A DNA stretch of 64,000 nucleotides, taken from the NCBI GenBank assembly GCA_919901855.1, contig CAKKQC010000021.1, forward strand, positions 1 to 64,000. The letters are read 5' to 3'. A program made the translations under genes and the position numbers. The first letter of the stretch is position 1; every line of letters starts with the position of its first letter. This DNA is from a bacterium (GTDB lineage: Bacteria; Oederibacteriota; CAKKQC01). Under the pieces are notes generated by a model. That model was not told the origin of the DNA. It did not search any database and was given only the letters and a program-made list of their open reading frames with translations. Of the stretch, positions 1 to 64,000 are shown piece by piece.

Positions 1-120
1 GGCCGAGGCCCCAAATCAGTTGTCGTTGTTCACTTAACGTTGGGACACTACTGACCACTGCACAGAAGATGGGGACGCGCTCAAGCAAGAGAGTTGCCCG
101 GCGGGAGCGGATCGGGGAGA

Positions 121-1134
121 ATGGCGGGTGAGATGCCCCGGCAGCCGCGTCTCGATTACCCGGGAGCTCTGCACCATGTGATGGTGCGGGGGATCGCTCG
201 GGCGCCCCTCTTCGAGGATCGTTCCGACCACATCTTCTTCCTTGCCCTGCTCGAGCGGGAGCTGAAGCGTACGGGGGCGCGGTGCCTGGCCTGGTCGCTC
301 ATGACCAACCACGTACATCTACTTATCCAGACCGGGACCATCCCGCTGGCGCAGCTAATGCACCGGCTCCTGTTTCGGTACGCGGCGCGGTTCAACCGCA
401 AGTATCGCCGCGCCGGGCACATCTTCCAGAACCGGTACAAGTCGATGCTATGCGATCGGGAGAGCTATCTCCTGGAGCTGGTCCGGTACATTCACTTGAA
501 CCCCCTGCGGGCCGGGCTGGTGTCGTCGCTCGAGGGGCTCGCGCGGTATCCGTGGACGGGGCACAAGGCGCTGATGGGGCGTCTGCCGGTCGCGTGGCAG
601 GATACGGACGAGGTACTCGCGGAATTCTCGAAGGACCGGAATCGGGCGCGCAGTCAGTATGAAGCGTTTCTGGCGGAAGGCATCGGGAAGGGCCGGCATC
701 CGGAGCTTACCTTCGGCGACGCGCACCTGAGAGGGGTGATGGCGGATGGGGGGCACGCGGCATCGGGCGATCGGGAGGCGCACGATCCGCGGATCCTGGG
801 AGGCGGCGACTTCATCGCGAAGGTCGTGGCGAAAGTGGAGGCGGCGGAAAGGCGGCGGACGCGGGCGGGGAAGCGGGTGAATCCCCAGGCGGTCCTCCAA
901 GCGGCGGCGAGGGTGGCGGGCGTGCCCGTCGAAGCGATCCAGCGACCCGGCAAGAAGCCGGCGGTGGCGATGGGGAGGGCATTGGCGTGCAAGTGGCTGG
1001 TCGAGGACCTTGGGATGCAGGGGGTGGCGGTGGCGAGGCTCCTGGGGGTCACTTCCGGGGCGGTATCGCAGGGAATTGAGCGGGGCCGGCGAATTGAGGC
1101 TGAAAAGGGGGTGGCGTTCGACCGAGAATCTTAA
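121..1134 (+). CDS. REP-associated tyrosine transposase (RAYT, Y1_Tnp family) with C-terminal DnaA-like HTH
   Basis: This is a single-strand HUH transposase of the kind that mobilises or maintains REP-like palindromes. The N-terminus has the family opening PRQPRLDYPGALHHV. The metal-binding HUH pair is H64 and H66 in the MTNHVHLLIQ motif, and the catalytic tyrosine sits in QNRYKS, followed by the family signature YIHLNPLRAGLV. The last ~90 residues resemble the DnaA-like helix-turn-helix found on long RAYTs. The ATG at 121 is taken as start; the ATG at 133 begins exactly at the conserved PRQPR segment and is an equal alternative. An in-frame TTG at 94 also exists. The stop codon lies inside a 30-nt arm (1124-1153) that recurs as a perfect palindrome at 55.1 kb, which ties this enzyme to that repeat. 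It stands alone, upstream of an unrelated operon. Confidence 0.9.
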   Translation: MAGEMPRQPRLDYPGALHHVMVRGIARAPLFEDRSDHIFFLALLERELKRTGARCLAWSLMTNHVHLLIQTGTIPLAQLMHRLLFRYAARFNRKYRRAGHIFQNRYKSMLCDRESYLLELVRYIHLNPLRAGLVSSLEGLARYPWTGHKALMGRLPVAWQDTDEVLAEFSKDRNRARSQYEAFLAEGIGKGRHPELTFGDAHLRGVMADGGHAASGDREAHDPRILGGGDFIAKVVAKVEAAERRRTRAGKRVNPQAVLQAAARVAGVPVEAIQRPGKKPAVAMGRALACKWLVEDLGMQGVAVARLLGVTSGAVSQGIERGRRIEAEKGVAFDRES

Positions 1135-1153
1135 AATCTAAAGCACGTCCCCT
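1124..1153. repeat. Half-copy (right arm) of palindromic repeat family A, overlapping the RAYT stop codon
   Basis: These 30 nt are identical to the right arm of the perfect inverted repeat at 55091-55151. The RAYT stop TAA (1132-1134) is inside the arm. Only a weak resemblance to the left arm exists upstream of the gene at about 70-84, so the unit looks like a RAYT gene flanked by one good arm and perhaps one decayed arm. This arrangement is typical of RAYT/REP pairs. Confidence 0.85.
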
Positions 1154-1217
1154 CCGGGAACGGCACTAAGAGGGCTCGTTGGGAGTTGTTCTATCAGGAA
1201 GGGGAAAGGGGGACGGC

Positions 1218-2513
1218 ATGGCTGAAATCGTCATCCTGGACGGCGTCCGGACCCCCTTCGTCAAGGCGGGGACGGCGGCCAAGGGGCTGACGGCGCAGGA
1301 GCTCGGCCGGCAGGTCCTCGTTTCGTTGTTCCGCAAGGTCCCCGTGCCTCCGGCCGAGGTGGACGAGGTTATCCTGGGGTGCGTCGCCCAGCCCATCGAC
1401 GCCACCAACGTCGCCCGGGTCGCCGCGATCAACGCCGGACTCCCGCTCTCGATCCCCGCCTACACCGTTCAGCGCAACTGTTCCTCCTCCATGCAGGCTG
1501 TTTCCAATGCGATTCAGATGATCGAGTCCGGGCGCGCCGAGGTCGTGGTCGCGGGCGGAACCGAGTCGCTGTCCAACGCGCCGCTCATATACAACCCCGA
1601 GTTCACCGAGTTCTTCAACCGGCTCTCGAAGGCGAAGACGCTACCCCAGAGGCTCGCCGTTTTCGCGAGCTTCCGGCTTGGCATGCTGAACCCCAGGATC
1701 GGCATCCTCGAGGGGCTCACGGACCCGACCTGCGGCATGATCATGGGCCAAACGGCGGAGCTGCTGGCCCGGGAGCTCGGGATCACGCGGATTCAGCAGG
1801 ACGACTTCGCGCTCGCGTCGCACCGCAAGGCCGCCACCGCGGTATCCCGCGGCCGGTTCGGCCGCGAGATTGCGCCCCTCTACGCCCCCCCGGGGTTCGA
1901 GGCGATCGAGGCGGACAACGGCATCCGCGACGAGGCGACGGCGCGGCCGCTCGGCGATCTCCACCCCGTCTTCGACCGGCACCACGGGACGGTCACAGCG
2001 GGGAACTCGAGCCAGATCACGGACGGTGCGGCCGCACTCATCATCACGACCCGGGACCGGGCCGCGGCGTGGGGGATCAAGCCGCTGGCCCGGATCGTGG
2101 GCGACGCGTACGCGGGGCTGGAGCCCAGGCGGATGGGGCTGGGGCCGGTCGTGAGCACGGCGAAGCTGCTGGCGCGGACCGGGCGGCGAATGTCGGACTT
2201 CGGGGTCGTCGAGATCAACGAGGCCTTCGCCGCCCAGGTGCTCGCGTGCCTGCGCTTCTTCGACTCGGATCGTCTCTCTTCCGACCGGCTCGGGCTGCCG
2301 AAGGCCCCCGGGCCCGTGAACCCGGCGATGCTGAATGTGAACGGCGGCGCGATCGCGCTCGGCCACCCGGTGGGAAGCACGGGCGCGCGACTGCTCCTGA
2401 CGCTCGCGCACGAGCTCAAGGAGCGTAACGTGGAAAGCGGGCTGGCCACCCTCTGCGTGGGCGGCGGCCAGGGAGCGGCGTTCGCCCTCGAGCGGACGGC
2501 CTGGACACAATGA
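1218..2513 (+). CDS. fadI: Thiolase / acetyl-CoA C-acyltransferase (FadA/FadI type)
   Basis: This enzyme catalyses the thiolytic cleavage step of fatty-acid beta-oxidation (3-ketoacyl-CoA to acetyl-CoA and shortened acyl-CoA), in the cytoplasm. The protein has 431 residues. The acylated cysteine is C88 in QRNCSSSMQ, the C-terminal histidine motif is NGGAIALGHPVGSTGAR, and the second cysteine lies in CVGGGQGAA. The long middle segment resembles FadI/HADHB more than a short biosynthetic thiolase. The ATG at 1218 is preferred over upstream starts because a purine-rich stretch (GGGGAAAGGGGGAC, 1201-1214) sits just before it. The next gene starts at 2510, overlapping this stop codon in an ATGA, so the two are translationally coupled and probably form the beta and alpha parts of one trifunctional complex. 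Confidence 0.93.
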   Translation: MAEIVILDGVRTPFVKAGTAAKGLTAQELGRQVLVSLFRKVPVPPAEVDEVILGCVAQPIDATNVARVAAINAGLPLSIPAYTVQRNCSSSMQAVSNAIQMIESGRAEVVVAGGTESLSNAPLIYNPEFTEFFNRLSKAKTLPQRLAVFASFRLGMLNPRIGILEGLTDPTCGMIMGQTAELLARELGITRIQQDDFALASHRKAATAVSRGRFGREIAPLYAPPGFEAIEADNGIRDEATARPLGDLHPVFDRHHGTVTAGNSSQITDGAAALIITTRDRAAAWGIKPLARIVGDAYAGLEPRRMGLGPVVSTAKLLARTGRRMSDFGVVEINEAFAAQVLACLRFFDSDRLSSDRLGLPKAPGPVNPAMLNVNGGAIALGHPVGSTGARLLLTLAHELKERNVESGLATLCVGGGQGAAFALERTAWTQ

Positions 2514-4549
2514 CCAGGACGCGGATCGAGCTCAATGGCCGGGTCGCGCACCTGATCCTGGACGACCCCGGAGCGAAGGTCAACACGCTGGGGGCCGAGC
2601 TGCTCGCGGAGCTCGCCGGCGTTCTCGGCGCACTCGCGACCGATCCGGCGGTCGGTGCCGTGGTCATCCGGTCGGGGAAGTCCACGGGGTTCATCGCGGG
2701 CGCGGACCTCAACGAGTTGGGGGCCATCGCAGTGGCGCCTGACGCCCGGGAACGGGGGCTCGCGGCGGCGCGCTTGGGCCAAGCGCTCATGAACACGATC
2801 GAGGACTTCCCGAAACCCGTGGTCGCGGCGGTCAATGGCGCCTGTCTCGGCGGCGGACTCGAGCTCGCGCTTGCGTGCCACGGCCGCGCCGTCTCGTCGG
2901 ACCCCTCCACGAAGCTCGGGTTGCCCGAACTCCGGTTCGGGATCGTGCCCGGGTTCGGCGGTACCCGCCGCCTGCCCCAGCTCATCGGGCTCATGCGCGG
3001 GCTGGAGGGAATCCTGTCGTCCCGGAGCTGGAGCGGCCGGCAAGCGCTCAAGCTGGGGCTGGCGGACGACTATTGCTTTCCGGAGCAGCTCCCCGAGGTG
3101 GCCGAAGCACTTGCCGCGAAGCTCGGGGATGCGGCGCTCCACCGGGAGGTGCTGGCCGCACGGCGGAAGACGCTCCCCGCCTGGATGCGGCTCCTGCACC
3201 TGCCGGGCCTCCGGCATCTCCTGGCAATGCGCGTCCGGGCCGAAGTGATGAAGAAGACCCACGGCCGGTACCCGGCGCCTCTGCGAGTCATCCGGCTCGT
3301 TATAGGACACTGGGGCGGCAGCCGGGACCGGTGGCTCGCGGCGGAAGCCGGGGCGCTTGGCGACACGGTCTCGACGCGGGTGGCGCAGAACCTGATCCGG
3401 CTCTTCTTCCTCGGCAAGGACGCGGCGAAGCAGGCGGGGACGATTCCCGGGGCTGCGGTCGAGACCGTCGGGCTGGTGGGTACGGGGCTCATGGGATCGG
3501 GGATCGCGGTCGCGCTCGCGGACCATGCGGGCGTGCGCGTGCCGCTCAAGGGCACCTCCGCGAAGAAGCTGGGGCCGGTGCTCAGGAAGGTCTGGGACTA
3601 CGAAGCGAAGCGGATCAAGCGCCGGCAGATCGAGCGGGTCTCAGGGCTCAAGCGGTTCCAACTCCTGAGTCCCGGCACGGACTACGGGGGGTTCCGGAAC
3701 GCGGGCGTCGTGATCGAGGCGGTGCAGGAATCCCTCGAGCTCAAGCGCAGGATATATGTGGAGCTCGAGGCGATCCTGCCTGCTGCGGCAGTGATCGCGA
3801 CCAACACGTCAAGCCTGTCCATCGACGACCTGGCAACCGGCATGGCGCACCCCGAACGGCTCGTGGGGATGCATTTCTTCATGCCGGCCGAGGTCATGCC
3901 GCTCGTCGAGGTCATCCCGGGGTCGCGGTCCTCGCCGGAGGCCGTGGCCGCCGTCGTGCGGCTCGCGCTCGCGATGGACAAGACGCCCGTAGTCGTCAAG
4001 GACACCCCCGGGTTCCTAGTCAACCGGGTCCTCGTCGCCTACGCCCTCGAAGCCGCCCGAATGGTCGGGGAGGGCGTCCCCGCCTCCCGCGTCGACGGCG
4101 CCGCGACGGCCTTCGGGTTCCCGATGGGGCCGGTCCGGCTCGTGGCCGAGGTCGGCGTGGACGTCATGCGCGAGGTCGTCCGCCATCTCCAGGCCGCATA
4201 CGGGGACCGCCTGCCCGCCCCGGCGTGGATCGGGCGCGAGGATCTGGCCAGGGCGTTCACGAAGGGCCGTGACGGCAAGTGGGCGGTCAACGGGGACGTG
4301 ATCGCGGGCTGGACGGGGAAGCCGGATCCCGGGACCACCTCCGCCGAGATCGAGCAGCGGCTCTTCGCGGCCCTCCTCGACGAGAGCCGGCGGTGCCTGC
4401 TCGAGGGCGTTGTCGCCAGCGCGGGGCTTCTCGACCTGGCCATGGTTTATGGCACGGGTTTCCCGCCCGACCGGGGTGGCCCCATTCGGGAAGGTGAATC
4501 ACGGGCGCCCGGGGTGGGGGGGCCGGCGCCGGACTCGGGGACGTCATGA
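2510..4549 (+). CDS. fadJ: Enoyl-CoA hydratase / 3-hydroxyacyl-CoA dehydrogenase fusion (FadJ/FadB-like)
   Basis: This is the bifunctional beta-oxidation alpha subunit (hydration, then NAD-dependent dehydrogenation). The N-terminal crotonase domain covers about residues 1-190 and carries both catalytic glutamates, E118 in LGGGLELAL and E140 in GLPELRFGIVPGFGG. The dehydrogenase part starts near residue 320 with the Rossmann motif VGLVGTGLMGSGIA, followed by the catalytic histidine in MHFFMPAEVMPLVEV and by DTPGFLVNRVL. At 679 residues it is slightly shorter than FadB/FadJ (about 710-730). It stops soon after GTGFPPDRGGP, where homologues continue, and ends in a low-complexity Gly/Pro/Ser tail. 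It overlaps the thiolase by 4 nt upstream and the acyl-CoA ligase by 4 nt downstream. Confidence 0.93.
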   Translation: MTRTRIELNGRVAHLILDDPGAKVNTLGAELLAELAGVLGALATDPAVGAVVIRSGKSTGFIAGADLNELGAIAVAPDARERGLAAARLGQALMNTIEDFPKPVVAAVNGACLGGGLELALACHGRAVSSDPSTKLGLPELRFGIVPGFGGTRRLPQLIGLMRGLEGILSSRSWSGRQALKLGLADDYCFPEQLPEVAEALAAKLGDAALHREVLAARRKTLPAWMRLLHLPGLRHLLAMRVRAEVMKKTHGRYPAPLRVIRLVIGHWGGSRDRWLAAEAGALGDTVSTRVAQNLIRLFFLGKDAAKQAGTIPGAAVETVGLVGTGLMGSGIAVALADHAGVRVPLKGTSAKKLGPVLRKVWDYEAKRIKRRQIERVSGLKRFQLLSPGTDYGGFRNAGVVIEAVQESLELKRRIYVELEAILPAAAVIATNTSSLSIDDLATGMAHPERLVGMHFFMPAEVMPLVEVIPGSRSSPEAVAAVVRLALAMDKTPVVVKDTPGFLVNRVLVAYALEAARMVGEGVPASRVDGAATAFGFPMGPVRLVAEVGVDVMREVVRHLQAAYGDRLPAPAWIGREDLARAFTKGRDGKWAVNGDVIAGWTGKPDPGTTSAEIEQRLFAALLDESRRCLLEGVVASAGLLDLAMVYGTGFPPDRGGPIREGESRAPGVGGPAPDSGTS

Positions 4550-6228
4550 AGACCCGGTGGGCGGCCCGGTACGATCCCGGCGTGCCTGCATCGCTGCGAT
4601 ACCCCGCCGAGCCGCTCACGCGGTTCCTCGAGCACGCGGCCGTGAACTTCCCTGACCAGACCGCGACCGTGTATTTCGGTGCGCGGCTCTCGTACCGGGA
4701 CCTCAACGCGCTCGCCAACCGGTTCGCGCGGGCGCTGCCCGTTCTCGGGTTCCGCCCGGGCGACCGGGTCGCGCTCATGCTCCCGAACTGCCCCCAGATG
4801 ATCGCGGCCTACTACGGCATTCTCAAGGCGCGCGGGATCGTGGTCCAGCTCAACCCCCTGCTCGCGGCGCCCGAGGTAGCGGCCCAGCTCCGGGACGCGG
4901 ACGCGCGGCTGCTCGTCGCGTTGCCGCGGTTCGAGCCGATCTGGGGCTCCCTGGTCGCGGAGGGCGTCGTCAAGACCGTGATCCTCACGCGCGTGGGGGA
5001 CTGGGCCCCGCTTCCCATGCGGTGGCTGATCCCGTTGGTGCAGCGGTGGCACGGCGAGCCCGGCGACCGCCTCCGGGGGCCCGGCCGGGTGCGGCTCACG
5101 GAGCTAATTCGCGACATGGACGGGAGCAACCTGTCCGCCGCGCCCCGGAGCGCGGACATCGCGCTCATCCAGTACACGAGCGGGACGACCGGGAGCCTCA
5201 AGGGCGCGATGCTCAGCCACGCGAACCTCGCCGCGAACGCGCTCCAGTGCCGGGCCTGGATGCACGATCTCAAGCCCGGCCCCGGCGGGGACATCTTCCT
5301 CGGCGTCCTGCCCTTCTTCCACGTCTACGGCATGACCGTGTGCATGAACCTGGCGATCTCCTCCGCGTGCACCATGATCCTGCTGCCGAAGTTTCATGTG
5401 GACCAGGTCCTGGACGCCATATGCAAGTACCACTGCACGATATTCCCCGGCGTCGAACTAATGTACAGCGCGATCAACCGGTCGACCCGGGCCGGCAAGG
5501 CCTGTCTCACGTCCATCCGCGCGTGCATCAGCGGCGCGGGCCCGCTATACCGCGAGGTGCAGGAGACCTTCGAGGGGCTCACGGGGGGGCGCGTCGTCGA
5601 GGGCTACGGGCTGACCGAAGCCTCGCCGGTCACACACTGCTGCCCGATCTACGGCGGGTGCCGGACCGGCACCATCGGGGTGCCGTTCCCCGACACGGAC
5701 GCGAAAGTCGTGGACCAGGCCACCGGACGCCGGGAGCTGGCCCCGGGGCGGATCGGCGAGCTCATCGTCCGCGGTCCCCAGGTCATGCGCGGCTACTGGA
5801 ATAACCCGGCCGAGACCCGGATAGCCCTCCGGCGAGGCTGGCTGTATACGGGCGACCTGGCCGTCATGGATCGCGACGGCTTCTTCCGCATCGTCGAGCG
5901 CAAGAAGGACATGATCAAGACGCGCGGCGAGAACGTGTACCCCCGCAACGTCGAGGAGGTCCTGCTCCGGCATCCGGGCGTCGCGGACGTCGTCGTGGTC
6001 GGGCTCCCGGACCAGGCGGAGGGGGAGCGGATCAAGGCCTACATCGTGCCGAAGGGGGATCGGCCGACGCATGCCGATCTCGTCGAGTGGTGCGCGAAGT
6101 CGCTGGCGAAGTTCGAGATTCCGCAGGAGTTCGAGTACCGCGCGTTCCTGCCCAAGAACATCATCGGCAAGACACTGCGCCGGCTCCTGCGGGAAGAAGA
6201 ACGGCGCCTGAAGGGGGTGCGGTCATGA
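4546..6228 (+). CDS. fadD: Long-chain fatty acid-CoA ligase (AMP-forming)
   Basis: This enzyme activates fatty acids with ATP and CoA, feeding the beta-oxidation enzymes encoded around it. The 560-residue ANL-superfamily protein shows the P-loop YTSGTTGSLKGAMLSH, the adenylate motif GYGLTEAS, the YTGDLAVMDRDGF hinge region, and the C-terminal lid with ERKKDMIKTRGENVYP. The catalytic lysine is in IIGKTLRR near the end. The start ATG overlaps the previous stop as ATGA, and the next gene starts the same way, so the four genes form one tightly coupled operon. Substrate chain length cannot be read from sequence. Confidence 0.93.
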   Translation: MKTRWAARYDPGVPASLRYPAEPLTRFLEHAAVNFPDQTATVYFGARLSYRDLNALANRFARALPVLGFRPGDRVALMLPNCPQMIAAYYGILKARGIVVQLNPLLAAPEVAAQLRDADARLLVALPRFEPIWGSLVAEGVVKTVILTRVGDWAPLPMRWLIPLVQRWHGEPGDRLRGPGRVRLTELIRDMDGSNLSAAPRSADIALIQYTSGTTGSLKGAMLSHANLAANALQCRAWMHDLKPGPGGDIFLGVLPFFHVYGMTVCMNLAISSACTMILLPKFHVDQVLDAICKYHCTIFPGVELMYSAINRSTRAGKACLTSIRACISGAGPLYREVQETFEGLTGGRVVEGYGLTEASPVTHCCPIYGGCRTGTIGVPFPDTDAKVVDQATGRRELAPGRIGELIVRGPQVMRGYWNNPAETRIALRRGWLYTGDLAVMDRDGFFRIVERKKDMIKTRGENVYPRNVEEVLLRHPGVADVVVVGLPDQAEGERIKAYIVPKGDRPTHADLVEWCAKSLAKFEIPQEFEYRAFLPKNIIGKTLRRLLREEERRLKGVRS

Positions 6229-8105
6229 GCATGATTGACACGAGCAGGATGAGCCGGGGCAAGGCCGATGCGCTGGAGGTGACCGAGGCGGCGCGACAGA
6301 CGGAGTGGACTCAGCCGAGCTTCGCGGCGGAGCTCTTCATGGGGCGCGTCGACGAATCGCTCGTGTGGCCGTGGCCGGCCCAATCCGAGGAGGACCGGCG
6401 GGAGGGCGACGCCCTGCTCGCGACGCTGCGGGAGTTCCTCGCCGCGAACGTCGACGCCGACGCGATCGACCGGGCCCAGGACCTTCCCGAGGCCGTGATC
6501 AAGGGTCTTGCCGGGATGGGGATGTTCGCGATGAAGATCCCCAAGAGCTATGGCGGGCTCGGGCTCTCGCAGGTGAACTACAACCGGGCCATCGGGCTCA
6601 TCGCCAGCCACTGCGGCTCCACGGCGGTCTGGCTTTCGGCCCACCAGTCGATCGGGGTGCCCCAGCCCCTGAAGCTCTTCGGGACCGAGGAGCAGAAAGC
6701 CAAGTGGTTCCCGCTGTTCGCCCAGGGCGCGATCTCGGCATTCGCGTTGACCGAGCCGGAAGTGGGCTCCGACCCCGCCCGGGTCGCGACCACGGCGACC
6801 CCGGTCGAGAACGGCGCCGCCTATCTACTCAACGGCGAGAAGCTCTGGTGCACGAACGGGCTGGTCGCCGACGTCATCGTCGTCATGGCCCGCACGCCCG
6901 ACCGCGAGATCCGGGGCAAGATGAGGAAGCAGATAACGGCGTTCATCGTGGACACGAAGACGCCGGGGTTCGAGATCCTGGGGCGGTGCCGGTTCATGGG
7001 CATCCGTGCGATCCAGAACGGGCTGATCCGGTTCAAGGACCTGCGGGTTCCGAAGGAGAACATCATCCTCGGGGAGGGGCAGGGGCTCAAGCTCGCGCTC
7101 ACTACGCTCAACACCGGGCGGCTCACGCTCCCGGCGGCGAGCACGGCGGGCGCCAAGGCGGCGGTGGCGATGACGCGGCGGTGGGCCGCGCACCGGGTCC
7201 AGTGGGGCGCGCCGATCGGCCACCATGACGCCGTCGCCCAGAAGATCGCGTCGATGGCCGCCACCACCTTCGCGATGGAGGCGGTTACCTCCTGGGCGTC
7301 CGCCCTCGCGGACCGGCACACGGCCGATATCCGGCTCGAGGCCGCGATGGCCAAGCTCTTCTGCAGCGAGGAGGGGTCGCGGATCATGGACGACGCGATG
7401 CAGATCCGGGGAGGCAGGGGCTACGAGACCGAGGCGTCCCTGAAGGCGCGCGGCGAGGTGTCCTACCCGGTCGAGCGCATGCTCCGGGACCACCGGATCA
7501 ACCGCATCATCGAGGGATCGAGCGAGATCATGCGGCTGTTCATCATCCGGGAGGCGCTGGACAAGCACATGCGGGCCGCGGGGTCGATCGTGAATCCAAA
7601 GGCCGCGGGGCTCGGCCGGCTGGTCCGCGACGCGGTGAAGGCCGGCGTGTTCTACGCCGGCTGGTACCCGGCCCGGTGGCTCCCGCACGGGATCCTGGGC
7701 CCGTATGCGGGCTGGGGGAGGCTGGGGCGGCACCTGCGCTGGGTGCGCCGCCGGTCGAATCGGCTCGCGCGCGCGCTGTTCCACCTCATGATCCTCAACG
7801 GTCCGGCGCTCGAGAAGCGGCAGGCGCTCCTCGCGCGCGGCGTCGACATCGCCGTGGACCTCTTCGCCATGGAGTGCGCGTGCGCGTATGCCCGGCACCT
7901 GGCCGGGGACGAGAGCCGCCCCGAGGCGGTCGAGCTCGCCGACGACTTCTGCCTGCTCGCGCGCCGTCGGATCACGGCGGGGTTCCATGGATTCTGGCAC
8001 CACGACGACCGTGCCCACTACCGGCTCGCGCGCCGGGTACTCGACGGCCGGTACGCGTGGCTCGAGTCCGGCATCATGCCGGTGGAGGAATTTCCGAAGG
8101 CCTGA
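6225..8105 (+). CDS. Acyl-CoA dehydrogenase (very-long-chain/ACAD9-like, with C-terminal extension)
   Basis: This flavoenzyme catalyses the first oxidation of beta-oxidation (acyl-CoA to trans-2-enoyl-CoA). The 626 residues are longer than a standard ~390-residue acyl-CoA dehydrogenase because of an added C-terminal helical region of about 140 residues, as in VLCAD/ACAD9 enzymes. Recognisable parts are FALTEPEVGSDP (substrate/FAD region), IRGGRGYETEA, and RDHRINRIIEGSSEIMR, where the glutamate occupies the VLCAD-type catalytic-base position. The ATG at 6225 overlaps the ligase stop as ATGA; a much longer upstream frame exists but only reads through the ligase gene. It is the last gene of the beta-oxidation operon. 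Electron-transfer flavoprotein genes are not in this window. Confidence 0.92.
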   Translation: MSMIDTSRMSRGKADALEVTEAARQTEWTQPSFAAELFMGRVDESLVWPWPAQSEEDRREGDALLATLREFLAANVDADAIDRAQDLPEAVIKGLAGMGMFAMKIPKSYGGLGLSQVNYNRAIGLIASHCGSTAVWLSAHQSIGVPQPLKLFGTEEQKAKWFPLFAQGAISAFALTEPEVGSDPARVATTATPVENGAAYLLNGEKLWCTNGLVADVIVVMARTPDREIRGKMRKQITAFIVDTKTPGFEILGRCRFMGIRAIQNGLIRFKDLRVPKENIILGEGQGLKLALTTLNTGRLTLPAASTAGAKAAVAMTRRWAAHRVQWGAPIGHHDAVAQKIASMAATTFAMEAVTSWASALADRHTADIRLEAAMAKLFCSEEGSRIMDDAMQIRGGRGYETEASLKARGEVSYPVERMLRDHRINRIIEGSSEIMRLFIIREALDKHMRAAGSIVNPKAAGLGRLVRDAVKAGVFYAGWYPARWLPHGILGPYAGWGRLGRHLRWVRRRSNRLARALFHLMILNGPALEKRQALLARGVDIAVDLFAMECACAYARHLAGDESRPEAVELADDFCLLARRRITAGFHGFWHHDDRAHYRLARRVLDGRYAWLESGIMPVEEFPKA

Positions 8106-8130
8106 CCCGACAGCCCGGTCCGGGACGCGG

Positions 8131-8136
8131 TAGACT
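8131..8136 (+). promoter_or_regulatory. -10-like hexamer TAGACT, leaderless start for the gene at 8146
   Basis: TAGACT ends 9 nt before the ATG at 8146 and no Shine-Dalgarno lies between them. A transcript starting about 7 nt downstream of the hexamer would begin almost at the AUG. I see no good -35 match. Confidence 0.4.
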
Positions 8137-8145
8137 GGCAATCCC

Positions 8146-10566
8146 ATGGCCTCTACTGACGTGACCGGGCGCCGGGGAATCGGATTCGCGGTCGGGTGGA
8201 CCCTCGTGGCCACGGCCGTGATCGCGTGGCGCGGCGTCCCGTTCCACGCCATCCTGGCCGCGGCGTGGCGCGCGACCTGGGAAGCCGCCCAATGGCCGGG
8301 AATAGCGGTCTTCGGCCGCCACTGGATCGAGGTGACAGGCGCCGCGTTCGCCGGAGCGGTCTTGTGGCTCGGATGCCACGCCGCCGGGCGCCTGAGCCTG
8401 GGCTGGATCCGGGGTGACGCGGCCCTGCCTCCCGCCGTTCGGACCGGCGCCCGCGTGCTCGCCGGGCTGGCCCTGGTCGCGACCGCGGCCACGGGGCTCG
8501 GTTTGGCCGGCCTCCTCTACCCGGCTGTCGAGTGGTCGGTGGCCGTCATCCTGGCCGGTAGCGCGTGCGCCGGGGCGGCCCGGCTCCATCCGTCCCGCTG
8601 GCAGGCTCCCGTCGCCGGCCGCGGCATTCTCGCGCTCGGGGTGTCGCTCGCCGCTGTTCTGCTCCTGCTCTCCGCCGTGCCCGAGAACACGGAGGACGCG
8701 CTCGCCTACCATGTGGCCGCGCCCGGCTGGTTCCGCGCGCTCCACCGGATCACGGACGCGCCCCACATGCAGTACCGCTGGCCGCTGTTGGTGGAGCAGA
8801 TCCTGTCGCTCCTGGGCGGCGTCGTCGGTCCGCACACGCTGAATGCGGTTGTCTTCGCCGCGATCGTGTGCCTCATGTGGGGCTGGCTCCGGCGCCGGTC
8901 GGGTGACGAAGCGGCGGCGGCGGGCGGCGTGATTCTGCTGGCCTCCGGCGGGATCTCGATCTACGTGCCCTGGTTCAAGCCCGACCTCCCGGCGGCCGGG
9001 TTCGCATTCCTCGGGTACCTGGCCTGGGAGGCCGGCCGGGACGCGCCGCGGCGGCGGGGCGGGGCGTGGCTCCTGTGCGGCGTCGCGCTGGGGTGGGCGG
9101 TGGCCGCGAAGCAGTCGACGGCCGTCTTCGGGGGCGGAATCCTCCTGGCCGCCGTGGCGGCCCGCGCCGGACTGGGCTGGTTCGTTCTCCTCTCGTTCGC
9201 CGGGGCGCTCGCTGCGGCGGGGCCCCTGGTGGCCCGTACGTGGTGGCTAACGGGTAATCCGGCGTTCCCGTTCGGCTTCGGCGGGACGGGATGGGACGCG
9301 GCCTACGGGAACTACATCTTCGAACGGCTATGGCTGCGGCCCGAGCATGCCGCCACCCCCTGGGCGGTCGCGGGGACCGTGCTGGGGCACGTGACGCGCG
9401 AGTTTCCGCTCCTGCTGGTGGGCCTGCCGTTGTGTCTCCGGCGACCGGGCGCCCGACGGCCCGGCGCGTGGGCCCCTTGGCTCGTCGCGATCTCGAGCGG
9501 CGTCGTCTGGGCGGCGGTCTGGCCGGACGTCCGGTACATGGCCCCCGCGCTCCTGCTCCTGTGCGGTCCGGCGGCCGAGGGTCTCGCGGCGGCGCTCGCA
9601 GGCGCCGGGCGGTGGCGCTCCCCGGGCACGGCCGCGCTGGCCGGGATCGCGTGGCTCGGGTTCGTGCCAACCCTCGCGCTCGTGCAATCCGCCGGCCCGG
9701 TCCCCAAGCCGGTCCTCCCGTGCGCCCTTGGGTTGGAACCCCCCGCCGCGTTTCACGCGCGGACGCTCGGATCCTACTGGCGGGCGGGGGAGTTTCTGGC
9801 CCGGGCGGCCCGACAGGGCGACCGCGTGCTTGTGGTCGGGGACGTGCGAAGCGCGTATCTGGGCGCGGGGTGCCCCGCGATCGCGCAGGACGCAACTGAT
9901 CGCGATTGCCTCGCCGCGATCGTCCGGAGGTCCCGGACCGTCACCGAGATCGGGGCGCGGATCCGGCAGATCGGCGTCACCCACGTCGCGCTCAACCAGG
10001 TCGCATCCATGCGCAACGCGACGTACCGGAGGCTGATGGGGCAGGGGCTGACCATCGACCAGATCCGGCTATGGGCGGCGTGGTGGACGGCGTCCGTGGA
10101 CGAGGTATTCTGCGACCTCCGGCTGGACGAGCAGAACGGGCGGTGGGTGGTTTACCGGATCACGCCCCATTCGCCGGTTCCGCCCCGGCCGATTCAGTAC
10201 CTTCCGGGGACCGAGGAGTACGTCGATCCGGACATGCGCGCATCCAATTCGTTCCAGATCGAGTTGTTGACCGGTGTCGTGGCCGCCGCCCCGACCGTGC
10301 TCTGCTTCCACCAGCGGTTGGCGGAGCTTCTCGCGCAAGAGGGCAGGTGGCGGGAGACCTTGCCACACGTGCGGGAGGTCATGACGGGCCGGTGTGTCTA
10401 CGAGGGCGCGTATCTGAACCTCGGGACCGTGCTGCATCAGCTCCATCGGGACCGCGAGGCCCTGGCGGTCTACCGGGCCGCCGCCGACCTCTATCCCGGG
10501 AACGAGGTATTTCGCCGGGCCAAGGCCGCCGGGAGCGCGCAGCGGTCGCCGGCCCGGATGCCGTGA
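8146..10566 (+). CDS. Polytopic membrane protein, GT-C glycosyltransferase-like, with C-terminal TPR-like segment
   Basis: This 806-residue protein has many hydrophobic segments over about its first 500 residues. An acidic pair in a loop (PENTEDALAYH, about residue 180) and the following aromatic-rich loop resemble the DxD/ExD-type loop of GT-C membrane glycosyltransferases that use lipid-linked sugars. The C-terminal ~300 residues are soluble. They contain SYWRAGEFLARAARQGDRVLVVGDVR and end with a short TPR-like region (YLNLGTVLHQLHRDREALAVYRAAADLYPG). No enzymatic specificity can be inferred. The gene probably begins its own transcript, and its 3' end overlaps the convergent DUF192 gene by 76 nt. 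A second, unrelated-looking membrane protein of similar style lies at 43.4 kb. Confidence 0.65.
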   Translation: MASTDVTGRRGIGFAVGWTLVATAVIAWRGVPFHAILAAAWRATWEAAQWPGIAVFGRHWIEVTGAAFAGAVLWLGCHAAGRLSLGWIRGDAALPPAVRTGARVLAGLALVATAATGLGLAGLLYPAVEWSVAVILAGSACAGAARLHPSRWQAPVAGRGILALGVSLAAVLLLLSAVPENTEDALAYHVAAPGWFRALHRITDAPHMQYRWPLLVEQILSLLGGVVGPHTLNAVVFAAIVCLMWGWLRRRSGDEAAAAGGVILLASGGISIYVPWFKPDLPAAGFAFLGYLAWEAGRDAPRRRGGAWLLCGVALGWAVAAKQSTAVFGGGILLAAVAARAGLGWFVLLSFAGALAAAGPLVARTWWLTGNPAFPFGFGGTGWDAAYGNYIFERLWLRPEHAATPWAVAGTVLGHVTREFPLLLVGLPLCLRRPGARRPGAWAPWLVAISSGVVWAAVWPDVRYMAPALLLLCGPAAEGLAAALAGAGRWRSPGTAALAGIAWLGFVPTLALVQSAGPVPKPVLPCALGLEPPAAFHARTLGSYWRAGEFLARAARQGDRVLVVGDVRSAYLGAGCPAIAQDATDRDCLAAIVRRSRTVTEIGARIRQIGVTHVALNQVASMRNATYRRLMGQGLTIDQIRLWAAWWTASVDEVFCDLRLDEQNGRWVVYRITPHSPVPPRPIQYLPGTEEYVDPDMRASNSFQIELLTGVVAAAPTVLCFHQRLAELLAQEGRWRETLPHVREVMTGRCVYEGAYLNLGTVLHQLHRDREALAVYRAAADLYPGNEVFRRAKAAGSAQRSPARMP

Positions 10567-10883
10567 AGCCGGCAGAACCCGGCGTTAACCTCGAGGACGT
10601 ACCGGATCGGCTGCCCGGCGCTGAATCCCCACTCGCCCGGGACCGCGCGATGAATATGCACGATCCGGCCGTCGGCCCCGAGGAAGAGGACGTCGAGCGG
10701 GAACCTGACGTTGAGCATGTGGATGCCGTGATTGGCCGTCCAGCGGAAGCACAGGAGCAGCCCCGCGTTCCGGGCCAGGCGCCGGCGGAACATGAGCCCC
10801 AGCATCTTTGCGAGGTGGGTGTCCGCGATCTCGGCCCGAATCCGCGCTCGGCGAACGGTCAACACGGCTACCGGTAACGCCAT
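10491..10883 (-). CDS. DUF192 family protein
   Basis: This is a small 130-residue protein of the DUF192 (PF02643) family, whose molecular role is unknown. The family pattern is visible: an early HLAKMLGLMFRRRL segment, then LLLCFRWTANHGIHMLNVRFPLDVLFLGADGRIV, then VLEVNAGFCRLHGIRAGDR. Many family members are exported, but no convincing signal peptide is visible here. The gene is convergent with the membrane protein at 8146 and overlaps its 3' end by 76 nt. A TATGAT hexamer 8 nt before the ATG suggests a leaderless transcript. Confidence 0.85.
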   Translation of the reverse strand: MALPVAVLTVRRARIRAEIADTHLAKMLGLMFRRRLARNAGLLLCFRWTANHGIHMLNVRFPLDVLFLGADGRIVHIHRAVPGEWGFSAGQPIRYVLEVNAGFCRLHGIRAGDRCALPAALARRNTSFPG

Positions 10884-10891
10884 GGCTACCT

Positions 10892-10897
10892 ATCATA
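10892..10897 (-). promoter_or_regulatory. -10-like hexamer TATGAT, leaderless start of the DUF192 gene
   Basis: On the minus strand TATGAT is separated from the ATG at 10883 by 8 nt and no Shine-Dalgarno is present. This fits the same spacing seen before several other operon-first genes in this window. Confidence 0.5.
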
Positions 10898-11051
10898 CGG
10901 GGTATGTTCGAGCCGGACTCAGGAAGTGTCGGTGCGCGTCCCGCCTCGACGAAGTAGAGGGACGTTATTCGGAATCTGGGATCCTGCCCCTGTTTTGACT
11001 GCGCTAGGCATGAAAGGTAGTGGGGGGACGGCTCCCCGTTCTCGCCCGCGG

Positions 11052-11267
11052 TCAGGCGGCGGACTCCCAGTCGGTCCAGGCGAGGTTCGCCTGGCGCAGG
11101 ATCTCCTTGAGCAGGGAGATGTCGATGTCGCCCCGGTGGGGATTGGGCATCCGGACCTTGAGTTCGCCCTTGGTCATGAAGGCATGCTTGGCGCCTTCGA
11201 GCGGACCGGTGAACCCGAGTTGCCTGAACCGGCGGATGAGCTCCCGCCGGGATACGGGTTCAGGCAT
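11052..11267 (-). CDS. hicA: HicA-like mRNA interferase toxin
   Basis: This 71-residue protein matches the HicA/YcfA family, small double-stranded-RBD-like RNases of type II toxin-antitoxin systems. The family pattern is clear: RRELIRRFRQLGF at the N-terminus, the catalytic-histidine segment GAKHAFM, the strand ending MPNPHRGDI, and the final LLKEILRQANL. The start overlaps the end of the HicB gene by 8 nt, so antitoxin and toxin are co-translated with the antitoxin first. The expected partner is the adjacent HicB. Confidence 0.88.
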   Translation of the reverse strand: MPEPVSRRELIRRFRQLGFTGPLEGAKHAFMTKGELKVRMPNPHRGDIDISLLKEILRQANLAWTDWESAA

Positions 11268-11508
11268 GTACGGCGGACGGGATCTTCAGGGTCTGCTTGC
11301 CGAACTTGGGCAGGTGATCTCCATCCCGGAGCTTGAGGACGATCCAGTCTTCGAGTACCTCCTGAAGCTCGTTTCGGCAGGCGTCGAGCGACCGGCCCTC
11401 GGCCCAGACCCCCTGGCAGCCGGGGATCGTCCCGAGGATAATGCCGCTCTTCAGCAGCTTGAACCGGGCGCGTGCCATAGCCATCCCGATGTACTCGGTC
11501 AGTCCCAT
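11260..11508 (-). CDS. hicB: HicB-like antitoxin
   Basis: This 82-residue protein has the partial RNase-H-like fold signature of HicB antitoxins: MGLTEYIGMAMARARF, then GTIPGCQGVWAEGRSLDACRNELQEVLEDW. It should bind and neutralise the downstream HicA. The ATG at 11508 is chosen over one at 11514 because the family starts MGxTEY and because a TATACT hexamer occupies 11515-11520, directly against the upstream ATG. Longer upstream frames run into a repeat element and are not credible. No separate DNA-binding domain is visible, so any autoregulation is not evident from sequence. Confidence 0.85.
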   Translation of the reverse strand: MGLTEYIGMAMARARFKLLKSGIILGTIPGCQGVWAEGRSLDACRNELQEVLEDWIVLKLRDGDHLPKFGKQTLKIPSAVHA

Positions 11509-11514
11509 GGGCAT

Positions 11515-11520
11515 AGTATA
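11515..11520 (-). promoter_or_regulatory. -10-like hexamer TATACT before hicB
   Basis: TATACT on the minus strand lies 6 nt before the hicB ATG at 11508, with no Shine-Dalgarno between. It is a probable leaderless promoter for hicBA. Confidence 0.45.
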
Positions 11521-11555
11521 GCCGTTGAGTCGGGCGTGGTTCCCCTCCATCATGA

Positions 11556-11680
11556 GGAAGATCAGGGACGGTCTTTGGATCATTGGATTCTCGGCTGAGG
11601 CTGGGGTTCGAGGACTGCTTCGCACGCGCAGGGCATGCCGGAATGCTCCGTAAGAGGCCAATGATCCCAAGACCGTCCCT
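11556..11680. repeat. Palindromic element family B, copy 1 (internally shorter)
   Basis: Bases 11556-11660 are identical to 12913-13017 (105 bp). The left arm starts at 11564 (AGGGACGG) and a right arm (11658-11680, ending GACCGTCCCT) is its imperfect inverse. Compared with copy 2, this copy lacks the inner segment before the right arm and has a changed base in it (TCCC instead of TCCA). It sits between hicBA and mntA. Confidence 0.9.
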
Positions 11681-11718
11681 CCCCCTACGCGGGAGCCGAT
11701 GCGATAGAGGTACTATGT

Positions 11719-12072
11719 ATGCACACGCGCGTGACAGGGGGACCATCGGTGGTTGACGACTCGTTGATCCGTGAGGCGGCGGAGCTCCTCGCCAGGAGTG
11801 CTCCGCCGGGTTCACAGGTGATACTGTTCGGCTCGCGCGCCCGTGGTACCGCCGGGCCGAAGAGCGACATTGACTACCTCGTGGTCGAGCCGGAAGTTCG
11901 GGATCGGGTGGAAGAGATGGTCCGTTTGCGTGCCGTCTTGCAGCCGCTTGCGCGCCGTCATCTGGTTCCCGTGGACCTCGTGGTCGTGAGCCGGGAAAAA
12001 TACGCCTACTGGAACGATGTGCCCAACAACCTCTATCACGAGGCGAAGACGAGCGGGCAGGTCTATGAGTAA
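11719..12072 (+). CDS. mntA: MNT-type minimal nucleotidyltransferase (MntA-like)
   Basis: This 117-residue protein has the nucleotidyltransferase core GSRARGTAGPKSDIDYLVV, the GS-x-DxD metal-binding signature of minimal nucleotidyltransferases. Members usually pair with a HEPN protein as a toxin-antitoxin module in which the MNT protein nucleotidylates the HEPN toxin. A GTG at 11749 (preceded by AGGGGGA at 11735-11741) would give a 107-residue protein that still contains the whole motif and may be the real start. The next frame, starting at 12065 and overlapping by 8 nt, looks like the N-terminus of the expected HEPN partner but is broken, so this antitoxin may be orphaned. Confidence 0.82.
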   Translation: MHTRVTGGPSVVDDSLIREAAELLARSAPPGSQVILFGSRARGTAGPKSDIDYLVVEPEVRDRVEEMVRLRAVLQPLARRHLVPVDLVVVSREKYAYWNDVPNNLYHEAKTSGQVYE

Positions 12073-12150
12073 GTGGCCTGGGCGGGGCAGGCTGCTGCTT
12101 GAGAAGGCACGGGGGGGTCAGCGAGCACTCGCGAGTTTGACGAAGGACGC
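12065..12150 (+). pseudogene. Truncated HEPN-like partner of mntA (N-terminal remnant)
   Basis: The frame starting at the ATG at 12065 overlaps the mntA stop by 8 nt, as in intact MNT-HEPN operons. It reads MSKWPGRGRLLLEKARGG and continues for about ten residues in a way that resembles the first helix of HEPN proteins. It then changes into unrelated sequence near 12150, with a stop at 12221-12223. The downstream sequence belongs, in another frame, to a FlgD-Ig-like tail. The HEPN RNase motif (R-x4-6-H) is missing. I infer a deletion or recombination junction near 12150. Confidence 0.45.
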
Positions 12151-12350
12151 GAGCGCCATCATTCCTTGTCACCATCCAGTCCTCCGGTCCGTTGTCGCTC
12201 AGGTGGTTCGTGTGGGAAGATAAGCCCGGGACGGACTTGTACGAGTGGGACGGCAGGAATAGAGCCGGGAGGCGCGTGGCCCCAGGAGTCTACTGGTGGG
12301 CTGTGGAGAACAAGGGGACCAAACAGCGAGGAAAGCTGGTGATTGAATGA
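12141..12350 (+). pseudogene. Orphan C-terminal fragment of a secreted protein with a FlgD-Ig/T9SS-like tail
   Basis: A frame open from 12141 to the TGA at 12348 has no start codon of its own. It encodes a typical FlgD-Ig (PF13860-like) terminal domain: WFVWEDKPG, then YEWDGRNRAGRRVAPGVYWW, then GTKQRGKLVIE and stop. Such tails normally end long secreted proteins. Only this tail remains, fused out of frame to the HEPN-like fragment. It is too short for ordinary gene calling and is best read as a relic. Confidence 0.6.
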
Positions 12351-12390
12351 GTCATCGGGGCCTCAAGCTCGTCGCGGTGTCGGCGTAGCC

Positions 12391-12660
12391 ATGGCTGAGC
12401 CGGTTGACCGGTTTGTAGTGACGCCACATGCGCTCTTCGAGATGCGGCGACGCGGCATTCGTGAGGACGAGCTGGGGGAGGTCCTGGCGGCTCCCGGTCA
12501 GCGCTGGACGGTGCGTGCGGGACGGGATGTGCTGCAATCCAGGGTCGCCACGGCGGGAAAGCCGTATCTGCTTCGCGTGTTCGTGGACACCGACTGCCGC
12601 CCGCCGGAAGTCGTGACGGCGTACCGAACAGGTAAGATAGAGAAGTACTGGAGGCCCTAA
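12391..12660 (+). CDS. DUF4258 domain protein (probable toxin-like partner)
   Basis: This 89-residue protein fits the DUF4258 pattern. It has FVVTPHALFEMRRRGI near the start, GRDVLQSRV in the middle, and the typical end VVTAYRTGKIEKYWRP. DUF4258 genes often sit directly upstream of a small DUF2283 gene, as here, and the pair is considered toxin-antitoxin-like by association. The ATG at 12391 is chosen; the frame is open further upstream to 12343 but that part overlaps the FlgD-Ig fragment. No clear Shine-Dalgarno is present. Confidence 0.75.
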   Translation: MAEPVDRFVVTPHALFEMRRRGIREDELGEVLAAPGQRWTVRAGRDVLQSRVATAGKPYLLRVFVDTDCRPPEVVTAYRTGKIEKYWRP

Positions 12661-12662
12661 CG

Positions 12663-12863
12663 ATGAAAGTCACGTACGATCAGCGCACTGACACCCTCAG
12701 CGTGATTCTGATGGACAACGTGCTCGTGGCGGAAAGCGACGAGGACAAGCAGGGCGTGATCCTGGACTACGACGCCGGCGGCAACCTCGTGTCCGTGGAA
12801 GTCATGGACGCCTCGAAGCGCGTCACGGACGCGCGAAAGATCGAATACCAGACCACGGCGTGA
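12663..12863 (+). CDS. DUF2283 domain protein
   Basis: This 66-residue protein is a clear DUF2283 member: MKVTYDQRTDTLSVIL, then DKQGVILDYDAGGNLVSVEVMDAS. These small proteins commonly follow DUF4258 genes and are assumed to be the antitoxin side of the pair. Its ATG lies two bases after the DUF4258 stop, so the two genes are certainly co-transcribed. The gene is followed immediately by repeat element B copy 2. Confidence 0.82.
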   Translation: MKVTYDQRTDTLSVILMDNVLVAESDEDKQGVILDYDAGGNLVSVEVMDASKRVTDARKIEYQTTA

Positions 12864-12912
12864 CTCCTCCGGGCCACCGAGGGTTAGCCCGCCGGTTCGA
12901 GGCGCCAGGCGC

Positions 12913-13098
12913 GGAAGATCAGGGACGGTCTTTGGATCATTGGATTCTCGGCTGAGGCTGGGGTTCGAGGACTGCTTCGCACGCGCAGGGCATGCCGGAA
13001 TGCTCCGTAAGAGGCCATTGCGGTAGAATCGGTGGGTTGGGGACGGCCCCGGGATCAGTCGGTCCCGGGAAGAATCCAATGATCCAAAGACCGTCCCT
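12913..13098. repeat. Palindromic element family B, copy 2 (full-length)
   Basis: The outer arms at 12921-12948 and 13071-13098 form a perfect 28-bp inverted repeat separated by 122 nt. The first 105 bp (12913-13017) are identical to copy 1 at 11556. The middle also holds a smaller GC-rich stem around GGGACGGCCCC and GGTCCCGGG. No transposase frame is present inside, so it is a non-autonomous element. It ends 11 bp before tRNA-Leu. Confidence 0.92.
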
Positions 13099-13109
13099 CC
13101 CCTTAACGC

Positions 13110-13192
13110 GCGCGGGTGGTGGAATGGCAGACACGCTAGGCTCAGGACCTAGTGGGCGCAAGCTCGTGGGAGTTCAAATCTCCCCCCGCGCA
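13110..13192 (+). tRNA. tRNA-Leu (anticodon CAG)
   Basis: The acceptor arms GCGCGGG and CCCGCGC pair fully. The D arm begins TGGTGGAATGGCAGAC, the anticodon loop is CTCAGGA within the stem CTAGG/CCTAG, a long class-II variable arm follows, and the T arm is GGGAG-TTCAAAT-CTCCC. The discriminator is A and CCA is not encoded. A short T-run (CTTTTT) follows at 13196-13201. Confidence 0.96.
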
Positions 13193-13239
13193 CGTTCTTT
13201 TTCGTCCGGAAACCGTTGCCGGGGGACCGTTCCCGCCAT

Positions 13240-13270
13240 TTGACCCCGGAGCCGTCCCTTGGTCTAGAAT
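13240..13270 (+). promoter_or_regulatory. Probable sigma-70-type promoter of the LPP20/caspase operon
   Basis: TTGACC (13240-13245) and TAGAAT (13265-13270) are separated by 19 nt. Transcription would start near 13278 and give a leader containing the Shine-Dalgarno GGGAGG before the ATG at 13322. The spacing is slightly long. Confidence 0.45.
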
Positions 13271-13321
13271 AACCTCACTCGATTGGGATCGAGGATGAGA
13301 GTCATGCAAGGGAGGATATCG

Positions 13322-14041
13322 ATGCACAAGTCGATGGGCGTTGTTATGGTCCTGTTGGCGGGCGCCGTGATGGCCGGATGCGGCGGCGCGCAGCCCCAGG
13401 GCGTCGGGAGCGCGGCGACCGCCGCCCCGACGACGGACAAGGTGATCTCGACGATCCCGGCGGTGGCGCCGGACTGGATCGTCAAGGAGCCGGCCGAGAA
13501 GGACGGGTTCCTGTGGTTCGTCGGGCTCTCCGACAAGCAGGCGACCCAGCAGGGCGCGCGCGACGGCGCGGAGAAGAACGCGCGGGCGCGGGTCGTGGCG
13601 TATCTCGGGAGCGCGTTCTCGGAGAAGCTCCAGAAGCTCACGCTGTCCGCGGGGCTGTCGAGCGACGTCGTGGACGCCACGGTCGCGCGGCGCGGCTTCG
13701 AGGAGATCATGACCGCCGGCGTGGCGAGCAAGGTCCGCGTGACGGAGTGGTACATCGAGCGCTGGGCCCGGCCGAGCGGCGAGGAGTACTGGATGGTCTA
13801 CGGGCTGGCCAACGTGCCCACGAAGGCGATCGACGAGGCCTACGCGTCGATGATGACCGGCGAGGCGGCGAAGGCGAAGGAACGCATGGACGCGGCCAAG
13901 GACGCGAAGATGCGGACCCAGTACCAGACCGCGATGAGCATGTTCGAGGCGGCCAAGGCGGCCGGCTTCGGCTCGGCGGGTCCGGAAGGGGCGGCCCCGG
14001 CGCCGGCTCCCGGCGGGACCACACCCGTTCCGGCTCATTGA
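13322..14041 (+). CDS. LPP20-family lipoprotein
   Basis: This 239-residue protein is a predicted lipoprotein: MHKSMGVVMVLLAGAVMAGC has the lipobox with the modified cysteine near residue 20. The mature part matches the LPP20/FlgP-type fold by WIVKEPAEKDGFLWFVGLSDKQATQQGARDGAEKNARARV-like sequence and a later WYIERW. It is paralogous to the N-terminal half of the next protein, which has VIFVGLSTKDAAQQGARDAAEKHARSRV in the same place. The ATG at 13322 is chosen because GGGAGG lies a few bases upstream; a longer frame from 13283 adds only non-signal residues. It ends in an Ala/Pro-rich tail. It is the first gene of a four-gene envelope operon. The role is unknown; LPP20 proteins are outer-membrane or periplasmic lipoproteins. 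Confidence 0.85.
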   Translation: MHKSMGVVMVLLAGAVMAGCGGAQPQGVGSAATAAPTTDKVISTIPAVAPDWIVKEPAEKDGFLWFVGLSDKQATQQGARDGAEKNARARVVAYLGSAFSEKLQKLTLSAGLSSDVVDATVARRGFEEIMTAGVASKVRVTEWYIERWARPSGEEYWMVYGLANVPTKAIDEAYASMMTGEAAKAKERMDAAKDAKMRTQYQTAMSMFEAAKAAGFGSAGPEGAAPAPAPGGTTPVPAH

Positions 14042-14048
14042 GAAGAAG

Positions 14049-16247
14049 TTGAACTCAGGTAGTCCGGTGAGGGCCGCGTCGATCGCGCTCGTGGCGACCG
14101 CGGCCCTCGCCGTTTCGTGCGGGGGCGGTGCCGTGCGACCGGACGTCCCAGCTACCGCGGCATTCTCCAGCGCGGCGCTGGTCCGGACGATGCCCGAGGG
14201 GGGCGCGCCGGCCTGGACCGTGAAGGAGACCGAGGTCCAGAACGGCCGGGTGATTTTCGTGGGGTTGTCCACCAAGGACGCCGCCCAGCAAGGCGCCAGG
14301 GACGCGGCCGAGAAACACGCGCGGTCCCGGGTCGCCGCCTACGTGGGTTCCCAGATCTCGGAGCGCTGGCAGAAGCTCTCGGCTTCCTACGGACTGGCGA
14401 GCGGAACGGTCGATCCGACCGTCGCCCAGCGGGGGATGCAGGAGATCGCGACCAGCGCGCTGGTCTCCAAGTTCAAGATCGACGAGTGGTACATCGAGAT
14501 GTGGGGCGTCAAGGCGACGGGCGCCGTGGAATATTACATCGTCTACGGCCGCGGATCGATCGCGGAGGCCGACGTGGACCGGGCCATCGTCGCGGCGGCC
14601 GAGAAGGCGAAGGCGCAGGCCGCGGAGTGGGAGAAGCGAAATACCGAGCTGCAGGCCGCGCTCGCGGAGGCGCAGGCGCTCGTCAAGGACGCGACCGAGG
14701 ACAAGCGGAAGGGCTTCCCCGACCGCGCGGAGCGGAAGTTCCAGGACGCCCTGACGAAACTGGCCGCGGCCAGGGGTGCCGCGAACGCCGCCGGGATGGC
14801 GGACCGGGTCGGCCAGATCGGCCAGATCGACCAGCTCACGAAGGCGGTCGAGGAGCTCCGGGGCGCGCAGGCGGGCCCGATGGGGCTCGCGAGCGCGGTC
14901 GAGGCGCTGGCCGAGGCCGTCGGGGCCGGGCCGGTCACGGTCGCGGTCGCGTCCGCCACGTGGCAGGACACGACCTTCGGCTCGCCTGTCGCCTCCTGGC
15001 TCGTCCAGCTCACGGAGGAAGAGCTCATGCGCCGCGCCCCGCCGTTCCGCGTCATTCCCAACAAGGTCTTCACGGCCCAGATCCGGAGCGCGCAGCTCTC
15101 GCTCGAGGCGGTCCGGACGAGCGCCGAGGCGGCGGGCAAGCTCCTGCCGAAGCCGGACGCCCTGCTCACGATCAGCTACTGGCAGAAAGCGGACGGGCTC
15201 CAGGTGTCGTTCCAGATCGTGAAGGCGGGCGAGGGGACGGGGATCGGCGCCGCTACGGCGATGATGCCCGCCGCCGACCTGCCGGCCGGCATCGAGGTCC
15301 AGCCGACGAACCGGGAGACCGCCGAGGGCGTGATGGAAGCCTTCGGCCGCGCGGCGGGCACGGGCACGCCGGCGCCCGGCGCCCTGGCGGTCAAGACGTG
15401 GCCGGACCGGGGCGAGTCCGCGACCTACCGCGAGGGCGACGAGATCGTGTTCAACGTGCAGGCGACCCGCGACTGCTACGTCTACCTCTTCCACGCCGAC
15501 GCCGAGGGGAACGTGGACCTCCTGTTCCCGAACAAGTTCCAGGCCGCCAACCAGATCAAGGGTGGCGCCCTGTTCACGCTTCCGTGGGCGGGGGCGACGT
15601 TCAAGTTCCGGGCGCGGCCCCCGTTCGGCAGCGAGGTCGTGGAGGCGGTCGCGACCACGGAGCCCGTCGCCGAGCTCCAGGCGGCGGTCGCCAAAGGTGC
15701 CTTCCGGTCGCTCGGGACCGCGGGGAGCGAGGTCTTTCGCGGGGCGATGGCAGGAATCGGGCGGCTCCCGGATACCTCCCGCGCCGCGAGCCGTTGCACG
15801 CTCACGATCGTGCCGGGCACGGCGGCGGCGACCGGCGGGCCCCGGCCGGTGCTGAACCTGGCCGTCGCGAACCTGGCGCCCCAGAACGTGGGGGCGGACG
15901 ACGCGGCGGGGGTGTCGGACATGCTGCGGGCCGAAGTCGCCAAGACGAAGGCGTTCCGCCTGCTCGAGCGCGCGCGGATGGAGCAGGTGATGGCGGAGCA
16001 GGCGCTCCAGCAGACGGGGGCGACCGATTCGGAGCGGGCGGTTCAGTTGGGCAAGCTCCTGAACGTTCAGCGCATGGTCGTCGGGAGTTTTGGGCGGCTC
16101 GGGGGAGTTTACGTAGTGACGATTCAGGCGGTGGACGTCGAGAGCGGCGAAGTCGTGCACGGCGACAGCCTGCGCGGCCGGTCGATGGACGAGGTGCTGA
16201 GCGGGCTGGCGGCGATGGCGACGCGGCTCGCGCGGGAAGCTCGCTGA
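14049..16247 (+). CDS. Multidomain lipoprotein: LPP20 + DUF4384 + CsgG-like
   Basis: This 732-residue predicted lipoprotein (lipobox LAVSC after a short hydrophobic stretch) has three recognisable parts. Residues ~45-190 repeat the LPP20 fold of the preceding gene and are followed by a helical Ala/Glu-rich region to ~280. Residues ~445-560 are a DUF4384 domain (DRGESATYREGDEIVFNVQA, then CYVYLFHADAEGNVDLLFPN). Residues ~615-732 resemble the CsgG/FlgO nucleotide-binding-like fold (LRAEVAKTKAFRLLERARME, then LGKLLNVQRMVVGSF). The start is TTG at 14049 or GTG at 14067; both retain the signal sequence. It lies 7 nt after the previous gene and 11 nt before the WD40-caspase. A scaffold or secretion-linked envelope role is inferred only. 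Confidence 0.8.
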   Translation: MNSGSPVRAASIALVATAALAVSCGGGAVRPDVPATAAFSSAALVRTMPEGGAPAWTVKETEVQNGRVIFVGLSTKDAAQQGARDAAEKHARSRVAAYVGSQISERWQKLSASYGLASGTVDPTVAQRGMQEIATSALVSKFKIDEWYIEMWGVKATGAVEYYIVYGRGSIAEADVDRAIVAAAEKAKAQAAEWEKRNTELQAALAEAQALVKDATEDKRKGFPDRAERKFQDALTKLAAARGAANAAGMADRVGQIGQIDQLTKAVEELRGAQAGPMGLASAVEALAEAVGAGPVTVAVASATWQDTTFGSPVASWLVQLTEEELMRRAPPFRVIPNKVFTAQIRSAQLSLEAVRTSAEAAGKLLPKPDALLTISYWQKADGLQVSFQIVKAGEGTGIGAATAMMPAADLPAGIEVQPTNRETAEGVMEAFGRAAGTGTPAPGALAVKTWPDRGESATYREGDEIVFNVQATRDCYVYLFHADAEGNVDLLFPNKFQAANQIKGGALFTLPWAGATFKFRARPPFGSEVVEAVATTEPVAELQAAVAKGAFRSLGTAGSEVFRGAMAGIGRLPDTSRAASRCTLTIVPGTAAATGGPRPVLNLAVANLAPQNVGADDAAGVSDMLRAEVAKTKAFRLLERARMEQVMAEQALQQTGATDSERAVQLGKLLNVQRMVVGSFGRLGGVYVVTIQAVDVESGEVVHGDSLRGRSMDEVLSGLAAMATRLAREAR

Positions 16248-16258
16248 CAGGGAGGCGA

Positions 16259-18604
16259 ATGATGGGAATCGGGACGCGGTGGACGGCGATTGCGGCGGTG
16301 GCGTCGGTGGTGGCGTCCAGGCCGGCTTTGGCGGAGGAGTTCGGGCTCGCCGCGACCCTGCGCGGGCACAGCGGCGAGGTGCACGCGGTCGCGTTCAGTC
16401 CCGACGGGTTGTGGCTCGCCACCGGCGGGTACGACAAGACGATCCGGATCTGGAAGGTCGGCGGCGGATACGAGCGCACGCTCGAGGGCCACGACAACAC
16501 GGTCACCGCGGTGGCCTTCAGCCCGGTGAAGAAGCTCCTGGCGTCGGCGAGCGGCGACGGCACCGTCAGGCTCTGGAAGCTTCCCGAGGGGACGGTCGAG
16601 CACGTGCTCAAGGGCCATGACGGAGTCGTGCTCGCGGTGGCGTTCAGTCCCGACGGCAAGCTGGTCGCGTCCGGCGGGCACGACCAGACCGTCCGGCTCT
16701 GGAATGCGGACGATGGATCGCTCCTGGCGACGCTCAAGGGCCACCGGCTCGACGTCCGGTGCGTGGCGTTCAGCCCCGTGAAGAAGGTCCTCGCCTCGGC
16801 CAGCGAGGACCGCTCGGTGAAAATCTGGAGCGTGCCCGGGGGCGCGGAACTGCGCACACTCGAGGGCCACACGGGGTCCGTCCTGTCTGTCGCGTTCAGC
16901 CCGGACGGCAAGCTGCTCGCGTCCGGAAGCTACGACAAGACGGTCCGGTTGTGGGACCCCGAGTCCGGAGCTTCGCTCAAGGTGATGTCGGGGCACACGG
17001 ACTGGGTCACGGGCGTGGCCTTCAGTCCGAACAGCCGGTTCCTCGCGTCCTCGGGTGAGGACAAGACGGTCAAGATCTGGAGCATGCCGGACGGCGGACT
17101 GGCCGAGAGCCTGGCGGGGCACACGGGTGACGTCAGCGGCGTGGCGTTCAACCCGACGAAGCGCTACCTCGCGTCAGTCAGCTTCGACGGGACGGTCCGG
17201 GTGTGGCGGATGGGTGAGCCGTCGGCTCCTTCATCGGCTCCCGCGACGACCGCTTCCACGCCCGCGCCGGTCTCGACACCGGCCCCGGCCGCGGCTCCGG
17301 CTCCTTCCCGGCCGGCCGCCGCCACGCCCGCCCCGGCATCGACTCCGAGGCCGAGGCCGGCGGCGCCCGCCGACCGCAATCCCCCCGCCATCGACATCAC
17401 GGCTCCGCTGCCCGGCGGCGCGGTGCCGGGCGACGAGGTCGTGGTCTCGGGGCTCGTCCAGGACGACCGTTCCGTGGCCTGGGTGGAGGTGAACGGCAAG
17501 CGTCTGGGCAAGAAGCGCGGAATCTCGGTCGAGAAGAAGACCAAGGCGCAGATGCCCTTCGAGGAGACGATCAAGCTCGCGCCCGGCGAGACCAAGATCA
17601 CGGTCCGGGCGGCGGACGAGGCCGGGAACGTGTCCGAGTACGCGATTCCGGTCGTCCGGGGGGCTGTCACCACGGCGGCGGCGCCCGCGGCGGCGAACGC
17701 GGCGGTGGCGCCGGCGGCCCGTCCCGGGCTCATGGATCGCCTGCGGGGCCGGCTGAGCGGGAACAAGGTGCCCAAGGCGGGGACGGGCACGACAGCGTCG
17801 GGGCCGGCGGCGCCCGCGGGCGCGCGCCCGGATCTCTACGTGCTCTCGATCGGGGTGTCGAAGTACAAGACCGGGGGCATGAGCCTCCAGTTCGCGGACC
17901 ACGACGCCACGAAGCTAGCCGAGGTCTTCAAGGGCCAGGAGGGCAAGCTCTACGGCCGTGTGTTCACCAAAGTGCTCGTGAACGAGGGGGTCACGCGGGA
18001 CACGATCCTGGAGGCGGTCGTCAAGTTCCTGGGCCAGGCCTCGGATTTCGACGTGGCCATGGTCTTCGTCGCGGGGCATGGCGTCCAGGACCGCGTGACC
18101 GGGAGCTACTACTACCTTCCGTACGACGCGACGCCGGAGAACCTCATGTCCCACGGCTTGCGGTGGAGCGACTTCGACGAGTCGGTGACCAAGCTGCGGA
18201 CCCACGTCTCCAAGGTCGTGCTCTTCGTCGACACGTGCCACGCGGGCTCGATGACCGTCGCGATGCGCGGCGCCGAGGCGGGAGAGGACCTGGCCAGGAC
18301 GCTGAAGGAGGCCGAGGGGACGTTCATCGTCTCGGCGAGCAAGGCGGGCGAGACTTCCGAGGAGCGGGACGAGTGGAGGCTGCCGGGCGAGACGAGGGGC
18401 CACGGCGCGTTCACGCTCTCGCTTCTGAAGGGCCTGCTCGGCGGGGCCGACGTCGATCGCAGCGGCAGCGTCAGCCTCGACGAGCTCTCGTACTACGTCG
18501 GCAAGGAAGTGCCGCGGATGACGGGTGGGAACCAGCACCCGTATAAGCGCAGTGCCGGTACGGACATGCCGATGGCGGTGACACCCGGCACGGTGGGGCA
18601 GTGA
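16259..18604 (+). CDS. Exported WD40 beta-propeller / caspase-like (peptidase C14) fusion
   Basis: A signal peptide (first ~25 residues, ending ASRPALAEE) is followed by exactly seven WD40 repeats of 42 residues each (about 29-322), enough for one closed propeller. Each has a GH, an AFSP-type core and a WD-like end (IWKV, LWKL, LWNA, IWSV, LWDP, IWSM, VWRM). A Pro/Ala linker (~325-385) and a small Ig-like domain (ITAPLPGGAVPGDEVVVSG) lead to a caspase-like domain from ~520. Its catalytic pair is H607 in VAGHGVQD and C660 in VDTCHAG. An EF-hand-like DVDRSGSVSLDEL follows near 745. Start codons at 16259 and 16262 are equivalent (ATGATG after GGGAGG). The frame is open far upstream, but that part only shadows the lipoprotein gene. 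It overlaps the next gene by GTGA. Confidence 0.88.
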   Translation: MMGIGTRWTAIAAVASVVASRPALAEEFGLAATLRGHSGEVHAVAFSPDGLWLATGGYDKTIRIWKVGGGYERTLEGHDNTVTAVAFSPVKKLLASASGDGTVRLWKLPEGTVEHVLKGHDGVVLAVAFSPDGKLVASGGHDQTVRLWNADDGSLLATLKGHRLDVRCVAFSPVKKVLASASEDRSVKIWSVPGGAELRTLEGHTGSVLSVAFSPDGKLLASGSYDKTVRLWDPESGASLKVMSGHTDWVTGVAFSPNSRFLASSGEDKTVKIWSMPDGGLAESLAGHTGDVSGVAFNPTKRYLASVSFDGTVRVWRMGEPSAPSSAPATTASTPAPVSTPAPAAAPAPSRPAAATPAPASTPRPRPAAPADRNPPAIDITAPLPGGAVPGDEVVVSGLVQDDRSVAWVEVNGKRLGKKRGISVEKKTKAQMPFEETIKLAPGETKITVRAADEAGNVSEYAIPVVRGAVTTAAAPAAANAAVAPAARPGLMDRLRGRLSGNKVPKAGTGTTASGPAAPAGARPDLYVLSIGVSKYKTGGMSLQFADHDATKLAEVFKGQEGKLYGRVFTKVLVNEGVTRDTILEAVVKFLGQASDFDVAMVFVAGHGVQDRVTGSYYYLPYDATPENLMSHGLRWSDFDESVTKLRTHVSKVVLFVDTCHAGSMTVAMRGAEAGEDLARTLKEAEGTFIVSASKAGETSEERDEWRLPGETRGHGAFTLSLLKGLLGGADVDRSGSVSLDELSYYVGKEVPRMTGGNQHPYKRSAGTDMPMAVTPGTVGQ

Positions 18605-19668
18605 TCCACCTCCTCGGGCCGGCGCTCGCCGCGGGTCTGGCGCTGGCGGCGCCGCCGGCGGCGATGGCTGCCGACGCGGCCGCCGTGAAGGCGGCCGGGA
18701 AATCCCTGTCGGCCCAGCTCGTGAAACTCGCGGGGTCGCGCAAGCTCACGGTCGCGGTCGAGGACTTCACCGTCGGCGAGTCGGGCTTCGGCGGCGCGTC
18801 GGCCCGCAGGCTCCGGAATGCCGTGGAGCTCGGGCTGAAGGCGAATCCCCGGTTCAAGGTGGTCACGTATGCGGCCCTGCGGGCGGGCGGGAACAAGGGG
18901 TACGTGGTCCGGGGACGCGTCCTGAACGGTCGCGCGGAAGCGTGGCTGGACCAGCCGGGGGGGCATCCCGTGCGGCCGGAGCGGGCGGTCTTCGGGATGT
19001 CGGCATCGGCCGAGCTGGCCGCGATCCGGATCCGGCACACGCGCGGCATCGATGTGGAAGAAGTGACCGCGGCGGTTTCTGCGCCGGCCGACGTCCCAGC
19101 CGCCACAGAGCCCGCCGTCTCGACTGCACCGGCTTCCGAGGAGCCGGTGGCGGCAGCCGTGGTGGTCGCGGACCAGCCCGAGACGACATCCGACCTCAAG
19201 GTCGAGTTGTGGACCGATCGCGGGGAGGCCGCGACCTACCAGGGCGGCGAGGAAATCGTCGTCCACGTGCGCGCGAACCGGGACTGCACGCTCCGGCTCG
19301 TCTACGTCGACGCCGAGGGGAAGCTCAACACGATCTTCCCGAACGACTGGTCGTCGCCTGGAGCCGGGCGCATCAGGGCGGGTGTGATCTACACGATTCC
19401 GTCCTCGACCGACGACTTCAAGTTCACGGTGACCCCGCCGTTCGGGAACGAGGCGATCAAGGCGCTCGCGACCACCGGGACGCCCGGCGAGGCCCTGCCC
19501 GCGCTCGAGGGCCAGGGGACCGCGGCGGTCACCCGCGGCCTGCGCCGCACCAGGGGCATCATGCTCGAGGCCGCGCCGGCCACGGAGCCGTCCTCGGGTC
19601 TCGAGACCGCGCCCGCCTACGCCGAATCAGCCGCCACGGTGACCACGGTCGACCAGCCGGGCGACTGA
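18601..19668 (+). CDS. Secreted DUF4384 protein
   Basis: This 355-residue protein has a GTG start overlapping the caspase stop (GTGA) and a signal peptide ending near AAPPAAMAAD. The first ~150 residues resemble a CsgG/TolB-N-like region (KLTVAVEDFTVGESGFGG, then RLRNAVELGLKANPRFKVV). An Ala/Pro/Thr linker leads to a DUF4384 domain at ~205-300 (DRGEAATYQGGEEIVVHVRANRDC, then LRLVYVDAEGKLNTIFPND). The domain is a close paralogue of the one in the 14049 lipoprotein, down to the PPFGNEAIKALATT versus PPFGSEVVEAVATT endings. It closes the four-gene envelope operon; xseA follows after 20 nt. Confidence 0.8.
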   Translation: MIHLLGPALAAGLALAAPPAAMAADAAAVKAAGKSLSAQLVKLAGSRKLTVAVEDFTVGESGFGGASARRLRNAVELGLKANPRFKVVTYAALRAGGNKGYVVRGRVLNGRAEAWLDQPGGHPVRPERAVFGMSASAELAAIRIRHTRGIDVEEVTAAVSAPADVPAATEPAVSTAPASEEPVAAAVVVADQPETTSDLKVELWTDRGEAATYQGGEEIVVHVRANRDCTLRLVYVDAEGKLNTIFPNDWSSPGAGRIRAGVIYTIPSSTDDFKFTVTPPFGNEAIKALATTGTPGEALPALEGQGTAAVTRGLRRTRGIMLEAAPATEPSSGLETAPAYAESAATVTTVDQPGD

Positions 19669-19688
19669 CCTTCCGTGAGGATAGGGCG

Positions 19689-21029
19689 GTGACCAGGAAG
19701 AAGGCGGAGACCGGAGAGCTGTTCGCGTACGCCCCCGAACCGGAGGCGCGCGACGGGATTCCCGTCTACACGGTCTCCCAGCTCGCCTCCGAGATCAAGG
19801 CCCTGATCGAGACGGCGCATCCGGCCGTCTACGTCCGGGGCGAGGTGACCGGGTACCGGGGAGTGCATTCGAGCGGGCACCTCTACTTCCAGGTCAAGGA
19901 CGAGAACGCCGTCCTCGACGTCGCCATGTTCCGCGGTGCGAATCGCAATCTCAAGTTCGAGCTCGAGAACGGGATGGAGGTCCTCGTCTTCGGCCGGGCG
20001 ACCGCGTACCCGCGGCGGAGCACGTACCAGATCATCGCGGAGGCCGTGGAGCCGGCCGGACTCGGGGCGCTCCAGGCCCGGATCGAGGCGGTCAAGAAGG
20101 CGCTCGCCGCGGAAGGGCTCTTCGACGACGAACGCAAGCGCCCCCTCCCTTCCTTCCCGCACGCCATCGCGCTCGTTACGTCTCCCGAGGGGGCGGCGGT
20201 GACCGACTTCCTCAAGGTCACGCGCCGGCGGTTCCCGGGCCAGCACATCGTCGTCTTCCCGGTGCTGGTGCAGGGCGATGACGCGCCGGCCCAGATCGTC
20301 GAGGCTATTCGGGATGCCAACGCCATGGGCGGCTTCGACCTCCTGGCCCTGTGCCGGGGGGGCGGGTCCATCGAGGACCTGATGGCCTTCAACGACGAGG
20401 CCGTGTGCCGCGCGATCGCGGCCTCCGAACTGCCGGTCGTCACGGGCATCGGGCACGAGCGCGACGTCACGATCGCGGACTTCGTCGCGGACGTGCGGGC
20501 GTCCACCCCGTCGCAGGCGGCCGAGTTCGTGACGCCGTCGCGGTCCGATCTCGCGCGCGAGATTCGCGAGGCCCGGGAGCGTATGGAACGCAGCCTGCGC
20601 TCGGTCGTCGAGTCACAAGCCCAGGACCTCGACGACGCGACCGAAGGGCTCAACGCGGCCGCGCGGAACCTGCTCAAAGACCTCGAAAGCCGGCTCCGGG
20701 ACCTGGCCACGCGGCTGCGGGGCGCCTCGCCGGTCGAGACGCTCAAGCGCCAGCGCCAGCTTATGGAGCAGCTCGGGAGCCGGCTGGCGGCCGGGGTCAC
20801 CCGCCGGGTGGGGGAGGCCGACCAGCGCATGAAGGGCCTGACGGGGCGCCTGCACGCGCTGTCGCCCCTCGCGGTCCTGGGCCGCGGGTACGCGATCGCG
20901 TTCGCGCTGCCGGGCGGCGAGGTCGTCAAGGACGCCGCGAAAGTGACGCCAGGACAGGATCTCGAGATCCGGTTGGCGAAGGGTTCCGTTCGGGCGACGG
21001 CTCGTGCGATCATGGAGGACCTCCCATGA
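19689..21029 (+). CDS. xseA: Exodeoxyribonuclease VII large subunit
   Basis: This is the catalytic subunit of the single-strand exonuclease ExoVII. The N-terminal OB fold contains VYVRGEVTGYRGVHSSGHLYFQVKD. The catalytic region has TSPEGAAVTDFLKV, LCRGGGSIEDLMAFN and VTGIGHERDVTIADFVADVRASTPSQAAEF, followed by a long coiled coil and a C-terminal LGRGYAIAF segment. The 446-residue length is normal. The GTG at 19689 is taken as start; the frame extends upstream through the previous gene but without homology. The last bases overlap xseB in ATGA. Confidence 0.95.
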   Translation: MTRKKAETGELFAYAPEPEARDGIPVYTVSQLASEIKALIETAHPAVYVRGEVTGYRGVHSSGHLYFQVKDENAVLDVAMFRGANRNLKFELENGMEVLVFGRATAYPRRSTYQIIAEAVEPAGLGALQARIEAVKKALAAEGLFDDERKRPLPSFPHAIALVTSPEGAAVTDFLKVTRRRFPGQHIVVFPVLVQGDDAPAQIVEAIRDANAMGGFDLLALCRGGGSIEDLMAFNDEAVCRAIAASELPVVTGIGHERDVTIADFVADVRASTPSQAAEFVTPSRSDLAREIREARERMERSLRSVVESQAQDLDDATEGLNAAARNLLKDLESRLRDLATRLRGASPVETLKRQRQLMEQLGSRLAAGVTRRVGEADQRMKGLTGRLHALSPLAVLGRGYAIAFALPGGEVVKDAAKVTPGQDLEIRLAKGSVRATARAIMEDLP

Positions 21030-21349
21030 ACCCCAAGGACAAGGAACCGGAGCTGAAGTTCGAGAAGGCGCTCGTCGAGCTGCGCGGCATCGTCGACAAG
21101 CTCGAGGCCGGCGACCTCGAACTCGACGAATCGCTCAAGTTCTTCGAGCGCGGCGTGAAGCTCATCCAGGCGTGCACGAAGCGCCTCGAGGACGCCCAGC
21201 GGCGGGTCGAGATCGCGACCAGGACGAAGGACGGGAAGCGGGTCCTGCGGGAGTTGCCCGAGGGCGCGGCCGAGGTCCCCGGCGATGACGAGGGGCTCGC
21301 CGCAGACGACGAGCCTGACGAATCCACCGAGGAAGAAGCGAAGGGGTGA
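21026..21349 (+). CDS. xseB: Exodeoxyribonuclease VII small subunit
   Basis: This 107-residue protein matches XseB: KFEKALVELRGIVDKLEAGDLELDESLKFFERGVKLIQAC, the helical hairpin that binds the XseA coiled coil. It carries an acidic C-terminal tail that is longer than usual (VPGDDEGLAADDEPDESTEEE). The start overlaps xseA and the stop overlaps the prenyl synthase start (GTGA), the classic xseB-ispA-dxs order. Confidence 0.93.
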   Translation: MNPKDKEPELKFEKALVELRGIVDKLEAGDLELDESLKFFERGVKLIQACTKRLEDAQRRVEIATRTKDGKRVLRELPEGAAEVPGDDEGLAADDEPDESTEEEAKG

Positions 21350-22239
21350 CGGACCTCTCGGCCTGGTTGGACGCCAGGCGCTCCTCCGTGGAGGAATCGC
21401 TGAGGCGGTTCCTGCCTTCCGTCGCCGAGCCGCCGACCCGGTTGCACGAAGCGATGACATACAGCGTCATGGCCGGAGGCAAGCGGATCCGGCCCCTGCT
21501 CGCGATCGCGGCGGCGGAGGCGTGCGGCGCGACGGCGCAGGCGGTCATGCCCTCCGCCTGCGCGCTCGAGCTCATCCACACCTATTCGCTCATCCACGAC
21601 GATCTGCCCTGCATGGACAATGACGATCTGCGGCGGGGTGTCCCCACGAACCACAAGGTCTTCGGGGAGACGCTCAGCCTGCTCGCGGGCGACGCGCTCC
21701 TGGCTCACGCGTTCAAACTCATCGGTGAGAACGCGAAGGTCGAGGGGGTGGCGCCGGCCGCGGTGGCCGAGGTGACGGCCCTCGTGGGGGAGGCCGCGAG
21801 CTCGCTGGGCATGGTCGGGGGGCAGGCGGCCGACTGGATGGCCGAGGGACGTAACGTCAGCGAAGCTGAAGTCCTCTTCATCCACCGGAAGAAGACCGGG
21901 GCCCTGATCCGGGCGTCGGTCATGACCGGCGCCATCTTCGGGGGGGCGAACGGGGACGTTCGCACCGCATTGTCGAGTTACGGCGAAACGCTCGGGCTGC
22001 TGTTCCAGATCGTGGACGATGTGCTCAACGTCGAGGGGGATCCGGTGGCGCTGGGGAAGGCCGCGGGGTCGGACGCGGCGCGGCGCAAGGCAACGTACCC
22101 GTCGGTGGCCGGACTCGTCCCCGCCAAGGCCCGCGCGGAGGCCCTGCTCGGCGAGGCCCGGGGCGCGCTGGCCGCGCTCAACGGCCGCTCGGGTGTCCTC
22201 GCCGGGATCGCTGAATTCACGCTCACGAGGGCCTCCTGA
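21346..22239 (+). CDS. ispA: Short-chain (2E,6E)-polyprenyl diphosphate synthase (farnesyl diphosphate synthase type)
   Basis: This head-to-tail prenyltransferase makes FPP (or GGPP) from IPP and DMAPP. The first aspartate-rich motif is HDDLPCMDNDDLRRG, with the two-residue insertion typical of bacterial FPP synthases, and the second is QIVDDVLNVEGD. GGKRIRP provides the IPP-binding lysine/arginine. The 297-residue length is typical. A GTG start overlaps xseB by 4 nt, and the stop shares one base with the dxs ATG. Coupling with dxs supports an isoprenoid role. Confidence 0.92.
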   Translation: MTDLSAWLDARRSSVEESLRRFLPSVAEPPTRLHEAMTYSVMAGGKRIRPLLAIAAAEACGATAQAVMPSACALELIHTYSLIHDDLPCMDNDDLRRGVPTNHKVFGETLSLLAGDALLAHAFKLIGENAKVEGVAPAAVAEVTALVGEAASSLGMVGGQAADWMAEGRNVSEAEVLFIHRKKTGALIRASVMTGAIFGGANGDVRTALSSYGETLGLLFQIVDDVLNVEGDPVALGKAAGSDAARRKATYPSVAGLVPAKARAEALLGEARGALAALNGRSGVLAGIAEFTLTRAS

Positions 22240-24134
22240 TGGGACTCCTGGACCGCGTCAACCAGCCCGCGGATCTTCTACGCCTCTCGCCCGCGGAGCT
22301 TGCGACCCTCGCCGAGGAGATCAGGCAGACGATCCTGAAGACGGTCGCGGCGAACCAGGGCCATCTCTCGTCTAATCTCGGCGTCGTCGAGCTCACGATG
22401 GCGATGCACATCGTCTTTGAGAGCCCGCGGGACCGGATCCTCTGGGACGTGGGTCACCAGTGCTACACCCACAAGCTCCTGACGGGCCGGCGGGACGGTT
22501 TTCCGACCCTACGGAAGACCGGGGGCCTGTCGGGGTTCCCGAAGCCGGCTGAGAGCCCGCACGACTGGTTCCACACGGGCCACGCCGGCACGGCGCTGTC
22601 CTCGGCGCTCGGACTGGCGGTGGCGCGGGACCTCAAGGGCGAGACCGGCCAGGTCATCGCCGTCGTCGGCGACGGGTCCTTCCCGAACGGCATGTCGATG
22701 GAGGCCGCGAACCAGATAGGGCACCTGAAGCCGGACATGATCGTCGTCCTGAACGACAACGAGATGGCGATCTCGAAGGCCGTTGGCGCGATGTCCCAGT
22801 ACCTGACCAGGATCATCACCTCCACCCGGTACGGGCGGTTCCGCGACCGCGTGAGGACGTATCTCGAGCGGTACCGGCGGGTGGGACCGGCGGTCTCCCA
22901 GCTCATCAAGCGGCTCGAAGCCGACGTGACGAGCATCTGGGGCCCGGGCGTCCTCTTCGAGGAGCTCGGGTTCCGGTACCTGGGTCCGTTCGACGGCAAC
23001 GACATCGCGCTGATGGCCGAGGTGTTCCGGCAGGCGAGGTTCCTCAAGGGACCCACGCTCATCCACGCGGTGACGAAGAAGGGGCACGGGTTCGCCCCCG
23101 CGGAGGCCGATCCGATCACGTACTACTCGCCGGCGGGGTTCGACGTGGTGACGGGCGCGCTCGCGCCGAAGAAGGCCAAGCTGCCGAGCTGGTCCGACGC
23201 GTTCACGGACGCCCTGATCCGGCTGGCGGGGGAAGACCCCCGGATCGTGGCCGTGACCGCGGCGATGCTGGAAGGCACGATGCTGAAGAAGTTCCAGGAA
23301 CGCTTCCCGGGCCGGATCCACGACGTCGGTATCGCGGAGGAACACGCGGTCGGATTCGCGGGCGGGCTGGCCGCCGGAGGCTTGAGGCCCGTGGTCGCCA
23401 TCTACTCCACCTTCATGCAACGGGCGTACGACCAGGTCATGCACGATGTCTGCCTCCAGAACCTCCCCGTGGTGCTGGCCATGGACCGCGGCGGGCTCGT
23501 GGGGGAGGACGGCCCCACCCATCACGGGGTCTTCGACTTCGCCTTCCTGCGCCACCTCCCGAACCTCGTGGTCATGGCGCCGTCGGACGAGAACGAGCTG
23601 GTAAACATGCTGGCGACGGCGCTCTCGCTCAACCACCCGTCGTCCATCCGGTTCCCGCGGGGCCAGATCCTGGGGGTGCCCGTGGACCCGTTCCCGAAGC
23701 CGCTCCCCGTGGGAAAGGGGCGACTCTTGCGCGAGGGCAACGATGTCGCGCTCATCGCGATCGGGACGCAGGTAAGCGTGGCGCTGGCCGTGGCGGACCG
23801 TCTCGCGGCCGAGCGCGGCATCAGGGCTTCCGTCGTGGACGCGCGGTTCGTGAAGCCGCTCGACGAGGAGCTGATCGTCTCGCTGGCCGGCCGGTGCGGG
23901 CGGATCGTGACGATGGAAGAACACGTGCGGATGGGCGGGTTCGGGAGCGCGGTGCTGGAGCTGCTGGCCGTGCGGAATATCAGGGTGCCCGTGCACGTTC
24001 TAGCATTGCCGGACGCCTTCGTCGAGCAGGGGCATCCGGGCATCCTGCGCGAGCGGTACTGTCTGGCGCCGGGCCCGGCATTCGAGGCCGTGGCGCGCTT
24101 TCTGGGCGTGCGCGGGGCAGCCGCCGGAGCGTGA
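22239..24134 (+). CDS. dxs: 1-deoxy-D-xylulose-5-phosphate synthase
   Basis: This thiamine-diphosphate enzyme condenses pyruvate and glyceraldehyde-3-phosphate in the first step of the MEP isoprenoid pathway. The start resembles known Dxs (LLDRVNQPADLLRLSPAELATLAEEIR). Other landmarks are WDVGHQCYTHKLLTGR, the TPP/Mg motif GDGSFPNGMSMEAAN, the catalytic-glutamate region DVGIAEEHAVGFAGGLA, and DRGGLVGEDGPTHHGVFD. The 631-residue length is normal. GDGSFPNG replaces the common GDGALTGG. It is the last gene of the xseA-xseB-ispA-dxs unit. Confidence 0.94.
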   Translation: MGLLDRVNQPADLLRLSPAELATLAEEIRQTILKTVAANQGHLSSNLGVVELTMAMHIVFESPRDRILWDVGHQCYTHKLLTGRRDGFPTLRKTGGLSGFPKPAESPHDWFHTGHAGTALSSALGLAVARDLKGETGQVIAVVGDGSFPNGMSMEAANQIGHLKPDMIVVLNDNEMAISKAVGAMSQYLTRIITSTRYGRFRDRVRTYLERYRRVGPAVSQLIKRLEADVTSIWGPGVLFEELGFRYLGPFDGNDIALMAEVFRQARFLKGPTLIHAVTKKGHGFAPAEADPITYYSPAGFDVVTGALAPKKAKLPSWSDAFTDALIRLAGEDPRIVAVTAAMLEGTMLKKFQERFPGRIHDVGIAEEHAVGFAGGLAAGGLRPVVAIYSTFMQRAYDQVMHDVCLQNLPVVLAMDRGGLVGEDGPTHHGVFDFAFLRHLPNLVVMAPSDENELVNMLATALSLNHPSSIRFPRGQILGVPVDPFPKPLPVGKGRLLREGNDVALIAIGTQVSVALAVADRLAAERGIRASVVDARFVKPLDEELIVSLAGRCGRIVTMEEHVRMGGFGSAVLELLAVRNIRVPVHVLALPDAFVEQGHPGILRERYCLAPGPAFEAVARFLGVRGAAAGA

Positions 24135-24215
24135 CGCCGGTCATCGAGGGCGGGCGGGGGACCTGCTAGACTGGCCCAGCGGTTAAGACAGTCAGACGGA
24201 GCGGGAGGTCAATCG

Positions 24216-26069
24216 ATGAGGCAACTCGTGATCGCGGTGGCAATGATGGCCCAGGGGTTTGCCCTGGCTGCCGGGACCCCGCTGGCCCAGATGGGCAGCG
24301 TAACGGGACTCGTCCGGATAGCCCACCCGGGCTCGCCGACCCAGGACCAGGCCGTGGCCGGGATGCCGCTGGCCGAGGGCGACCGGGTATCCTGCCTGGC
24401 CGGCCGGGCCGAGATCCGGTTCACGGACGGCCATGTCCTCCGGCTGGTCGAGAACTCGGTGCTCGAGATCATGGGGCCCGTCCAGCGCGGCAAGCGGGGC
24501 GTATTCACGCGCCTGTTTGCGGGACGGGTGCGGGCGATCGTCGCCCGCCTGACGGCCGACACCTCCTTCGAGGTCCAGTCCTCGTACGCCGTCGCCTCGG
24601 TCAAGGGGACGGATCTCTTCTTCGACGGGCTCATCGCGAGCGTGCGCCCCGAGGGTGACGGCGTGGTCCACACGCTCGAGCTCACGTCCGCGGACGGCAA
24701 GTCGCGCCTCGAGATCCGCGACGGAATGAGCGGCGGGTTCTCGGCGGACGGGTCCGTGGTCGAGCCGAAGGCCGTGGACGCGGCGTTCTTCGACGCGCTC
24801 GAGCGCGCGTTCGACGTCACGGCCCCGTCGTCCGGCACGCCTGCGGGCGGGACGCCGCCGGCGGGCGGCACGGGCGGCGGCACCACGCCGCCGGCCGGAG
24901 GCGAGGGGACCTCCATCGACCGGGACGCCCTGCGCGCGGATCTCGCGGACTTCGCGGGCTCCCACGAGCTGGGCGAATACGCGGACTTCCTCGAGCACGC
25001 GGGCGACGTCGCCCTCGGGGCGGCCCTCATCGACATGCACGGGTACCGGGTCAGGACGGAGGAGTTCGTGCGGCTGGCCGCTCCGGACACGATCCAGTTC
25101 CTGGTCCTGAATTCGCGCGAGGAGGGGCCGAACGCGGGCGTCTCCTCGTACCAGGACGACCTCAAGTTCAACCAGGCGCTGCCCGCGAACTACGAGGACG
25201 TGCGCCGGAACCTGGCGGCGACGTTCGCCGATCCCGCCCATGAGCCCCCCTACTGGCCGGTATCGGAGGAGGCCAGGGCTTCGAGTCCCCGCGGCGACAC
25301 CGTGCGGAGGGAGGCGTTGTTCGGGACGCCCCAGGCCATCTTCACCGACGAGTTCCCGGATTCCTTCAACACGTCAACGTTCTCCTACAACTACGTCGGG
25401 GGGAACGCTCCGGGCGGGTGGGGGCAGACGACTGAGACCCGACTCTGGATCAACGAGATTCCCAAGGAGCACTTTCTCCACGACCAACACGGCTATATCG
25501 TGGGCGGCTGGTATGCCGGCGTGGCGCCGGGCGGGGATCCAGCGACATGGCCGGAGTATCCGTACTATCCAACGGGGAGCCAGGGCGCCGGGAGTCCCTC
25601 CTTGTGGTCGAACGGGCCCGATGCCGCCACTGGGCTCTATCCGGTCGACCCCCTCATGGACGCGCCGTCGTTCCCGACCTTTGTCGTGAGCGGGCTGCCC
25701 GTTTTCGGCAACGCGTACTTCGGTGCCGGTTCCCGTACGTTCTCCCTGAACAGCCGCGGGGGGTTCACGGGCGAGACGATCTACGGAGACAAGACGTTCC
25801 TGCGCGAGAGCTTCTTCTTCGTATCCGACAAGGGGACCGTGATCGATCCCCTGGCGTCCGCTGCTGGCGGAGGAATGGGGCTGGAGGCGGCGGCGCCCGA
25901 GCACGTGAACTTCGAGCTCGAGTGGGAGGCATCGGAGTTCGCCGATCCCGCCGGGGGTGAGGCGCACACGATCGACATCATGATTACGCCCGAGATCTTC
26001 GGGTCCACGACCGGTGGCACGCCCACGCCGACCATGGATCAGGCGCCCGTGATCCAGCAGCCGATGTGA
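24216..26069 (+). CDS. Exported FecR-domain protein, copy 1
   Basis: This 617-residue protein begins with a signal peptide (MRQLVIAVAMMAQGFALAAG) after a strong Shine-Dalgarno (GGAGCGGGAGG). A FecR (PF04773) domain covers about residues 50-150 (GDRVSCLAGRAEIRFTDGHVLRLVENSVLEIM, then SYAVASVKGTDLFF). A Gly/Thr/Pro linker at ~205-235 leads to a ~380-residue C-terminal region with no family I recognise; it contains DVALGAALIDMHGYRV and TIQFLVLNSREEGPNAGV. Stand-alone exported FecR proteins, unlike FecR anti-sigma factors, lack the cytoplasmic part and a TM anchor, as here. The gene at 27593 is a diverged copy. Its stop overlaps the beta-barrel gene by GTGA, so the two products probably act together. 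Confidence 0.82.
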   Translation: MRQLVIAVAMMAQGFALAAGTPLAQMGSVTGLVRIAHPGSPTQDQAVAGMPLAEGDRVSCLAGRAEIRFTDGHVLRLVENSVLEIMGPVQRGKRGVFTRLFAGRVRAIVARLTADTSFEVQSSYAVASVKGTDLFFDGLIASVRPEGDGVVHTLELTSADGKSRLEIRDGMSGGFSADGSVVEPKAVDAAFFDALERAFDVTAPSSGTPAGGTPPAGGTGGGTTPPAGGEGTSIDRDALRADLADFAGSHELGEYADFLEHAGDVALGAALIDMHGYRVRTEEFVRLAAPDTIQFLVLNSREEGPNAGVSSYQDDLKFNQALPANYEDVRRNLAATFADPAHEPPYWPVSEEARASSPRGDTVRREALFGTPQAIFTDEFPDSFNTSTFSYNYVGGNAPGGWGQTTETRLWINEIPKEHFLHDQHGYIVGGWYAGVAPGGDPATWPEYPYYPTGSQGAGSPSLWSNGPDAATGLYPVDPLMDAPSFPTFVVSGLPVFGNAYFGAGSRTFSLNSRGGFTGETIYGDKTFLRESFFFVSDKGTVIDPLASAAGGGMGLEAAAPEHVNFELEWEASEFADPAGGEAHTIDIMITPEIFGSTTGGTPTPTMDQAPVIQQPM

Positions 26070-27529
26070 GGGCCGCCCCGATCGTTCACCTCGTCGTCGC
26101 CGGACATCTCCTCGTCGCCCGGTGTTCGGCAGCGGCAGCCACTGCGGTGGTGACTCCATCGGTCGTTCCGGCCACGCCACCGGTCTCGTCGACGGCCCTG
26201 GCCGCCGGGCCGGCGGCCGGTTCGACAACGGCGGCCCCCGCGATCCTGCCGGGGGTCCCGGCCTCGTCCACGGTCGTCGCGACGGTCCCGATCTCCGCCA
26301 CGGGGGCGGAGGCGCCTGCGGCGCCGGATCCGGCCGTGGCCCCGGGCCACCGGGAATCCCGATTCATCCCGATCGTGGAAGCCGATCTCCGCGGCGCGGG
26401 CTCCAAGGTCTCGAGCGCGCACTGGACGGGTGGCGTGGTCGGGAGCGTATTTGCCCTGCCCGCGTACCGTCTCGCCCCCGCGACCCTGCTCCTGCCCATC
26501 TACGCCTTCGAGGGCTCGCTGTTCAACCGGGTGGTGGAGGAGGTCGTGCTCTTCCAGTCCCGGCAGACCCACTCCGGGTCGCTGGGCGTGAAGCAGGGCC
26601 TCGGGGACGGATGGGACGCCAAGCTCTCGTTCGACGCCGCCTACGCGCTGACGCAGGAGGCGCGGGGCGAGACGATCGGCAAGGGGCTGTACGACTACCT
26701 GGATCTCGGCGGGCGCGCGGCGGCCACCTGGAATCTCGAGGCGAAGGGGCGGAAGGCGCCGGCCTCGTTCTCGCTCCGGGCGTACCACCGGAGCTACCCC
26801 AACTTCCGGTCTCTTGCGGCCGAGAACGCGGCCCTGCTCCTGCGGGACAACCCGGGGTTGGCGGCCGAGATCGGCGGGCGCGAGCAGCATCCCAAGGACT
26901 TCAACGCGATCGAGCCCGGGTTGTCGGGCGTATGGTGGTGGAATCCCCTGATCCAGACGCGGGCGTCCTGGGCGACTTCGATGCGCGCCTACACCGACCG
27001 GTACCTGCGGACGGACCAGGGCGCGATTGCGTCCACGAAGCGGGGCGACCAGATGCACCTGCTGTCCGCGGACACGTCGGTCGGAGGGCTCGGGGCCTTC
27101 ACCGCGGGCACGGGGGTCTCGTGGATCCGGAACATCTCGAACATGAGCGTCTACGACGCGAACCAGGCGTCGCACGCGTTCATCCCCCGGTTCTACCAGT
27201 TCTCGAGCGTGTCGCTCGAGCCGTGGGGGCAATGGATGGCGCCCGGCGAGGGGGCCCTGCGGCCGCGCGTCCGGGCCGGGCTCTCCTTCCTCGCCCGCAC
27301 CTTCGACAAACGGCCGGCCCAGCGGCTCGACGGCAGCTACACGGATTCCCGCCAGCACGACGCGGAATACGGCGCCAACCTCCGGGGCTGGTACCCGGTG
27401 CGGTCATGGCTCAGCCTCACGGCGGGGGCCGACGCCCGTATCGCGCGTTCCAACAACAGGTCCCAGCAGCTCATCCGCTACGCCTACGAGGTCCTGACCC
27501 TCTCCGCCGGAGTCGCGCTGTCGTACTGA
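26066..27529 (+). CDS. Putative outer-membrane beta-barrel protein, partner of FecR copy 1
   Basis: This 487-residue protein has a GTG start overlapping the FecR stop. A hydrophobic N-terminus is followed by a ~75-residue Ala/Thr/Val/Pro-rich stretch. The remainder is rich in alternating hydrophobic/polar strands with many Tyr, Arg and Gly residues (GVVGSVFALPAYRLAPATLLLPIYAFEGSLF, then GLYDYLDLGGRAAATWNLE) and ends in ...SAGVALSY, an aromatic-terminated last strand like an outer-membrane insertion signal. It is homologous along most of its length to the product of the gene at 29518. I recognise no named family. Confidence 0.65.
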   Translation: MRAAPIVHLVVAGHLLVARCSAAAATAVVTPSVVPATPPVSSTALAAGPAAGSTTAAPAILPGVPASSTVVATVPISATGAEAPAAPDPAVAPGHRESRFIPIVEADLRGAGSKVSSAHWTGGVVGSVFALPAYRLAPATLLLPIYAFEGSLFNRVVEEVVLFQSRQTHSGSLGVKQGLGDGWDAKLSFDAAYALTQEARGETIGKGLYDYLDLGGRAAATWNLEAKGRKAPASFSLRAYHRSYPNFRSLAAENAALLLRDNPGLAAEIGGREQHPKDFNAIEPGLSGVWWWNPLIQTRASWATSMRAYTDRYLRTDQGAIASTKRGDQMHLLSADTSVGGLGAFTAGTGVSWIRNISNMSVYDANQASHAFIPRFYQFSSVSLEPWGQWMAPGEGALRPRVRAGLSFLARTFDKRPAQRLDGSYTDSRQHDAEYGANLRGWYPVRSWLSLTAGADARIARSNNRSQQLIRYAYEVLTLSAGVALSY

Positions 27530-27592
27530 CCCGGCGGAGTCTGGTACGCTGAAGCAGCATCAGGGAATGGGGAACGACGGAGGGGGATTCAC

Positions 27593-29518
27593 ATGAGGAC
27601 ATGTCTGGTCTTGCTCGCGATGGCGGGGATGGGTTCCTCGTGGGCCGCGGCGGCGGCGCCGCTGGCCGAGGTCAGCCGGGTCAGCGGGCTCGTGCGGGTG
27701 TCGCACGGCGCCAGGGGCGCGCCGGCGCAGGCGACCGCCGGGATGCCGCTCGTCGAGGCCGACCGCGTGGCCTGCCTGGGCGGCAAGGTCGAGCTGAGAT
27801 TCACGGACGGCCACCTCCTCCGGCTGGTCGAGAACGCTTCGCTCGAGATCATGGCACCCGTCCAGGGGAAGAAGAAGGGCGTGTTTACCCGGCTGCTCGC
27901 GGGTAAAGTGCGCGCGCTCGTCGCCAAGTTCTCGGGCAACGAGGTCTTCGTGATCCAGTCCTCGTACGCGGTCGCGTCCGTGAAGGGGACCGACCTCCTG
28001 TTCGACGGCCGGAGCGCGACGGTCCGGGACGAGGGCGACGCGATGGAACACAGCGTCGAGCTGCTCTCGCCGCAGGGCCGCTTGCTGGCCCTGATCGGAG
28101 AGGGGGAGACGGCCGGCCTCCGGCCGGACGGCTCCATCGACCAGCCGCACCCCGCCGACTCCGCTGTGCTCGAGGAGATGGAGCGGCAGTTCGACGTGGC
28201 GCCGCCGGCGGGCGGAACGACGTCCGGGACCACCGGCGAGGGCGGGCAGGGGGCGGGGACCAAGGCCGCCGAGGCCGCCGCCGGTGCGGGGGAGTCCGGC
28301 GAGGGCGAATCGGCGGAAGATGAGAACGCCGACCTCTACGCCGAGATGTCGGATTTCGCCTCCTCCGACGAGCTCGTGAACTACTACGACTGGATGGAAC
28401 GGACCTCGGACCTCCAGCTCGGGAAGGTCATCCTGGACCGGCACGGGAACCGGGTCGAGATGGAGCAGTACAACTACCTCCTGTCGACCAACACGATCGA
28501 GTACCTGGTCCTCAACTTCCGGGACGGCGGGCCTAGCGCGGGTCTGACGGCGATGACGACCGACCTGACGTTCAACACGGACCTGCCGGCGGACCGCTTC
28601 GACGACGTGCGTCGCGGGCTCTCGATCTCGTTCCGCGACACTTCCGTGTATCCGGTCTACTGGCTCACGCAGGAGTACCGGTCGATCATGAACCAGGACG
28701 GCGAGCAGCTCACGGAGGACGTGTACCTGTCCGATCCGGTCGAGATCTGGTCAGCCCCGACGCGGGCTTTCAGCGGGGGGACCTGGTCTTACGGGATGGG
28801 CGGCGCGCAGGTCGGATGGGGGCAGGCGTTCGAGTACGCGAGGACGATCACCGAGAACTGGTCGTACCTGCCGCTCGAGCACTACCTCGTGACCGAGTAC
28901 GGGGACCTGAATGCCGGCTGGTACCTGGGCGCGAATCCGGTGCCGGATTATCCGGCGGGATGCGTCAACTTCCAGGGGATTCCGAACGACGCCACGCCGA
29001 CGGCCTGGTTCCTCAATGGCGCGACGACCTCGGGCAACATGTGGTGGATGCCGCCGATGTACCTGCACGATCCGGACTTCAACTCGACGGGCATCCCCGA
29101 GGACGGGGTCGTGGACGGCCGGCCGGCGCTGGGCAACGCGTGGTTCGGGCTGGGCGTGCGCGAGACCGCGGCGCTCGCGACGGATGTCGGCACGTTCAGG
29201 ACGTTCGAGCGCACGTGGTACGGCGACCCGGCGTCGCCCGACACTCCGACCCTCACGATCTCGTCGTTCATCGTTGACGACAACGGGAATGAGCAGGATC
29301 CCGGCGTGTATCTCGGCTCGGCCGGCAGCGGCTGGGAATGGGATTCGCTCCTGGGCCAGATGAACCTCGAGGTCGAGTACGAGTGGTTCGACCCCTACGT
29401 CGGGGTCACGTGGCTGGCGGATCTCCTGGTCGAGCCGAACATGTTCCGCGACTCCTCCGTCATGCAGGCGGGACCCGGGTTCGGCGAGCCCGGGGGCGCG
29501 CCGGGGCTGGGCTTCTGA
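27593..29518 (+). CDS. Exported FecR-domain protein, copy 2
   Basis: This 641-residue paralogue of the 24216 product follows a clear Shine-Dalgarno (GGAGGGGG). The order is the same: signal peptide (AAAAAPLAEV region), FecR domain (~50-145: ADRVACLGGKVELRFTDGHLLRLVENASLEIM, then SYAVASVKGTDLLFD), a Gly/Ala/Glu/Thr linker (~205-250), and the same unnamed C-terminal domain (DLQLGKVILDRHGNRV and TIEYLVLNFRDGGPSAGL). The C-terminal half has diverged more than the FecR half. One base overlap (TGATG) joins it to its own beta-barrel partner. Confidence 0.82.
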   Translation: MRTCLVLLAMAGMGSSWAAAAAPLAEVSRVSGLVRVSHGARGAPAQATAGMPLVEADRVACLGGKVELRFTDGHLLRLVENASLEIMAPVQGKKKGVFTRLLAGKVRALVAKFSGNEVFVIQSSYAVASVKGTDLLFDGRSATVRDEGDAMEHSVELLSPQGRLLALIGEGETAGLRPDGSIDQPHPADSAVLEEMERQFDVAPPAGGTTSGTTGEGGQGAGTKAAEAAAGAGESGEGESAEDENADLYAEMSDFASSDELVNYYDWMERTSDLQLGKVILDRHGNRVEMEQYNYLLSTNTIEYLVLNFRDGGPSAGLTAMTTDLTFNTDLPADRFDDVRRGLSISFRDTSVYPVYWLTQEYRSIMNQDGEQLTEDVYLSDPVEIWSAPTRAFSGGTWSYGMGGAQVGWGQAFEYARTITENWSYLPLEHYLVTEYGDLNAGWYLGANPVPDYPAGCVNFQGIPNDATPTAWFLNGATTSGNMWWMPPMYLHDPDFNSTGIPEDGVVDGRPALGNAWFGLGVRETAALATDVGTFRTFERTWYGDPASPDTPTLTISSFIVDDNGNEQDPGVYLGSAGSGWEWDSLLGQMNLEVEYEWFDPYVGVTWLADLLVEPNMFRDSSVMQAGPGFGEPGGAPGLGF

Positions 29519-30768
29519 TGCGGACGTATCGTCGGCTCACCGGGGTCCTGCTCGTCATCCTGACGGTGGCCGCCGAGGGAGACGCCGGCGCCGCCGAAAA
29601 GGGGTTCGTGCCGGTCCTGCAGGCGGACCTCCGGGGCGCCGTCGCGGCCGTTCGCCACGGCAAGACCACGGGAGGCGCGGTCGGAAGCGTGCTCGTCCTG
29701 CCCGCCTACCGGCTGGCCTCCGGCGACACGATCCTGCCCATCTACATCTTCGACGGTTCGCTCTACGACAAGGTCGTGGAGGAGGCCATCTTCTACCAGA
29801 TGAAGCAGGTGCACGCGCTCTCGCTCGGATACAAGCACCGGTTCGGCGCGGCGTTGTCGGGCAAGGTGGCTGCCGAGGGCGCTTATGCGTTTACGCGGGA
29901 GTCCCGGAACGAGAACTTCCGGAAGGGCCTCTACAACTACCGCGACGTGGGCGGCCGGGCCGTCGTGAGCCTCGACCGGCGCGACGGCGACCGTCCGGCG
30001 CCATTGAGCGTCAGCCTGCGTGGCTACGACCGGCGATATCCGAACTATGCCTCGCTCGCGGCCCGCGGGCAGGCGCTCCTCGAGAAGACGAATCCCGCCG
30101 CGGTTACGGCGATAGCGGGCCGCGAGAAGAAGCCCAAAGACTACCAGGGGGCCGAGTTGTCCCTGGACGCCGTCCAGTGGCTGGGGGAGAAGATCCGGGC
30201 CCAGGCCTCCTATGACGTCGGCGCGCGCCGGTACCGGGACCGGTATCCGCGGACGGATCAGGGCCTGATCTCGGACCGCAAGCGCTTCGACCAGATGCAC
30301 CGGCTCTCCGCCGGGGTGGCGGCCGGGTTCGGCGACTTCGTGATCGGGCTGGACGCGGGGGGACTGCTGAACCTGTCCAACGACTCGATCTATGACCCCG
30401 CCCAGGTCCTGCATGCCTTCCTGCCGCACTATTTCCAGTTCTGGTCGGTCTCGGTCTCGCCGTCGATCCTCTGGGCGCTGCCGGTCGCCCGGGCGCTGAA
30501 GCCCCGCGTAAGGCTCTCGGTCGGCGGCCTCGTGCGGGGGTACCCTTACCGATTCCGCCAGGATTCGGGCGGCGCCTACCTCGACGGGAAACAGCGGGAC
30601 CAGGAGATGTCCGTGGACCTCCGGGGCTGGTACCCGTTCGTGAAATGGCTGAGCGCGACGGCCGGGATGTCGGTCCGGGTGGACCGGTCGAACAACAAGT
30701 TCGAGCAGTTCCTGAAGAACAACTACGAGCTGTTCGTCGTCAACGCCGGCGTCACGATCACGTACTGA
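29518..30768 (+). CDS. Putative outer-membrane beta-barrel protein, partner of FecR copy 2
   Basis: This 416-residue protein starts at an ATG that overlaps the FecR stop by one base. A signal peptide (RRLTGVLLVILTVAAEGDAGAAE) precedes a body clearly homologous to the 26066 product: VPVLQADLRGAVAAVRHGKTTGGAVGS, LPIYIFDGSLYDKVVEEA and KGLYNYRDVGGRAVVSL align with its counterparts. It lacks the long Ala/Pro linker of the first copy. The C-terminus ...FVVNAGVTITY again ends in tyrosine. Function is unknown. Confidence 0.65.
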   Translation: MRTYRRLTGVLLVILTVAAEGDAGAAEKGFVPVLQADLRGAVAAVRHGKTTGGAVGSVLVLPAYRLASGDTILPIYIFDGSLYDKVVEEAIFYQMKQVHALSLGYKHRFGAALSGKVAAEGAYAFTRESRNENFRKGLYNYRDVGGRAVVSLDRRDGDRPAPLSVSLRGYDRRYPNYASLAARGQALLEKTNPAAVTAIAGREKKPKDYQGAELSLDAVQWLGEKIRAQASYDVGARRYRDRYPRTDQGLISDRKRFDQMHRLSAGVAAGFGDFVIGLDAGGLLNLSNDSIYDPAQVLHAFLPHYFQFWSVSVSPSILWALPVARALKPRVRLSVGGLVRGYPYRFRQDSGGAYLDGKQRDQEMSVDLRGWYPFVKWLSATAGMSVRVDRSNNKFEQFLKNNYELFVVNAGVTITY

Positions 30769-30778
30769 GCCCGGCAGG

Positions 30779-31651
30779 ATGCCGGCCGTCGCCGCCACCG
30801 ACTGGGTTCGTGCCGTTCCCTCGGCACTGGGAACGCGATGGGGGCGGACCGCGGCGCCGCGGGATGCACTCACGGCTCCCCGGATTCGGGCGGGCCTTCG
30901 GACGCGGGTCGTGGGGTCGACGGTCGTCTCGCTCCGGCGCGCATCCTCCACGAACGACGTCGCCCTGCACCTGGCCGCTCGGGGGTGCCCGGACGGGCTG
31001 GTAGTCGCCGCCGAGGCTCAGTGGGCTGGCCGGGGCCGCCTCCAGCGCGCGTGGCACTCTCCCGCAGGAGCGGGGATCTGGTGCTCGATCGTCCTGCGGC
31101 CGGAGTGCACCGTCGCGGAGGCCCAGGCGCTCACGTTCCTGGGGGCGGTCGCGGCGGCGCGGGCGATCCGCGCCCTGCACGATCTCCCGGTCGCCCTGAA
31201 GTGGCCCAACGACCTCGTCCTGGGCGCCCTCAAGCTCGGGGGGGTGCTGGCCGAACTTGAGGCGGAGGGAACCGTGATCCGCCACGCCGTGGTCGGCATC
31301 GGGCTCAACGTGAACCTGGCGCAGAGCGAGTTCCCGGCGCCCCTGCGCGCAACCGCGACCTCGGTGCGGGCGACTCTGGGAGCCCGAGTTGACCGGGCGG
31401 CGCTACTGTGCCGGGTGCTGGAGGAACTCGACCGCCGGTACGCGGTCCTCCGGAGCGAGGGGCCGGGGTCGCTCGTCGCCGAGGCCGGCGGGCTCATGCC
31501 CATGGCGGGATCGATCATCCGGGCCCGGGATCATGCCCGCGTCCTGGAGGGCACCGTGACGGGACTGGACGACGACGGGGCCCTGCTGGTCCGTCTGTTA
31601 TCCGGTTCCGTCGTGCGGCTCAACGCGGGCGAAGTCACGATCCTGCGCTGA
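30779..31651 (+). CDS. birA: Biotin-[acetyl-CoA-carboxylase] ligase (no HTH domain)
   Basis: This enzyme attaches biotin to the carrier protein of acetyl-CoA carboxylase. The ligase signatures are present: STNDVALHLA, GRGRLQRAWHSPAGAGIWCS and KWPNDLVLGALKLGGVLAE, followed by GIGLNVNL. The N-terminus lacks the winged-helix repressor domain of E. coli BirA, so this is a group I ligase without direct regulatory function. The ~45 residues before the first motif look poorly conserved, so the true start may be downstream. The ATG at 30779 has only AGG adjacent. coaX follows, a common neighbour. Confidence 0.9.
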   Translation: MPAVAATDWVRAVPSALGTRWGRTAAPRDALTAPRIRAGLRTRVVGSTVVSLRRASSTNDVALHLAARGCPDGLVVAAEAQWAGRGRLQRAWHSPAGAGIWCSIVLRPECTVAEAQALTFLGAVAAARAIRALHDLPVALKWPNDLVLGALKLGGVLAELEAEGTVIRHAVVGIGLNVNLAQSEFPAPLRATATSVRATLGARVDRAALLCRVLEELDRRYAVLRSEGPGSLVAEAGGLMPMAGSIIRARDHARVLEGTVTGLDDDGALLVRLLSGSVVRLNAGEVTILR

Positions 31652-31659
31652 AGTGGGCA

Positions 31660-31665
31660 TATAAT
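31660..31665 (+). promoter_or_regulatory. -10 hexamer TATAAT before coaX
   Basis: A perfect TATAAT ends 9 nt before the coaX ATG at 31675, and no Shine-Dalgarno intervenes. An upstream in-frame ATG at 31666 touches the hexamer and is unlikely to be transcribed from it. Confidence 0.55.
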
Positions 31666-31674
31666 ATGCGGACC

Positions 31675-32451
31675 ATGCTACTGGCCCTCGATATCGGCAA
31701 TACGAACGTCACCCTCGGGCTCTTCCGGGGGAGCCGGCTCGTGCGGTCGTGGCGGGTATCCACGGACGCCCGCCGGACACCCGACGAGCACGAGGCTGCC
31801 CTCCGGGCCGTACTAGGCCGCGCGGCATCCACCGTGCGCGCGTGCGCCATCGCCTCCGTGGTGCCGGCCGTCGAGGACGCGTTCGCGGCGGCGGCCGCCC
31901 TGGTCGTGCGCCGCCGCCCCGTGCTCATCGACTCGGAGTCCCCGTTCGGCTTCCGGATCGGCTACCAGCCCCCGTCGGACGTCGGGGCGGACCGGCTGGT
32001 AAACGCTGCCGCCGCTATGGAGCGGTTCGGCGCTCCCGTCATCGTCGTGGACTTCGGGACCGCGGTGACGCTGGACGTGCTCGACCGCCATCGGGTCTAT
32101 CTCGGCGGCGCCATCGCGCCCGGGCTGGACCTGGCGGCGGAGGCGCTCGCCCGGCGGACGGCCAAACTGCCGCGCGTGGCCCTGCACCGCCCCGCCGAGG
32201 CCATCGGGCGCACGACGCTTGAGAGCCTGCGCTCCGGCCTCGTCTTCGGGGCGGCCGCGCTCGTGGACGGACTGCTCGAGCGGATGTTCCGCGAGCTGGG
32301 CGAGCGCCCCCCGGTCGTGGCCACGGGCGGGACGGCGGGCATCGTGGCCCCGCACTGCCGGTATATCCGCGAGACCATCCCCGACCTCACGCTCGAGGGC
32401 ATCCGGCTCGTGGGGGAACGCATGATGTCGGCCTCACGGAAGCGGACCTGA
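31675..32451 (+). CDS. coaX: Type III pantothenate kinase
   Basis: This 258-residue enzyme performs the first step of CoA synthesis (pantothenate phosphorylation). The ASKHA-fold motifs are DIGNTNVTLGLFRG at the N-terminus, the pantothenate site GADRLVNAAAA, the catalytic VVDFGTAVTLDVLD, and GGAIAPGLDLAAEAL. The ATG at 31675 gives the canonical MLLALDIGNTN start; ATG 31666 would add three residues but touches the TATAAT box. The stop shares a base with the dnaX start (TGATG). Confidence 0.94.
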   Translation: MLLALDIGNTNVTLGLFRGSRLVRSWRVSTDARRTPDEHEAALRAVLGRAASTVRACAIASVVPAVEDAFAAAAALVVRRRPVLIDSESPFGFRIGYQPPSDVGADRLVNAAAAMERFGAPVIVVDFGTAVTLDVLDRHRVYLGGAIAPGLDLAAEALARRTAKLPRVALHRPAEAIGRTTLESLRSGLVFGAAALVDGLLERMFRELGERPPVVATGGTAGIVAPHCRYIRETIPDLTLEGIRLVGERMMSASRKRT

Positions 32452-34184
32452 TGGCTGAACATCGCGCGTTCGCGCTCAAGTGGCGGCCGGCGAAGTTCGA
32501 GGACGTGGTCGGCCAGCCCCACGTGATCCGGACGCTCACGAACGAGCTAACGCAGGGGAAGCTTGGGCACGCGTACCTGTTCGCGGGTCCCCGGGGTACG
32601 GGCAAGACGACGTGCGCGCGCATCCTGGCGCGGGCCGTGAACTGCGAGAAGGGGATGAGTGCCACGCCGTGCGGCGAATGCGCCATGTGCCGGGACATCC
32701 TCGCGGGCCGCTGCCTGGACGTGATCGAGATCGACGCGGCCTCGAACCGGGGGATCGACGAGATCCGGGACCTCCGGGAGGTCGTACGCCTCTCGCCGGC
32801 GCGTGGTCGCCGCAAGGTCTTCATCCTGGACGAGGCGCACATGCTGACGGGCGCCGCGGGCAACGCCTTCCTCAAGACGCTCGAGGAGCCGCCGGCGCAC
32901 GTGCTCTTCATCCTCGCCACGACGAATGCCTCCGACATCCTGCCGACGATCCACTCCCGGTGCCAGCGGTTCGATTTTCACCAGCTCGGGCTGGCCACCG
33001 TGACGGCGACCCTGAAGCGGATCGCGGAGGCGGAGGGGATCAAGGCCGACGAGCCGGCGCTCGTCATGATCGCCAAGTCGGCGCGCGGCGCGATGCGGGA
33101 CGCGCAGATGCTGCTCGAGCAGTCGGCGGCCTTCGCGGTCGAGCGGGTGACGGTGGCCTCCGTGCGCGAGCTGCTGGGCCTGGTCGAGAGCGAGTGGGTT
33201 GAACGCTTCCTCGGGGTCCTTAAGGAGCGCGACGTGAAGGAGGGGCTCGCCCTGCTCGACAGCCTGCTGGAGTCGGGGCGCGGCCTGGACGAGCTCCTAG
33301 GCGAGGTGCAGGAGGAGTTGCGCGACGCCCTGATGCGCAAGCTCGGGGCGCAGGTGACGCCGATGGCCTCGGCGGGGCTGCTCGCCGACCCCGAGCGCGC
33401 CGGCTGGTTCACGGAGGAGGAGCTCGCGGCCCTGCTCGCGCACGTGCGGCGGGCGGCGGAGGAGCTCTCGGCCCGCCAGATCGCGCATCCGCGGATCGCG
33501 GCCGAGCTGGCGATGGCCCGGCTGCTCCGCCGCGAGCGGGCGGTGTCGTGGCCGGAGGTCGAGGAGGCACTGCAGCGGGTGAACGCGGCCCTGGCGGGCG
33601 GGGGGGCGGTCCTCAAGGCCCCGGCGGGCCCGGCGCCCCGGAGCGTGTTCCAGCCCGCGGGGCCCGCGGTCGCGCCCACCAGGCCCTTCCAGGCATCCGC
33701 GCCACTGCCGCCGGCCTCGTCGGCGGGAGCGCCCGCTTCGGGTGTCTCCATCCAGCCGGACGCGTTCGGCGCGAGGTGGGCGGAGGTGCTGGAACGGCTG
33801 AAGGGCGACGCGCCGACCGTGGTCGCCTACCTGCGGGGTGTGCGCTGCCTCGGCGCGGAGGGGGATACCGTGATCCTCGAGACCGCCTCGGCGTTCCACC
33901 GGCAGGGGCTGGAGGGAGGGGAGATGCGCTCGACGGTCGAAGCCGCCCTCTCGTCCGTCGCGGGGCGCGCGATCTCGCTCGCGGTCCGGGCTGCCGTCGT
34001 CGCGCCGCCGCCGGGGCTCCGGCCGGCCGGGGCGGCTTCCGCCGTGGATCCGAAAGCCGCCGCGCCGGAGGCGCCTGCCCCGCCCGATCCCGACTGGGTG
34101 GAGCGGGAGCCGCTGGTCAAGTCCACCCTGGATCTCTTCCAGGCGCGCGTCGTCGATCGCAAGCGCCCTCCGCCGCCGAAGTGA
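32451..34184 (+). CDS. dnaX: DNA polymerase III subunits gamma/tau
   Basis: This is the clamp-loader ATPase of the replicative polymerase. The N-terminal AAA+ domain shows RPAKFEDVVGQPHVIRTL, Walker A GPRGTGKTTCAR, the zinc-binding cysteines in NCEKG...CGECAMCRDI, Walker B VFILDEAHMLTGAAGNAFLK and the sensor ATTNASDILPTIHSRCQRFDF. A Pro/Ala linker after ~residue 385 leads to a tau-like C-terminal domain (WAEVLERLKGDAPTVVAYLRG). I looked for, but did not see, an obvious slippery run of A or T that would make a separate gamma product. It overlaps coaX by one base and the next gene by GTGA. Confidence 0.94.
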   Translation: MAEHRAFALKWRPAKFEDVVGQPHVIRTLTNELTQGKLGHAYLFAGPRGTGKTTCARILARAVNCEKGMSATPCGECAMCRDILAGRCLDVIEIDAASNRGIDEIRDLREVVRLSPARGRRKVFILDEAHMLTGAAGNAFLKTLEEPPAHVLFILATTNASDILPTIHSRCQRFDFHQLGLATVTATLKRIAEAEGIKADEPALVMIAKSARGAMRDAQMLLEQSAAFAVERVTVASVRELLGLVESEWVERFLGVLKERDVKEGLALLDSLLESGRGLDELLGEVQEELRDALMRKLGAQVTPMASAGLLADPERAGWFTEEELAALLAHVRRAAEELSARQIAHPRIAAELAMARLLRRERAVSWPEVEEALQRVNAALAGGGAVLKAPAGPAPRSVFQPAGPAVAPTRPFQASAPLPPASSAGAPASGVSIQPDAFGARWAEVLERLKGDAPTVVAYLRGVRCLGAEGDTVILETASAFHRQGLEGGEMRSTVEAALSSVAGRAISLAVRAAVVAPPPGLRPAGAASAVDPKAAAPEAPAPPDPDWVEREPLVKSTLDLFQARVVDRKRPPPPK

Positions 34185-35344
34185 CGCGGACCCGCCGCTT
34201 CGTGCCGGTCTGTGTGCTGGCGGCTTGGACCGTCGCCGCGCGGTCGGCGGCGGCGCCCGCCGGGCCAGAGCGGTTCTCCATCCCGGCGTCGCCGGGAATG
34301 CCGTCACCCGGAATCTCCGCGACGGCCCCCGCCGGTTCCGGGCTCCCGTCCGCCGTGCCGGTTTCGGCCACGACGACCGCGAGGGCGCCCCTGGCCTTCT
34401 CGACATCCCTGTCAGGCGCCGCCGTGTCCGGCACCGCGATCCAGGGCGCGGCCCTCTCGGGCACGCTCGTCCTGCCCTCGGCTCCGTCCTCGACGGTCCA
34501 GGGCTCCGCGATCCCCGGCCAGCAGCAACCCGTCGCGCCCCGGCCCTCGTTCACGCGCACGGCGGCCGCGGCACCTGCGAAGCCCGCCCCGCCGCCGGTG
34601 CCGTACGAGGAACTGCACCAGAAGGCCTCCCTCATCGTGTGTCCAAGCGCCTACGCCGCGCACTACAAGGGTCCGACGGGGGAGAACGCCGAGGTCTTCC
34701 TCATGTGGTACATCGGCACGCTCTACGACGAGCGGGGCCTCTCGATCGCGCCGATCTCGACGCTCTTCATCGGGGCCGATCTCAAGTGGGCGTTCCTGTC
34801 CGAGCGCGGTGGGCGTCCCGCGGCCGCGATCGGCTACCTCGGCGGACTCGAGGTGCCATTTACAGGCGGCGTGGTCAAGGTGTCGACGGTCACGGCCCAG
34901 AAGCAGACCAAACAGTCCATCGTCCACGACGTCTACATGGTGCTGAGCCACGGCCTGGGCCCGCTCTCGTTGTCGGCGGGGGCGTTGTACGGGATCAAGA
35001 AGGCCTTCCCCCTGATCCTGCCCATGTTGCGGAACCCGAACTTCACCACGAAGCCCAACCCGGCTCCGGACACGATCTGGACGGCGTTCGGCGGCGCCGA
35101 CCTCGCGGTGCTGGGCCGGCACTTCAAGGTCGAGGTCCTCACCCTTCCCGAAGTGGAGGTGGACCGGCCGTGGATCGTCAACACGCACCTCGGCGGGATC
35201 CTGGGCTTCGACTTCGCGTACCTGCGGGACCGGATCGGGTGGGAGCTCCTCGGGTACTACCAGCTCCCGCTGTACCGCTGGCCCGACCAGAAGAGGCTGG
35301 AGAAGGAGCGGGACCGGATGACGGCGGCCAGACGCCGGCCGTGA
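34181..35344 (+). CDS. Predicted exported/outer-membrane protein of unknown function between dnaX and recR
   Basis: This 387-residue protein starts at GTG 34181, overlapping the dnaX stop, and ends overlapping recR (GTGA). The N-terminus is signal-like (FVPVCVLAAWTVAARSAAA). It is followed by ~110 residues rich in Ala, Pro, Ser and Thr, then by a ~240-residue domain with beta-strand character (NAEVFLMWYIGTLYDERG, GADLKWAFLSERGG and VHDVYMVLSHGLGPLSLSAGALYG). The C-terminus is basic (RLEKERDRMTAARRRP). I recognise no family. Its position is the usual place of ybaB, the small nucleoid-associated protein gene of the dnaX-ybaB-recR cluster. Confidence 0.6.
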   Translation: MTRTRRFVPVCVLAAWTVAARSAAAPAGPERFSIPASPGMPSPGISATAPAGSGLPSAVPVSATTTARAPLAFSTSLSGAAVSGTAIQGAALSGTLVLPSAPSSTVQGSAIPGQQQPVAPRPSFTRTAAAAPAKPAPPPVPYEELHQKASLIVCPSAYAAHYKGPTGENAEVFLMWYIGTLYDERGLSIAPISTLFIGADLKWAFLSERGGRPAAAIGYLGGLEVPFTGGVVKVSTVTAQKQTKQSIVHDVYMVLSHGLGPLSLSAGALYGIKKAFPLILPMLRNPNFTTKPNPAPDTIWTAFGGADLAVLGRHFKVEVLTLPEVEVDRPWIVNTHLGGILGFDFAYLRDRIGWELLGYYQLPLYRWPDQKRLEKERDRMTAARRRP

Positions 35345-35940
35345 GCGGCTTCTCGGCGACCTTCGACCGCCTCCTGGCCGAGCTCGAGAAGATGCCCGGG
35401 ATCGGGCGGAAGACCGCCCAGCGCCTCGCGTTCCACCTCCTCCGGGTGTCGGAGCCTGAAGTGCAGGCGCTGGCGGTGGCGATGGTGGATTGCCGAAGGA
35501 ACATCCGCGCCTGCTCCCGGTGCTTTTCGATCACGGAGCAGGACCCCTGCGGCATCTGTGCGGACCCCCGGCGGGACGACTCGCTCCTGTGCGTGGTGGA
35601 ACAGCCCTCGGACGTGCTCGCGTTCGAGCGGTCCGGGGAATATCGGGGCCGCTACCACGTTCTGGATGGAGTGATCTCGCCGCTCGAGGGGATCGGCCCG
35701 GAGGATCTGCGGATCCGGGAGTTGCTGGAGCGGCTCCGCGACGGGACGGTCCGCGAGGTCATCCTCGGGACAAACCCGGACCTCGAAGGCGAGGCCACGT
35801 GCATGTACCTTTCCAAACTGATCAAGCCGCTGGGGGTGCGGGTCACGCGCATCGCGCGCGGCCTGCCGGTCGGCGGCGACCTCGAGTACGCGGACCAGGT
35901 GACGCTGGCGCGGGCGCTGGAAGGCCGCCGCGACGTGTAG
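35341..35940 (+). CDS. recR: Recombination mediator protein RecR
   Basis: This 199-residue protein helps load RecA via RecFOR. It shows the N-terminal HhH region (LLAELEKMPGIGRKTAQRLAFHLL), the C4 zinc finger (CSRCFSITEQDPCGIC), the Toprim core (LLCVVEQPSDVLAFE, then GTNPDLEGEATCMYL) and the ending TRIARGLPVGGDLEYADQVTLARALEGRR. The GTG start overlaps the previous stop, so its translation is coupled to the unknown envelope gene. Confidence 0.95.
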   Translation: MSGFSATFDRLLAELEKMPGIGRKTAQRLAFHLLRVSEPEVQALAVAMVDCRRNIRACSRCFSITEQDPCGICADPRRDDSLLCVVEQPSDVLAFERSGEYRGRYHVLDGVISPLEGIGPEDLRIRELLERLRDGTVREVILGTNPDLEGEATCMYLSKLIKPLGVRVTRIARGLPVGGDLEYADQVTLARALEGRRDV

Positions 35941-35949
35941 GGCGCCGGG

Positions 35950-36020
35950 TTTCACCGTCCGGTGAAAGCCCGACTCCTGCATCCTCAGGCGCATGGCGTT
36001 TCACCGTCTGGTGGAACGCC
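35950..36020 (+). repeat. Two tandem stem-loops after recR
   Basis: The first hairpin (35950-35967) has perfect 7-bp arms TTTCACC and GGTGAAA around a GTCC loop. The second (35995-36020) has 11-bp arms GGCGTTTCACC and GGTGGAACGCC, with one G-T pair, around GTCT. Both share a TTTCACCGTC core, so they look like copies of one unit. They lie between recR and the next promoter and could terminate transcription, although no T-tract follows. Confidence 0.6.
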
Positions 36021-36042
36021 AACGCTCGCGTCCGCGAGCGCA

Positions 36043-36072
36043 TTGACAGGCCGGGCGCCCGGCAGGGATAAT
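36043..36072 (+). promoter_or_regulatory. Sigma-70-type promoter for the gene at 36106
   Basis: A perfect -35 TTGACA (36043-36048) and GATAAT (36067-36072) are separated by 18 nt. The predicted start near 36079 leaves a leader of about 27 nt containing a GGGGGAGG Shine-Dalgarno before the ATG at 36106. This is the best-formed promoter in the window. Confidence 0.75.
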
Positions 36073-36105
36073 GGCGCCACACTTGAACATGGGGGAGGAC
36101 CTGTA

Positions 36106-36657
36106 ATGAAAGCACTTCGTACGATCGGACTGGCGGTTGCGGTGGTCGCGCTGACGGGTGTCGCGGTGGCGGCGCCGGCACAGAATCAGGGCGAGGGCCG
36201 GGTCGGGCTCGGGATGAACCTCGGCACCCTGGAGGCGACCTACAGCCTGAACACCCAGAGCGCCCTCGGCGCGGCGGTCAACCTGGACCTCATGACCGGC
36301 GACTTCGACTCGACGAACTTCGGGCTGACGGCCTGGTTCCAGCAGAAGCTCAAGAGCCGGGAGCCCGTGGACTTCTTCATGCTGGCCGGCCTCGGATTCG
36401 GGTCCCAGAAGGTCGGGACCGACAAGACGTCCGGATTCCAGCTCTTCGCCGGGCTGGGGACCGAGTACTTCCTGCCGGGCACGAAGTCGCTTTCGATCGA
36501 GGCCAAGCTCGGGCTGGTGATCAACTTCCTGAGCCAGACGGTGCCCTTCTTCAACCCCGTGACGTTGTCGATGGACTCGGCGAAGGCGAGCGGCACCGAG
36601 ATCTCGTTCAAGGACCTGACCGGCGGCCTCTTCATCCTCCGCTACTACCTCGACTGA
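36106..36657 (+). CDS. Small outer-membrane beta-barrel-like protein
   Basis: This 183-residue protein has a classic signal peptide (MKALRTIGLAVAVVALTGVAVAAPA). The mature part has repeated amphipathic strands with glycine turns (GLGMNLGTLEATYSLNTQ, FFMLAGLGFGSQKVG and FQLFAGLGTEYFLPGTKSLSIEAKLGLVINF), as in eight-stranded outer-membrane barrels of the OmpW/OmpA-like type. It ends in LFILRYYLD. It follows a strong promoter and a good Shine-Dalgarno, so it is probably abundantly made. No ligand can be inferred. Confidence 0.65.
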   Translation: MKALRTIGLAVAVVALTGVAVAAPAQNQGEGRVGLGMNLGTLEATYSLNTQSALGAAVNLDLMTGDFDSTNFGLTAWFQQKLKSREPVDFFMLAGLGFGSQKVGTDKTSGFQLFAGLGTEYFLPGTKSLSIEAKLGLVINFLSQTVPFFNPVTLSMDSAKASGTEISFKDLTGGLFILRYYLD

Positions 36658-36694
36658 CGGGTACGCGAACGGACCGGAAGGAGCGCGCAAAGCC

Positions 36695-37237
36695 ATGAAC
36701 CTCCCCGCCTGGATGCGGTCGAGCTGGTTCAAGAACACGGTGACCGTGGTAGTCACGGCCCTGATCGCGTTCCAGATGGCGCGGATGGAAGTCGTCCGCC
36801 GCGCCAAGCGCGAGTTCCGCGAAGGAGAGAAGTACTACCGCTGGTACCTCGAGCCCGAGACGAAGAAGAAGGAATTGGCCGGGCTCCGCGACGCCAAGAG
36901 GATGTCCGGGAACGAGTACGAGCATCTCATGGAGGAGGACATGTACAAGGAAGCCGTGGTCTGGTGGCAGACCGTGGGCGACTTCTACTACCTCCCCCAC
37001 AGCCGGTGGGTAGACCAGGCCGAGGACCAGATCTGGAAGACGGGCCAGGAGCACGAGGCGCGAGGATGGAAGAAGGGGCTGAAGACGGGCCGCGACGACC
37101 TCGAGCACGCGCTCATGTCGTACAAGGCCATCGCGGATTCGTTCAAGCCCCTCCACGGGCGCCGGCCGGGGCGGCACCTGGAGGACGCGCTCAAGAAGAT
37201 CGCGGAACTCGAGGCCAAGGGACTGCAGTGGCCCTGA
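36695..37237 (+). CDS. Membrane-anchored TPR-like protein of unknown function
   Basis: This 180-residue protein has one N-terminal transmembrane helix (WFKNTVTVVVTALIAFQM), preceded by a short segment. The remaining ~150 residues are charged and helical (REFREGEKYYRWYLEPETKKKEL and GDFYYLPHSRWVDQAEDQIWK, then LEHALMSYKAIADSFKPLHG). The pattern resembles short TPR/YfgM-like accessory proteins, but I cannot name a family. A GGAG lies upstream of the ATG. It overlaps the prenyl synthase start by 10 nt and may be co-transcribed with it. Confidence 0.6.
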   Translation: MNLPAWMRSSWFKNTVTVVVTALIAFQMARMEVVRRAKREFREGEKYYRWYLEPETKKKELAGLRDAKRMSGNEYEHLMEEDMYKEAVVWWQTVGDFYYLPHSRWVDQAEDQIWKTGQEHEARGWKKGLKTGRDDLEHALMSYKAIADSFKPLHGRRPGRHLEDALKKIAELEAKGLQWP

Positions 37238-38259
37238 GGTCCTTGGCGCTGCCGGAGGTCAAGGCACGCCAGCGCGACGGTAACGACGGCCTCGAGGCGC
37301 TCTACCGGCCGATCCGGCCGGAGCTTGCGCGCATGGAAGCCATTATGGACGACGTCGCGCGCCGGACCGCCCCGATGATCCGTCCGATGGCCCTTCACCT
37401 GCTCCGGGGGCCGGGCAAGCGGGTCCGGGGCGCCCTCGTGCTCTTCGCGTCGAGGGCCGGTGGCGGCCGCCGGAGCGGGGATGCGGCGTGGCTCGCCGCA
37501 GCCACCGAGATGCTGCACACCGCCAGCCTCATCCATGACGACATCGTCGACAGCGCGTCGACGCGCCGCGGTCTCCCGTCCCTGCACTCCCGGTGGGGGA
37601 CCCACCGCGCCGTGCTCATGGGCGACTTCCTCCTCGCGTGGAACTTCTCCGAGCTCGCGGGGAGGTTTCCCGTGGACGTCTCGCGCGTCCTCCTCCGGGC
37701 GGCCAAGCTCTCGTGCGACGGCGAGATCGAGGAAACGGGCATGGCGTACCGGGCCGATCTGCCGGAGCCGCAGTATCTCCGTATCATCGGGAAGAAGACG
37801 GGGGCGCTCATGGCCGCGGCCTGCGAGTCGGGCGCGATCCTGGGTGGCGCCTCCCCGGCAGTCCGCGCCTCGCTGCGCCGCTACGGGGAGGCGTTTGGGA
37901 TGGCGTTCCAGCTCGTGGACGACGCCCTGGACTTCACGGCCGGGAAGAGCGAAATGGGAAAGCCCGTGGGCCGCGACATGGTGGACGGCCGGTTCACGAT
38001 GCCGGTGCTGTCCCTGCGACGCCTCCTGCACGGCGAGGAGCGGCGGCGGCTCCTCGGACTGCTGACGCCCCCGTCGCTGTCGAATGGCGGGGCGCGGAAG
38101 GTCGGGATTCTCGTCCGGGAACGTGGCGGTTTGGCCTGCGCCATGGAGCTGGCCGGGACCTACGTGGCGCGGGCCCGGGCCTCCCTGCGGGGCGTGCCCC
38201 CGGCGGCGGCGGAGCCGCTGGCGGCGCTGGCCGACTACGTCGTCACCCGCCGCCGTTAG
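37228..38259 (+). CDS. Long-chain all-trans polyprenyl diphosphate synthase (quinone side-chain type)
   Basis: This 343-residue prenyltransferase has the first aspartate motif HDDIVDSASTRRG, without the insertion seen in the FPP synthase at 21346, and the second motif QLVDDALDFTAGKSEMGKP. It also has GPGKRVRGALV for IPP binding. The features match hepta- or octaprenyl synthases that make quinone side chains. A GTG at 37228 overlapping the previous gene is taken as start; the first ~30 residues are poorly conserved, so a later start is possible. It directly precedes complex I genes, which use quinone. Confidence 0.88.
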   Translation: MALRSLALPEVKARQRDGNDGLEALYRPIRPELARMEAIMDDVARRTAPMIRPMALHLLRGPGKRVRGALVLFASRAGGGRRSGDAAWLAAATEMLHTASLIHDDIVDSASTRRGLPSLHSRWGTHRAVLMGDFLLAWNFSELAGRFPVDVSRVLLRAAKLSCDGEIEETGMAYRADLPEPQYLRIIGKKTGALMAAACESGAILGGASPAVRASLRRYGEAFGMAFQLVDDALDFTAGKSEMGKPVGRDMVDGRFTMPVLSLRRLLHGEERRRLLGLLTPPSLSNGGARKVGILVRERGGLACAMELAGTYVARARASLRGVPPAAAEPLAALADYVVTRRR

Positions 38260-38301
38260 CACGCCTCCCGGGGTGGCTGGACCTCGGGGGTGGGGGTAGC
38301 C

Positions 38302-38307
38302 GATAAT
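38302..38307 (+). promoter_or_regulatory. -10 hexamer GATAAT, leaderless start for nuoBCD
   Basis: GATAAT ends 7 nt before the ATG at 38315. An earlier in-frame ATG at 38306 overlaps the hexamer itself, so 38315 is the more likely start. No Shine-Dalgarno is visible. Confidence 0.5.
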
Positions 38308-38314
38308 GCCTCTC

Positions 38315-40720
38315 ATGCCCGAGCCCCCGATCCCCGCGGCCGATGCGCTGGATGAGGAAGTTCGCCGGCACGTCGTCGTAACCCGGTGGAACGACCTCAT
38401 CGCGACCGTGGATCCGGTCACGAGCTGGGGCCGCCGGTCCTCCCTCTGGCCGCTCCAGTTCGGGCTGGCCTGCTGCGCGATCGAGATGATATGCACCGCG
38501 GCGTCCCGGTTCGATATCGCCCGCTTTGGCGCCGAGCTCTTCCGGCCGTCGCCGCGGCAGGCGGACCTCATGATCGTGTCGGGCACGGTCACGAAGAAGA
38601 TGATTCCCATGATCGTCCGGCTCTGGGACCAGATGGCGGAACCCAAGTACGTGCTCTCGATGGGCGCGTGCGCGAACGGCGGCGGGCCCTTCAAGGAGGG
38701 CTACAACGTCGTCTCCGGGGTCGACGAGTTCCTGCCCGTGGACGTCTGGGTGCGCGGCTGTCCCCCGACGCCCCAGGCCCTGCTCAACGGCCTTATGGAG
38801 CTCCAGAAGAAGATCGACGAAGAGTCCTTCGTGGGCGCGTGGAAGCGGCGCCGGCGGCCCGAGGTGGAGGTGCCCGCGCTCGGGCCCGATCTCGTGGACC
38901 GGCGGCAAATCCCCGACATCCGGGCCGCGGCGGGGAAGGGCGAGGCGCAGCGTCTCGTCGAGATGAAGCTCAAGCCGGTGCTGAAGCCCGCGCCGAAGGC
39001 CGGCCCGCTCTCGTCCCTCGAGGCGTCCGATGCGGCCCTCAAGGACGCCGGCATGAAGCTGGCAGCGCGCGTGGGCGCCGACCACGTGCAGGCGGCGGGC
39101 CACGCGCTCGTCGTGGACCGCAGCGTGTGGGGCCAGGCGGCGCGCGTGCTCCGCGGCGAGATGGGCTACGACTTCCTCGCGAATCTCACCGCCGCGGACT
39201 ACGAAGGGACGCTCGAGGTCGCGTGCCACCTCTATCGGACGGATCAGACCGGAGGCCAGCTCGCGGTCAAGGTCAGGACTGACCGGGAACAGTCCGAGGT
39301 GCCCTCGGTGTCCGCCGTCTGGCCGGGCGCCGACATGCAGGAGCGCGAGGCGTGGGACCTGCTGGGGGTGAAGTTCACGGGCCATCCGAATCTCAAGCGC
39401 ATCCTGCTCTGGGAGGGTTTCGCGGGGCATCCGCTCCGCAAGGACTGGTGTGAAGCCTACTACGAGGAGCCGCGGAAGATGTTCTCGAGCCGGTGGAAGG
39501 AAGGCCGGGTCCGGCCGGGCGAGACGCGCGTCCGCTGGGGCCGGAACGTGATCTATCCCGACGGATTCGATCCCTCGACGTTACCCGCGGACGATGCGGT
39601 GCCCGCGGACTCGGGCAATGCCGACGACCGCCACCTGCCCGTAAGCCTCGGCCCCCAGCACCCCTCGACGCACGGCGTCTTCCAGGTCCGCGCGCTTCTC
39701 GAGGGCGAGCGGATCGTCAAGCTCGAGCCCGTCATGGGCTACCTGCACCGCAACCACGAGAAGATCGGCGAGCGGAACACGTGGATCATGAACTTCCCGT
39801 ACACGGACCGGCTCGACTACCTGACCTCGATGGCGAACAACCTCGCCTACGCGATCGCGGTCGAGCGGCTGGCGGGGATCAAGGTGCCAGAGCGGGCGGA
39901 GTACATCCGCGTGATCATGGCCGAGCTGACCCGGGTCGTGAACCACCTCTGGTCGATCGGGTTCCTGCTCAACGACATCGGGGCATGGTTTACCCCGTCC
40001 CTGTACGCGATCGAGGAGCGGGAGCTCGTGCTCGACCTGTTCGAAATGGCGGCGGGCTCCCGGATGATGTGCAACTACATGCGGTTCTCGGGCGTCGCCG
40101 CGGACCTGCCCGAGGGCTTCCTGCCGGCCGCCCGGACGCTCGTCTCCGAGCGCCTGCCGCGCGCGGTGGACACCCTCGACAAGTACCTGACGAAGAGCGA
40201 GATAGTCGGGTCCCGGCTGCGCGGGATCGGCGTGCTCCCGCGGGACCGGGCCATCGCGCACTCTGCTTCAGGTCCGGTGCTGCGCGCCTCTGGCGTCGCC
40301 TACGATATCCGGAAGGCCGAGCCGTACTCGATATACGACCGGTTCAAGTTCGACGTCGTGACCGCGCCCGGCGGGGACGCGTACGCCCGGTTCCTGGTCC
40401 GGCTGGGCGAGATCCGGGAGTCGCTCAAGATCCTGGACCAGGCCCTCGCCGGAATCCCCGAGGGGCCCGTAATCGAGAAGAACCAGTACCTGCTGCGGCC
40501 GCCCGCGGGCGAGGTCTACTCGCGGTGCGAGAACCCGAAGGGGGAGCTGGGCTTCTACCTCGTCTCCGACGGCGAAGGGTCGCCCTACCGCTACCATGTG
40601 CGCGCGCCGTCGTTCATCAACCTTTCCGCGTTCGACGAGATGTGCCGCGGGCACCTGGTCGCCGACGTCATGGCGATCCTGGGCTCGATCGACATCGTGC
40701 TCGGGGAGACGGACCGCTGA
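38315..40720 (+). CDS. nuoBCD: NADH-quinone oxidoreductase subunits B, C and D fused in one polypeptide
   Basis: This 801-residue protein joins three subunits of the peripheral arm of complex I. NuoB occupies about residues 1-180 with the four N2-cluster cysteines C53, C54 (GLACCAIEM), C119 ([10 protein letters not shown]) and C149 (VRGCPPTPQ). NuoC spans ~235-400 with [22 protein letters not shown]. NuoD spans ~430-801 with [13 protein letters not shown] and [16 protein letters not shown], ending in DIVLGETDR. NuoD lacks the [NiFe] CxxC motifs of hydrogenases, so this is a complex I-type quinone module. CD fusions are well known; a BCD fusion is less common. Only nuoI follows; the other complex I genes are not in this window. 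Confidence 0.92.
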
Positions 40721-41316
40721 TGCGCCCGTGGGGCTTCTTCCTCGTCCGCGGCATGGGGGTCACGTTCGGGCGGCTGTTCAACGGGTTCTGGCAGGGCGCG
40801 CGCCGCGCCGCCGGGCTCCCGGGGACGGAGACCCACGGGTCCGGCGCCACGGGCGTGTTCACGGTCCAGTATCCGGAGGAGCGGCTGCCGATCCCGGAGC
40901 GGTTCCGCGTCCTGCCGGTCCTGATCTACGAGGAGACCACGGGGGAGCCGCGGTGCACGGCCTGCGGAATCTGCGCCAAGGCCTGCCCGCCCCAGTGCAT
41001 CTGGATCCTCCAGGCGAAGGGCGAGGACGGCAAGACCCGGAACCGGCCGGAGGAGTTCTCGATCGAGGCCAACGTGTGCATGAACTGCGGGCTGTGCGCC
41101 GAGTTCTGCCCGTTCGACGCCATCAAGATGGACCACCGGTTCGAGCTGGCGGACACCGTCCGCAAGGGCCGGGACATCCTGAACCTCCAGGACCTGCTCG
41201 TCTCGAGCGAATACCACGCGCGGATTCATCCCAAGGGCGCGGCGAAGGAAGCCGAAGCTCGCGCCAGGAAGAGTGCTCCGAAGCCCGCGGCCCCGGCGGC
41301 GCCCGCCGCGGGCTGA
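40720..41316 (+). CDS. nuoI: NADH-quinone oxidoreductase subunit I (2[4Fe-4S] ferredoxin-like)
   Basis: This 198-residue protein carries two [4Fe-4S] motifs, CTACGICAKACP and CMNCGLCAEFCP, which pass electrons to cluster N2 in NuoB. The N-terminal RGMGVTFGRLFNGFW and the spacing between the motifs match NuoI. The C-terminus is extended by ~30 Ala/Lys/Pro-rich residues. The ATG overlaps the nuoBCD stop by one base. The stop overlaps the next gene, which apparently starts at CTG. Confidence 0.92.
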   Translation: MRPWGFFLVRGMGVTFGRLFNGFWQGARRAAGLPGTETHGSGATGVFTVQYPEERLPIPERFRVLPVLIYEETTGEPRCTACGICAKACPPQCIWILQAKGEDGKTRNRPEEFSIEANVCMNCGLCAEFCPFDAIKMDHRFELADTVRKGRDILNLQDLLVSSEYHARIHPKGAAKEAEARARKSAPKPAAPAAPAAG

Positions 41317-42371
41317 AGCGTCCGACGGACGTCCGGGATCTCCTCGCCGAACGCACGAAGACGGGGGAGCTGTTCGCCAGGACCAAGGGGCTAACGGTGC
41401 GATGCGTCGCCTGCGCGCACCGGTGCACGATCCAGGACGGCCATGAGGGCGCCTGCCGGGTCCGGTTCAACAAGGGCGGGGAACTCCGGGTCCCGTTCGG
41501 TTACGTCTCCGGTATCCAGCTCGACCCCATCGAGAAGAAACCGTTCTTCCACGTGCTGCCCGGGGCGCGCACGCTCTCGTTCGGGATGCTGGGGTGTTCT
41601 TTCCGGTGTCTCTGGTGCCAGAACTGGGAAACCTCCCAGATCATCAAGGACTCCGGGGCGGGTGGCAGGATCCAGGACGTGACGCCCGAGGAGATCGCAG
41701 AGCTGTGCCAGAGCTCGGCGTCGCCCGTCATCACGAGCACGTACAACGAGCCCATGATCACGGCGGAGTGGGCGGCGGCGGTCATGGGCGCGGCGCGGAA
41801 GGACGGGGTGCGGGGCGCGATCGTGTCCAACGGCCACGGGACGCCGGAGGTGATCGATTTCCTCGCGCCCTTCGTGGACTTCTGGAAGATCGACCTCAAG
41901 GGGTTCGACGCGAAACGCCACCGGGCCATGACCACCGGCGGGCTCGAGGCCGTGCTGGAGACGATCCGGGCGGTGCATGCGAGGGGGAAGTGGCTGGAGG
42001 TCGTGACCCTCGTGGTCCCGGGGGTGAACGACACCGACGACGAGCTCAAGGCCATGGCCGGGTTCCTGGCCTCGGTGTCGACGGACATCCCCTGGCACGT
42101 GACCGCGTTCCGGCCTACGTTCCGGATGGCGGATCAGGAGGCCACGCCTCCCTCCACGCTCCTGCGGGCCTGCGAGGCGGGTAAGGCCGCGGGGTTGAAG
42201 TTCGTCTACGCCGGGAACCTGCCCGGCGAGACGGGGCGGTGGGAGCACACGTTCTGCCCCGGGTGCGGTGCCGTCCTCGTCGAGCGGCGGGGCTTCACGG
42301 TCCTCTCCAACCGCATCGCCATCGGCGCCTGTCCTTCGTGCAAGCTCACGATTCCCGGGGTGTGGGTTTAG
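41313..42371 (+). CDS. amrS: AmmeMemoRadiSam-type radical SAM enzyme (AmrS)
   Basis: This ~352-residue radical SAM protein has the SAM-cluster cysteines C95, C99 and C102 in GCSFRCLWCQNW. An N-terminal cysteine region (CVACAHRC, then GACRVR) and a C-terminal zinc-ribbon-like region (CPGCGAVL, then CPSCKLTIPG) mark the AmrS family, of unknown substrate. The usual partners, MEMO1-like and AMMECR1-like proteins, are not adjacent. No ATG, GTG or TTG lies near the conserved N-terminus except a GTG at 41397, which would cut it immediately before the first cysteine motif. A CTG at 41313 overlaps the nuoI stop as CTGA, the same geometry as the ATGA/GTGA junctions elsewhere, and is taken as the start. 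Confidence 0.85.
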   Translation: MKRPTDVRDLLAERTKTGELFARTKGLTVRCVACAHRCTIQDGHEGACRVRFNKGGELRVPFGYVSGIQLDPIEKKPFFHVLPGARTLSFGMLGCSFRCLWCQNWETSQIIKDSGAGGRIQDVTPEEIAELCQSSASPVITSTYNEPMITAEWAAAVMGAARKDGVRGAIVSNGHGTPEVIDFLAPFVDFWKIDLKGFDAKRHRAMTTGGLEAVLETIRAVHARGKWLEVVTLVVPGVNDTDDELKAMAGFLASVSTDIPWHVTAFRPTFRMADQEATPPSTLLRACEAGKAAGLKFVYAGNLPGETGRWEHTFCPGCGAVLVERRGFTVLSNRIAIGACPSCKLTIPGVWV

Positions 42372-43212
42372 CCAGCCGGCCGCGGAGGTAGTCCTCCCAG
42401 TCGGACATCACACGCAGGACGGAGTCAGAACCGACGCCGTAGCGGGAGAAATACGTCCCGATGATCCGGGCATCCCGGGTCAGGAGGTCGAAGGAGTTGG
42501 GATTCGTCCGCGGGTCCACGGCCTGCGGGAAATCGATGATCCGCGGCGCGCCCTGCCACCACAGGACGTTGAAAGCCGAGAGGTCGCCGTGGATGATGTC
42601 GCAGGACAGGAACAGCCGCATATTCCGCATGATCCGCTCGAACGTGGCGGCGGCCTCCTCTGCCGTCAGCTTCACGCGCGCGAGCATGGGCGCGGGCCCC
42701 TGGTCGTTGCCGACGAAGTCCATGAGCATCCACCGGCTCGAGACGAGCAGGGGGCGCGGGACGTCGGCCCCGACGCGGTGGAGCCGGTGCAGGGCCTCGA
42801 ACTCGGCGCCGACCCAGAGCGAGAGCCGCAACCCGGGGTCGAGCAGGCCCTTGTTGTAGGCCCGGTTCAGCCGCTCGCGCCCGAAGTTGCGGCCGGCCCG
42901 ATAGACGGCGTCGTTGCGGAATCCGCGCGTGGTGAGGTCGCGGAAGAGCTTGGCGGCCACGAGCCGGACGCCCGTGGTGCCGGACGCCCGGCAGACGTAG
43001 ACCGTGGCCTCCTTGCCGCTCTTGAGCGGCCCCAGGACATCGAGTTGGACGCGCTCGCGGGCAATCTCGACGATGGCCGAGGGATTCCGCTCGGGGTCCC
43101 ACCCGGGCTCCTCCTCGTTGGCCTCGATCCCGGGAATCCATTTCTCCCTGAGTTCCGTAGCTTCTTCGCCGGAGGTCGAGAACCACCTCCGGACCCGTAT
43201 CGACTTTGGCAT
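42346..43212 (-). CDS. RIO-type serine protein kinase
   Basis: This 288-residue protein matches the RIO kinase family: the P-loop-like GPLKSGKEATVYVC, LVAAKLFR with the ATP-binding lysine, the catalytic loop IIHGDLSAFNVLWW and the metal-binding IIDFPQAVDP. RIO kinases act in ribosome maturation in eukaryotes and archaea; bacterial members are less common and their role is unclear. The ATG at 43212 with GGAGGG upstream is the start; the open frame extends further but into the leader. It is convergent with amrS, overlapping it by 26 nt. A short candidate leader ORF and promoter lie upstream. Confidence 0.85.
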   Translation of the reverse strand: MPKSIRVRRWFSTSGEEATELREKWIPGIEANEEEPGWDPERNPSAIVEIARERVQLDVLGPLKSGKEATVYVCRASGTTGVRLVAAKLFRDLTTRGFRNDAVYRAGRNFGRERLNRAYNKGLLDPGLRLSLWVGAEFEALHRLHRVGADVPRPLLVSSRWMLMDFVGNDQGPAPMLARVKLTAEEAAATFERIMRNMRLFLSCDIIHGDLSAFNVLWWQGAPRIIDFPQAVDPRTNPNSFDLLTRDARIIGTYFSRYGVGSDSVLRVMSDWEDYLRGRLAKPTPRES

Positions 43213-43264
43213 GAATCGACACCCTCCAAGGTTTGACGGCGATTCGAACGAGAGGGTGCGGGTT

Positions 43265-43321
43265 CTACCGGCGGGAAAGCAGGGAGAGACCCGCGCCCTG
43301 GAGCCGTGCAACCGTGTGCAT
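43265..43321 (-). CDS. Possible 18-codon leader ORF upstream of the RIO kinase
   Basis: On the minus strand a GGAGG (43331-43335) lies 9 nt before an ATG at 43321, which opens an 18-codon frame ending in TAG at 43265. It sits within the probable 5' leader of the kinase mRNA. The sequence is basic and leucine-rich, with no run of one amino acid that would mark a classic attenuator. Its strong Shine-Dalgarno is the only reason to list it. Confidence 0.25.
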   Translation of the reverse strand: MHTVARLQGAGLSLLSRR

Positions 43322-43358
43322 ATGGGGGGTCCTCCTTTCGGAATCTGCGGACATGTCC

Positions 43359-43387
43359 AGAATACGCGGACGGGGCCCGTCGCGCAA
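43359..43387 (-). promoter_or_regulatory. Candidate promoter of the RIO kinase leader
   Basis: On the minus strand TTGCGC (43382-43387) and TATTCT (43359-43364) are 17 nt apart. The predicted start falls in a perfect 10-bp palindrome GGACATGTCC (43349-43358), which could be an operator. Confidence 0.4.
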
Positions 43388-43401
43388 GGGTCGGGTTCCG
43401 G

Positions 43402-43407
43402 TATCGT
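43402..43407 (+). promoter_or_regulatory. -10-like hexamer TATCGT, leaderless start for the gene at 43415
   Basis: TATCGT ends 7 nt before the ATG at 43415, with no true Shine-Dalgarno (only a G-run). The divergent RIO kinase promoter lies just upstream on the other strand. Confidence 0.35.
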
Positions 43408-43414
43408 GGGGGGC

Positions 43415-45511
43415 ATGACGACGACGGAGGCGCGGCGGCCGAGGGCCCTCGTGCCCGCGCTCGGGGCCTGGGCCGGATGGATGGCCGTCCTGTTTCTCGG
43501 CCGAAGCGGGCCGATCACGTTCGTCCCCGGGCTGCCGCCGGATGGAATCATCAACGCCTGCGTGCCGTTGGGGTACCCGAAACAGCAGGATTTCTTCTGG
43601 TACGCACTCATGCTGGCGGCGGGGCCGGTGGGCGGGTGGGATGCCGCGTTCTTCTGGCGCCGGCTGGCCGCGTGGGGGGAGAAGCGCCCTGCCGGCGGGA
43701 TTCACCTCGAGGCGGCGGCCGCATGCGCGGTGCTCGCGACCATCCTCGCGCTCGCGAACGCTCCCGGCTGGCTCACCGCGTCGGCGGTTCTCGCGCTGGC
43801 GGCTGCCGGCCTGCCCTGGTTCGACCGCCGTTGGTATGCCTCTGCGCCCCCCGTGGCGGAGTCCGCATCGGCCGGCGGGGTCATCCGGCCGTGGCACGTC
43901 GCCGCGGCGCTGGGTCTGGCGGTCGTCTGGGTCTTTGACTCGTGCCTCCTCCGGCGGCCGATCGACGGATTCCACGAGGGGTCAAAGCTCCTGTTCGTGC
44001 AGTCGTTCCTCGCCGGGGACCGGCCGGGCGTGGACGTCGCGATCGACTACGGCCCCCTGTACCTCCACTCGGTCTGGTGGTGGATGAAGCTGGCCGGCGT
44101 CAGCCTAGCCGCGCTCCGGTGGCATTTCCTAGTCGCGCAGGCGGTGGGGCTGGCCGTCCAGATCCTGGTCCTGCGCGCGCTCGCGGGGACGGGGCTGGCG
44201 GTGGCCGCGGGCGTCTGGAGCCTGCTCGCGTTCTCGTCCGTGGCCGGGATCCAGTACGGGATGCCGAACGCGCTGCGGCTGGCATTGCCGATGGCGGCGC
44301 TGGCGGTCTGGGGACGGGGAGGCCGGACGGCGCCGATCCTGGCGGGAGCCCTGACGGCCGCGGCGTGGCTGTTCAGCCCCGAGTACGGGATGGCGGCCGC
44401 GGCCGCGTGCGCGGTCGCCGCGATCGTGGACGGATGGCACGACGGCTGGCGAAGGGCCGCAGGCTCCCTCGGCGTCTGGACGTCCACCGCCGGCGCGACG
44501 GTCCTCGGACTGCTCCTGGTCATGTACGGGACCGGGACGGGGGAGGCCTTGCGCGGCCTGCTGGGAGGCGGCCACGGGGCGGCGCGACTCCTGGGGCAGG
44601 GCGCGTGGCCGGCGCCCCGGCCGGTCTGGTGGGTCTCGGCCTCCGATGCGTGGTTCGATAGGGGAGCCTGGTACTCGCTCGCGAGCTACTGGGGGCCCGG
44701 CCTCCTCTGCTCCGGGGTCGCGGCGTGGCTGCTGGCGGGGCCGGTGGCGCCTCTGCGGCGGGGGCGGGTCGCGGGCTGGCTCGCGTTCGCCTCACTCGCG
44801 CTCGTGCCGGTGGTCATCCGGCCCGCGGGCCAGCAGGTGAACGCGATCGCGGCGACGGCGGGGCTGCTCGTCCTCGCGATCGACTCGGCTCGGGGGACGG
44901 GGTCGGGGGGGCGGCGGGCGGCGCTCGGCGGGGCGGCCGCGATTGGGGTCGCGGGGCTGGTCGCGCTGTCGGCGCACGCGGGCGACTTCGCGGCCAAGGG
45001 CGCGCGCTGCCTCGGGGACCTGCGGACCGGGGCTAGTGCCGGTTCGCTACCCCGGCTCGGTGGCGTCCAGTTGCCAGAAAGAGCGCGCCGGGATCTCGAT
45101 GGCGCGGTGGCGGCCGTCCGGGCCGGCTGTCCGCCGGGAGGCCGGGTCTATGTCGCCGCGATCTCGTGGGCGCATGTGCCGTTCCTTGCAGACCGCGCCG
45201 GGTTGCGGCCGTACCCGCTGGCTGCGCTCACCGCGACCAGGGGAGAGCGGGATGTCGTGCTGGCCGCGCTCGACCGCGAGCGCCCGGCCGTCGCGCTCGT
45301 GACGGAGGCCGGGTTCGACGTGCCGTTTGCGGCCGAGCACCCCGAGGAGGCGGCCTACGTGGCCGCGCACTACCGGCTCGTGAAGCGATTCGGGGACTTG
45401 CGCGTGATGGCGCGGTTGGGCCCGTCTGGTCCGGTCAGGCTCCCCGGGTCAGGAGCCGCGTTGCCCTTCGACTCGGAGACTCGCTCAGGACTACGCGCCC
45501 CGGGTCAGTAG
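43415..45511 (+). CDS. Polytopic membrane protein, GT-C glycosyltransferase-like
   Basis: This 698-residue protein has hydrophobic segments along most of its length. After about residue 175 it has DGFHEGSKLLFVQSFLAGDRPGVDV followed by DYGPLYLHSVWW, a loop like that of GT-C membrane glycosyltransferases (an acidic residue, then yGPl before the next helix). The last ~150 residues are soluble and contain VRAGCPPGGRVYVAAISWAHVPFLADRAG. The style is similar to the membrane protein at 8146, but I see no long local match. Substrate unknown. The 3' end overlaps the convergent gene at 45491 by 21 nt. Confidence 0.6.
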   Translation: MTTTEARRPRALVPALGAWAGWMAVLFLGRSGPITFVPGLPPDGIINACVPLGYPKQQDFFWYALMLAAGPVGGWDAAFFWRRLAAWGEKRPAGGIHLEAAAACAVLATILALANAPGWLTASAVLALAAAGLPWFDRRWYASAPPVAESASAGGVIRPWHVAAALGLAVVWVFDSCLLRRPIDGFHEGSKLLFVQSFLAGDRPGVDVAIDYGPLYLHSVWWWMKLAGVSLAALRWHFLVAQAVGLAVQILVLRALAGTGLAVAAGVWSLLAFSSVAGIQYGMPNALRLALPMAALAVWGRGGRTAPILAGALTAAAWLFSPEYGMAAAAACAVAAIVDGWHDGWRRAAGSLGVWTSTAGATVLGLLLVMYGTGTGEALRGLLGGGHGAARLLGQGAWPAPRPVWWVSASDAWFDRGAWYSLASYWGPGLLCSGVAAWLLAGPVAPLRRGRVAGWLAFASLALVPVVIRPAGQQVNAIAATAGLLVLAIDSARGTGSGGRRAALGGAAAIGVAGLVALSAHAGDFAAKGARCLGDLRTGASAGSLPRLGGVQLPERARRDLDGAVAAVRAGCPPGGRVYVAAISWAHVPFLADRAGLRPYPLAALTATRGERDVVLAALDRERPAVALVTEAGFDVPFAAEHPEEAAYVAAHYRLVKRFGDLRVMARLGPSGPVRLPGSGAALPFDSETRSGLRAPGQ

Positions 45512-45913
45512 GCGCGTAGCGGCGTCGGTGAAGACGCGGGCGGCGGCGATGGCCGCCGGGCCCTGGAGCTTGAGCCCTTGGAGCGCGACGAGCGCCTCGA
45601 TCTGGGTGGGGGGAAGCTCCTCAGCGTAGAGCCGGGCGAGCATCTCCAGGGAGGCCCGCGCGGAGTACGACTTCACACCGCGGGCGGCCAGCAGCGCCTT
45701 CACGATGCCGTGCAGGGGGGCCCCGACCGCGATCGCGGCCGCAGCGCCGTCGGCGGGCGGCTTCGCCTCGATCTCGGCCAGCCGGGCGTTCGCCGCCTCG
45801 AGGAGCGTGAGCGCCTCGAACCGGAAGGACTCGCTGTGCACGACCATCGCCGTAAGCCAGGGGGGAAGCCCGGCGAGGACCCGGCTGGCGTTCTGTTTCG
45901 TCGCTGTAGACAT
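45491..45913 (-). CDS. Small helical protein of unknown function
   Basis: This 140-residue protein is predicted to be mostly alpha-helical and Ala/Leu-rich (FEALTLLEAANARLAEIEAKPPADG, then IVKALLAARGVKSYSARASLEMLARLYAEE). No signal peptide, membrane segment or known motif is visible. It is transcribed alone, convergent with the upstream membrane protein and divergent from the gene at 46017. Codon composition resembles its neighbours. A function cannot be assigned. Confidence 0.6.
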   Translation of the reverse strand: MSTATKQNASRVLAGLPPWLTAMVVHSESFRFEALTLLEAANARLAEIEAKPPADGAAAAIAVGAPLHGIVKALLAARGVKSYSARASLEMLARLYAEELPPTQIEALVALQGLKLQGPAAIAAARVFTDAATRLLTRGA

Positions 45914-45949
45914 CTGGTGAGGCCATATCTTCAGGCTTCCCCCAAGCCA

Positions 45950-45978
45950 CTGTCAAGGATCGGGATACGGGCTACAAT
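45950..45978 (+). promoter_or_regulatory. Candidate promoter for the gene at 46017
   Basis: CTGTCA (45950-45955) and TACAAT (45973-45978) are 17 nt apart. A leader of about 30 nt containing GGGAGG precedes the ATG at 46017. Confidence 0.5.
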
Positions 45979-46016
45979 GGAAGCAGGGGGGGAATCCTAT
46001 GATCCGGGAGGACACG

Positions 46017-46682
46017 ATGCACAAAGCCATGATTCTTGGTTCGATTATGACGTTGGCCCTGGCGGCCCAGGCGGTCGCGGCGGATGCCACGGCGACCACC
46101 GCGGCTGCTCCGGCGGCCGCCCCCAAGAAGCGCGCGGCGGCGCCCGTCAAGGTGACCGCCAGCCAGCTCTGGATGCGCCTCGACACGATCGAGGGGCGGC
46201 TGGACCTCATGCAGAAGTCGCTGGAGAGCATCGGTAAGTCCGCCACGACGGCGGCCACGGCGGCGGCGACGGCGGCGGCCTCGGCCCGCCCGACGGTCCA
46301 GATGCCCGGCCCGGGCGAGGGTGCCCAGGCCAAGGAGCTGGCGGGCGCCTTCTACAACCACGGCGTCTACCAGCGCCGCGCCGCCAACACGCGGCTCGCG
46401 TCGACGCTGATCCGCGACGTCATGGTCCTGTCCGGAACGGTCGTCGCGTTCATCGGCTATGAAGACGGGCGTTCCAAGACCGCGCCGCGGACCATCCGGC
46501 TCGCCTACAAGGAGTACCGGGGCTTCACGGTCGGCGTCTCGATGGCCGCCATCGGCGTGATCGTGAGCGAGTTCGTGAACCTGTCCGCGAACCGCTCGGA
46601 AGCCTCCGCCGCGAAAGCCCTCATGCGGCCGCTCGAGGAAGAGCCGCCGTCGGGCCCGGCGCCCCGGGTCGAGGTCCAATAA
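46017..46682 (+). CDS. Exported or inner-membrane protein of unknown function
   Basis: This 221-residue protein has a signal peptide (MHKAMILGSIMTLALAAQAVAADA) and an Ala/Thr/Pro-rich stretch. A coiled-coil-like segment follows (QLWMRLDTIEGRLDLMQKSLESI), and then two hydrophobic helices near residues 130-150 and 170-190 (STLIRDVMVLSGTVVAFIGY and FTVGVSMAAIGVIVSEFV). The start at 46017 is chosen for its GGGAGG; an ATG at 45999 adds six residues that weaken the signal peptide. I recognise no family. The glcD gene follows after a palindrome. Confidence 0.65.
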   Translation: MHKAMILGSIMTLALAAQAVAADATATTAAAPAAAPKKRAAAPVKVTASQLWMRLDTIEGRLDLMQKSLESIGKSATTAATAAATAAASARPTVQMPGPGEGAQAKELAGAFYNHGVYQRRAANTRLASTLIRDVMVLSGTVVAFIGYEDGRSKTAPRTIRLAYKEYRGFTVGVSMAAIGVIVSEFVNLSANRSEASAAKALMRPLEEEPPSGPAPRVEVQ

Positions 46683-46690
46683 CTCCCCGT

Positions 46691-46719
46691 CCGGCGGGGT
46701 TGGTACAATACCCCGCCGG
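46691..46719 (+). promoter_or_regulatory. Hairpin with embedded -10 box directly abutting the glcD start codon
   Basis: A perfect 9-bp inverted repeat (CCGGCGGGG at 46691-46699, CCCCGCCGG at 46711-46719) flanks an 11-nt loop. The loop contains TACAAT (46704-46709), and the glcD ATG follows the stem with no gap. The box is 10 nt from the ATG. A DNA palindrome around a -10 element suggests a repressor or activator site; as RNA the right arm would start a nearly leaderless mRNA. Confidence 0.5.
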
Positions 46720-48141
46720 ATGACCATCGACGATTCGCTCCTGCAGACGCTCCGCGGGATCACGGGGCCGGACGGTGTCCTGACGGCTCCCGAGTCCCGC
46801 CTCGCGTACGAAAGCGACGCGCTGCCGTTCAAGGGCCACCCCGACCTCGTGATCATCCCGCGCGCGGCCGGCGAGGTCGCCCCGGTGGTGCGCGCCCTCG
46901 CGGCGGCGGGGATGCCTTTCCTTCCGTGGGGGACGGGCACCGGACTCGCGGGGGGGGCGTGCGCCGCCCGCGGCGGGGCCCTGATCGTGCTCTCCCGGCT
47001 GCGGCGGATTCTGGAGCTGAATCCGGCGGACGGCTACGCCGTGGTCGAGGCCGGCGTCGTCAACCTCCATCTCACGCGCGCGGCCGAACCGTCCGGCCTG
47101 CTCTTCGCCCCCGACCCCGGGAGTCAGCAGGCCTGCACGATCGGGGGCAACATCGCCGCCAACTCGGGCGGTCCCCACACGCTCAAGTCCGGGGTCACGA
47201 CCAACCACGTCCTCGGGCTCGAGGTCGTCCTGCCGGACGGCGAGACCGTGACGTTCGGGGGGGCGGCCGAGGACGCGCCCGGGCTCGACCTCCGGGGGCT
47301 CTTCACGGGGTCCGAGGGGACGCTCGGGATCGTGACGACGGCCACCGTCCGGCTGACCCGGCCGTGGCCCGCCTGGAGGACCCTGCTCGCCGCGTTCCCG
47401 GACTTCGAGAGCGCCACCCGCGCCGTCTCGGCCGTGATCGCGGCCGGGATCGTGCCGGCGGCCCTCGAGATGATGGACCGCAAGATCATCAAGGCGGTCG
47501 AGGACGCCTTTCACGTCGGCCTCCCTCGGGATGCCGGGGCGGTCCTGATCGTCGAAGTGGACGGTCTCCGCGAGGGGCTGGACCGGGTGGCCGGCGAGGT
47601 AGAGCGCCTTTGCCGGAGCGAGGGAGCGGGGGAGGTCCGGCTGGCGCGGAACGAGGAGGAACGCACGGCGCTCTGGCTCGGCCGCAAGCGGGCCGCGGCG
47701 GCCATCGGCCGGATCTCGGCCGTCTACTGCACGCAGGACGTCGTCGTGCCCCGCAACCGCATGCCCGAGATGGCGAAGGCCATCGAGGAGATCGAACGCT
47801 CGTCGGGGCTCGGCATCGCGAACCTGTGCCACGCCGGGGACGGGAACATGCACCCGCTCGTGCTCTTCGACGACGCGGTCCCCGGGCAGGTGGCGGCGCA
47901 GAAGATCGCTACTCACGCGATCGTACGAAAGGCCATCGAGCTGGGCGGGACGGTGACGGGCGAGCACGGGGTCGGGCTGGAGAAATCCGAGTTCCTGCCC
48001 GACCTGTACGGCGACGCGGACCTGGACCTCATGATGCGCGTGAAGCGGCTCTTCGATCCCCAAGGGCTGGCGAATCCGGGCAAGGTGGTGCCCGTGGGCG
48101 GCTGGCGCGCCCGGGAGGTCGGGGGCTCGCATGCCGGTTGA
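46720..48141 (+). CDS. glcD: Glycolate oxidase FAD-linked subunit GlcD
   Basis: This 473-residue FAD-dependent oxidase subunit oxidises glycolate (or D-lactate-like 2-hydroxyacids). The PCMH-type FAD domain shows LPWGTGTGLAGGA, PDPGSQQACTIGGNIAANSGGPHTLKSGVT and GSEGTLGIVT. The C-terminal substrate domain has NLCHAGDGNMHPLVLFD and GTVTGEHGVGLEK. The protein starts right after a hairpin promoter. It overlaps glcE by 11 nt, and glcDEF together form the complete membrane-associated complex. Confidence 0.92.
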   Translation: MTIDDSLLQTLRGITGPDGVLTAPESRLAYESDALPFKGHPDLVIIPRAAGEVAPVVRALAAAGMPFLPWGTGTGLAGGACAARGGALIVLSRLRRILELNPADGYAVVEAGVVNLHLTRAAEPSGLLFAPDPGSQQACTIGGNIAANSGGPHTLKSGVTTNHVLGLEVVLPDGETVTFGGAAEDAPGLDLRGLFTGSEGTLGIVTTATVRLTRPWPAWRTLLAAFPDFESATRAVSAVIAAGIVPAALEMMDRKIIKAVEDAFHVGLPRDAGAVLIVEVDGLREGLDRVAGEVERLCRSEGAGEVRLARNEEERTALWLGRKRAAAAIGRISAVYCTQDVVVPRNRMPEMAKAIEEIERSSGLGIANLCHAGDGNMHPLVLFDDAVPGQVAAQKIATHAIVRKAIELGGTVTGEHGVGLEKSEFLPDLYGDADLDLMMRVKRLFDPQGLANPGKVVPVGGWRAREVGGSHAG

Positions 48142-49297
48142 CCCAGCGCGCCTCCGCGCCGGCCGTATTGAGACGCCCGCCTCGGCGGCCGAGGCGGCCC
48201 AGGTGCTCAAGGCCGCGGCCGGGGCGGGTCAAACCGTGCTCGCGTGCGGCGGGGGGTGCTTCCTCGACTGCGGGACGCCCCTGCACGCGCCCGATGTCCT
48301 CCTGCGGACGACGGCGCTGGCGAGGACGGTCTTCCACGAGCCGAAGGAGCTCGTGGTCCGGGTCCAGGCCGGCATGACCCTCGCCGCGCTCCAGTCCCTG
48401 CTGGCGACGGCGGGGCAGGAGGTGCCGTGGGACTTTCCCTGGCCCGAACGCCAGACGGTGGGCGGACTACTGGCGAGGGGGCTGGCGGGGCCGCGCCGGC
48501 TCGGAGCCGGGATGCCGCGCGACCACGTCCTCGGCATCGAAGCCGTCCTGGCGGACGGGTCCGTGGTCCGGCCCGGCGGACGCGTCGTCAAGAACGTCGC
48601 GGGCTACGATCTCACGCGGCTCTTCGTGGGCTCGGGGGGGCGCCTCGGGATTCTCACCGAGGCCACGTTGCGGGTGACGCCCCTGCCCGAGGACGCGTTC
48701 GCGGCGACGGCCGCGTTCGGGTCGCCCGCGGCGGCGGCCGGCGCGGTGGCGGCCGTGCTCGGGGCCGGGCTGTATCCGTCATTCGTCGAGCTCAAGGGCC
48801 GGTGGGGCGAGTACACGGTCGCGGCGGGGATCGAAGGCCTGCGCGAGAGCGTCGCCGCCGGGCGCGAGGCGCTCCTCGGGGTCCTCCGGGGCGGCGGCCA
48901 GGTGACGGAGCTGCGCGGGGCCTCGGTCCGGGTCTTCCTCGCGGACTGGACCAGGGGACCGTGGGAGCGCCCGGGGTTCGTGGCGCGGGTCAGCGTGCCG
49001 AGGAGCCGGCTGGGCGCCGTCCTCGAAGCGGTCGAGGGGCCCCTCGTGGCGAACGCCGGAAACGGCGTGATCCGCGTCGCGCCGGGCCGCGAGCTGGCGC
49101 CGGTGGAGGCCAAGGACCTCCTGGGGCGCCTGCACGTTCTGGCGGTGGGACTCGGGGGCTGGGCCGCGCAGGAACGGGGCTGCCTCGTGGGCCCGGCCGC
49201 CGAGCCGGGCCTGTCCGCGGGCACGCGCGCCCTGGCCGAGCGCGTCCGGCTGGACCTCGACCCCGGCGGGTGCCTGGGCGGGGGACGTAGAGCGTGA
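48131..49297 (+). CDS. glcE: Glycolate oxidase subunit GlcE
   Basis: This 388-residue second FAD-binding subunit is homologous to GlcD but lacks its C-terminal half. It shows VLACGGGCFLDCGTPL, LQSLLATAGQEVPWDFPW, GGRVVKNVAGYDLTRLFVGSGGRLGILTEATLRV and the later ANAGNGVIRV. The ATG lies inside the end of glcD. It is needed with GlcD and GlcF for glycolate oxidation in known systems. Confidence 0.9.
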   Translation: MPVDPARLRAGRIETPASAAEAAQVLKAAAGAGQTVLACGGGCFLDCGTPLHAPDVLLRTTALARTVFHEPKELVVRVQAGMTLAALQSLLATAGQEVPWDFPWPERQTVGGLLARGLAGPRRLGAGMPRDHVLGIEAVLADGSVVRPGGRVVKNVAGYDLTRLFVGSGGRLGILTEATLRVTPLPEDAFAATAAFGSPAAAAGAVAAVLGAGLYPSFVELKGRWGEYTVAAGIEGLRESVAAGREALLGVLRGGGQVTELRGASVRVFLADWTRGPWERPGFVARVSVPRSRLGAVLEAVEGPLVANAGNGVIRVAPGRELAPVEAKDLLGRLHVLAVGLGGWAAQERGCLVGPAAEPGLSAGTRALAERVRLDLDPGGCLGGGRRA

Positions 49298-49310
49298 GGC
49301 GATCAGCCGT

Positions 49311-50633
49311 ATGAGCGCGTCACGGCGAATCGTGGACGCCGCCCGGCTGCGGGCCTGCATCCATTGCGGGTTCTGCCTGACGACGTGCCCGACCTACGCC
49401 CTGCGCGGAGAGGAGCCGGATTCGCCGCGCGGGCGCATCTACTTCATCCGCGCGATGCAGGAGGGCCGGGCCGATCCGACGCCCCGCCTCGTCCTGCACC
49501 TCGACCGGTGTCTCACCTGTTTCGCGTGCGAGACGGCGTGTCCGTCGGGCGTCCGGTACCGGGACCTCATCGAGGACACCCGCGCCTGGCTCGTGCAGGG
49601 AGGGGTGGGGCATCCCGCGATCCCGACCGCGGCGACGCGGGATTGGATATGGAGGTGGTTCTTCCGCAACATCCTGCCGAGCGCGCGCTCGCTCCGGCTC
49701 ATGCTGACCCCGCTCTGGGTCGCGGAACGGCTCGGGCTGCGGAACGCCGCACTCCGGCTCGCCCGCTACGCGCCGGTTCCGTGGATGCGCCGGTCGACGG
49801 CGCTCCTTCCCGCGCGCATTCCCGCGCCGTTCGGGGGCGGCCTGGCCGGGGTCCTGCCCGCCCGGGGCGAGCGGCGCATGCGCGTGGGGTTCATCCTCGG
49901 CTGCGTGATGGAAGGTTTCTTCCCCGATCTCAACCGGCTCATGATCGAGATACTGCGGGAACTCGGGGCCGAGGTCGTCGTCCCCCGCGCCCAGACCTGC
50001 TGCGGCGCGCTCGCCGTGCACGAGGGCGAGCGGGATCTGGCGGAGCGGCTCGCCCGGCGCATGATCCGGACCTTCGCGGGGCACGCCCTGGACACCATCG
50101 TCGCGAATGCGGGCGGGTGCGGCGCGACCCTCAAGGACTACGGACGCCTCCTCCCGGACGACCCCGCCGCGGCCGGGTTCGCGGCGAAGGTGCGCGACTT
50201 CAGCGAGGTGGCGGCGGCGCTGCTCCCCGGGCGGCCCCCGACGCACGAGGTCAAGCTCACGGTGGCATACCAGTCGGCGTGCCACCTCGGGCACGCGCAG
50301 AAGATCCACGCCGAACCGCGGGCGCTCCTCCGGGCCATCCCCGGGATCACGCTGGTCGAGCTGCCCGAGCAGGAGCTCTGCTGCGGCAGCGCGGGGGTCT
50401 ACAACATCCTCGAGCCTGCGTTTGCCGGCGAACTGGGGGCCCGCAAGGCCGCCCACGCGGCGCGGTTGGGCGCGGACGCGGTCGTGACCGCGAATCCCGG
50501 GTGCTACCTTCAGATGCAGGCGTCGCTCCGGGGCCTGGCCCACGCCCCGCGCCTCCTGCACCTCTCCGAGCTCCTCGCCCTTGGCTATGGGCTCGGCCCG
50601 GTGCAAGTCCCCGCGTCGAAGGGATATAATTAG
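49311..50633 (+). CDS. glcF: Glycolate oxidase iron-sulfur subunit GlcF
   Basis: This 440-residue protein has two N-terminal 4Fe-4S motifs (CIHCGFCLTTCP and CLTCFACETACPSG) and two CCG domains (TCCGALAVHEGE and LCCGSAGVYNI), the architecture of GlcF/LutA-like electron carriers. It hands electrons from GlcDE to the membrane quinone pool. Its stop codon overlaps the -10 box of the downstream tig gene. Confidence 0.92.
   Translation: MSASRRIVDAARLRACIHCGFCLTTCPTYALRGEEPDSPRGRIYFIRAMQEGRADPTPRLVLHLDRCLTCFACETACPSGVRYRDLIEDTRAWLVQGGVGHPAIPTAATRDWIWRWFFRNILPSARSLRLMLTPLWVAERLGLRNAALRLARYAPVPWMRRSTALLPARIPAPFGGGLAGVLPARGERRMRVGFILGCVMEGFFPDLNRLMIEILRELGAEVVVPRAQTCCGALAVHEGERDLAERLARRMIRTFAGHALDTIVANAGGCGATLKDYGRLLPDDPAAAGFAAKVRDFSEVAAALLPGRPPTHEVKLTVAYQSACHLGHAQKIHAEPRALLRAIPGITLVELPEQELCCGSAGVYNILEPAFAGELGARKAAHAARLGADAVVTANPGCYLQMQASLRGLAHAPRLLHLSELLALGYGLGPVQVPASKGYN
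50625..50630 (+). promoter_or_regulatory. -10 hexamer TATAAT, leaderless start for tig
   Basis: A perfect TATAAT ends 8 nt before the tig ATG at 50639 and lies just before the glcF stop codon (50631-50633). No Shine-Dalgarno is present. Confidence 0.55.
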
Positions 50634-50638
50634 CGCCT

Positions 50639-51925
50639 ATGAAATACAGCCGGACCGAGGAGCAATCCTGCAAGCAGGTTTTCCGCGTCGAGCTCGACGG
50701 GCACGAGTGGAGCCACGCCCGGGAGTGGGCCACCCGGGGGGTCGCCGAGCAGGCACACCTGCCGGGGTTCCGCAAGGGCAAGGTGCCGCCCCAGGTTCTG
50801 GAAGGGAAGTTCGGCAAGCAGATCGAGGAGGAGGCGCTCGAGCACGCGATCGGGCACGCGGCGCGCACCGTCCTCGAGGAGACGAAGCTGGAGCCGGTCG
50901 TGAACCCCTCGGTGTCGAACGTCCAGCGCTCCGAGCAGGGCATGGTCTTCCTGCTCACGATCGAGCTCGCGCCGCAGATCGTCCTGGGCTCCTACACGGG
51001 CCTCTCGTTCGTTCGCGAAACCGTCGAGATCCGGCCCGAGGACATCGATGCCGTCGTCGAGAGCCTGCGGCGCCGGTATGCCACGTACGCGGCCGCGGAG
51101 CGCCCCGCCCGGTGGGGAGACCTCGCCGTGATCGACTACGAGGGCACCGTGGACGGCCAGCCGTTCGAGGGTGGGTCCGTCAAGGACGTCGTCGTGTTCA
51201 TCGGATCGGGCGAGGCCATGCGGGATCTCGAGCAGGCGCTCGTCGGCCGGTCGGCGGGGGACGCGTTCCTGATGGACCTCGAGTACCCGAAGGACCACGC
51301 GAACGCGGCGGTGGCCGGCAAGACGGCGAAGCTGGCGGTATCCCTCAAGGAGGTCAAGGTGGGCAAGCCACCCGACCTCGGCGAGGACTTCGCCAGGACC
51401 GTGGGCGGGTTCGCGTCGATGGAGGTCCTGCGCGCCGAGATCCGGTCGAAGCTCGCGGCCGAGAAGGAACACGAGATCCGGGAGCGGCTCAAGGCGACCG
51501 TCGTGGACCGCCTGCTCCGGTTCGCGCCCGCGCAGGTGGCGCCGAGCCTGGTCGAGGAGGAGACCCGGATGATGGCCGTGCGGGGGGCCGAACAGCTCGC
51601 GCGCGGCGGGGTCCAACGCCTCGACCAGCTCAGGACGAACCCGGACGGCTTCAAGAACATGTTCAAGCCGGCGGCAATCCGCGCGGTGCGCGAAGCGTTT
51701 GTATTGGAGGCGATCGCCCGCAAGGAGGCGATCGAGGTGTCCGACGAGGAGCTCGACCGGGAGATCCGGAAGGGCGACCGGGAGGGTGAGATCACGGACG
51801 CGACGGTGGCGACGCTCAAGCGGGACGGGCGGTGGGATCGCCTGCGGGCGCGGCTCCGCCAGGACCGGACGCTGGATTTCGTCATCGGGGCCGCGAACGT
51901 CACGGAACGCGCGATCTGCCTGTGA
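50639..51925 (+). CDS. tig: Trigger factor
   Basis: This 428-residue ribosome-associated chaperone has the ribosome-binding signature [10 protein letters not shown] at residues 41-50, a PPIase (FKBP-like) middle domain ([23 protein letters not shown]) and the helical C-terminal domain. The linkers are normal. It heads a tig-clpP-lon proteostasis operon. An intergenic gap of about 90 nt before clpP contains no obvious terminator. Confidence 0.94.
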
Positions 51926-52017
51926 CGGGCCGGAGGGAACCCGGGGGATTCCGGGGTGGTTCAGAACAAAGCGAGGGGCATATGGCAGGAGAGTCGACGG
52001 CGAAGGAGGGCACGCTG

Positions 52018-52635
52018 ATGGGACTGATTCCGATGGTGGTGGAGCAGACGGGCCGGGGCGAGAGAGCGTACGACATTTATTCCCGGCTTCTGAAGGATCG
52101 CATCGTTTTCGTGGGCACGCCCGTGGACGATGACGTCGCTAACCTGATCGTGGCCCAGCTCCTGTTCCTGGACGGCGAGGATCCCGAGAAGCCGATCAAC
52201 CTTTACATCAACTCGCCGGGAGGCGTGGTGACGGCGGGGCTCGCGATCTACGACACCATCCAGTACGTCCGCGCGCCCGTCTCCACGATATGCGTCGGGC
52301 AGGCGGCGTCGATGGCGGCCCTCCTGCTGTGCGCCGGGACCAAGGGGCGGCGGTACGCGCTCCAGCATTCCCGGATCCTGATCCACCAGCCGCTCGGCGG
52401 CGTCCAGGGGCAGGCGACGGACATCGACATCCAGGCCCGCGAAATATTGAGAATGCGCGACCGGATCAACGAGATCTTCGTCCTGCACACGGGCCAGTCC
52501 ATGGAGAAAGTCCGCAAGGACACGGACCGGGACTTCTTCATGAGCGCGTCCGAGGCGCGCGAGTACGGGATCGTGGACGAGGTCTTCGTGCCGAAGAAGG
52601 TTCAGGCCCTCAACGCGGAGCCCCCGAAGGCCTGA
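52018..52635 (+). CDS. clpP: ATP-dependent Clp protease proteolytic subunit
   Basis: This 205-residue serine protease has the catalytic triad S98 ([12 protein letters not shown]), H123 ([13 protein letters not shown]) and D172 (TDRDFFMSA). The ATG at 52018 gives the canonical start [25 protein letters not shown] with GGAGGG (52005-52010) at good distance; an ATG at 51982 would add 12 residues. It sits between tig and lon. clpX, which usually follows clpP, is absent from this location, so its ATPase partner must be encoded elsewhere. Confidence 0.94.
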
Positions 52636-52647
52636 GGGAGACCCAAG

Positions 52648-55080
52648 ATGGTCGAAGAGAAACCGCCGCTCCAGCGGTACCCGCTGGTCCCCTTGAGGGA
52701 CGTGGTGGTGTTCCCCGCCATGATCGTGCCCCTGAATGTCGCGCGGCCGATCTCGATGAAAGCGGTCGAGTCGGCGATGAAGGGCGAGCCGAACCGGATC
52801 GTGCTCGTGGCCCAGCGGGATCCCGCCGTGGACGAGCCGGGGCCGCAGGACGTCTACGAGGTCGGGTGCGTCGCCGAGATCCTGAAGGTCCTGAAGTCGA
52901 CGGAGAAGGCCCTGCGCGTGGGCGCCGAGGGGCTCCACCGCGTCCGGCTCAAGCACTTCATCCTGCGCGACGGCTTCTACGAGGTCGAGGTGGAGCCGAT
53001 CGAGGACGCGCCGTCCGACGATCCCAAGCTGGCCGCGCTCTGGCGCGCGGTGCAGAAGCAGTTCGACGAGTACGCGAAGCTCTCGCGCCGGATCCCGCAG
53101 GAGGTCGTCTCGTCCGTGACCGGCCTGGACGCGCCGGGCAGGTTCACCTTTGCGGTCGCCACCTACATGCCGCTCAAGGTCGAGGAGCGCCAGCAGATCC
53201 TGGCAATGGAAACCGTGGACGGCCGGCTCGAGCGCCTCTCCACCGTCCTGGCGCGCGAGCTCGAGATCCTGGAGCTCGAGCGCAAGATCCAGAATCGCGT
53301 TCGCAAGCAGATGGAACGGTCCCAGCGCGAGTGGTACCTGTCCGAACAGATGAAGGCCATCCAGAAGGAGCTCGGGCACAAGGACGACACCGAGGAGGAG
53401 GCCGCGGAGCTGCGCCGGCGGATCAAGGAAGCGAAGATGTCGGAGGAGGCGGAGACGCGCGCGACCAAGGAGGTCGACCGCCTGCTCAAGATGTCCTCCG
53501 TTTCGGCCGAGGCCACGGTCGTGCGGACCTACGTGGACTGGCTCATCGGGGTGCCGTGGGCGATCCGGACGCCCGACCAGCTCGAGATCCGCGTGGCGGA
53601 GAAGATCCTCAACGACGACCACTACGGGCTCGGCAAGGTCAAGGAGCGCATTCTCGAATTCCTGGCCGTCCGCATCCTCCAGCTCCGCCAGAAGCAGGAG
53701 AAGGGCAAGAGCCCGATCCTCTGTTTCGTGGGGCCGCCGGGCGTCGGCAAGACCTCGTTGGGCATGTCCGTGGCGCGGGCGCTGGGCCGGAAGTTCGTGC
53801 GGGTGTCGCTGGGCGGCGTGCGCGACGAAGCCGAGATCAGGGGCCACCGGCGGACGTACATCGGCGCGTTGCCGGGCAAGATCATCCAGGGCATGCGGCG
53901 CGCCGGATCGAAGAATCCCGTGTTCCTGCTCGACGAGGTCGACAAGATGAGCACGGACTTCCGCGGCGATCCGTCGGCGGCCCTGCTCGAGGTCCTGGAC
54001 CCGGAGCAGAACAAGGCCTTCAACGACCACTACCTGGAGGTCGACTTCGACCTGTCCGAGGTCCTGTTCATCACGACGGCGAACACGCTGTACGGCATCC
54101 CGTACCCGTTGCAGGACCGGCTTGAGATCCTGCGCCTGCCGGGCTACCTGGACATCGAGAAGGAGAAGATCGCCCGCCAGTTCCTGCTCCCCAAGCAGCT
54201 GCGGGAGCACGGGTTCAAGTCCGACCAGGTGCGGATCTCGAAGCCCGGCTACGGCGTCATGCTGGACGAGTACACGAAGGAGGCGGGGGTGCGCAACCTC
54301 GAGCGCTCCATCGCCACGATCTGCCGCAAGGTGGCGCGCGAGCTGGTGGAGAAGAACGGCCGCGGACGGGGCGTCGTCGTCACCCCGCGGAACATCGGCA
54401 AGTACCTGGGCATTCCGCCGTTCCCGGCCGGGGAGAAGATGGGCCGGGACGAGGTCGGCGTGGCCACGGGGCTCGCGTGGACCGAGGTCGGGGGCGAGAC
54501 GCTATCGATCGAGTGCGCGCTCCTCAAGGGCCGCGGCGGGGTCCTCCTCACGGGCAAGCTGGGCGACGTCATGAAGGAATCCGCGCAGGCCGCGTTCACG
54601 TACGCGCGGTCGCGCGCCCAGAAGCTCGGGATTCCCGCCGACTTCAACAAGCGGCTCGACATCCACATCCACATCCCCGAGGGGGCCACTCCCAAGGACG
54701 GGCCTTCGGCCGGGATCACGATGGCGGTGGCGCTCATTTCGGCGCTGACCGGCCGGCCCGTGCACCGCAAGGTCGCGATGACGGGCGAGATCACGCTGCG
54801 TGGGAACGTCCTGCCGATCGGCGGCCTCAAGGAGAAGCTCCTGGCGGCGCACCGCGCGGGCTGCAAGACCGTCCTCATCCCCGAACGCAACGAGAAGGAC
54901 CTCGAGGACGTGCCCAAGGAGCTCAGGGACGTCCTCCGGATCGTGTCGGTCAAGCACATGGACGACGTGCTCGAGCACGCCCTGCACCCCGAGGACCGGA
55001 AGGCGAAGTCGGCGCGGCTGAAGATCGTGCCCCACCTCAAGCTCCCGGTCCCGGCCCCCCGCCCGCAAGCCTCCGCTTGA
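52648..55080 (+). CDS. lon: ATP-dependent protease Lon
   Basis: This 810-residue AAA+ protease has the LonN substrate domain ([18 protein letters not shown]), Walker [12 protein letters not shown], Walker [11 protein letters not shown], and a C-terminal protease domain. The catalytic dyad is S687 in [10 protein letters not shown] with the lysine (about K730) in [14 protein letters not shown]. It follows clpP by 12 nt. The stop codon lies in an 11-bp tandem duplication that leads into a perfect palindrome. Confidence 0.95.
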
Positions 55081-55151
55081 GGGGACGTTGAGGGGACGTG
55101 CTTTAGATTTTAAGATTCTCGGAGAATCTTAAAATCTAAAGCACGTCCCCT
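55077..55151. repeat. Perfect palindrome of repeat family A with an adjacent 11-bp tandem repeat
   Basis: Two 30-nt arms, 55091-55120 and 55122-55151, are exact reverse complements around a single G. The right arm is identical to the one at the RAYT stop (1124-1153). Just before it, TTGAGGGGACG is repeated in tandem (55077-55087 and 55088-55098); the lon stop TGA lies in the first copy. The opposite-strand gene's stop codon (55150-55152) overlaps the right arm end. The element thus fills the whole space between two convergent genes and could act as a bidirectional terminator. Confidence 0.95.
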
Positions 55152-56427
55152 AGGTGCGGCCGCGCTCGTAGAGCTTGGCGTTCTGAATCGTGAGGCCGGC
55201 CTGGTTGGCGACGACGGAGAGAATCTGGGCCTCGGCGTGCGTGATGATGCCGTTCTGAAACCGCCGGTCCACGCCGATGACGCCGATCACCTGGCCGCGC
55301 GCCATCATGGGCGCGACGGCGAAGGGGTTGATCCCGAGCTTGATCGCGAGGTCCCGGTTGATGAGCGGGTGGTTGAGCGGATCCGTGACATTAAAGGTCT
55401 CCTTCTCCAGGGCGCAGATCGCCGTCAGACCCGCTTCGCGCTTTAGCTCGAAGTGCACGCGCATGTTCCCGTACGGCGGATCCGTGATCCTGGCGTTGAA
55501 GCGCTCGACCTTGAGGTCCAGCCCGTCCACTGTGTCGTTCATGAGGTACATGAGCGCGTGGTCGATGCCGAGGCGGTGGATGACGGTGTCCATGATCTGG
55601 ACCAGGACGTCGTCGAGGCGCGTCGTCGACTGGAGGCTGTTGCTCACCTCGTAGAGCATCGTGGCCTCGTTGGCGCGGCGCTGGAGCGTGCGCTCGTGCT
55701 CGTGAACGGTGCGGCTGAGCGCTCCGCTCACGAAGGCGATGAGGAAGTACATGACTCCGTTGAGCGTGATCATGGCGATCAGGTACGTGGGGGAGCGCAG
55801 GAGGTCCCGGTAGGCCTCGAAGTAGCGCTCGCTGGGGATCCATGCGTGGTACTGGAGCCACCCCACCGCGGCGAGCAGGACGGTGGAGGTGGCCGCGGCC
55901 TGGAGCGCGGCCCGGAACGACAGCAGAAGGCTGGCGGCGAGGATGGGGACCGTGAACAGGAAGGCGAACGGACTGCTGATGCCGCCGGTGGTGTAAACCA
56001 TGATCGCGAAGAGGAAGATGTCCATCCACACCTGCGCGTAGGCGATGGGACGCAGCGATGCACGGCGCTGGAGCATGAGCTGGTACGCTCCGTTGATCAC
56101 GAGCCCGATGCCGGCCAGCGTCCAGTTCGGCCAGAGGGAGACGAGGTAGGCGCCCAGGTTGTCGTGCTGCCGGGTGGGAGCGACGAGCTGAAGGCCCTCG
56201 ATGGCCAGCAGGTAGAGCGTGACGGGGACCAGGACGTCGACACCGTACCTGAGCCAGATGAGGAGCCTGATCTTGGCCACCATGTCGTCGGCCGGCCGCG
56301 CCGCGGCCTCCACCAGCCCGAGATCCGCGTGCGCGATCCGGGCCCGCGTCGAGGTCAGGAGGGCCGTCAGCTCGTCGATGGCGCGAAGCGCGGAGCGGAG
56401 AGCCAGGGTCTTCGAGCGTTCAATCAT
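55150..56427 (-). CDS. Membrane sensor with GAF domain and no output domain
   Basis: This 425-residue protein has a short N-terminal helix, then six or so transmembrane segments (about residues 50-240), a coiled-coil/HAMP-like region (HEHERTLQRRANEATMLYEVSNSLQST) and a GAF domain (~285-420: DDVLVQIMDTVIHRLG, then GQVIGVIGVDRRFQNG and AEAQILSVVANQAGLTIQNAKLYERG). This is the sensory half of a histidine kinase, GGDEF or SpoIIE-type protein. The usual output domain is missing; the reading frame ends exactly where the palindrome at 55091-55151 begins, so truncation by the element is plausible. Ligand unknown. Confidence 0.72.
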   Translation of the reverse strand: MIERSKTLALRSALRAIDELTALLTSTRARIAHADLGLVEAAARPADDMVAKIRLLIWLRYGVDVLVPVTLYLLAIEGLQLVAPTRQHDNLGAYLVSLWPNWTLAGIGLVINGAYQLMLQRRASLRPIAYAQVWMDIFLFAIMVYTTGGISSPFAFLFTVPILAASLLLSFRAALQAAATSTVLLAAVGWLQYHAWIPSERYFEAYRDLLRSPTYLIAMITLNGVMYFLIAFVSGALSRTVHEHERTLQRRANEATMLYEVSNSLQSTTRLDDVLVQIMDTVIHRLGIDHALMYLMNDTVDGLDLKVERFNARITDPPYGNMRVHFELKREAGLTAICALEKETFNVTDPLNHPLINRDLAIKLGINPFAVAPMMARGQVIGVIGVDRRFQNGIITHAEAQILSVVANQAGLTIQNAKLYERGRT

Positions 56428-56464
56428 TGGAGTGATTCATCTTCCGACCCCCGGTGGGGGGGTG

Positions 56465-57313
56465 TCAAGCCTCCGCTGCCGGATCGCCGCGATGGGTCTT
56501 GAGGTGATCCATGCACCATTCCTTCCCGTCGGGGCCGCACCGCTCGCACGCGCACCAGCGGAACTCGAGCGAGACGTCGTCCCGCTCGGTCCGGCCGCAT
56601 GACGCGCAGCGATGGATGGGCGATGCCGGGACGGATACGCCCGGGATGGCCGAGGCGGTCGCCCTCGGGAAGGGGACGGGCACCCCGTCGCGGCGCCGCA
56701 GGCCCATCCACCCCATGATCTCGGCACTGAAGAACAGGAGGTAGTTCGAGAACGCGACGAGGATGGCGAGGCGGTTCGCCATGCCGGACACCAGGAACGA
56801 CCACGCGAGTCCGGCGGCGCTGAGCCATCCAAGCCACTTGACCTTGACGGGCAGGATGAGGAACAGCAGGATCGGCATCTCGGGGAAGACGGTGGCGAAG
56901 GCGAGGAAGAGCGAGAGGTCGAGGAAGTCGGGCGTGGCCGGGCTCCCGTTGATGAGGAGGGCCGCCACCGCGGTCGCGCCACCCCCGATCGCGTAGTAGA
57001 GCGTGAACCGGAACGCCCCCCATGCCCCCTCGAGCGCCCGGCCGACGATCCACGTGAAGTAGAGCTGAAGCAGCACGCCCAGCCAGCCGCCGAAGAACCC
57101 GGGGAGGAGCTGGGGTGGGGTGAGGAGATACGTCACCAGCCGCCAGACCTCGCCGCGACCCACCGCGTCGGGGTCGAGGATCAGAAACGCCGGGTACTCG
57201 GGGTGCGCGAGCGCGACCACGAACGCGATCGCCCGGCCGGCGATCACGTAGGTGATGAGATCGGGAATACCCAGTCGGCCGAAGCGACGCTCCAGCCGGT
57301 CCAGCCAGCTCAT
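56465..57313 (-). CDS. Rhomboid-like membrane protein lacking the serine motif, with C-terminal cysteine cluster
   Basis: This 282-residue protein has about six transmembrane segments with the rhomboid-like WRLVTYLLTPP and a later YYAIGGGATAVAALLI. The GxSG catalytic serine motif of rhomboid proteases is not visible, so it is probably a proteolytically inactive rhomboid-superfamily member. The cytoplasmic C-terminus has a metal-binding-like cysteine set (CASCGRTERDDVSL, then CACERCGPDGKEWCMDHLKTH). It is co-directional with the GAF sensor (37 nt gap) and could be co-transcribed. tRNA-Tyr follows upstream on the same strand. Confidence 0.65.
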   Translation of the reverse strand: MSWLDRLERRFGRLGIPDLITYVIAGRAIAFVVALAHPEYPAFLILDPDAVGRGEVWRLVTYLLTPPQLLPGFFGGWLGVLLQLYFTWIVGRALEGAWGAFRFTLYYAIGGGATAVAALLINGSPATPDFLDLSLFLAFATVFPEMPILLFLILPVKVKWLGWLSAAGLAWSFLVSGMANRLAILVAFSNYLLFFSAEIMGWMGLRRRDGVPVPFPRATASAIPGVSVPASPIHRCASCGRTERDDVSLEFRWCACERCGPDGKEWCMDHLKTHRGDPAAEA

Positions 57314-57338
57314 GATGCCATAGGTATCGAGAAAACCA

Positions 57339-57423
57339 TGGGCAGGGGAGGATTTGAACCTCCGTAGGGCGTACGCCCGGCAGATTTACAGTCTGCTCCG
57401 ATTGGCCGCTCCGGCACCTACCC
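57339..57423 (-). tRNA. tRNA-Tyr (anticodon GTA)
   Basis: On the minus strand the acceptor arms GGGTAGG and CCTGCCC pair (one G-U). The anticodon loop CTGTAAA reads GTA, the long variable arm is typical of tyrosine tRNAs, and the T arm is GGAGG-TTCAAAT-CCTCC. The discriminator is A and CCA is not encoded. Confidence 0.96.
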
Positions 57424-57540
57424 GTTCGAGGGACTATTGTATCGCGCACGCGAGGTCGACGTCGAAGGGCCCCCGCGGCCCCGGCGTCTTCGACGCCGGG
57501 CCCGTCCGGGTCCGGGTTGGCGAGGGAGGGTGTGGTGTGC

Positions 57541-57546
57541 TAGCCT
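57541..57546 (+). promoter_or_regulatory. -10-like hexamer TAGCCT, leaderless start for the K+ channel
   Basis: TAGCCT ends 9 nt before the ATG at 57556, with no Shine-Dalgarno in between. Confidence 0.35.
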
Positions 57547-57555
57547 GCCTCAAGC

Positions 57556-58557
57556 ATGCTGCAACGACGGGTGTTGACCGCGGTCGGGGTGATCGTGTTC
57601 GCGATCTCGCTGGGGGTCGCCGGCTACATGGCCGTCGAAGGATGGACTTTCTTCGACAGCCTCTGGATGGTCGCCATCACGCTCACAACGACTGGGTATG
57701 GGGAAGTGCACCCGCTGACCGCGGCGGGCCGGGTCTTCACGATGGGACTTCTGCTGTTAGGCATGTCCATCGTCGTGTACGGGCTTTCTATTCTGACCGA
57801 GTTCGTGGCCGAGGGCGGCCTGGGTGAAGTCTGGGGGAGGTGGAGGATGAAGCGGACCGCGGCGAAGATCAAGTACCACACCATCGTGTGCGGCGCGGGC
57901 CGCACCGGCGCGCACGTGCTCGGGGAGCTTCAGAAGACGAAGTCCCCGTACATCGTGGTCGAGGGCAAGCCGGACGTGGCCGCGAAGCTCCGCGACGCGG
58001 GACACCTCGTCGTCGAGGGCGACGCAACCCGCGAGGAGTGCCTCAAGGAGGCCGGGATCGAGCGCGCGTCGCGGCTCGTGGCCTGCCTCACGAACGACCA
58101 GGACAACCTCTTCGTCGTCCTCACCGCGCGCGGACTGAATCCCGGCCTGCGCATCGTGGCCCGGTACGTCGAGGACCACTCGGCCGACAAGCTTCGGAAG
58201 GCCGGCGCGAACTCCGTCGTCTCGCCCAACTTCATCGGGGGGATGCGGATGGCGTCAGAGGCCCTGCGCCCCGCGGTCGTCACGTTCCTCGACGTCATGT
58301 TGCGCTCAGGCCAGGGCGTGTTCCGCGTGGAGGAGGCCGAGGTGAACGAGGGGTCGAAGCTGGCGGGCAGGACCCTGAAGGATGCGCGGATTCCCGATGT
58401 GACCGGCCTGCTCGTCGTCGCGATCCGTGAGAAGACCGGCGACTACACGTTCAATCCGCCCGCCTCGACGAGCCTGGTGCCCGGCCAGATCGTCGTGGTC
58501 ATGGGCGAGATGGACGGGGTCAGAAAGCTCAAGCTCCTCGCCGGCGAGAAAGCCTAG
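57556..58557 (+). CDS. Two-TM potassium channel with RCK (TrkA-N/TrkA-C) domains
   Basis: This 333-residue protein has two transmembrane helices and the K+ selectivity filter TTTGYGEV in the first ~85 residues. A cytoplasmic RCK module follows, with the NAD-binding Rossmann motif IVCGAGRTGAHVLGEL (~110) and a TrkA-C domain near residues 245-330. This is the MthK/Kch-type gated K+ channel layout. It stands alone, convergent with purC (4 nt between stops). Gating ligand cannot be told. Confidence 0.9.
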   Translation: MLQRRVLTAVGVIVFAISLGVAGYMAVEGWTFFDSLWMVAITLTTTGYGEVHPLTAAGRVFTMGLLLLGMSIVVYGLSILTEFVAEGGLGEVWGRWRMKRTAAKIKYHTIVCGAGRTGAHVLGELQKTKSPYIVVEGKPDVAAKLRDAGHLVVEGDATREECLKEAGIERASRLVACLTNDQDNLFVVLTARGLNPGLRIVARYVEDHSADKLRKAGANSVVSPNFIGGMRMASEALRPAVVTFLDVMLRSGQGVFRVEEAEVNEGSKLAGRTLKDARIPDVTGLLVVAIREKTGDYTFNPPASTSLVPGQIVVVMGEMDGVRKLKLLAGEKA

Positions 58558-58561
58558 CCGG

Positions 58562-59464
58562 CTACAGCCAGCCCAGGGCTTCGTGGCCCGGGGCCAGCCG
58601 GGACAGAGCATCCTTGTACTTCTCGGCGGTTTTCTGGATGATCTCCGCGGGCAGCGTTGGCGCGGGCGGCTTCTTGTTGTAGTTGATGGAGAGCAGGTAG
58701 TCCCTGACGAACTGCTTGTCGAAGCTCGCCTGGGGGCCACCCGGCTTCCAGCCGTCGACGGGCCAGAAACGCGACGAGTCCGGCGTCAACATCTCGTCGA
58801 TCACGATGAGGTTCCCGTCCTTGATCCCGAACTCGAACTTCGTGTCCGCGATGATGATCCCGCGCTCGCGCGCGTAGGCCGAGGCGAGTGTATAGAGGCG
58901 CAGGGCGGTGTCGCGGACCCTCGTTGCCAGCTCGACCCCGACGCGGTTCGCGGCCGTTTCGAAGCTCACATTCTCGTCGTGCTCGCCCTGCGGGGCCTTG
59001 GTGGAAGGGGTGAACACCGCCTCCGGGAGCCTGGCCGACTCGGTCAACCCGGCGGGTAGCCTGAGGCCGCAGATCGAGCCGGTCCGCTGGTATTCTCCCC
59101 AGCCTGAGCCCGATAGATAGCCCCGGACGACGGCTTCGATCAGGACCGGCTCGGCCTTGTGCACGAGGACGGCGCGGCCCTTGAGGGTCTGGTAGGCCGC
59201 GTTGTCGGGGTGCGTCGCCCACGGCCGGCCGTCGGCCATATGGTTGGGGAGGATGCCCTGCGTGCGCTCGAACCAGAAGTTCGAGAGGGCGGTAAGGACC
59301 GCGCCCTTGCCCGGGATGGGATCGGGCATGACGACATCGAAGGCCGAGAGCCGGTCCGTGGCCACGAGCAGGAGGTGGTCGCGGTCCGCCTCGTATATGT
59401 CGCGGACCTTGCCGCGGGCCACGAGCTTGAGTCCCGGAATCGAGGTCTCGTGCACGGTCTCCAT
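58562..59464 (-). CDS. purC: Phosphoribosylaminoimidazole-succinocarboxamide synthase
   Basis: This 300-residue enzyme catalyses SAICAR formation in purine biosynthesis. The signatures are GKVRDIYEADRDHLLLVATDRLSAFDVVM, EAVVRGYLSGSGWGEY, and IIADTKFEFGIKDGNLIVIDEMLTPDSSRFWP. The ATG at 59464 has GGGAGGAG upstream. The length resembles plant and bacterial ~300-residue PurC rather than the short E. coli form (237). It is convergent with the K+ channel gene. Confidence 0.95.
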   Translation of the reverse strand: METVHETSIPGLKLVARGKVRDIYEADRDHLLLVATDRLSAFDVVMPDPIPGKGAVLTALSNFWFERTQGILPNHMADGRPWATHPDNAAYQTLKGRAVLVHKAEPVLIEAVVRGYLSGSGWGEYQRTGSICGLRLPAGLTESARLPEAVFTPSTKAPQGEHDENVSFETAANRVGVELATRVRDTALRLYTLASAYARERGIIIADTKFEFGIKDGNLIVIDEMLTPDSSRFWPVDGWKPGGPQASFDKQFVRDYLLSINYNKKPPAPTLPAEIIQKTAEKYKDALSRLAPGHEALGWL

Positions 59465-59545
59465 GGGGCTCCTCCCGACGCTGGGTTGATGATACGCGGG
59501 GATTATAGCAGGCGGGCGCCGTTGCGCCGGAGGCGCGCGAGGGCC

Positions 59546-59551
59546 TACACT
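59546..59551 (+). promoter_or_regulatory. -10-like hexamer TACACT, leaderless start for mgtC-like gene
   Basis: TACACT ends 7 nt before the ATG at 59559. A G-run lies between, but no true Shine-Dalgarno. Confidence 0.4.
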
Positions 59552-59558
59552 GGGGGGC

Positions 59559-60002
59559 ATGGACCACCAGACGGTCGTCGTGCGTCTGCTCGTCGCCATC
59601 GTGATGAGCGGGACGGTCGGGCTCGAACGGAGCCTGCGGAACAAGCCCGCGGGACTGCGCACGCACCTGCTCGTGGGGTTGGGGTCGGCGCTGATCACGC
59701 TGACCTCGATCTACATGGGGGAGGAGTTCAGGACGCCGGGAGGGGCCGTCGATCCGACGCGGATCGCGGCCAACATCGTGGTTGGGCTCGGGTTCCTCGG
59801 GGCCGGCACCATCGTGCACATGGGTTCCTCCATCCACGGGCTCACGACGGCGGCGAGTCTGTGGGCCACCGGCGCGATCGGGCTGGCGGTCGGGTGCGGG
59901 TTCTACTCGGGAGCCGGGGTGACCTGGGTGGCGATGCTGATCGCCCTGCACCTGCTCGATCCCCTCGAACGCGAGGTCGTTCGCCCCAAGTCGCGGCGCT
60001 GA
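59559..60002 (+). CDS. mgtC: MgtC/SapB family inner-membrane protein
   Basis: This 147-residue protein is the transmembrane domain of MgtC-like proteins: RLLVAIVMSGTVGLERSLRNKPAGLRTHLLVGLGSALIT, then GLGFLGAGTIVHMGSSIHGLTTAASLWATGAIGLAVGCG. These proteins affect Mg2+ homeostasis and F-ATPase in pathogens, but single-domain environmental members have no proven function. It lacks the C-terminal ACT-like domain of Salmonella MgtC. It is convergent with the gene at 60072. Confidence 0.88.
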   Translation: MDHQTVVVRLLVAIVMSGTVGLERSLRNKPAGLRTHLLVGLGSALITLTSIYMGEEFRTPGGAVDPTRIAANIVVGLGFLGAGTIVHMGSSIHGLTTAASLWATGAIGLAVGCGFYSGAGVTWVAMLIALHLLDPLEREVVRPKSRR

Positions 60003-60043
60003 CGGTCCCTTAGAAGCCATCCCGTAATTCATCCACTGCTTCC

Positions 60044-60073
60044 AGGGGCCGTTGAGGCTCCGAAACGGCCCCT
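60044..60073. terminator. Bidirectional terminator-like hairpin
   Basis: Perfect 10-bp arms AGGGGCCGTT and AACGGCCCCT surround a 10-nt loop between the convergent mgtC and 60072 genes, and the second arm overlaps the stop of the latter. A T-tract is absent on both sides, so intrinsic termination is not certain. Confidence 0.55.
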
Positions 60074-60524
60074 ACTTCCTCGTGGACGTCCTTGCTTTCG
60101 GCTTCTCGGCCGGAAGCTCCTCGACCTTTTCGCAGACGATCGCGAGCATCTTCGCTCGCCGGACCTTCTTCCCCGTGACCTTGACCTTTCTGCCCGCGTA
60201 CTGCGCCAGCATGTCGTTCGCGGGCTTGCTGGACCGGCCGAGCACGAGGTACAGCGTGCCGTCACTGGTCAGGATGCCGACCGGTCCGCCCGCGAGAATG
60301 CCCTCTTGCGCGCAGGCCGAATGCTCGTCCCCGCGATTGCGGCTGTCCTGGAGGTAGCAGGCGATCTCGATGACCTCGCCGCGTACGAATTCAGGCACGG
60401 GTTTCCGCGGCTTCGGCGCCGGGATCGCGCGCGGTGCCGCGGCAGCCGGCGAAGCGATCGTTTCGATCCCCGCGATCAGCGAGACCGCGACGAGGACGAG
60501 GAGAGTTGGACGGAGGAGTTTCAT
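60072..60524 (-). CDS. Small secreted protein (OB-like, cysteine-containing)
   Basis: This 150-residue protein has a signal peptide (MKLLRPTLLVLVAVSLIAGIETIASPAAAA) and a Pro/Lys-rich start of the mature part. The core is FVRGEVIEIACYLQDSRNRGDEHSACAQEGILAGGPVGILTSDGTLYLVLG, then RKVKVTGKKVRRAKMLAIVCEKVEEL, and the tail is basic. The GEVIxxACY-x-G-H-x2-CA pattern followed by KVKVTGKV recurs in small exported proteins of many environmental bacteria; the role is unknown. The histidine and cysteines suggest metal or cofactor contact. A TATCAT box is 13 nt before the ATG, with no Shine-Dalgarno. Confidence 0.7.
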   Translation of the reverse strand: MKLLRPTLLVLVAVSLIAGIETIASPAAAAPRAIPAPKPRKPVPEFVRGEVIEIACYLQDSRNRGDEHSACAQEGILAGGPVGILTSDGTLYLVLGRSSKPANDMLAQYAGRKVKVTGKKVRRAKMLAIVCEKVEELPAEKPKARTSTRK

Positions 60525-60623
60525 GCGGACGACTCACATGATAGCGGAACCGGACCAAGACCCGGCCGACCGACGCCCCCTCGGGGTGTCGGATCGGACG
60601 GCCCCTGTCCTCGGCCGTCCGCC

Positions 60624-60683
60624 TTGACAAAGCCCCACAGGTTGTGCTTCAATCGTCCCGCAAGCGCAATATTTGGTAAATAT
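60624..60683 (+). promoter_or_regulatory. nrdJ promoter region with a possible NrdR-type box pair
   Basis: TTGACA (60624-60629) and TTCAAT (60648-60653), 18 nt apart, form a plausible promoter within the ~300-nt gap before nrdJ. Two weak matches to the NrdR box, around CACAGGTTGTG (60636-60646) and CAATATTTGG (60667-60676), have centres about 32 nt apart, the spacing of known NrdR pairs. The second also lies in the palindrome ATATTT-GGT-AAATAT (60669-60683). The rest of 60525-60822 holds only the 60524 gene's upstream region and an uncharacterised ~130-nt leader. Confidence 0.35.
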
Positions 60684-60822
60684 CGGTCCCGAATCGCCCG
60701 AGGCTCCTCACGCAACGGCTGGATTACGCAAGCTGGAGGTCACGCGTCAGGGAATGAGCGTGGGCAGACGATGGGCGGGGGGAAAATAGAACAGCAATCG
60801 TCCTCAACGGGAGGAGCGGATC

Positions 60823-63237
60823 ATGGGTCAAGCGGAGCGTGGGGCCGCCCAACAGGCGGTGTGGGAAGGGTCTGATTCGGCCAAGCGGGTTCTCGGGGAA
60901 CGGTACCTCCTCAGGAAGAACGGCCAGGTAGTCGAGACACCGGAAGAGCTGTTCATGCGGGTCGCCCGGGCCATCGCCAGGGTCGAAGCGAAGTGGGGGC
61001 GGGCTCCGGAGGCCGTCAACGAGGTGGCCGAGGCGTTCTGCAACCTCATGGTGACCAACCGGTTCATGCCGAACAGCCCGACGCTGATGAACGCGGGCAA
61101 GGACAACGGCCTCCAGTACTCGGCCTGCTACGTCCTGCCGGTCGAGGACTCGATCGAGGGCATCTTCCGGTCCGTGCACCACGCGGCGCAGATCCATCAG
61201 AGCGGCGGCGGGACCGGGTTCTCGTTCTCTCGTCTGCGGCCCAAGGACGCCGAGGTGAAATCGACGGGAGGCCGGGCCAGCGGGCCCGTGAGCTTCCTGC
61301 GCGTCTTCAACGCGGCGACGGAAGCCGTGAAGCAGGGCGGGACGCGGCGCGGCGCCAACATGGGAATCCTCCGGGTCGACCACCCGGACATCCTGGAATT
61401 CATCCACTGCAAGCGCGATCTCGACGAGAACAACGAAATCCTCTACAAGCTCGTCGAGCCGGTGGTTCCCGAGAACATGCGCGAGCGCGTCAAGCGGAGC
61501 CTCGTCGACCGCCAGATCGCGAACTTCAATATTTCCGTGGCGATCACGGATCCGTTCATGAAGGCCCTCGCCGACGACAAGGAGTACGACCTCATCGCGC
61601 CGAACAATCGCCAGGTCGTGAAGCGCCTGCGGGCCCGGGAGGTCTTCGACCAGATCGTACGGTGCGCGTGGGAGACGGGCGATCCCGGTCTCGTGTTCAT
61701 AGACCGGGTCAATGCGGGGCCCGCGAATCCGACGCCCGACCTGTGCGTCGTCGAGGCGACGAATCCCTGCGGCGAGCAGCCCCTGTATCCTAACGAGGCT
61801 TGCAACCTCGGGTCGATCAATCTCGCGCGGTTCGTTGCGGGGGAGGGCAAGCGGGCGACGGTGAACTGGGATGCCCTGCGGCAGACCGTGCACCTCTGTA
61901 TCCGTTTCCTGGACGACGTGATCGAGGCGAACCCGTACCCGCTGGCCGAGATCGACAAGTGCGTGAAGGACAACCGGCGCGTCGGGCTGGGCGTCATGGG
62001 CTGGGCCGACATGCTCATGCTGCTCGGGACCCCGTACGACAGCACGGAGGCGGTCGACCTGGGCGGCAAGGTCATGAAGTTCATCAACGACGCGGGGCAT
62101 GAGGCGTCGCACCTGCTGGCGAAGGAACGGGGGACGTTCCCGAACTGGCCCAACAGCATCTACAAGTCCGGCCGGCCCCTGCGGAACTCGACGGTGACCA
62201 CGATCGCCCCGACGGGCACGATCTCGATCATCGCCGGGTGCTCGTCCGGGATCGAGCCGATCTTCGCTCTCGCGTTCCAGCACGTCGCGGGGGAGCGGCG
62301 GCTCACGTTCGTTAATCCGATCTTCGAGGAGGTCGCGAAGAACGGCGGGTGGCTGACGCCCGAGCTGCGCGAGGAGATCCTCAAGCACGGAGCGGTTCGC
62401 GGCGTGGACGGCGTGCCCGAGGAGATCCAGCACGCCTTCCCGATCGCCCACGAGGTGGCGCCGGACTGGCATGTCCAGCACCAGGGGGCGTTCCAGAAGC
62501 ACACGGACAACGGGGTCTCGAAGACGATCAACCTGCCGAACAACGCCACCATGGAAGACGTGCGGAAGGCCTACCTCAAGGCCTACGATCTCGGCTGCCT
62601 CGGCATCACGGTCTACCGCGACGGGTGCAAGGGCGTCCAGGTCCTTACGGCGGGTGTGAAGGAAGCCGAGGCCGCACCGGGTGCGGCGACGGCGGGCGCC
62701 ACCCCGGTGGCGTCGCCCGCAGGCGGACGGGGAGGGGTGAAACCCCGGCCGCACAAGGTCAGGGGCACGACGTCCGTGATCCGGACCCCGGTCGGGAGCG
62801 CGTTCGTCACGATCAACGAGGACGATTCCGGCGAGCCGCTCGAGGTCTTTGTCACGGTCGGCAAGTCGGGGAGCGACATCATCGCGGACGCCGAGGCGAT
62901 CGGCCGGCTGATCTCGTTCGCCCTGCGGACCCAGGCGGTTCTGCCGGCGCGCGAGCGCCTGCTCCGGATCGCGATGCAGCTGGAAGGCATCGGTGGGAGC
63001 CGGTCGACGGGTTACGGCCCGGAACGCGTGCGGTCCCTCGGGGACGGCGTGGCGCGCGTGATCTTCGACTACCTCGGGACGAAGGCGGGCGGGACCGGGA
63101 CCGCCGTCGGGGAGCGGCCGGCGGGCACGATGAAGTCCGGATCGGCCCGCGACCTGTGCCCGACCTGCGGCAACGCGACGCTGGCGCTGGAGGAGGGCTG
63201 CAAGAAGTGCCACTCCTGCGGCTACTCGGAGTGCTAG
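60823..63237 (+). CDS. nrdJ: Adenosylcobalamin-dependent (class II) ribonucleoside-diphosphate reductase
   Basis: This 804-residue enzyme reduces ribonucleotides with vitamin B12. Landmarks are FMPNSPTLMNAG, the redox-cysteine region QYSACYVLPVEDS (C102), HQSGGGTGFSFSRLRP, and the active-site NPCGEQPLYPNEACNLGSINL with C316 and E318. Further on come PTGTISIIAGCSSGIEP and the TSCPD-like region (GSAFVTINEDDSGEPLEVFVTVGKSGSDI). The end carries CPTCGNATL and CKKCHSCGYSEC, a zinc-ribbon-like tail. There is no N-terminal ATP cone, so allosteric activity control by that domain is absent. A strong GGGAGGAG precedes the ATG. Oxygen-independent action fits aerobic and anaerobic life. Confidence 0.95.
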   Translation: MGQAERGAAQQAVWEGSDSAKRVLGERYLLRKNGQVVETPEELFMRVARAIARVEAKWGRAPEAVNEVAEAFCNLMVTNRFMPNSPTLMNAGKDNGLQYSACYVLPVEDSIEGIFRSVHHAAQIHQSGGGTGFSFSRLRPKDAEVKSTGGRASGPVSFLRVFNAATEAVKQGGTRRGANMGILRVDHPDILEFIHCKRDLDENNEILYKLVEPVVPENMRERVKRSLVDRQIANFNISVAITDPFMKALADDKEYDLIAPNNRQVVKRLRAREVFDQIVRCAWETGDPGLVFIDRVNAGPANPTPDLCVVEATNPCGEQPLYPNEACNLGSINLARFVAGEGKRATVNWDALRQTVHLCIRFLDDVIEANPYPLAEIDKCVKDNRRVGLGVMGWADMLMLLGTPYDSTEAVDLGGKVMKFINDAGHEASHLLAKERGTFPNWPNSIYKSGRPLRNSTVTTIAPTGTISIIAGCSSGIEPIFALAFQHVAGERRLTFVNPIFEEVAKNGGWLTPELREEILKHGAVRGVDGVPEEIQHAFPIAHEVAPDWHVQHQGAFQKHTDNGVSKTINLPNNATMEDVRKAYLKAYDLGCLGITVYRDGCKGVQVLTAGVKEAEAAPGAATAGATPVASPAGGRGGVKPRPHKVRGTTSVIRTPVGSAFVTINEDDSGEPLEVFVTVGKSGSDIIADAEAIGRLISFALRTQAVLPARERLLRIAMQLEGIGGSRSTGYGPERVRSLGDGVARVIFDYLGTKAGGTGTAVGERPAGTMKSGSARDLCPTCGNATLALEEGCKKCHSCGYSEC

Positions 63238-63264
63238 CGGATCCACCGCGAATCTGACCCTCTG

Positions 63265-63858
63265 TTGGCCGCCGCGGCCCGCCTCCGGGCGGGCGGCGTG
63301 GTGGCGTTCCCGACCGACACGGTGACCGGGCTCGGATGCCTCGCGAACTCGGCCGATGCAGTCCGCGCGATTTTCGCCCTCAAGGGCCGCGATCAAGGCC
63401 GGCCGCTCACGCTCTTCGTCGCGGATGCCGCGGCAGCCGAGGTGGTGACCGGGCCACTTGTCCCCAGGGTCCGGGCCCTGCTCCGGCTCGCCTGGCCGGG
63501 GTCCCTGACGGCCGTGCTGCCCCTCGCCGGCGCCGGTCCCGGAGGCCCGTGGCCCGAGGGCGTCGGTCGCGAAGGGACGGTGGGTGTCCGGGTGCCCGCG
63601 CATCCGGTGCCGCGGCGGCTCGTGGAGCTCGTGGGCGGGCCGCTGGCGACCACGAGCGCCAACATCTCCGGCGAGGCGCCGTGGCCGGACGCGGCGGAGG
63701 CGGTGGCGCGGTGGGGCGAGGCGGTGCTGGCGGTGCCGGGCCCGTCGGGCAGCGTGCCGTCGACCGTCGTCGATCTCACCGTGTGGCCGCCGCGTGTCCT
63801 GCGCGACGGCGCGGTGGGCGCGGACACGCTGGCTGCATGGATTGATGCGGCCGGTTGA
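63265..63858 (+). CDS. tsaC: Threonylcarbamoyl-AMP synthase (Sua5/YciO/YrdC family)
   Basis: This 197-residue protein has the YrdC fold signatures for making threonylcarbamoyl-AMP, used in t6A tRNA modification: GGVVAFPTDTVTGLGCLA, ALKGRDQGRPLTLFV, RLAWPGSLTAVLP, VGVRVPAHPVPRRLVE and TTSANISGE. A TTG at 63265 is taken as start because the fold begins immediately after it; no ATG lies nearby. It lies 27 nt after nrdJ. The Sua5-specific C-terminal domain is absent, so it is a short TsaC-type or YciO-type member. Confidence 0.88.
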   Translation: MAAAARLRAGGVVAFPTDTVTGLGCLANSADAVRAIFALKGRDQGRPLTLFVADAAAAEVVTGPLVPRVRALLRLAWPGSLTAVLPLAGAGPGGPWPEGVGREGTVGVRVPAHPVPRRLVELVGGPLATTSANISGEAPWPDAAEAVARWGEAVLAVPGPSGSVPSTVVDLTVWPPRVLRDGAVGADTLAAWIDAAG

Positions 63859-63930
63859 AAGGGCCGCGTCAGCCACGGTATCGTGGATTTCTCGGCGATT
63901 CGACCCGGCATGATCGACAAGGAGGCAGAT

Positions 63931-64000
63931 ATGAACAGGGGAACGGGGTTCGGAACAGGCACAATCGCGGCCTGCATGCTCGCGGCGGGACTGCTCGCGC
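63931..64000 (+). CDS. Partial gene: start of an exported protein, cut by the window end
   Basis: The ATG at 63931 follows a clear Shine-Dalgarno (AAGGAGGC) and opens a frame to the end of the window. The first residues, MNRGTGFGTGTIAACMLAAGLLA, form a signal peptide, so the product is exported. The rest is outside the window. Confidence 0.6.
   Translation, partial: MNRGTGFGTGTIAACMLAAGLLA

Follow-up and report, generated by a model that had tools for sequence, protein, structure and literature searches.

A four-gene operon combining an exported WD40-Ig-caspase with LPP20-like and DUF4384 proteins: a candidate envelope-tethered protease system

The locus described here raises the question of what an exported caspase does in an operon with predicted envelope lipoproteins. 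To our knowledge, most of what caspases do in bacteria is obscure, and they are usually discussed in connection with death of the cell from within the cytoplasm. If their pairing with envelope lipoproteins is conserved, it would offer a testable alternative, in which caspases act as regulated proteases of the cell envelope, and would provide a concrete partner for DUF4384, a domain that five papers of the literature searched name.

Organisation and predicted envelope setting of the operon

The four genes lie on the + strand at positions 13322-19668 of the window (the whole stretch of 64,000 nucleotides analysed) and are spaced by 7, 11 and -4 nt, the last value corresponding to a GTGA overlap between genes 3 and 4, so that the tight packing given in a preliminary description of this DNA is borne out. 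The operon is flanked upstream by a tRNA-Leu gene (13110-13193), and xseA starts 20 nt past the end of gene 4, with no terminator-like site found in a search of the + strand between the two; the neighbouring genes are presumably xseA, xseB, ispA and dxs, as named from their sequences. Gene 1 (13322..14041, 239 aa) starts with an ATG preceded by the Shine-Dalgarno sequence AGGGAGG, gene 2 (14049..16247, 732 aa) with a TTG at 14049 (a GTG at 14067 being equally possible), gene 3 (16259..18604, 781 aa) with an ATG backed by a good Shine-Dalgarno sequence, also AGGGAGG, and gene 4 (18601..19668, 355 aa) with a GTG at 18601.

Neither gene 1 nor gene 2 matches the Pfam LPP20 family (PF02169), and both are therefore classed as LPP20-like by fold only. 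The LPP20 label that they had been given thus fails at the level of Pfam and holds at that of predicted structure: the LPP20-like domain of the gene 1 model (aa 48-179; 13463..13858) fits Helicobacter pylori Lpp20 (5OK8) with a Z of 12.7 and an rmsd of 1.9 over 106 residues, the runner-up structures (the Tip-alpha group) being well below this at a Z of about 8. This match was obtained by realigning Foldseek candidates, Foldseek by itself giving no significant match, and the model, which was built from four sequences, is of middling confidence (mean pLDDT 64, core 55-88). Profile comparison of genes 1 and 2 with LPP20 proteins gives a weak match (83%) confined to the N-terminal part. The N-terminal LPP20-like domain of gene 2 (approximately 14199..14588) is a paralogue of gene 1 (50% identity over 145 residues) and is followed by a middle alpha/beta domain, a DUF4384 domain (PF14326; 15423..15665; E 2e-24 to 2.7e-25) and a CsgG-like domain. 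Gene 4 consists of an N-terminal region and a second DUF4384 domain (19234..19476; E 7e-22 to 2.1e-22), and is 44% identical to the DUF4384 region of gene 2 over 121 residues. With scores of 85.7 bits in gene 2 and 77.8 bits in gene 4, both DUF4384 domains are far above the cut-off of 27. The paralogous LPP20 and DUF4384 pairs reported earlier are therefore real, and gene 2 can be read as gene 1 extended by a gene 4-like part and by CsgG. The structure predicted for the middle-DUF4384-CsgG part of gene 2 is unusable (pLDDT 44), and no fold is therefore claimed for DUF4384; a search of PDB sequences with gene 2 returned no match.

The CsgG-like match of gene 2 (PF03783; 15906..16088; E 5.7e-10) is partial, covering profile positions 38-97 of 210, and a curli secretion channel of the CsgG type was rejected for this reason. 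A phage origin was rejected too, as genes 1, 2 and 4 gave no match in a PHROGs search. This genome shows a strong expansion of the CsgG-like domain at the C-terminus of gene 2, with about a dozen further copies of 38-52% identity on contigs C40, C12, C34, C19, C18, C33, C2, C38, C73 and others. DUF4384 occurs only twice in the genome, both times inside the operon.

All four proteins begin with a signal-peptide-like hydrophobic stretch in a simple hydrophobicity test, and a simple pattern test finds lipobox-like motifs in genes 1 (MAGC) and 2 (AVSC) only. The neighbouring genes taken as cytoplasmic controls have neither such a stretch nor a lipobox-like cysteine. Since Omp85 is encoded in this genome, an outer membrane is probably present. 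Genes 1 and 2 encode predicted lipoproteins of the LPP20 (SHS2-like) fold, which probably reside in the outer membrane. The export and envelope setting proposed for the caspase thus agrees with these tests. Not borne out is the accompanying statement that WD40-caspases are usually cytoplasmic: a signal-peptide-like stretch was found in 32 of 37 caspase frames in DUF4384 loci, as against 137 of 292 other long frames; the 37 come from the phylum of G080 (a Desulfobulbaceae genome) and from genomes of named relatives, and frames were called mechanically. A 2012 survey had already noted N-terminal helices in metacaspases that are likely signal peptides (PMC3501461).

The caspase and its predicted specificity

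Gene 3 carries seven WD40 stretches (16346..17218; Pfam E 2e-93), an Ig-like domain (Glucodextran_B; 17384..17656; E 7.7e-8) and a Peptidase_C14 caspase domain (17843..18553; E about 2e-18 to 3.1e-18) that scores 67.5 bits against a curated cut-off of 21.4. Both catalytic residues named in the preliminary description are in place, namely His607 in AGHG (18077..18079) and Cys660 in DTCH (18236..18238), as judged from sequence and alignment, and two residues N-terminal of the latter lies D658, an S1-type Asp. The His/Cys dyad is kept in 38 of 39 DUF4384-linked caspases in the alignment, a count that may be flattered because the profile used to find caspases favours intact domains; the dyad is intact in 84% of metacaspases overall (PMC3501461). 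In 60 of 60 caspases, both Asp residues that align with the S1 pocket are kept, their positions being matched by motif context and not by structure. Enzymes of type C14B cleave after basic residues, and their S1 residues have been named (PMC6426788). The best reading of the gene 3 caspase is that of a predicted Arg/Lys-specific protease of this type. A conserved Thr-Arg-Gly following DUF4384 was considered as a caspase site and dropped, as a single DUF4384 subfamily has it and it shows no tie to nearby caspases.

The likeness to bacterial metacaspases and orthocaspases (C14B) lies in the C14 domain, the His/Cys dyad and the acidic S1 pocket, and WD40 is the commonest extra domain of these proteins (PMC3501461, PMC8283722). 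However, described WD40 metacaspases include NACHT-WD40 fusions, and gene 3 differs in its export signal, its Ig-like domain and its operon lipoproteins, and in that NACHT was seen neither among the 25 best of 60 Pfam families nor in the parts scanned separately. Gene 3 scores 75.5 bits with the EACC1-associated caspase family (NCBIfam NF047832), below the curated cut-off of 140, and a search of PDB sequences with the caspase domain gave no match. PADLOC returned one generic caspase match and one WD40-type match, both on gene 3 and without any complete known system, and an anti-phage defence system was rejected on these grounds.

Recurrence of the caspase with its partners

The exact four-gene order, when sought in related genomes, is found in this genome only; what recurs instead are pairs and modules. 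In the sister genome G001, which belongs to the same family and is 83% complete, genes 1, 3 and 4 have no match and gene 2 matches only through its widespread CsgG-like part. Few of 79 genomes (44 of them from the same phylum) have a match to the caspase part of gene 3. An unfused version exists in G034, of the same phylum, where LPP20, DUF4384, caspase and WD40 lie on separate genes: the caspases of this cluster are three exported TIG-caspases, its lipoproteins are one with DUF4384 and two with LPP20 (Pfam E 6e-4 and 3e-3, both below the cut-off), and its WD40 proteins are an exported one and a WD40-kinase. A caspase-domain scan of 84,980 named species genomes yielded ten loci. In Cloacimonadota (locus L124), an exported WD40-Ig-caspase, whose caspase is 56% identical to that of gene 3, is followed by a protein with LPP20 (E 0.014), FlgT_N (0.0012) and DUF4384 (0.032) in the order of gene 2, each below the cut-off. 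Fusions occur as well, as in the L127 lipoprotein, in which LPP20 (1e-9, above the cut-off) is joined to a caspase (C14 2e-19), and in L079, a paralogue in this genome, in which two CsgG-like domains, missed by Pfam but recognised from their similarity to gene 2, are fused to a caspase that shares 49% identity with gene 3. CsgG-like proteins adjoin the caspase in L126, a WD40-caspase lies beside a CsgG-DUF4384 protein in a Treponema genome, and a plasmid of Deinococcus sp. NW-56 carries a DUF4384-caspase and a WD40-caspase in one gene run.

In a tree of 60 caspase domains, gene 3 falls into a clade of six (support 97/99) together with L079, L124, L125, L126 and L127, and in five of the six, LPP20 or CsgG-like modules are fused to the caspase or lie next to it. 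The caspase of L125, from G080, has a lipoprotein N-terminal domain that in profile comparison matches neither gene 4 nor the middle or CsgG region of gene 2. The clade spans several phyla, and gene 3 is nearer to the Cloacimonadota and Desulfobulbaceae caspases than to those of its own phylum (about 28% for G034), which suggests that its caspase may have been acquired by horizontal transfer.

The strength of the pairing was quantified in an even sample of the phylum of G080, whose 395 genomes contain 131 DUF4384 places and 210 caspases. A caspase lies within 10 kb of DUF4384 at no fewer than 53 of the 131 places (at least 53, as the count rests on 150 of the 210 caspases), whereas 1.7 are expected from each genome's own caspase number, an enrichment of about 30-fold in which fused DUF4384-caspase proteins count as near. 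At the level of genomes, this holds for at least 34 of the 62 that have both, against about 1.7 expected; tandem clusters swell the count of places and not that of genomes, and both counts treat the genomes as unrelated to one another. Among 40 DUF4384 places read in detail, most of them spread down the list and three picked as clusters, a caspase was present in the stretch read at 19. A large number of DUF4384 proteins lack a neighbouring caspase. The partnership of the caspase with DUF4384 and LPP20 is real in evolution. The functional linkage proposed earlier with DUF4384 and LPP20/CsgG lipoproteins is upheld by this co-occurrence far above chance and by the pairwise fusions, and where homologues that never co-occur were looked for, the opposite was found, the caspase/DUF4384 pairing being recurrent.

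Parts of this partnership are already known, namely exported bacterial caspases since 2012 and DUF4384-caspase fusions since 2019 and 2021 (PMC6426788, PMC8283722). The latter, from cyanobacteria and alphaproteobacteria, include 23 of 473 cyanobacterial orthocaspases (PMC8283722) and a trypsin-pseudo-caspase-DUF4384 clade (PMC6426788); they link the same two domains, which here, in contrast, are split between different exported proteins and accompanied by LPP20 and CsgG-like modules. The 2012 survey described exported metacaspases as well as metacaspase operons linked to the surface or to sigma factors (PMC3501461), the sigma-metacaspase operons being those of myxobacteria and Fibrobacter. Loci of this kind in G029, G002 and G072 share with the operon an exported caspase whose neighbour matches DUF4384 weakly or below the cut-off, but a sigma/anti-sigma-like pair takes the place of the lipoproteins. 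A literature search, with subscription journals largely outside its reach, found neither a description of the joint LPP20/CsgG/DUF4384 caspase module nor LPP20 together with the term "caspase family protein".

Several further loci were seen along the way. An exported caspase adjoins a protein of 255-287 aa in L111 (1448-4985), L112 (5508-8900), L113 (5693-9142) and L118 (3733-6788); this protein has a weak DUF4384 match in L111, L112 and L118, and a sigma-factor-like gene adjoins in L111, L112 and L113. The cluster at L200 (4903-11399, contig C19 of G176) has seven matches to DUF4384, and several of its proteins are caspase-DUF4384 fusions, with either domain coming first. The other two caspases encoded in this genome (L084, 5554-7344, and L085, 5833-7509) are caspase-FGE-sulfatases, a known architecture unlike the operon type.

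Proposed mechanism and competing explanations

We consider it somewhat probable that the operon encodes an envelope-tethered regulatory protease system with the caspase at its centre. What has been computed comprises the domains, the export-type N-termini, the preservation of the catalytic and S1 residues, and the repeated occurrence of these modules as pairs and fusions across phyla; an outer-membrane location, a physical complex, active proteolysis, a trigger and a substrate are what we infer. In this model, the lipoproteins of genes 1 and 2 would probably sit in the outer membrane, gene 2 adding its CsgG-like and DUF4384 modules, and together with the exported DUF4384 protein of gene 4 they would act as tether and as sensor or regulator. 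Gene 3 would act as effector, perhaps docking on these partners or on a substrate through its WD40 propeller and Ig domain; its caspase, with a His/Cys dyad and an acidic S1 pocket, would cleave envelope proteins after Arg or Lys upon a signal. For the docking of a protease-type protein on this lipoprotein fold, a useful precedent is PflC, which sits beneath the FlgP ring of the flagellar motor in Campylobacter (PMC12222027). Because parts of the module set recur as neighbours or fusions in several phyla, it looks like a widespread system. There is an about even chance that exported caspases and LPP20/CsgG-like/DUF4384 lipoproteins form an outer-membrane-tethered signalling or quality-control complex, with fusions and orders that vary among Desulfobacterota, Cloacimonadota, Spirochaetota, Deinococcota and the phylum of this genome.

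Two other explanations are each unlikely to a similar degree. The operon might encode a device for killing or self-destruction in the periplasm, in which the exported caspase would degrade envelope proteins and lyse the cell or its neighbours, with the lipoproteins serving as immunity or restraint factors. Surface or fratricidal roles have been proposed for exported metacaspases (PMC3501461), and the caspases look active by their dyad and S1 Asp and are patchily distributed; nevertheless, clusters with several caspase copies have no obvious immunity gene, PADLOC sees generic matches in place of a complete phage-defence system, and the close housekeeping gene xseA, with no terminator found before it, argues against such a device. 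It is similarly improbable that the assembly is mainly a scaffold, in which the LPP20/CsgG proteins would build an outer-membrane structure and the caspase fold would be a docking part. The caspase would then resemble the protease-like PflC in its place under the FlgP ring (PMC12222027); LPP20, FlgP and FlgT share an SHS2-like fold, and DUF4384 partners also match FlgO and FlgT_M. However, the caspases almost always retain the dyad and the S1 Asp, a helix of the gene 1 model occupies the position of the ring-forming beta-hairpin insert of FlgP (PMC12222027), and no flagellar genes are seen beside the operon. The link to a caspase also sets the operon apart from the LPP20/FlgP/FlgT family. That four unrelated envelope genes came by chance to lie on one strand upstream of xseA, as their exact order being found here only and not in the sister genome might suggest, is strongly disfavoured and very improbable in view of the enrichment in another phylum, the caspase fusions with LPP20, CsgG-like and DUF4384 modules, and the Cloacimonadota WD40-Ig-caspase/LPP20-DUF4384 pair.

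The region upstream of the operon contains a MITE-like element of roughly 190 bp (12913-13105) with terminal inverted repeats of about 28 bp (AGGGACGGTCTTTGGATCATTGG...) and a second copy (11556-11687), the two having 108 nt in common at 99%; short matches to the ends of this element occur on several other contigs of the genome. Between the two copies (11719-12863) lie small genes for a nucleotidyltransferase (PF01909), a DUF4258-like protein and a DUF2283 protein, kinds that are frequent in toxin-antitoxin-like pairs.
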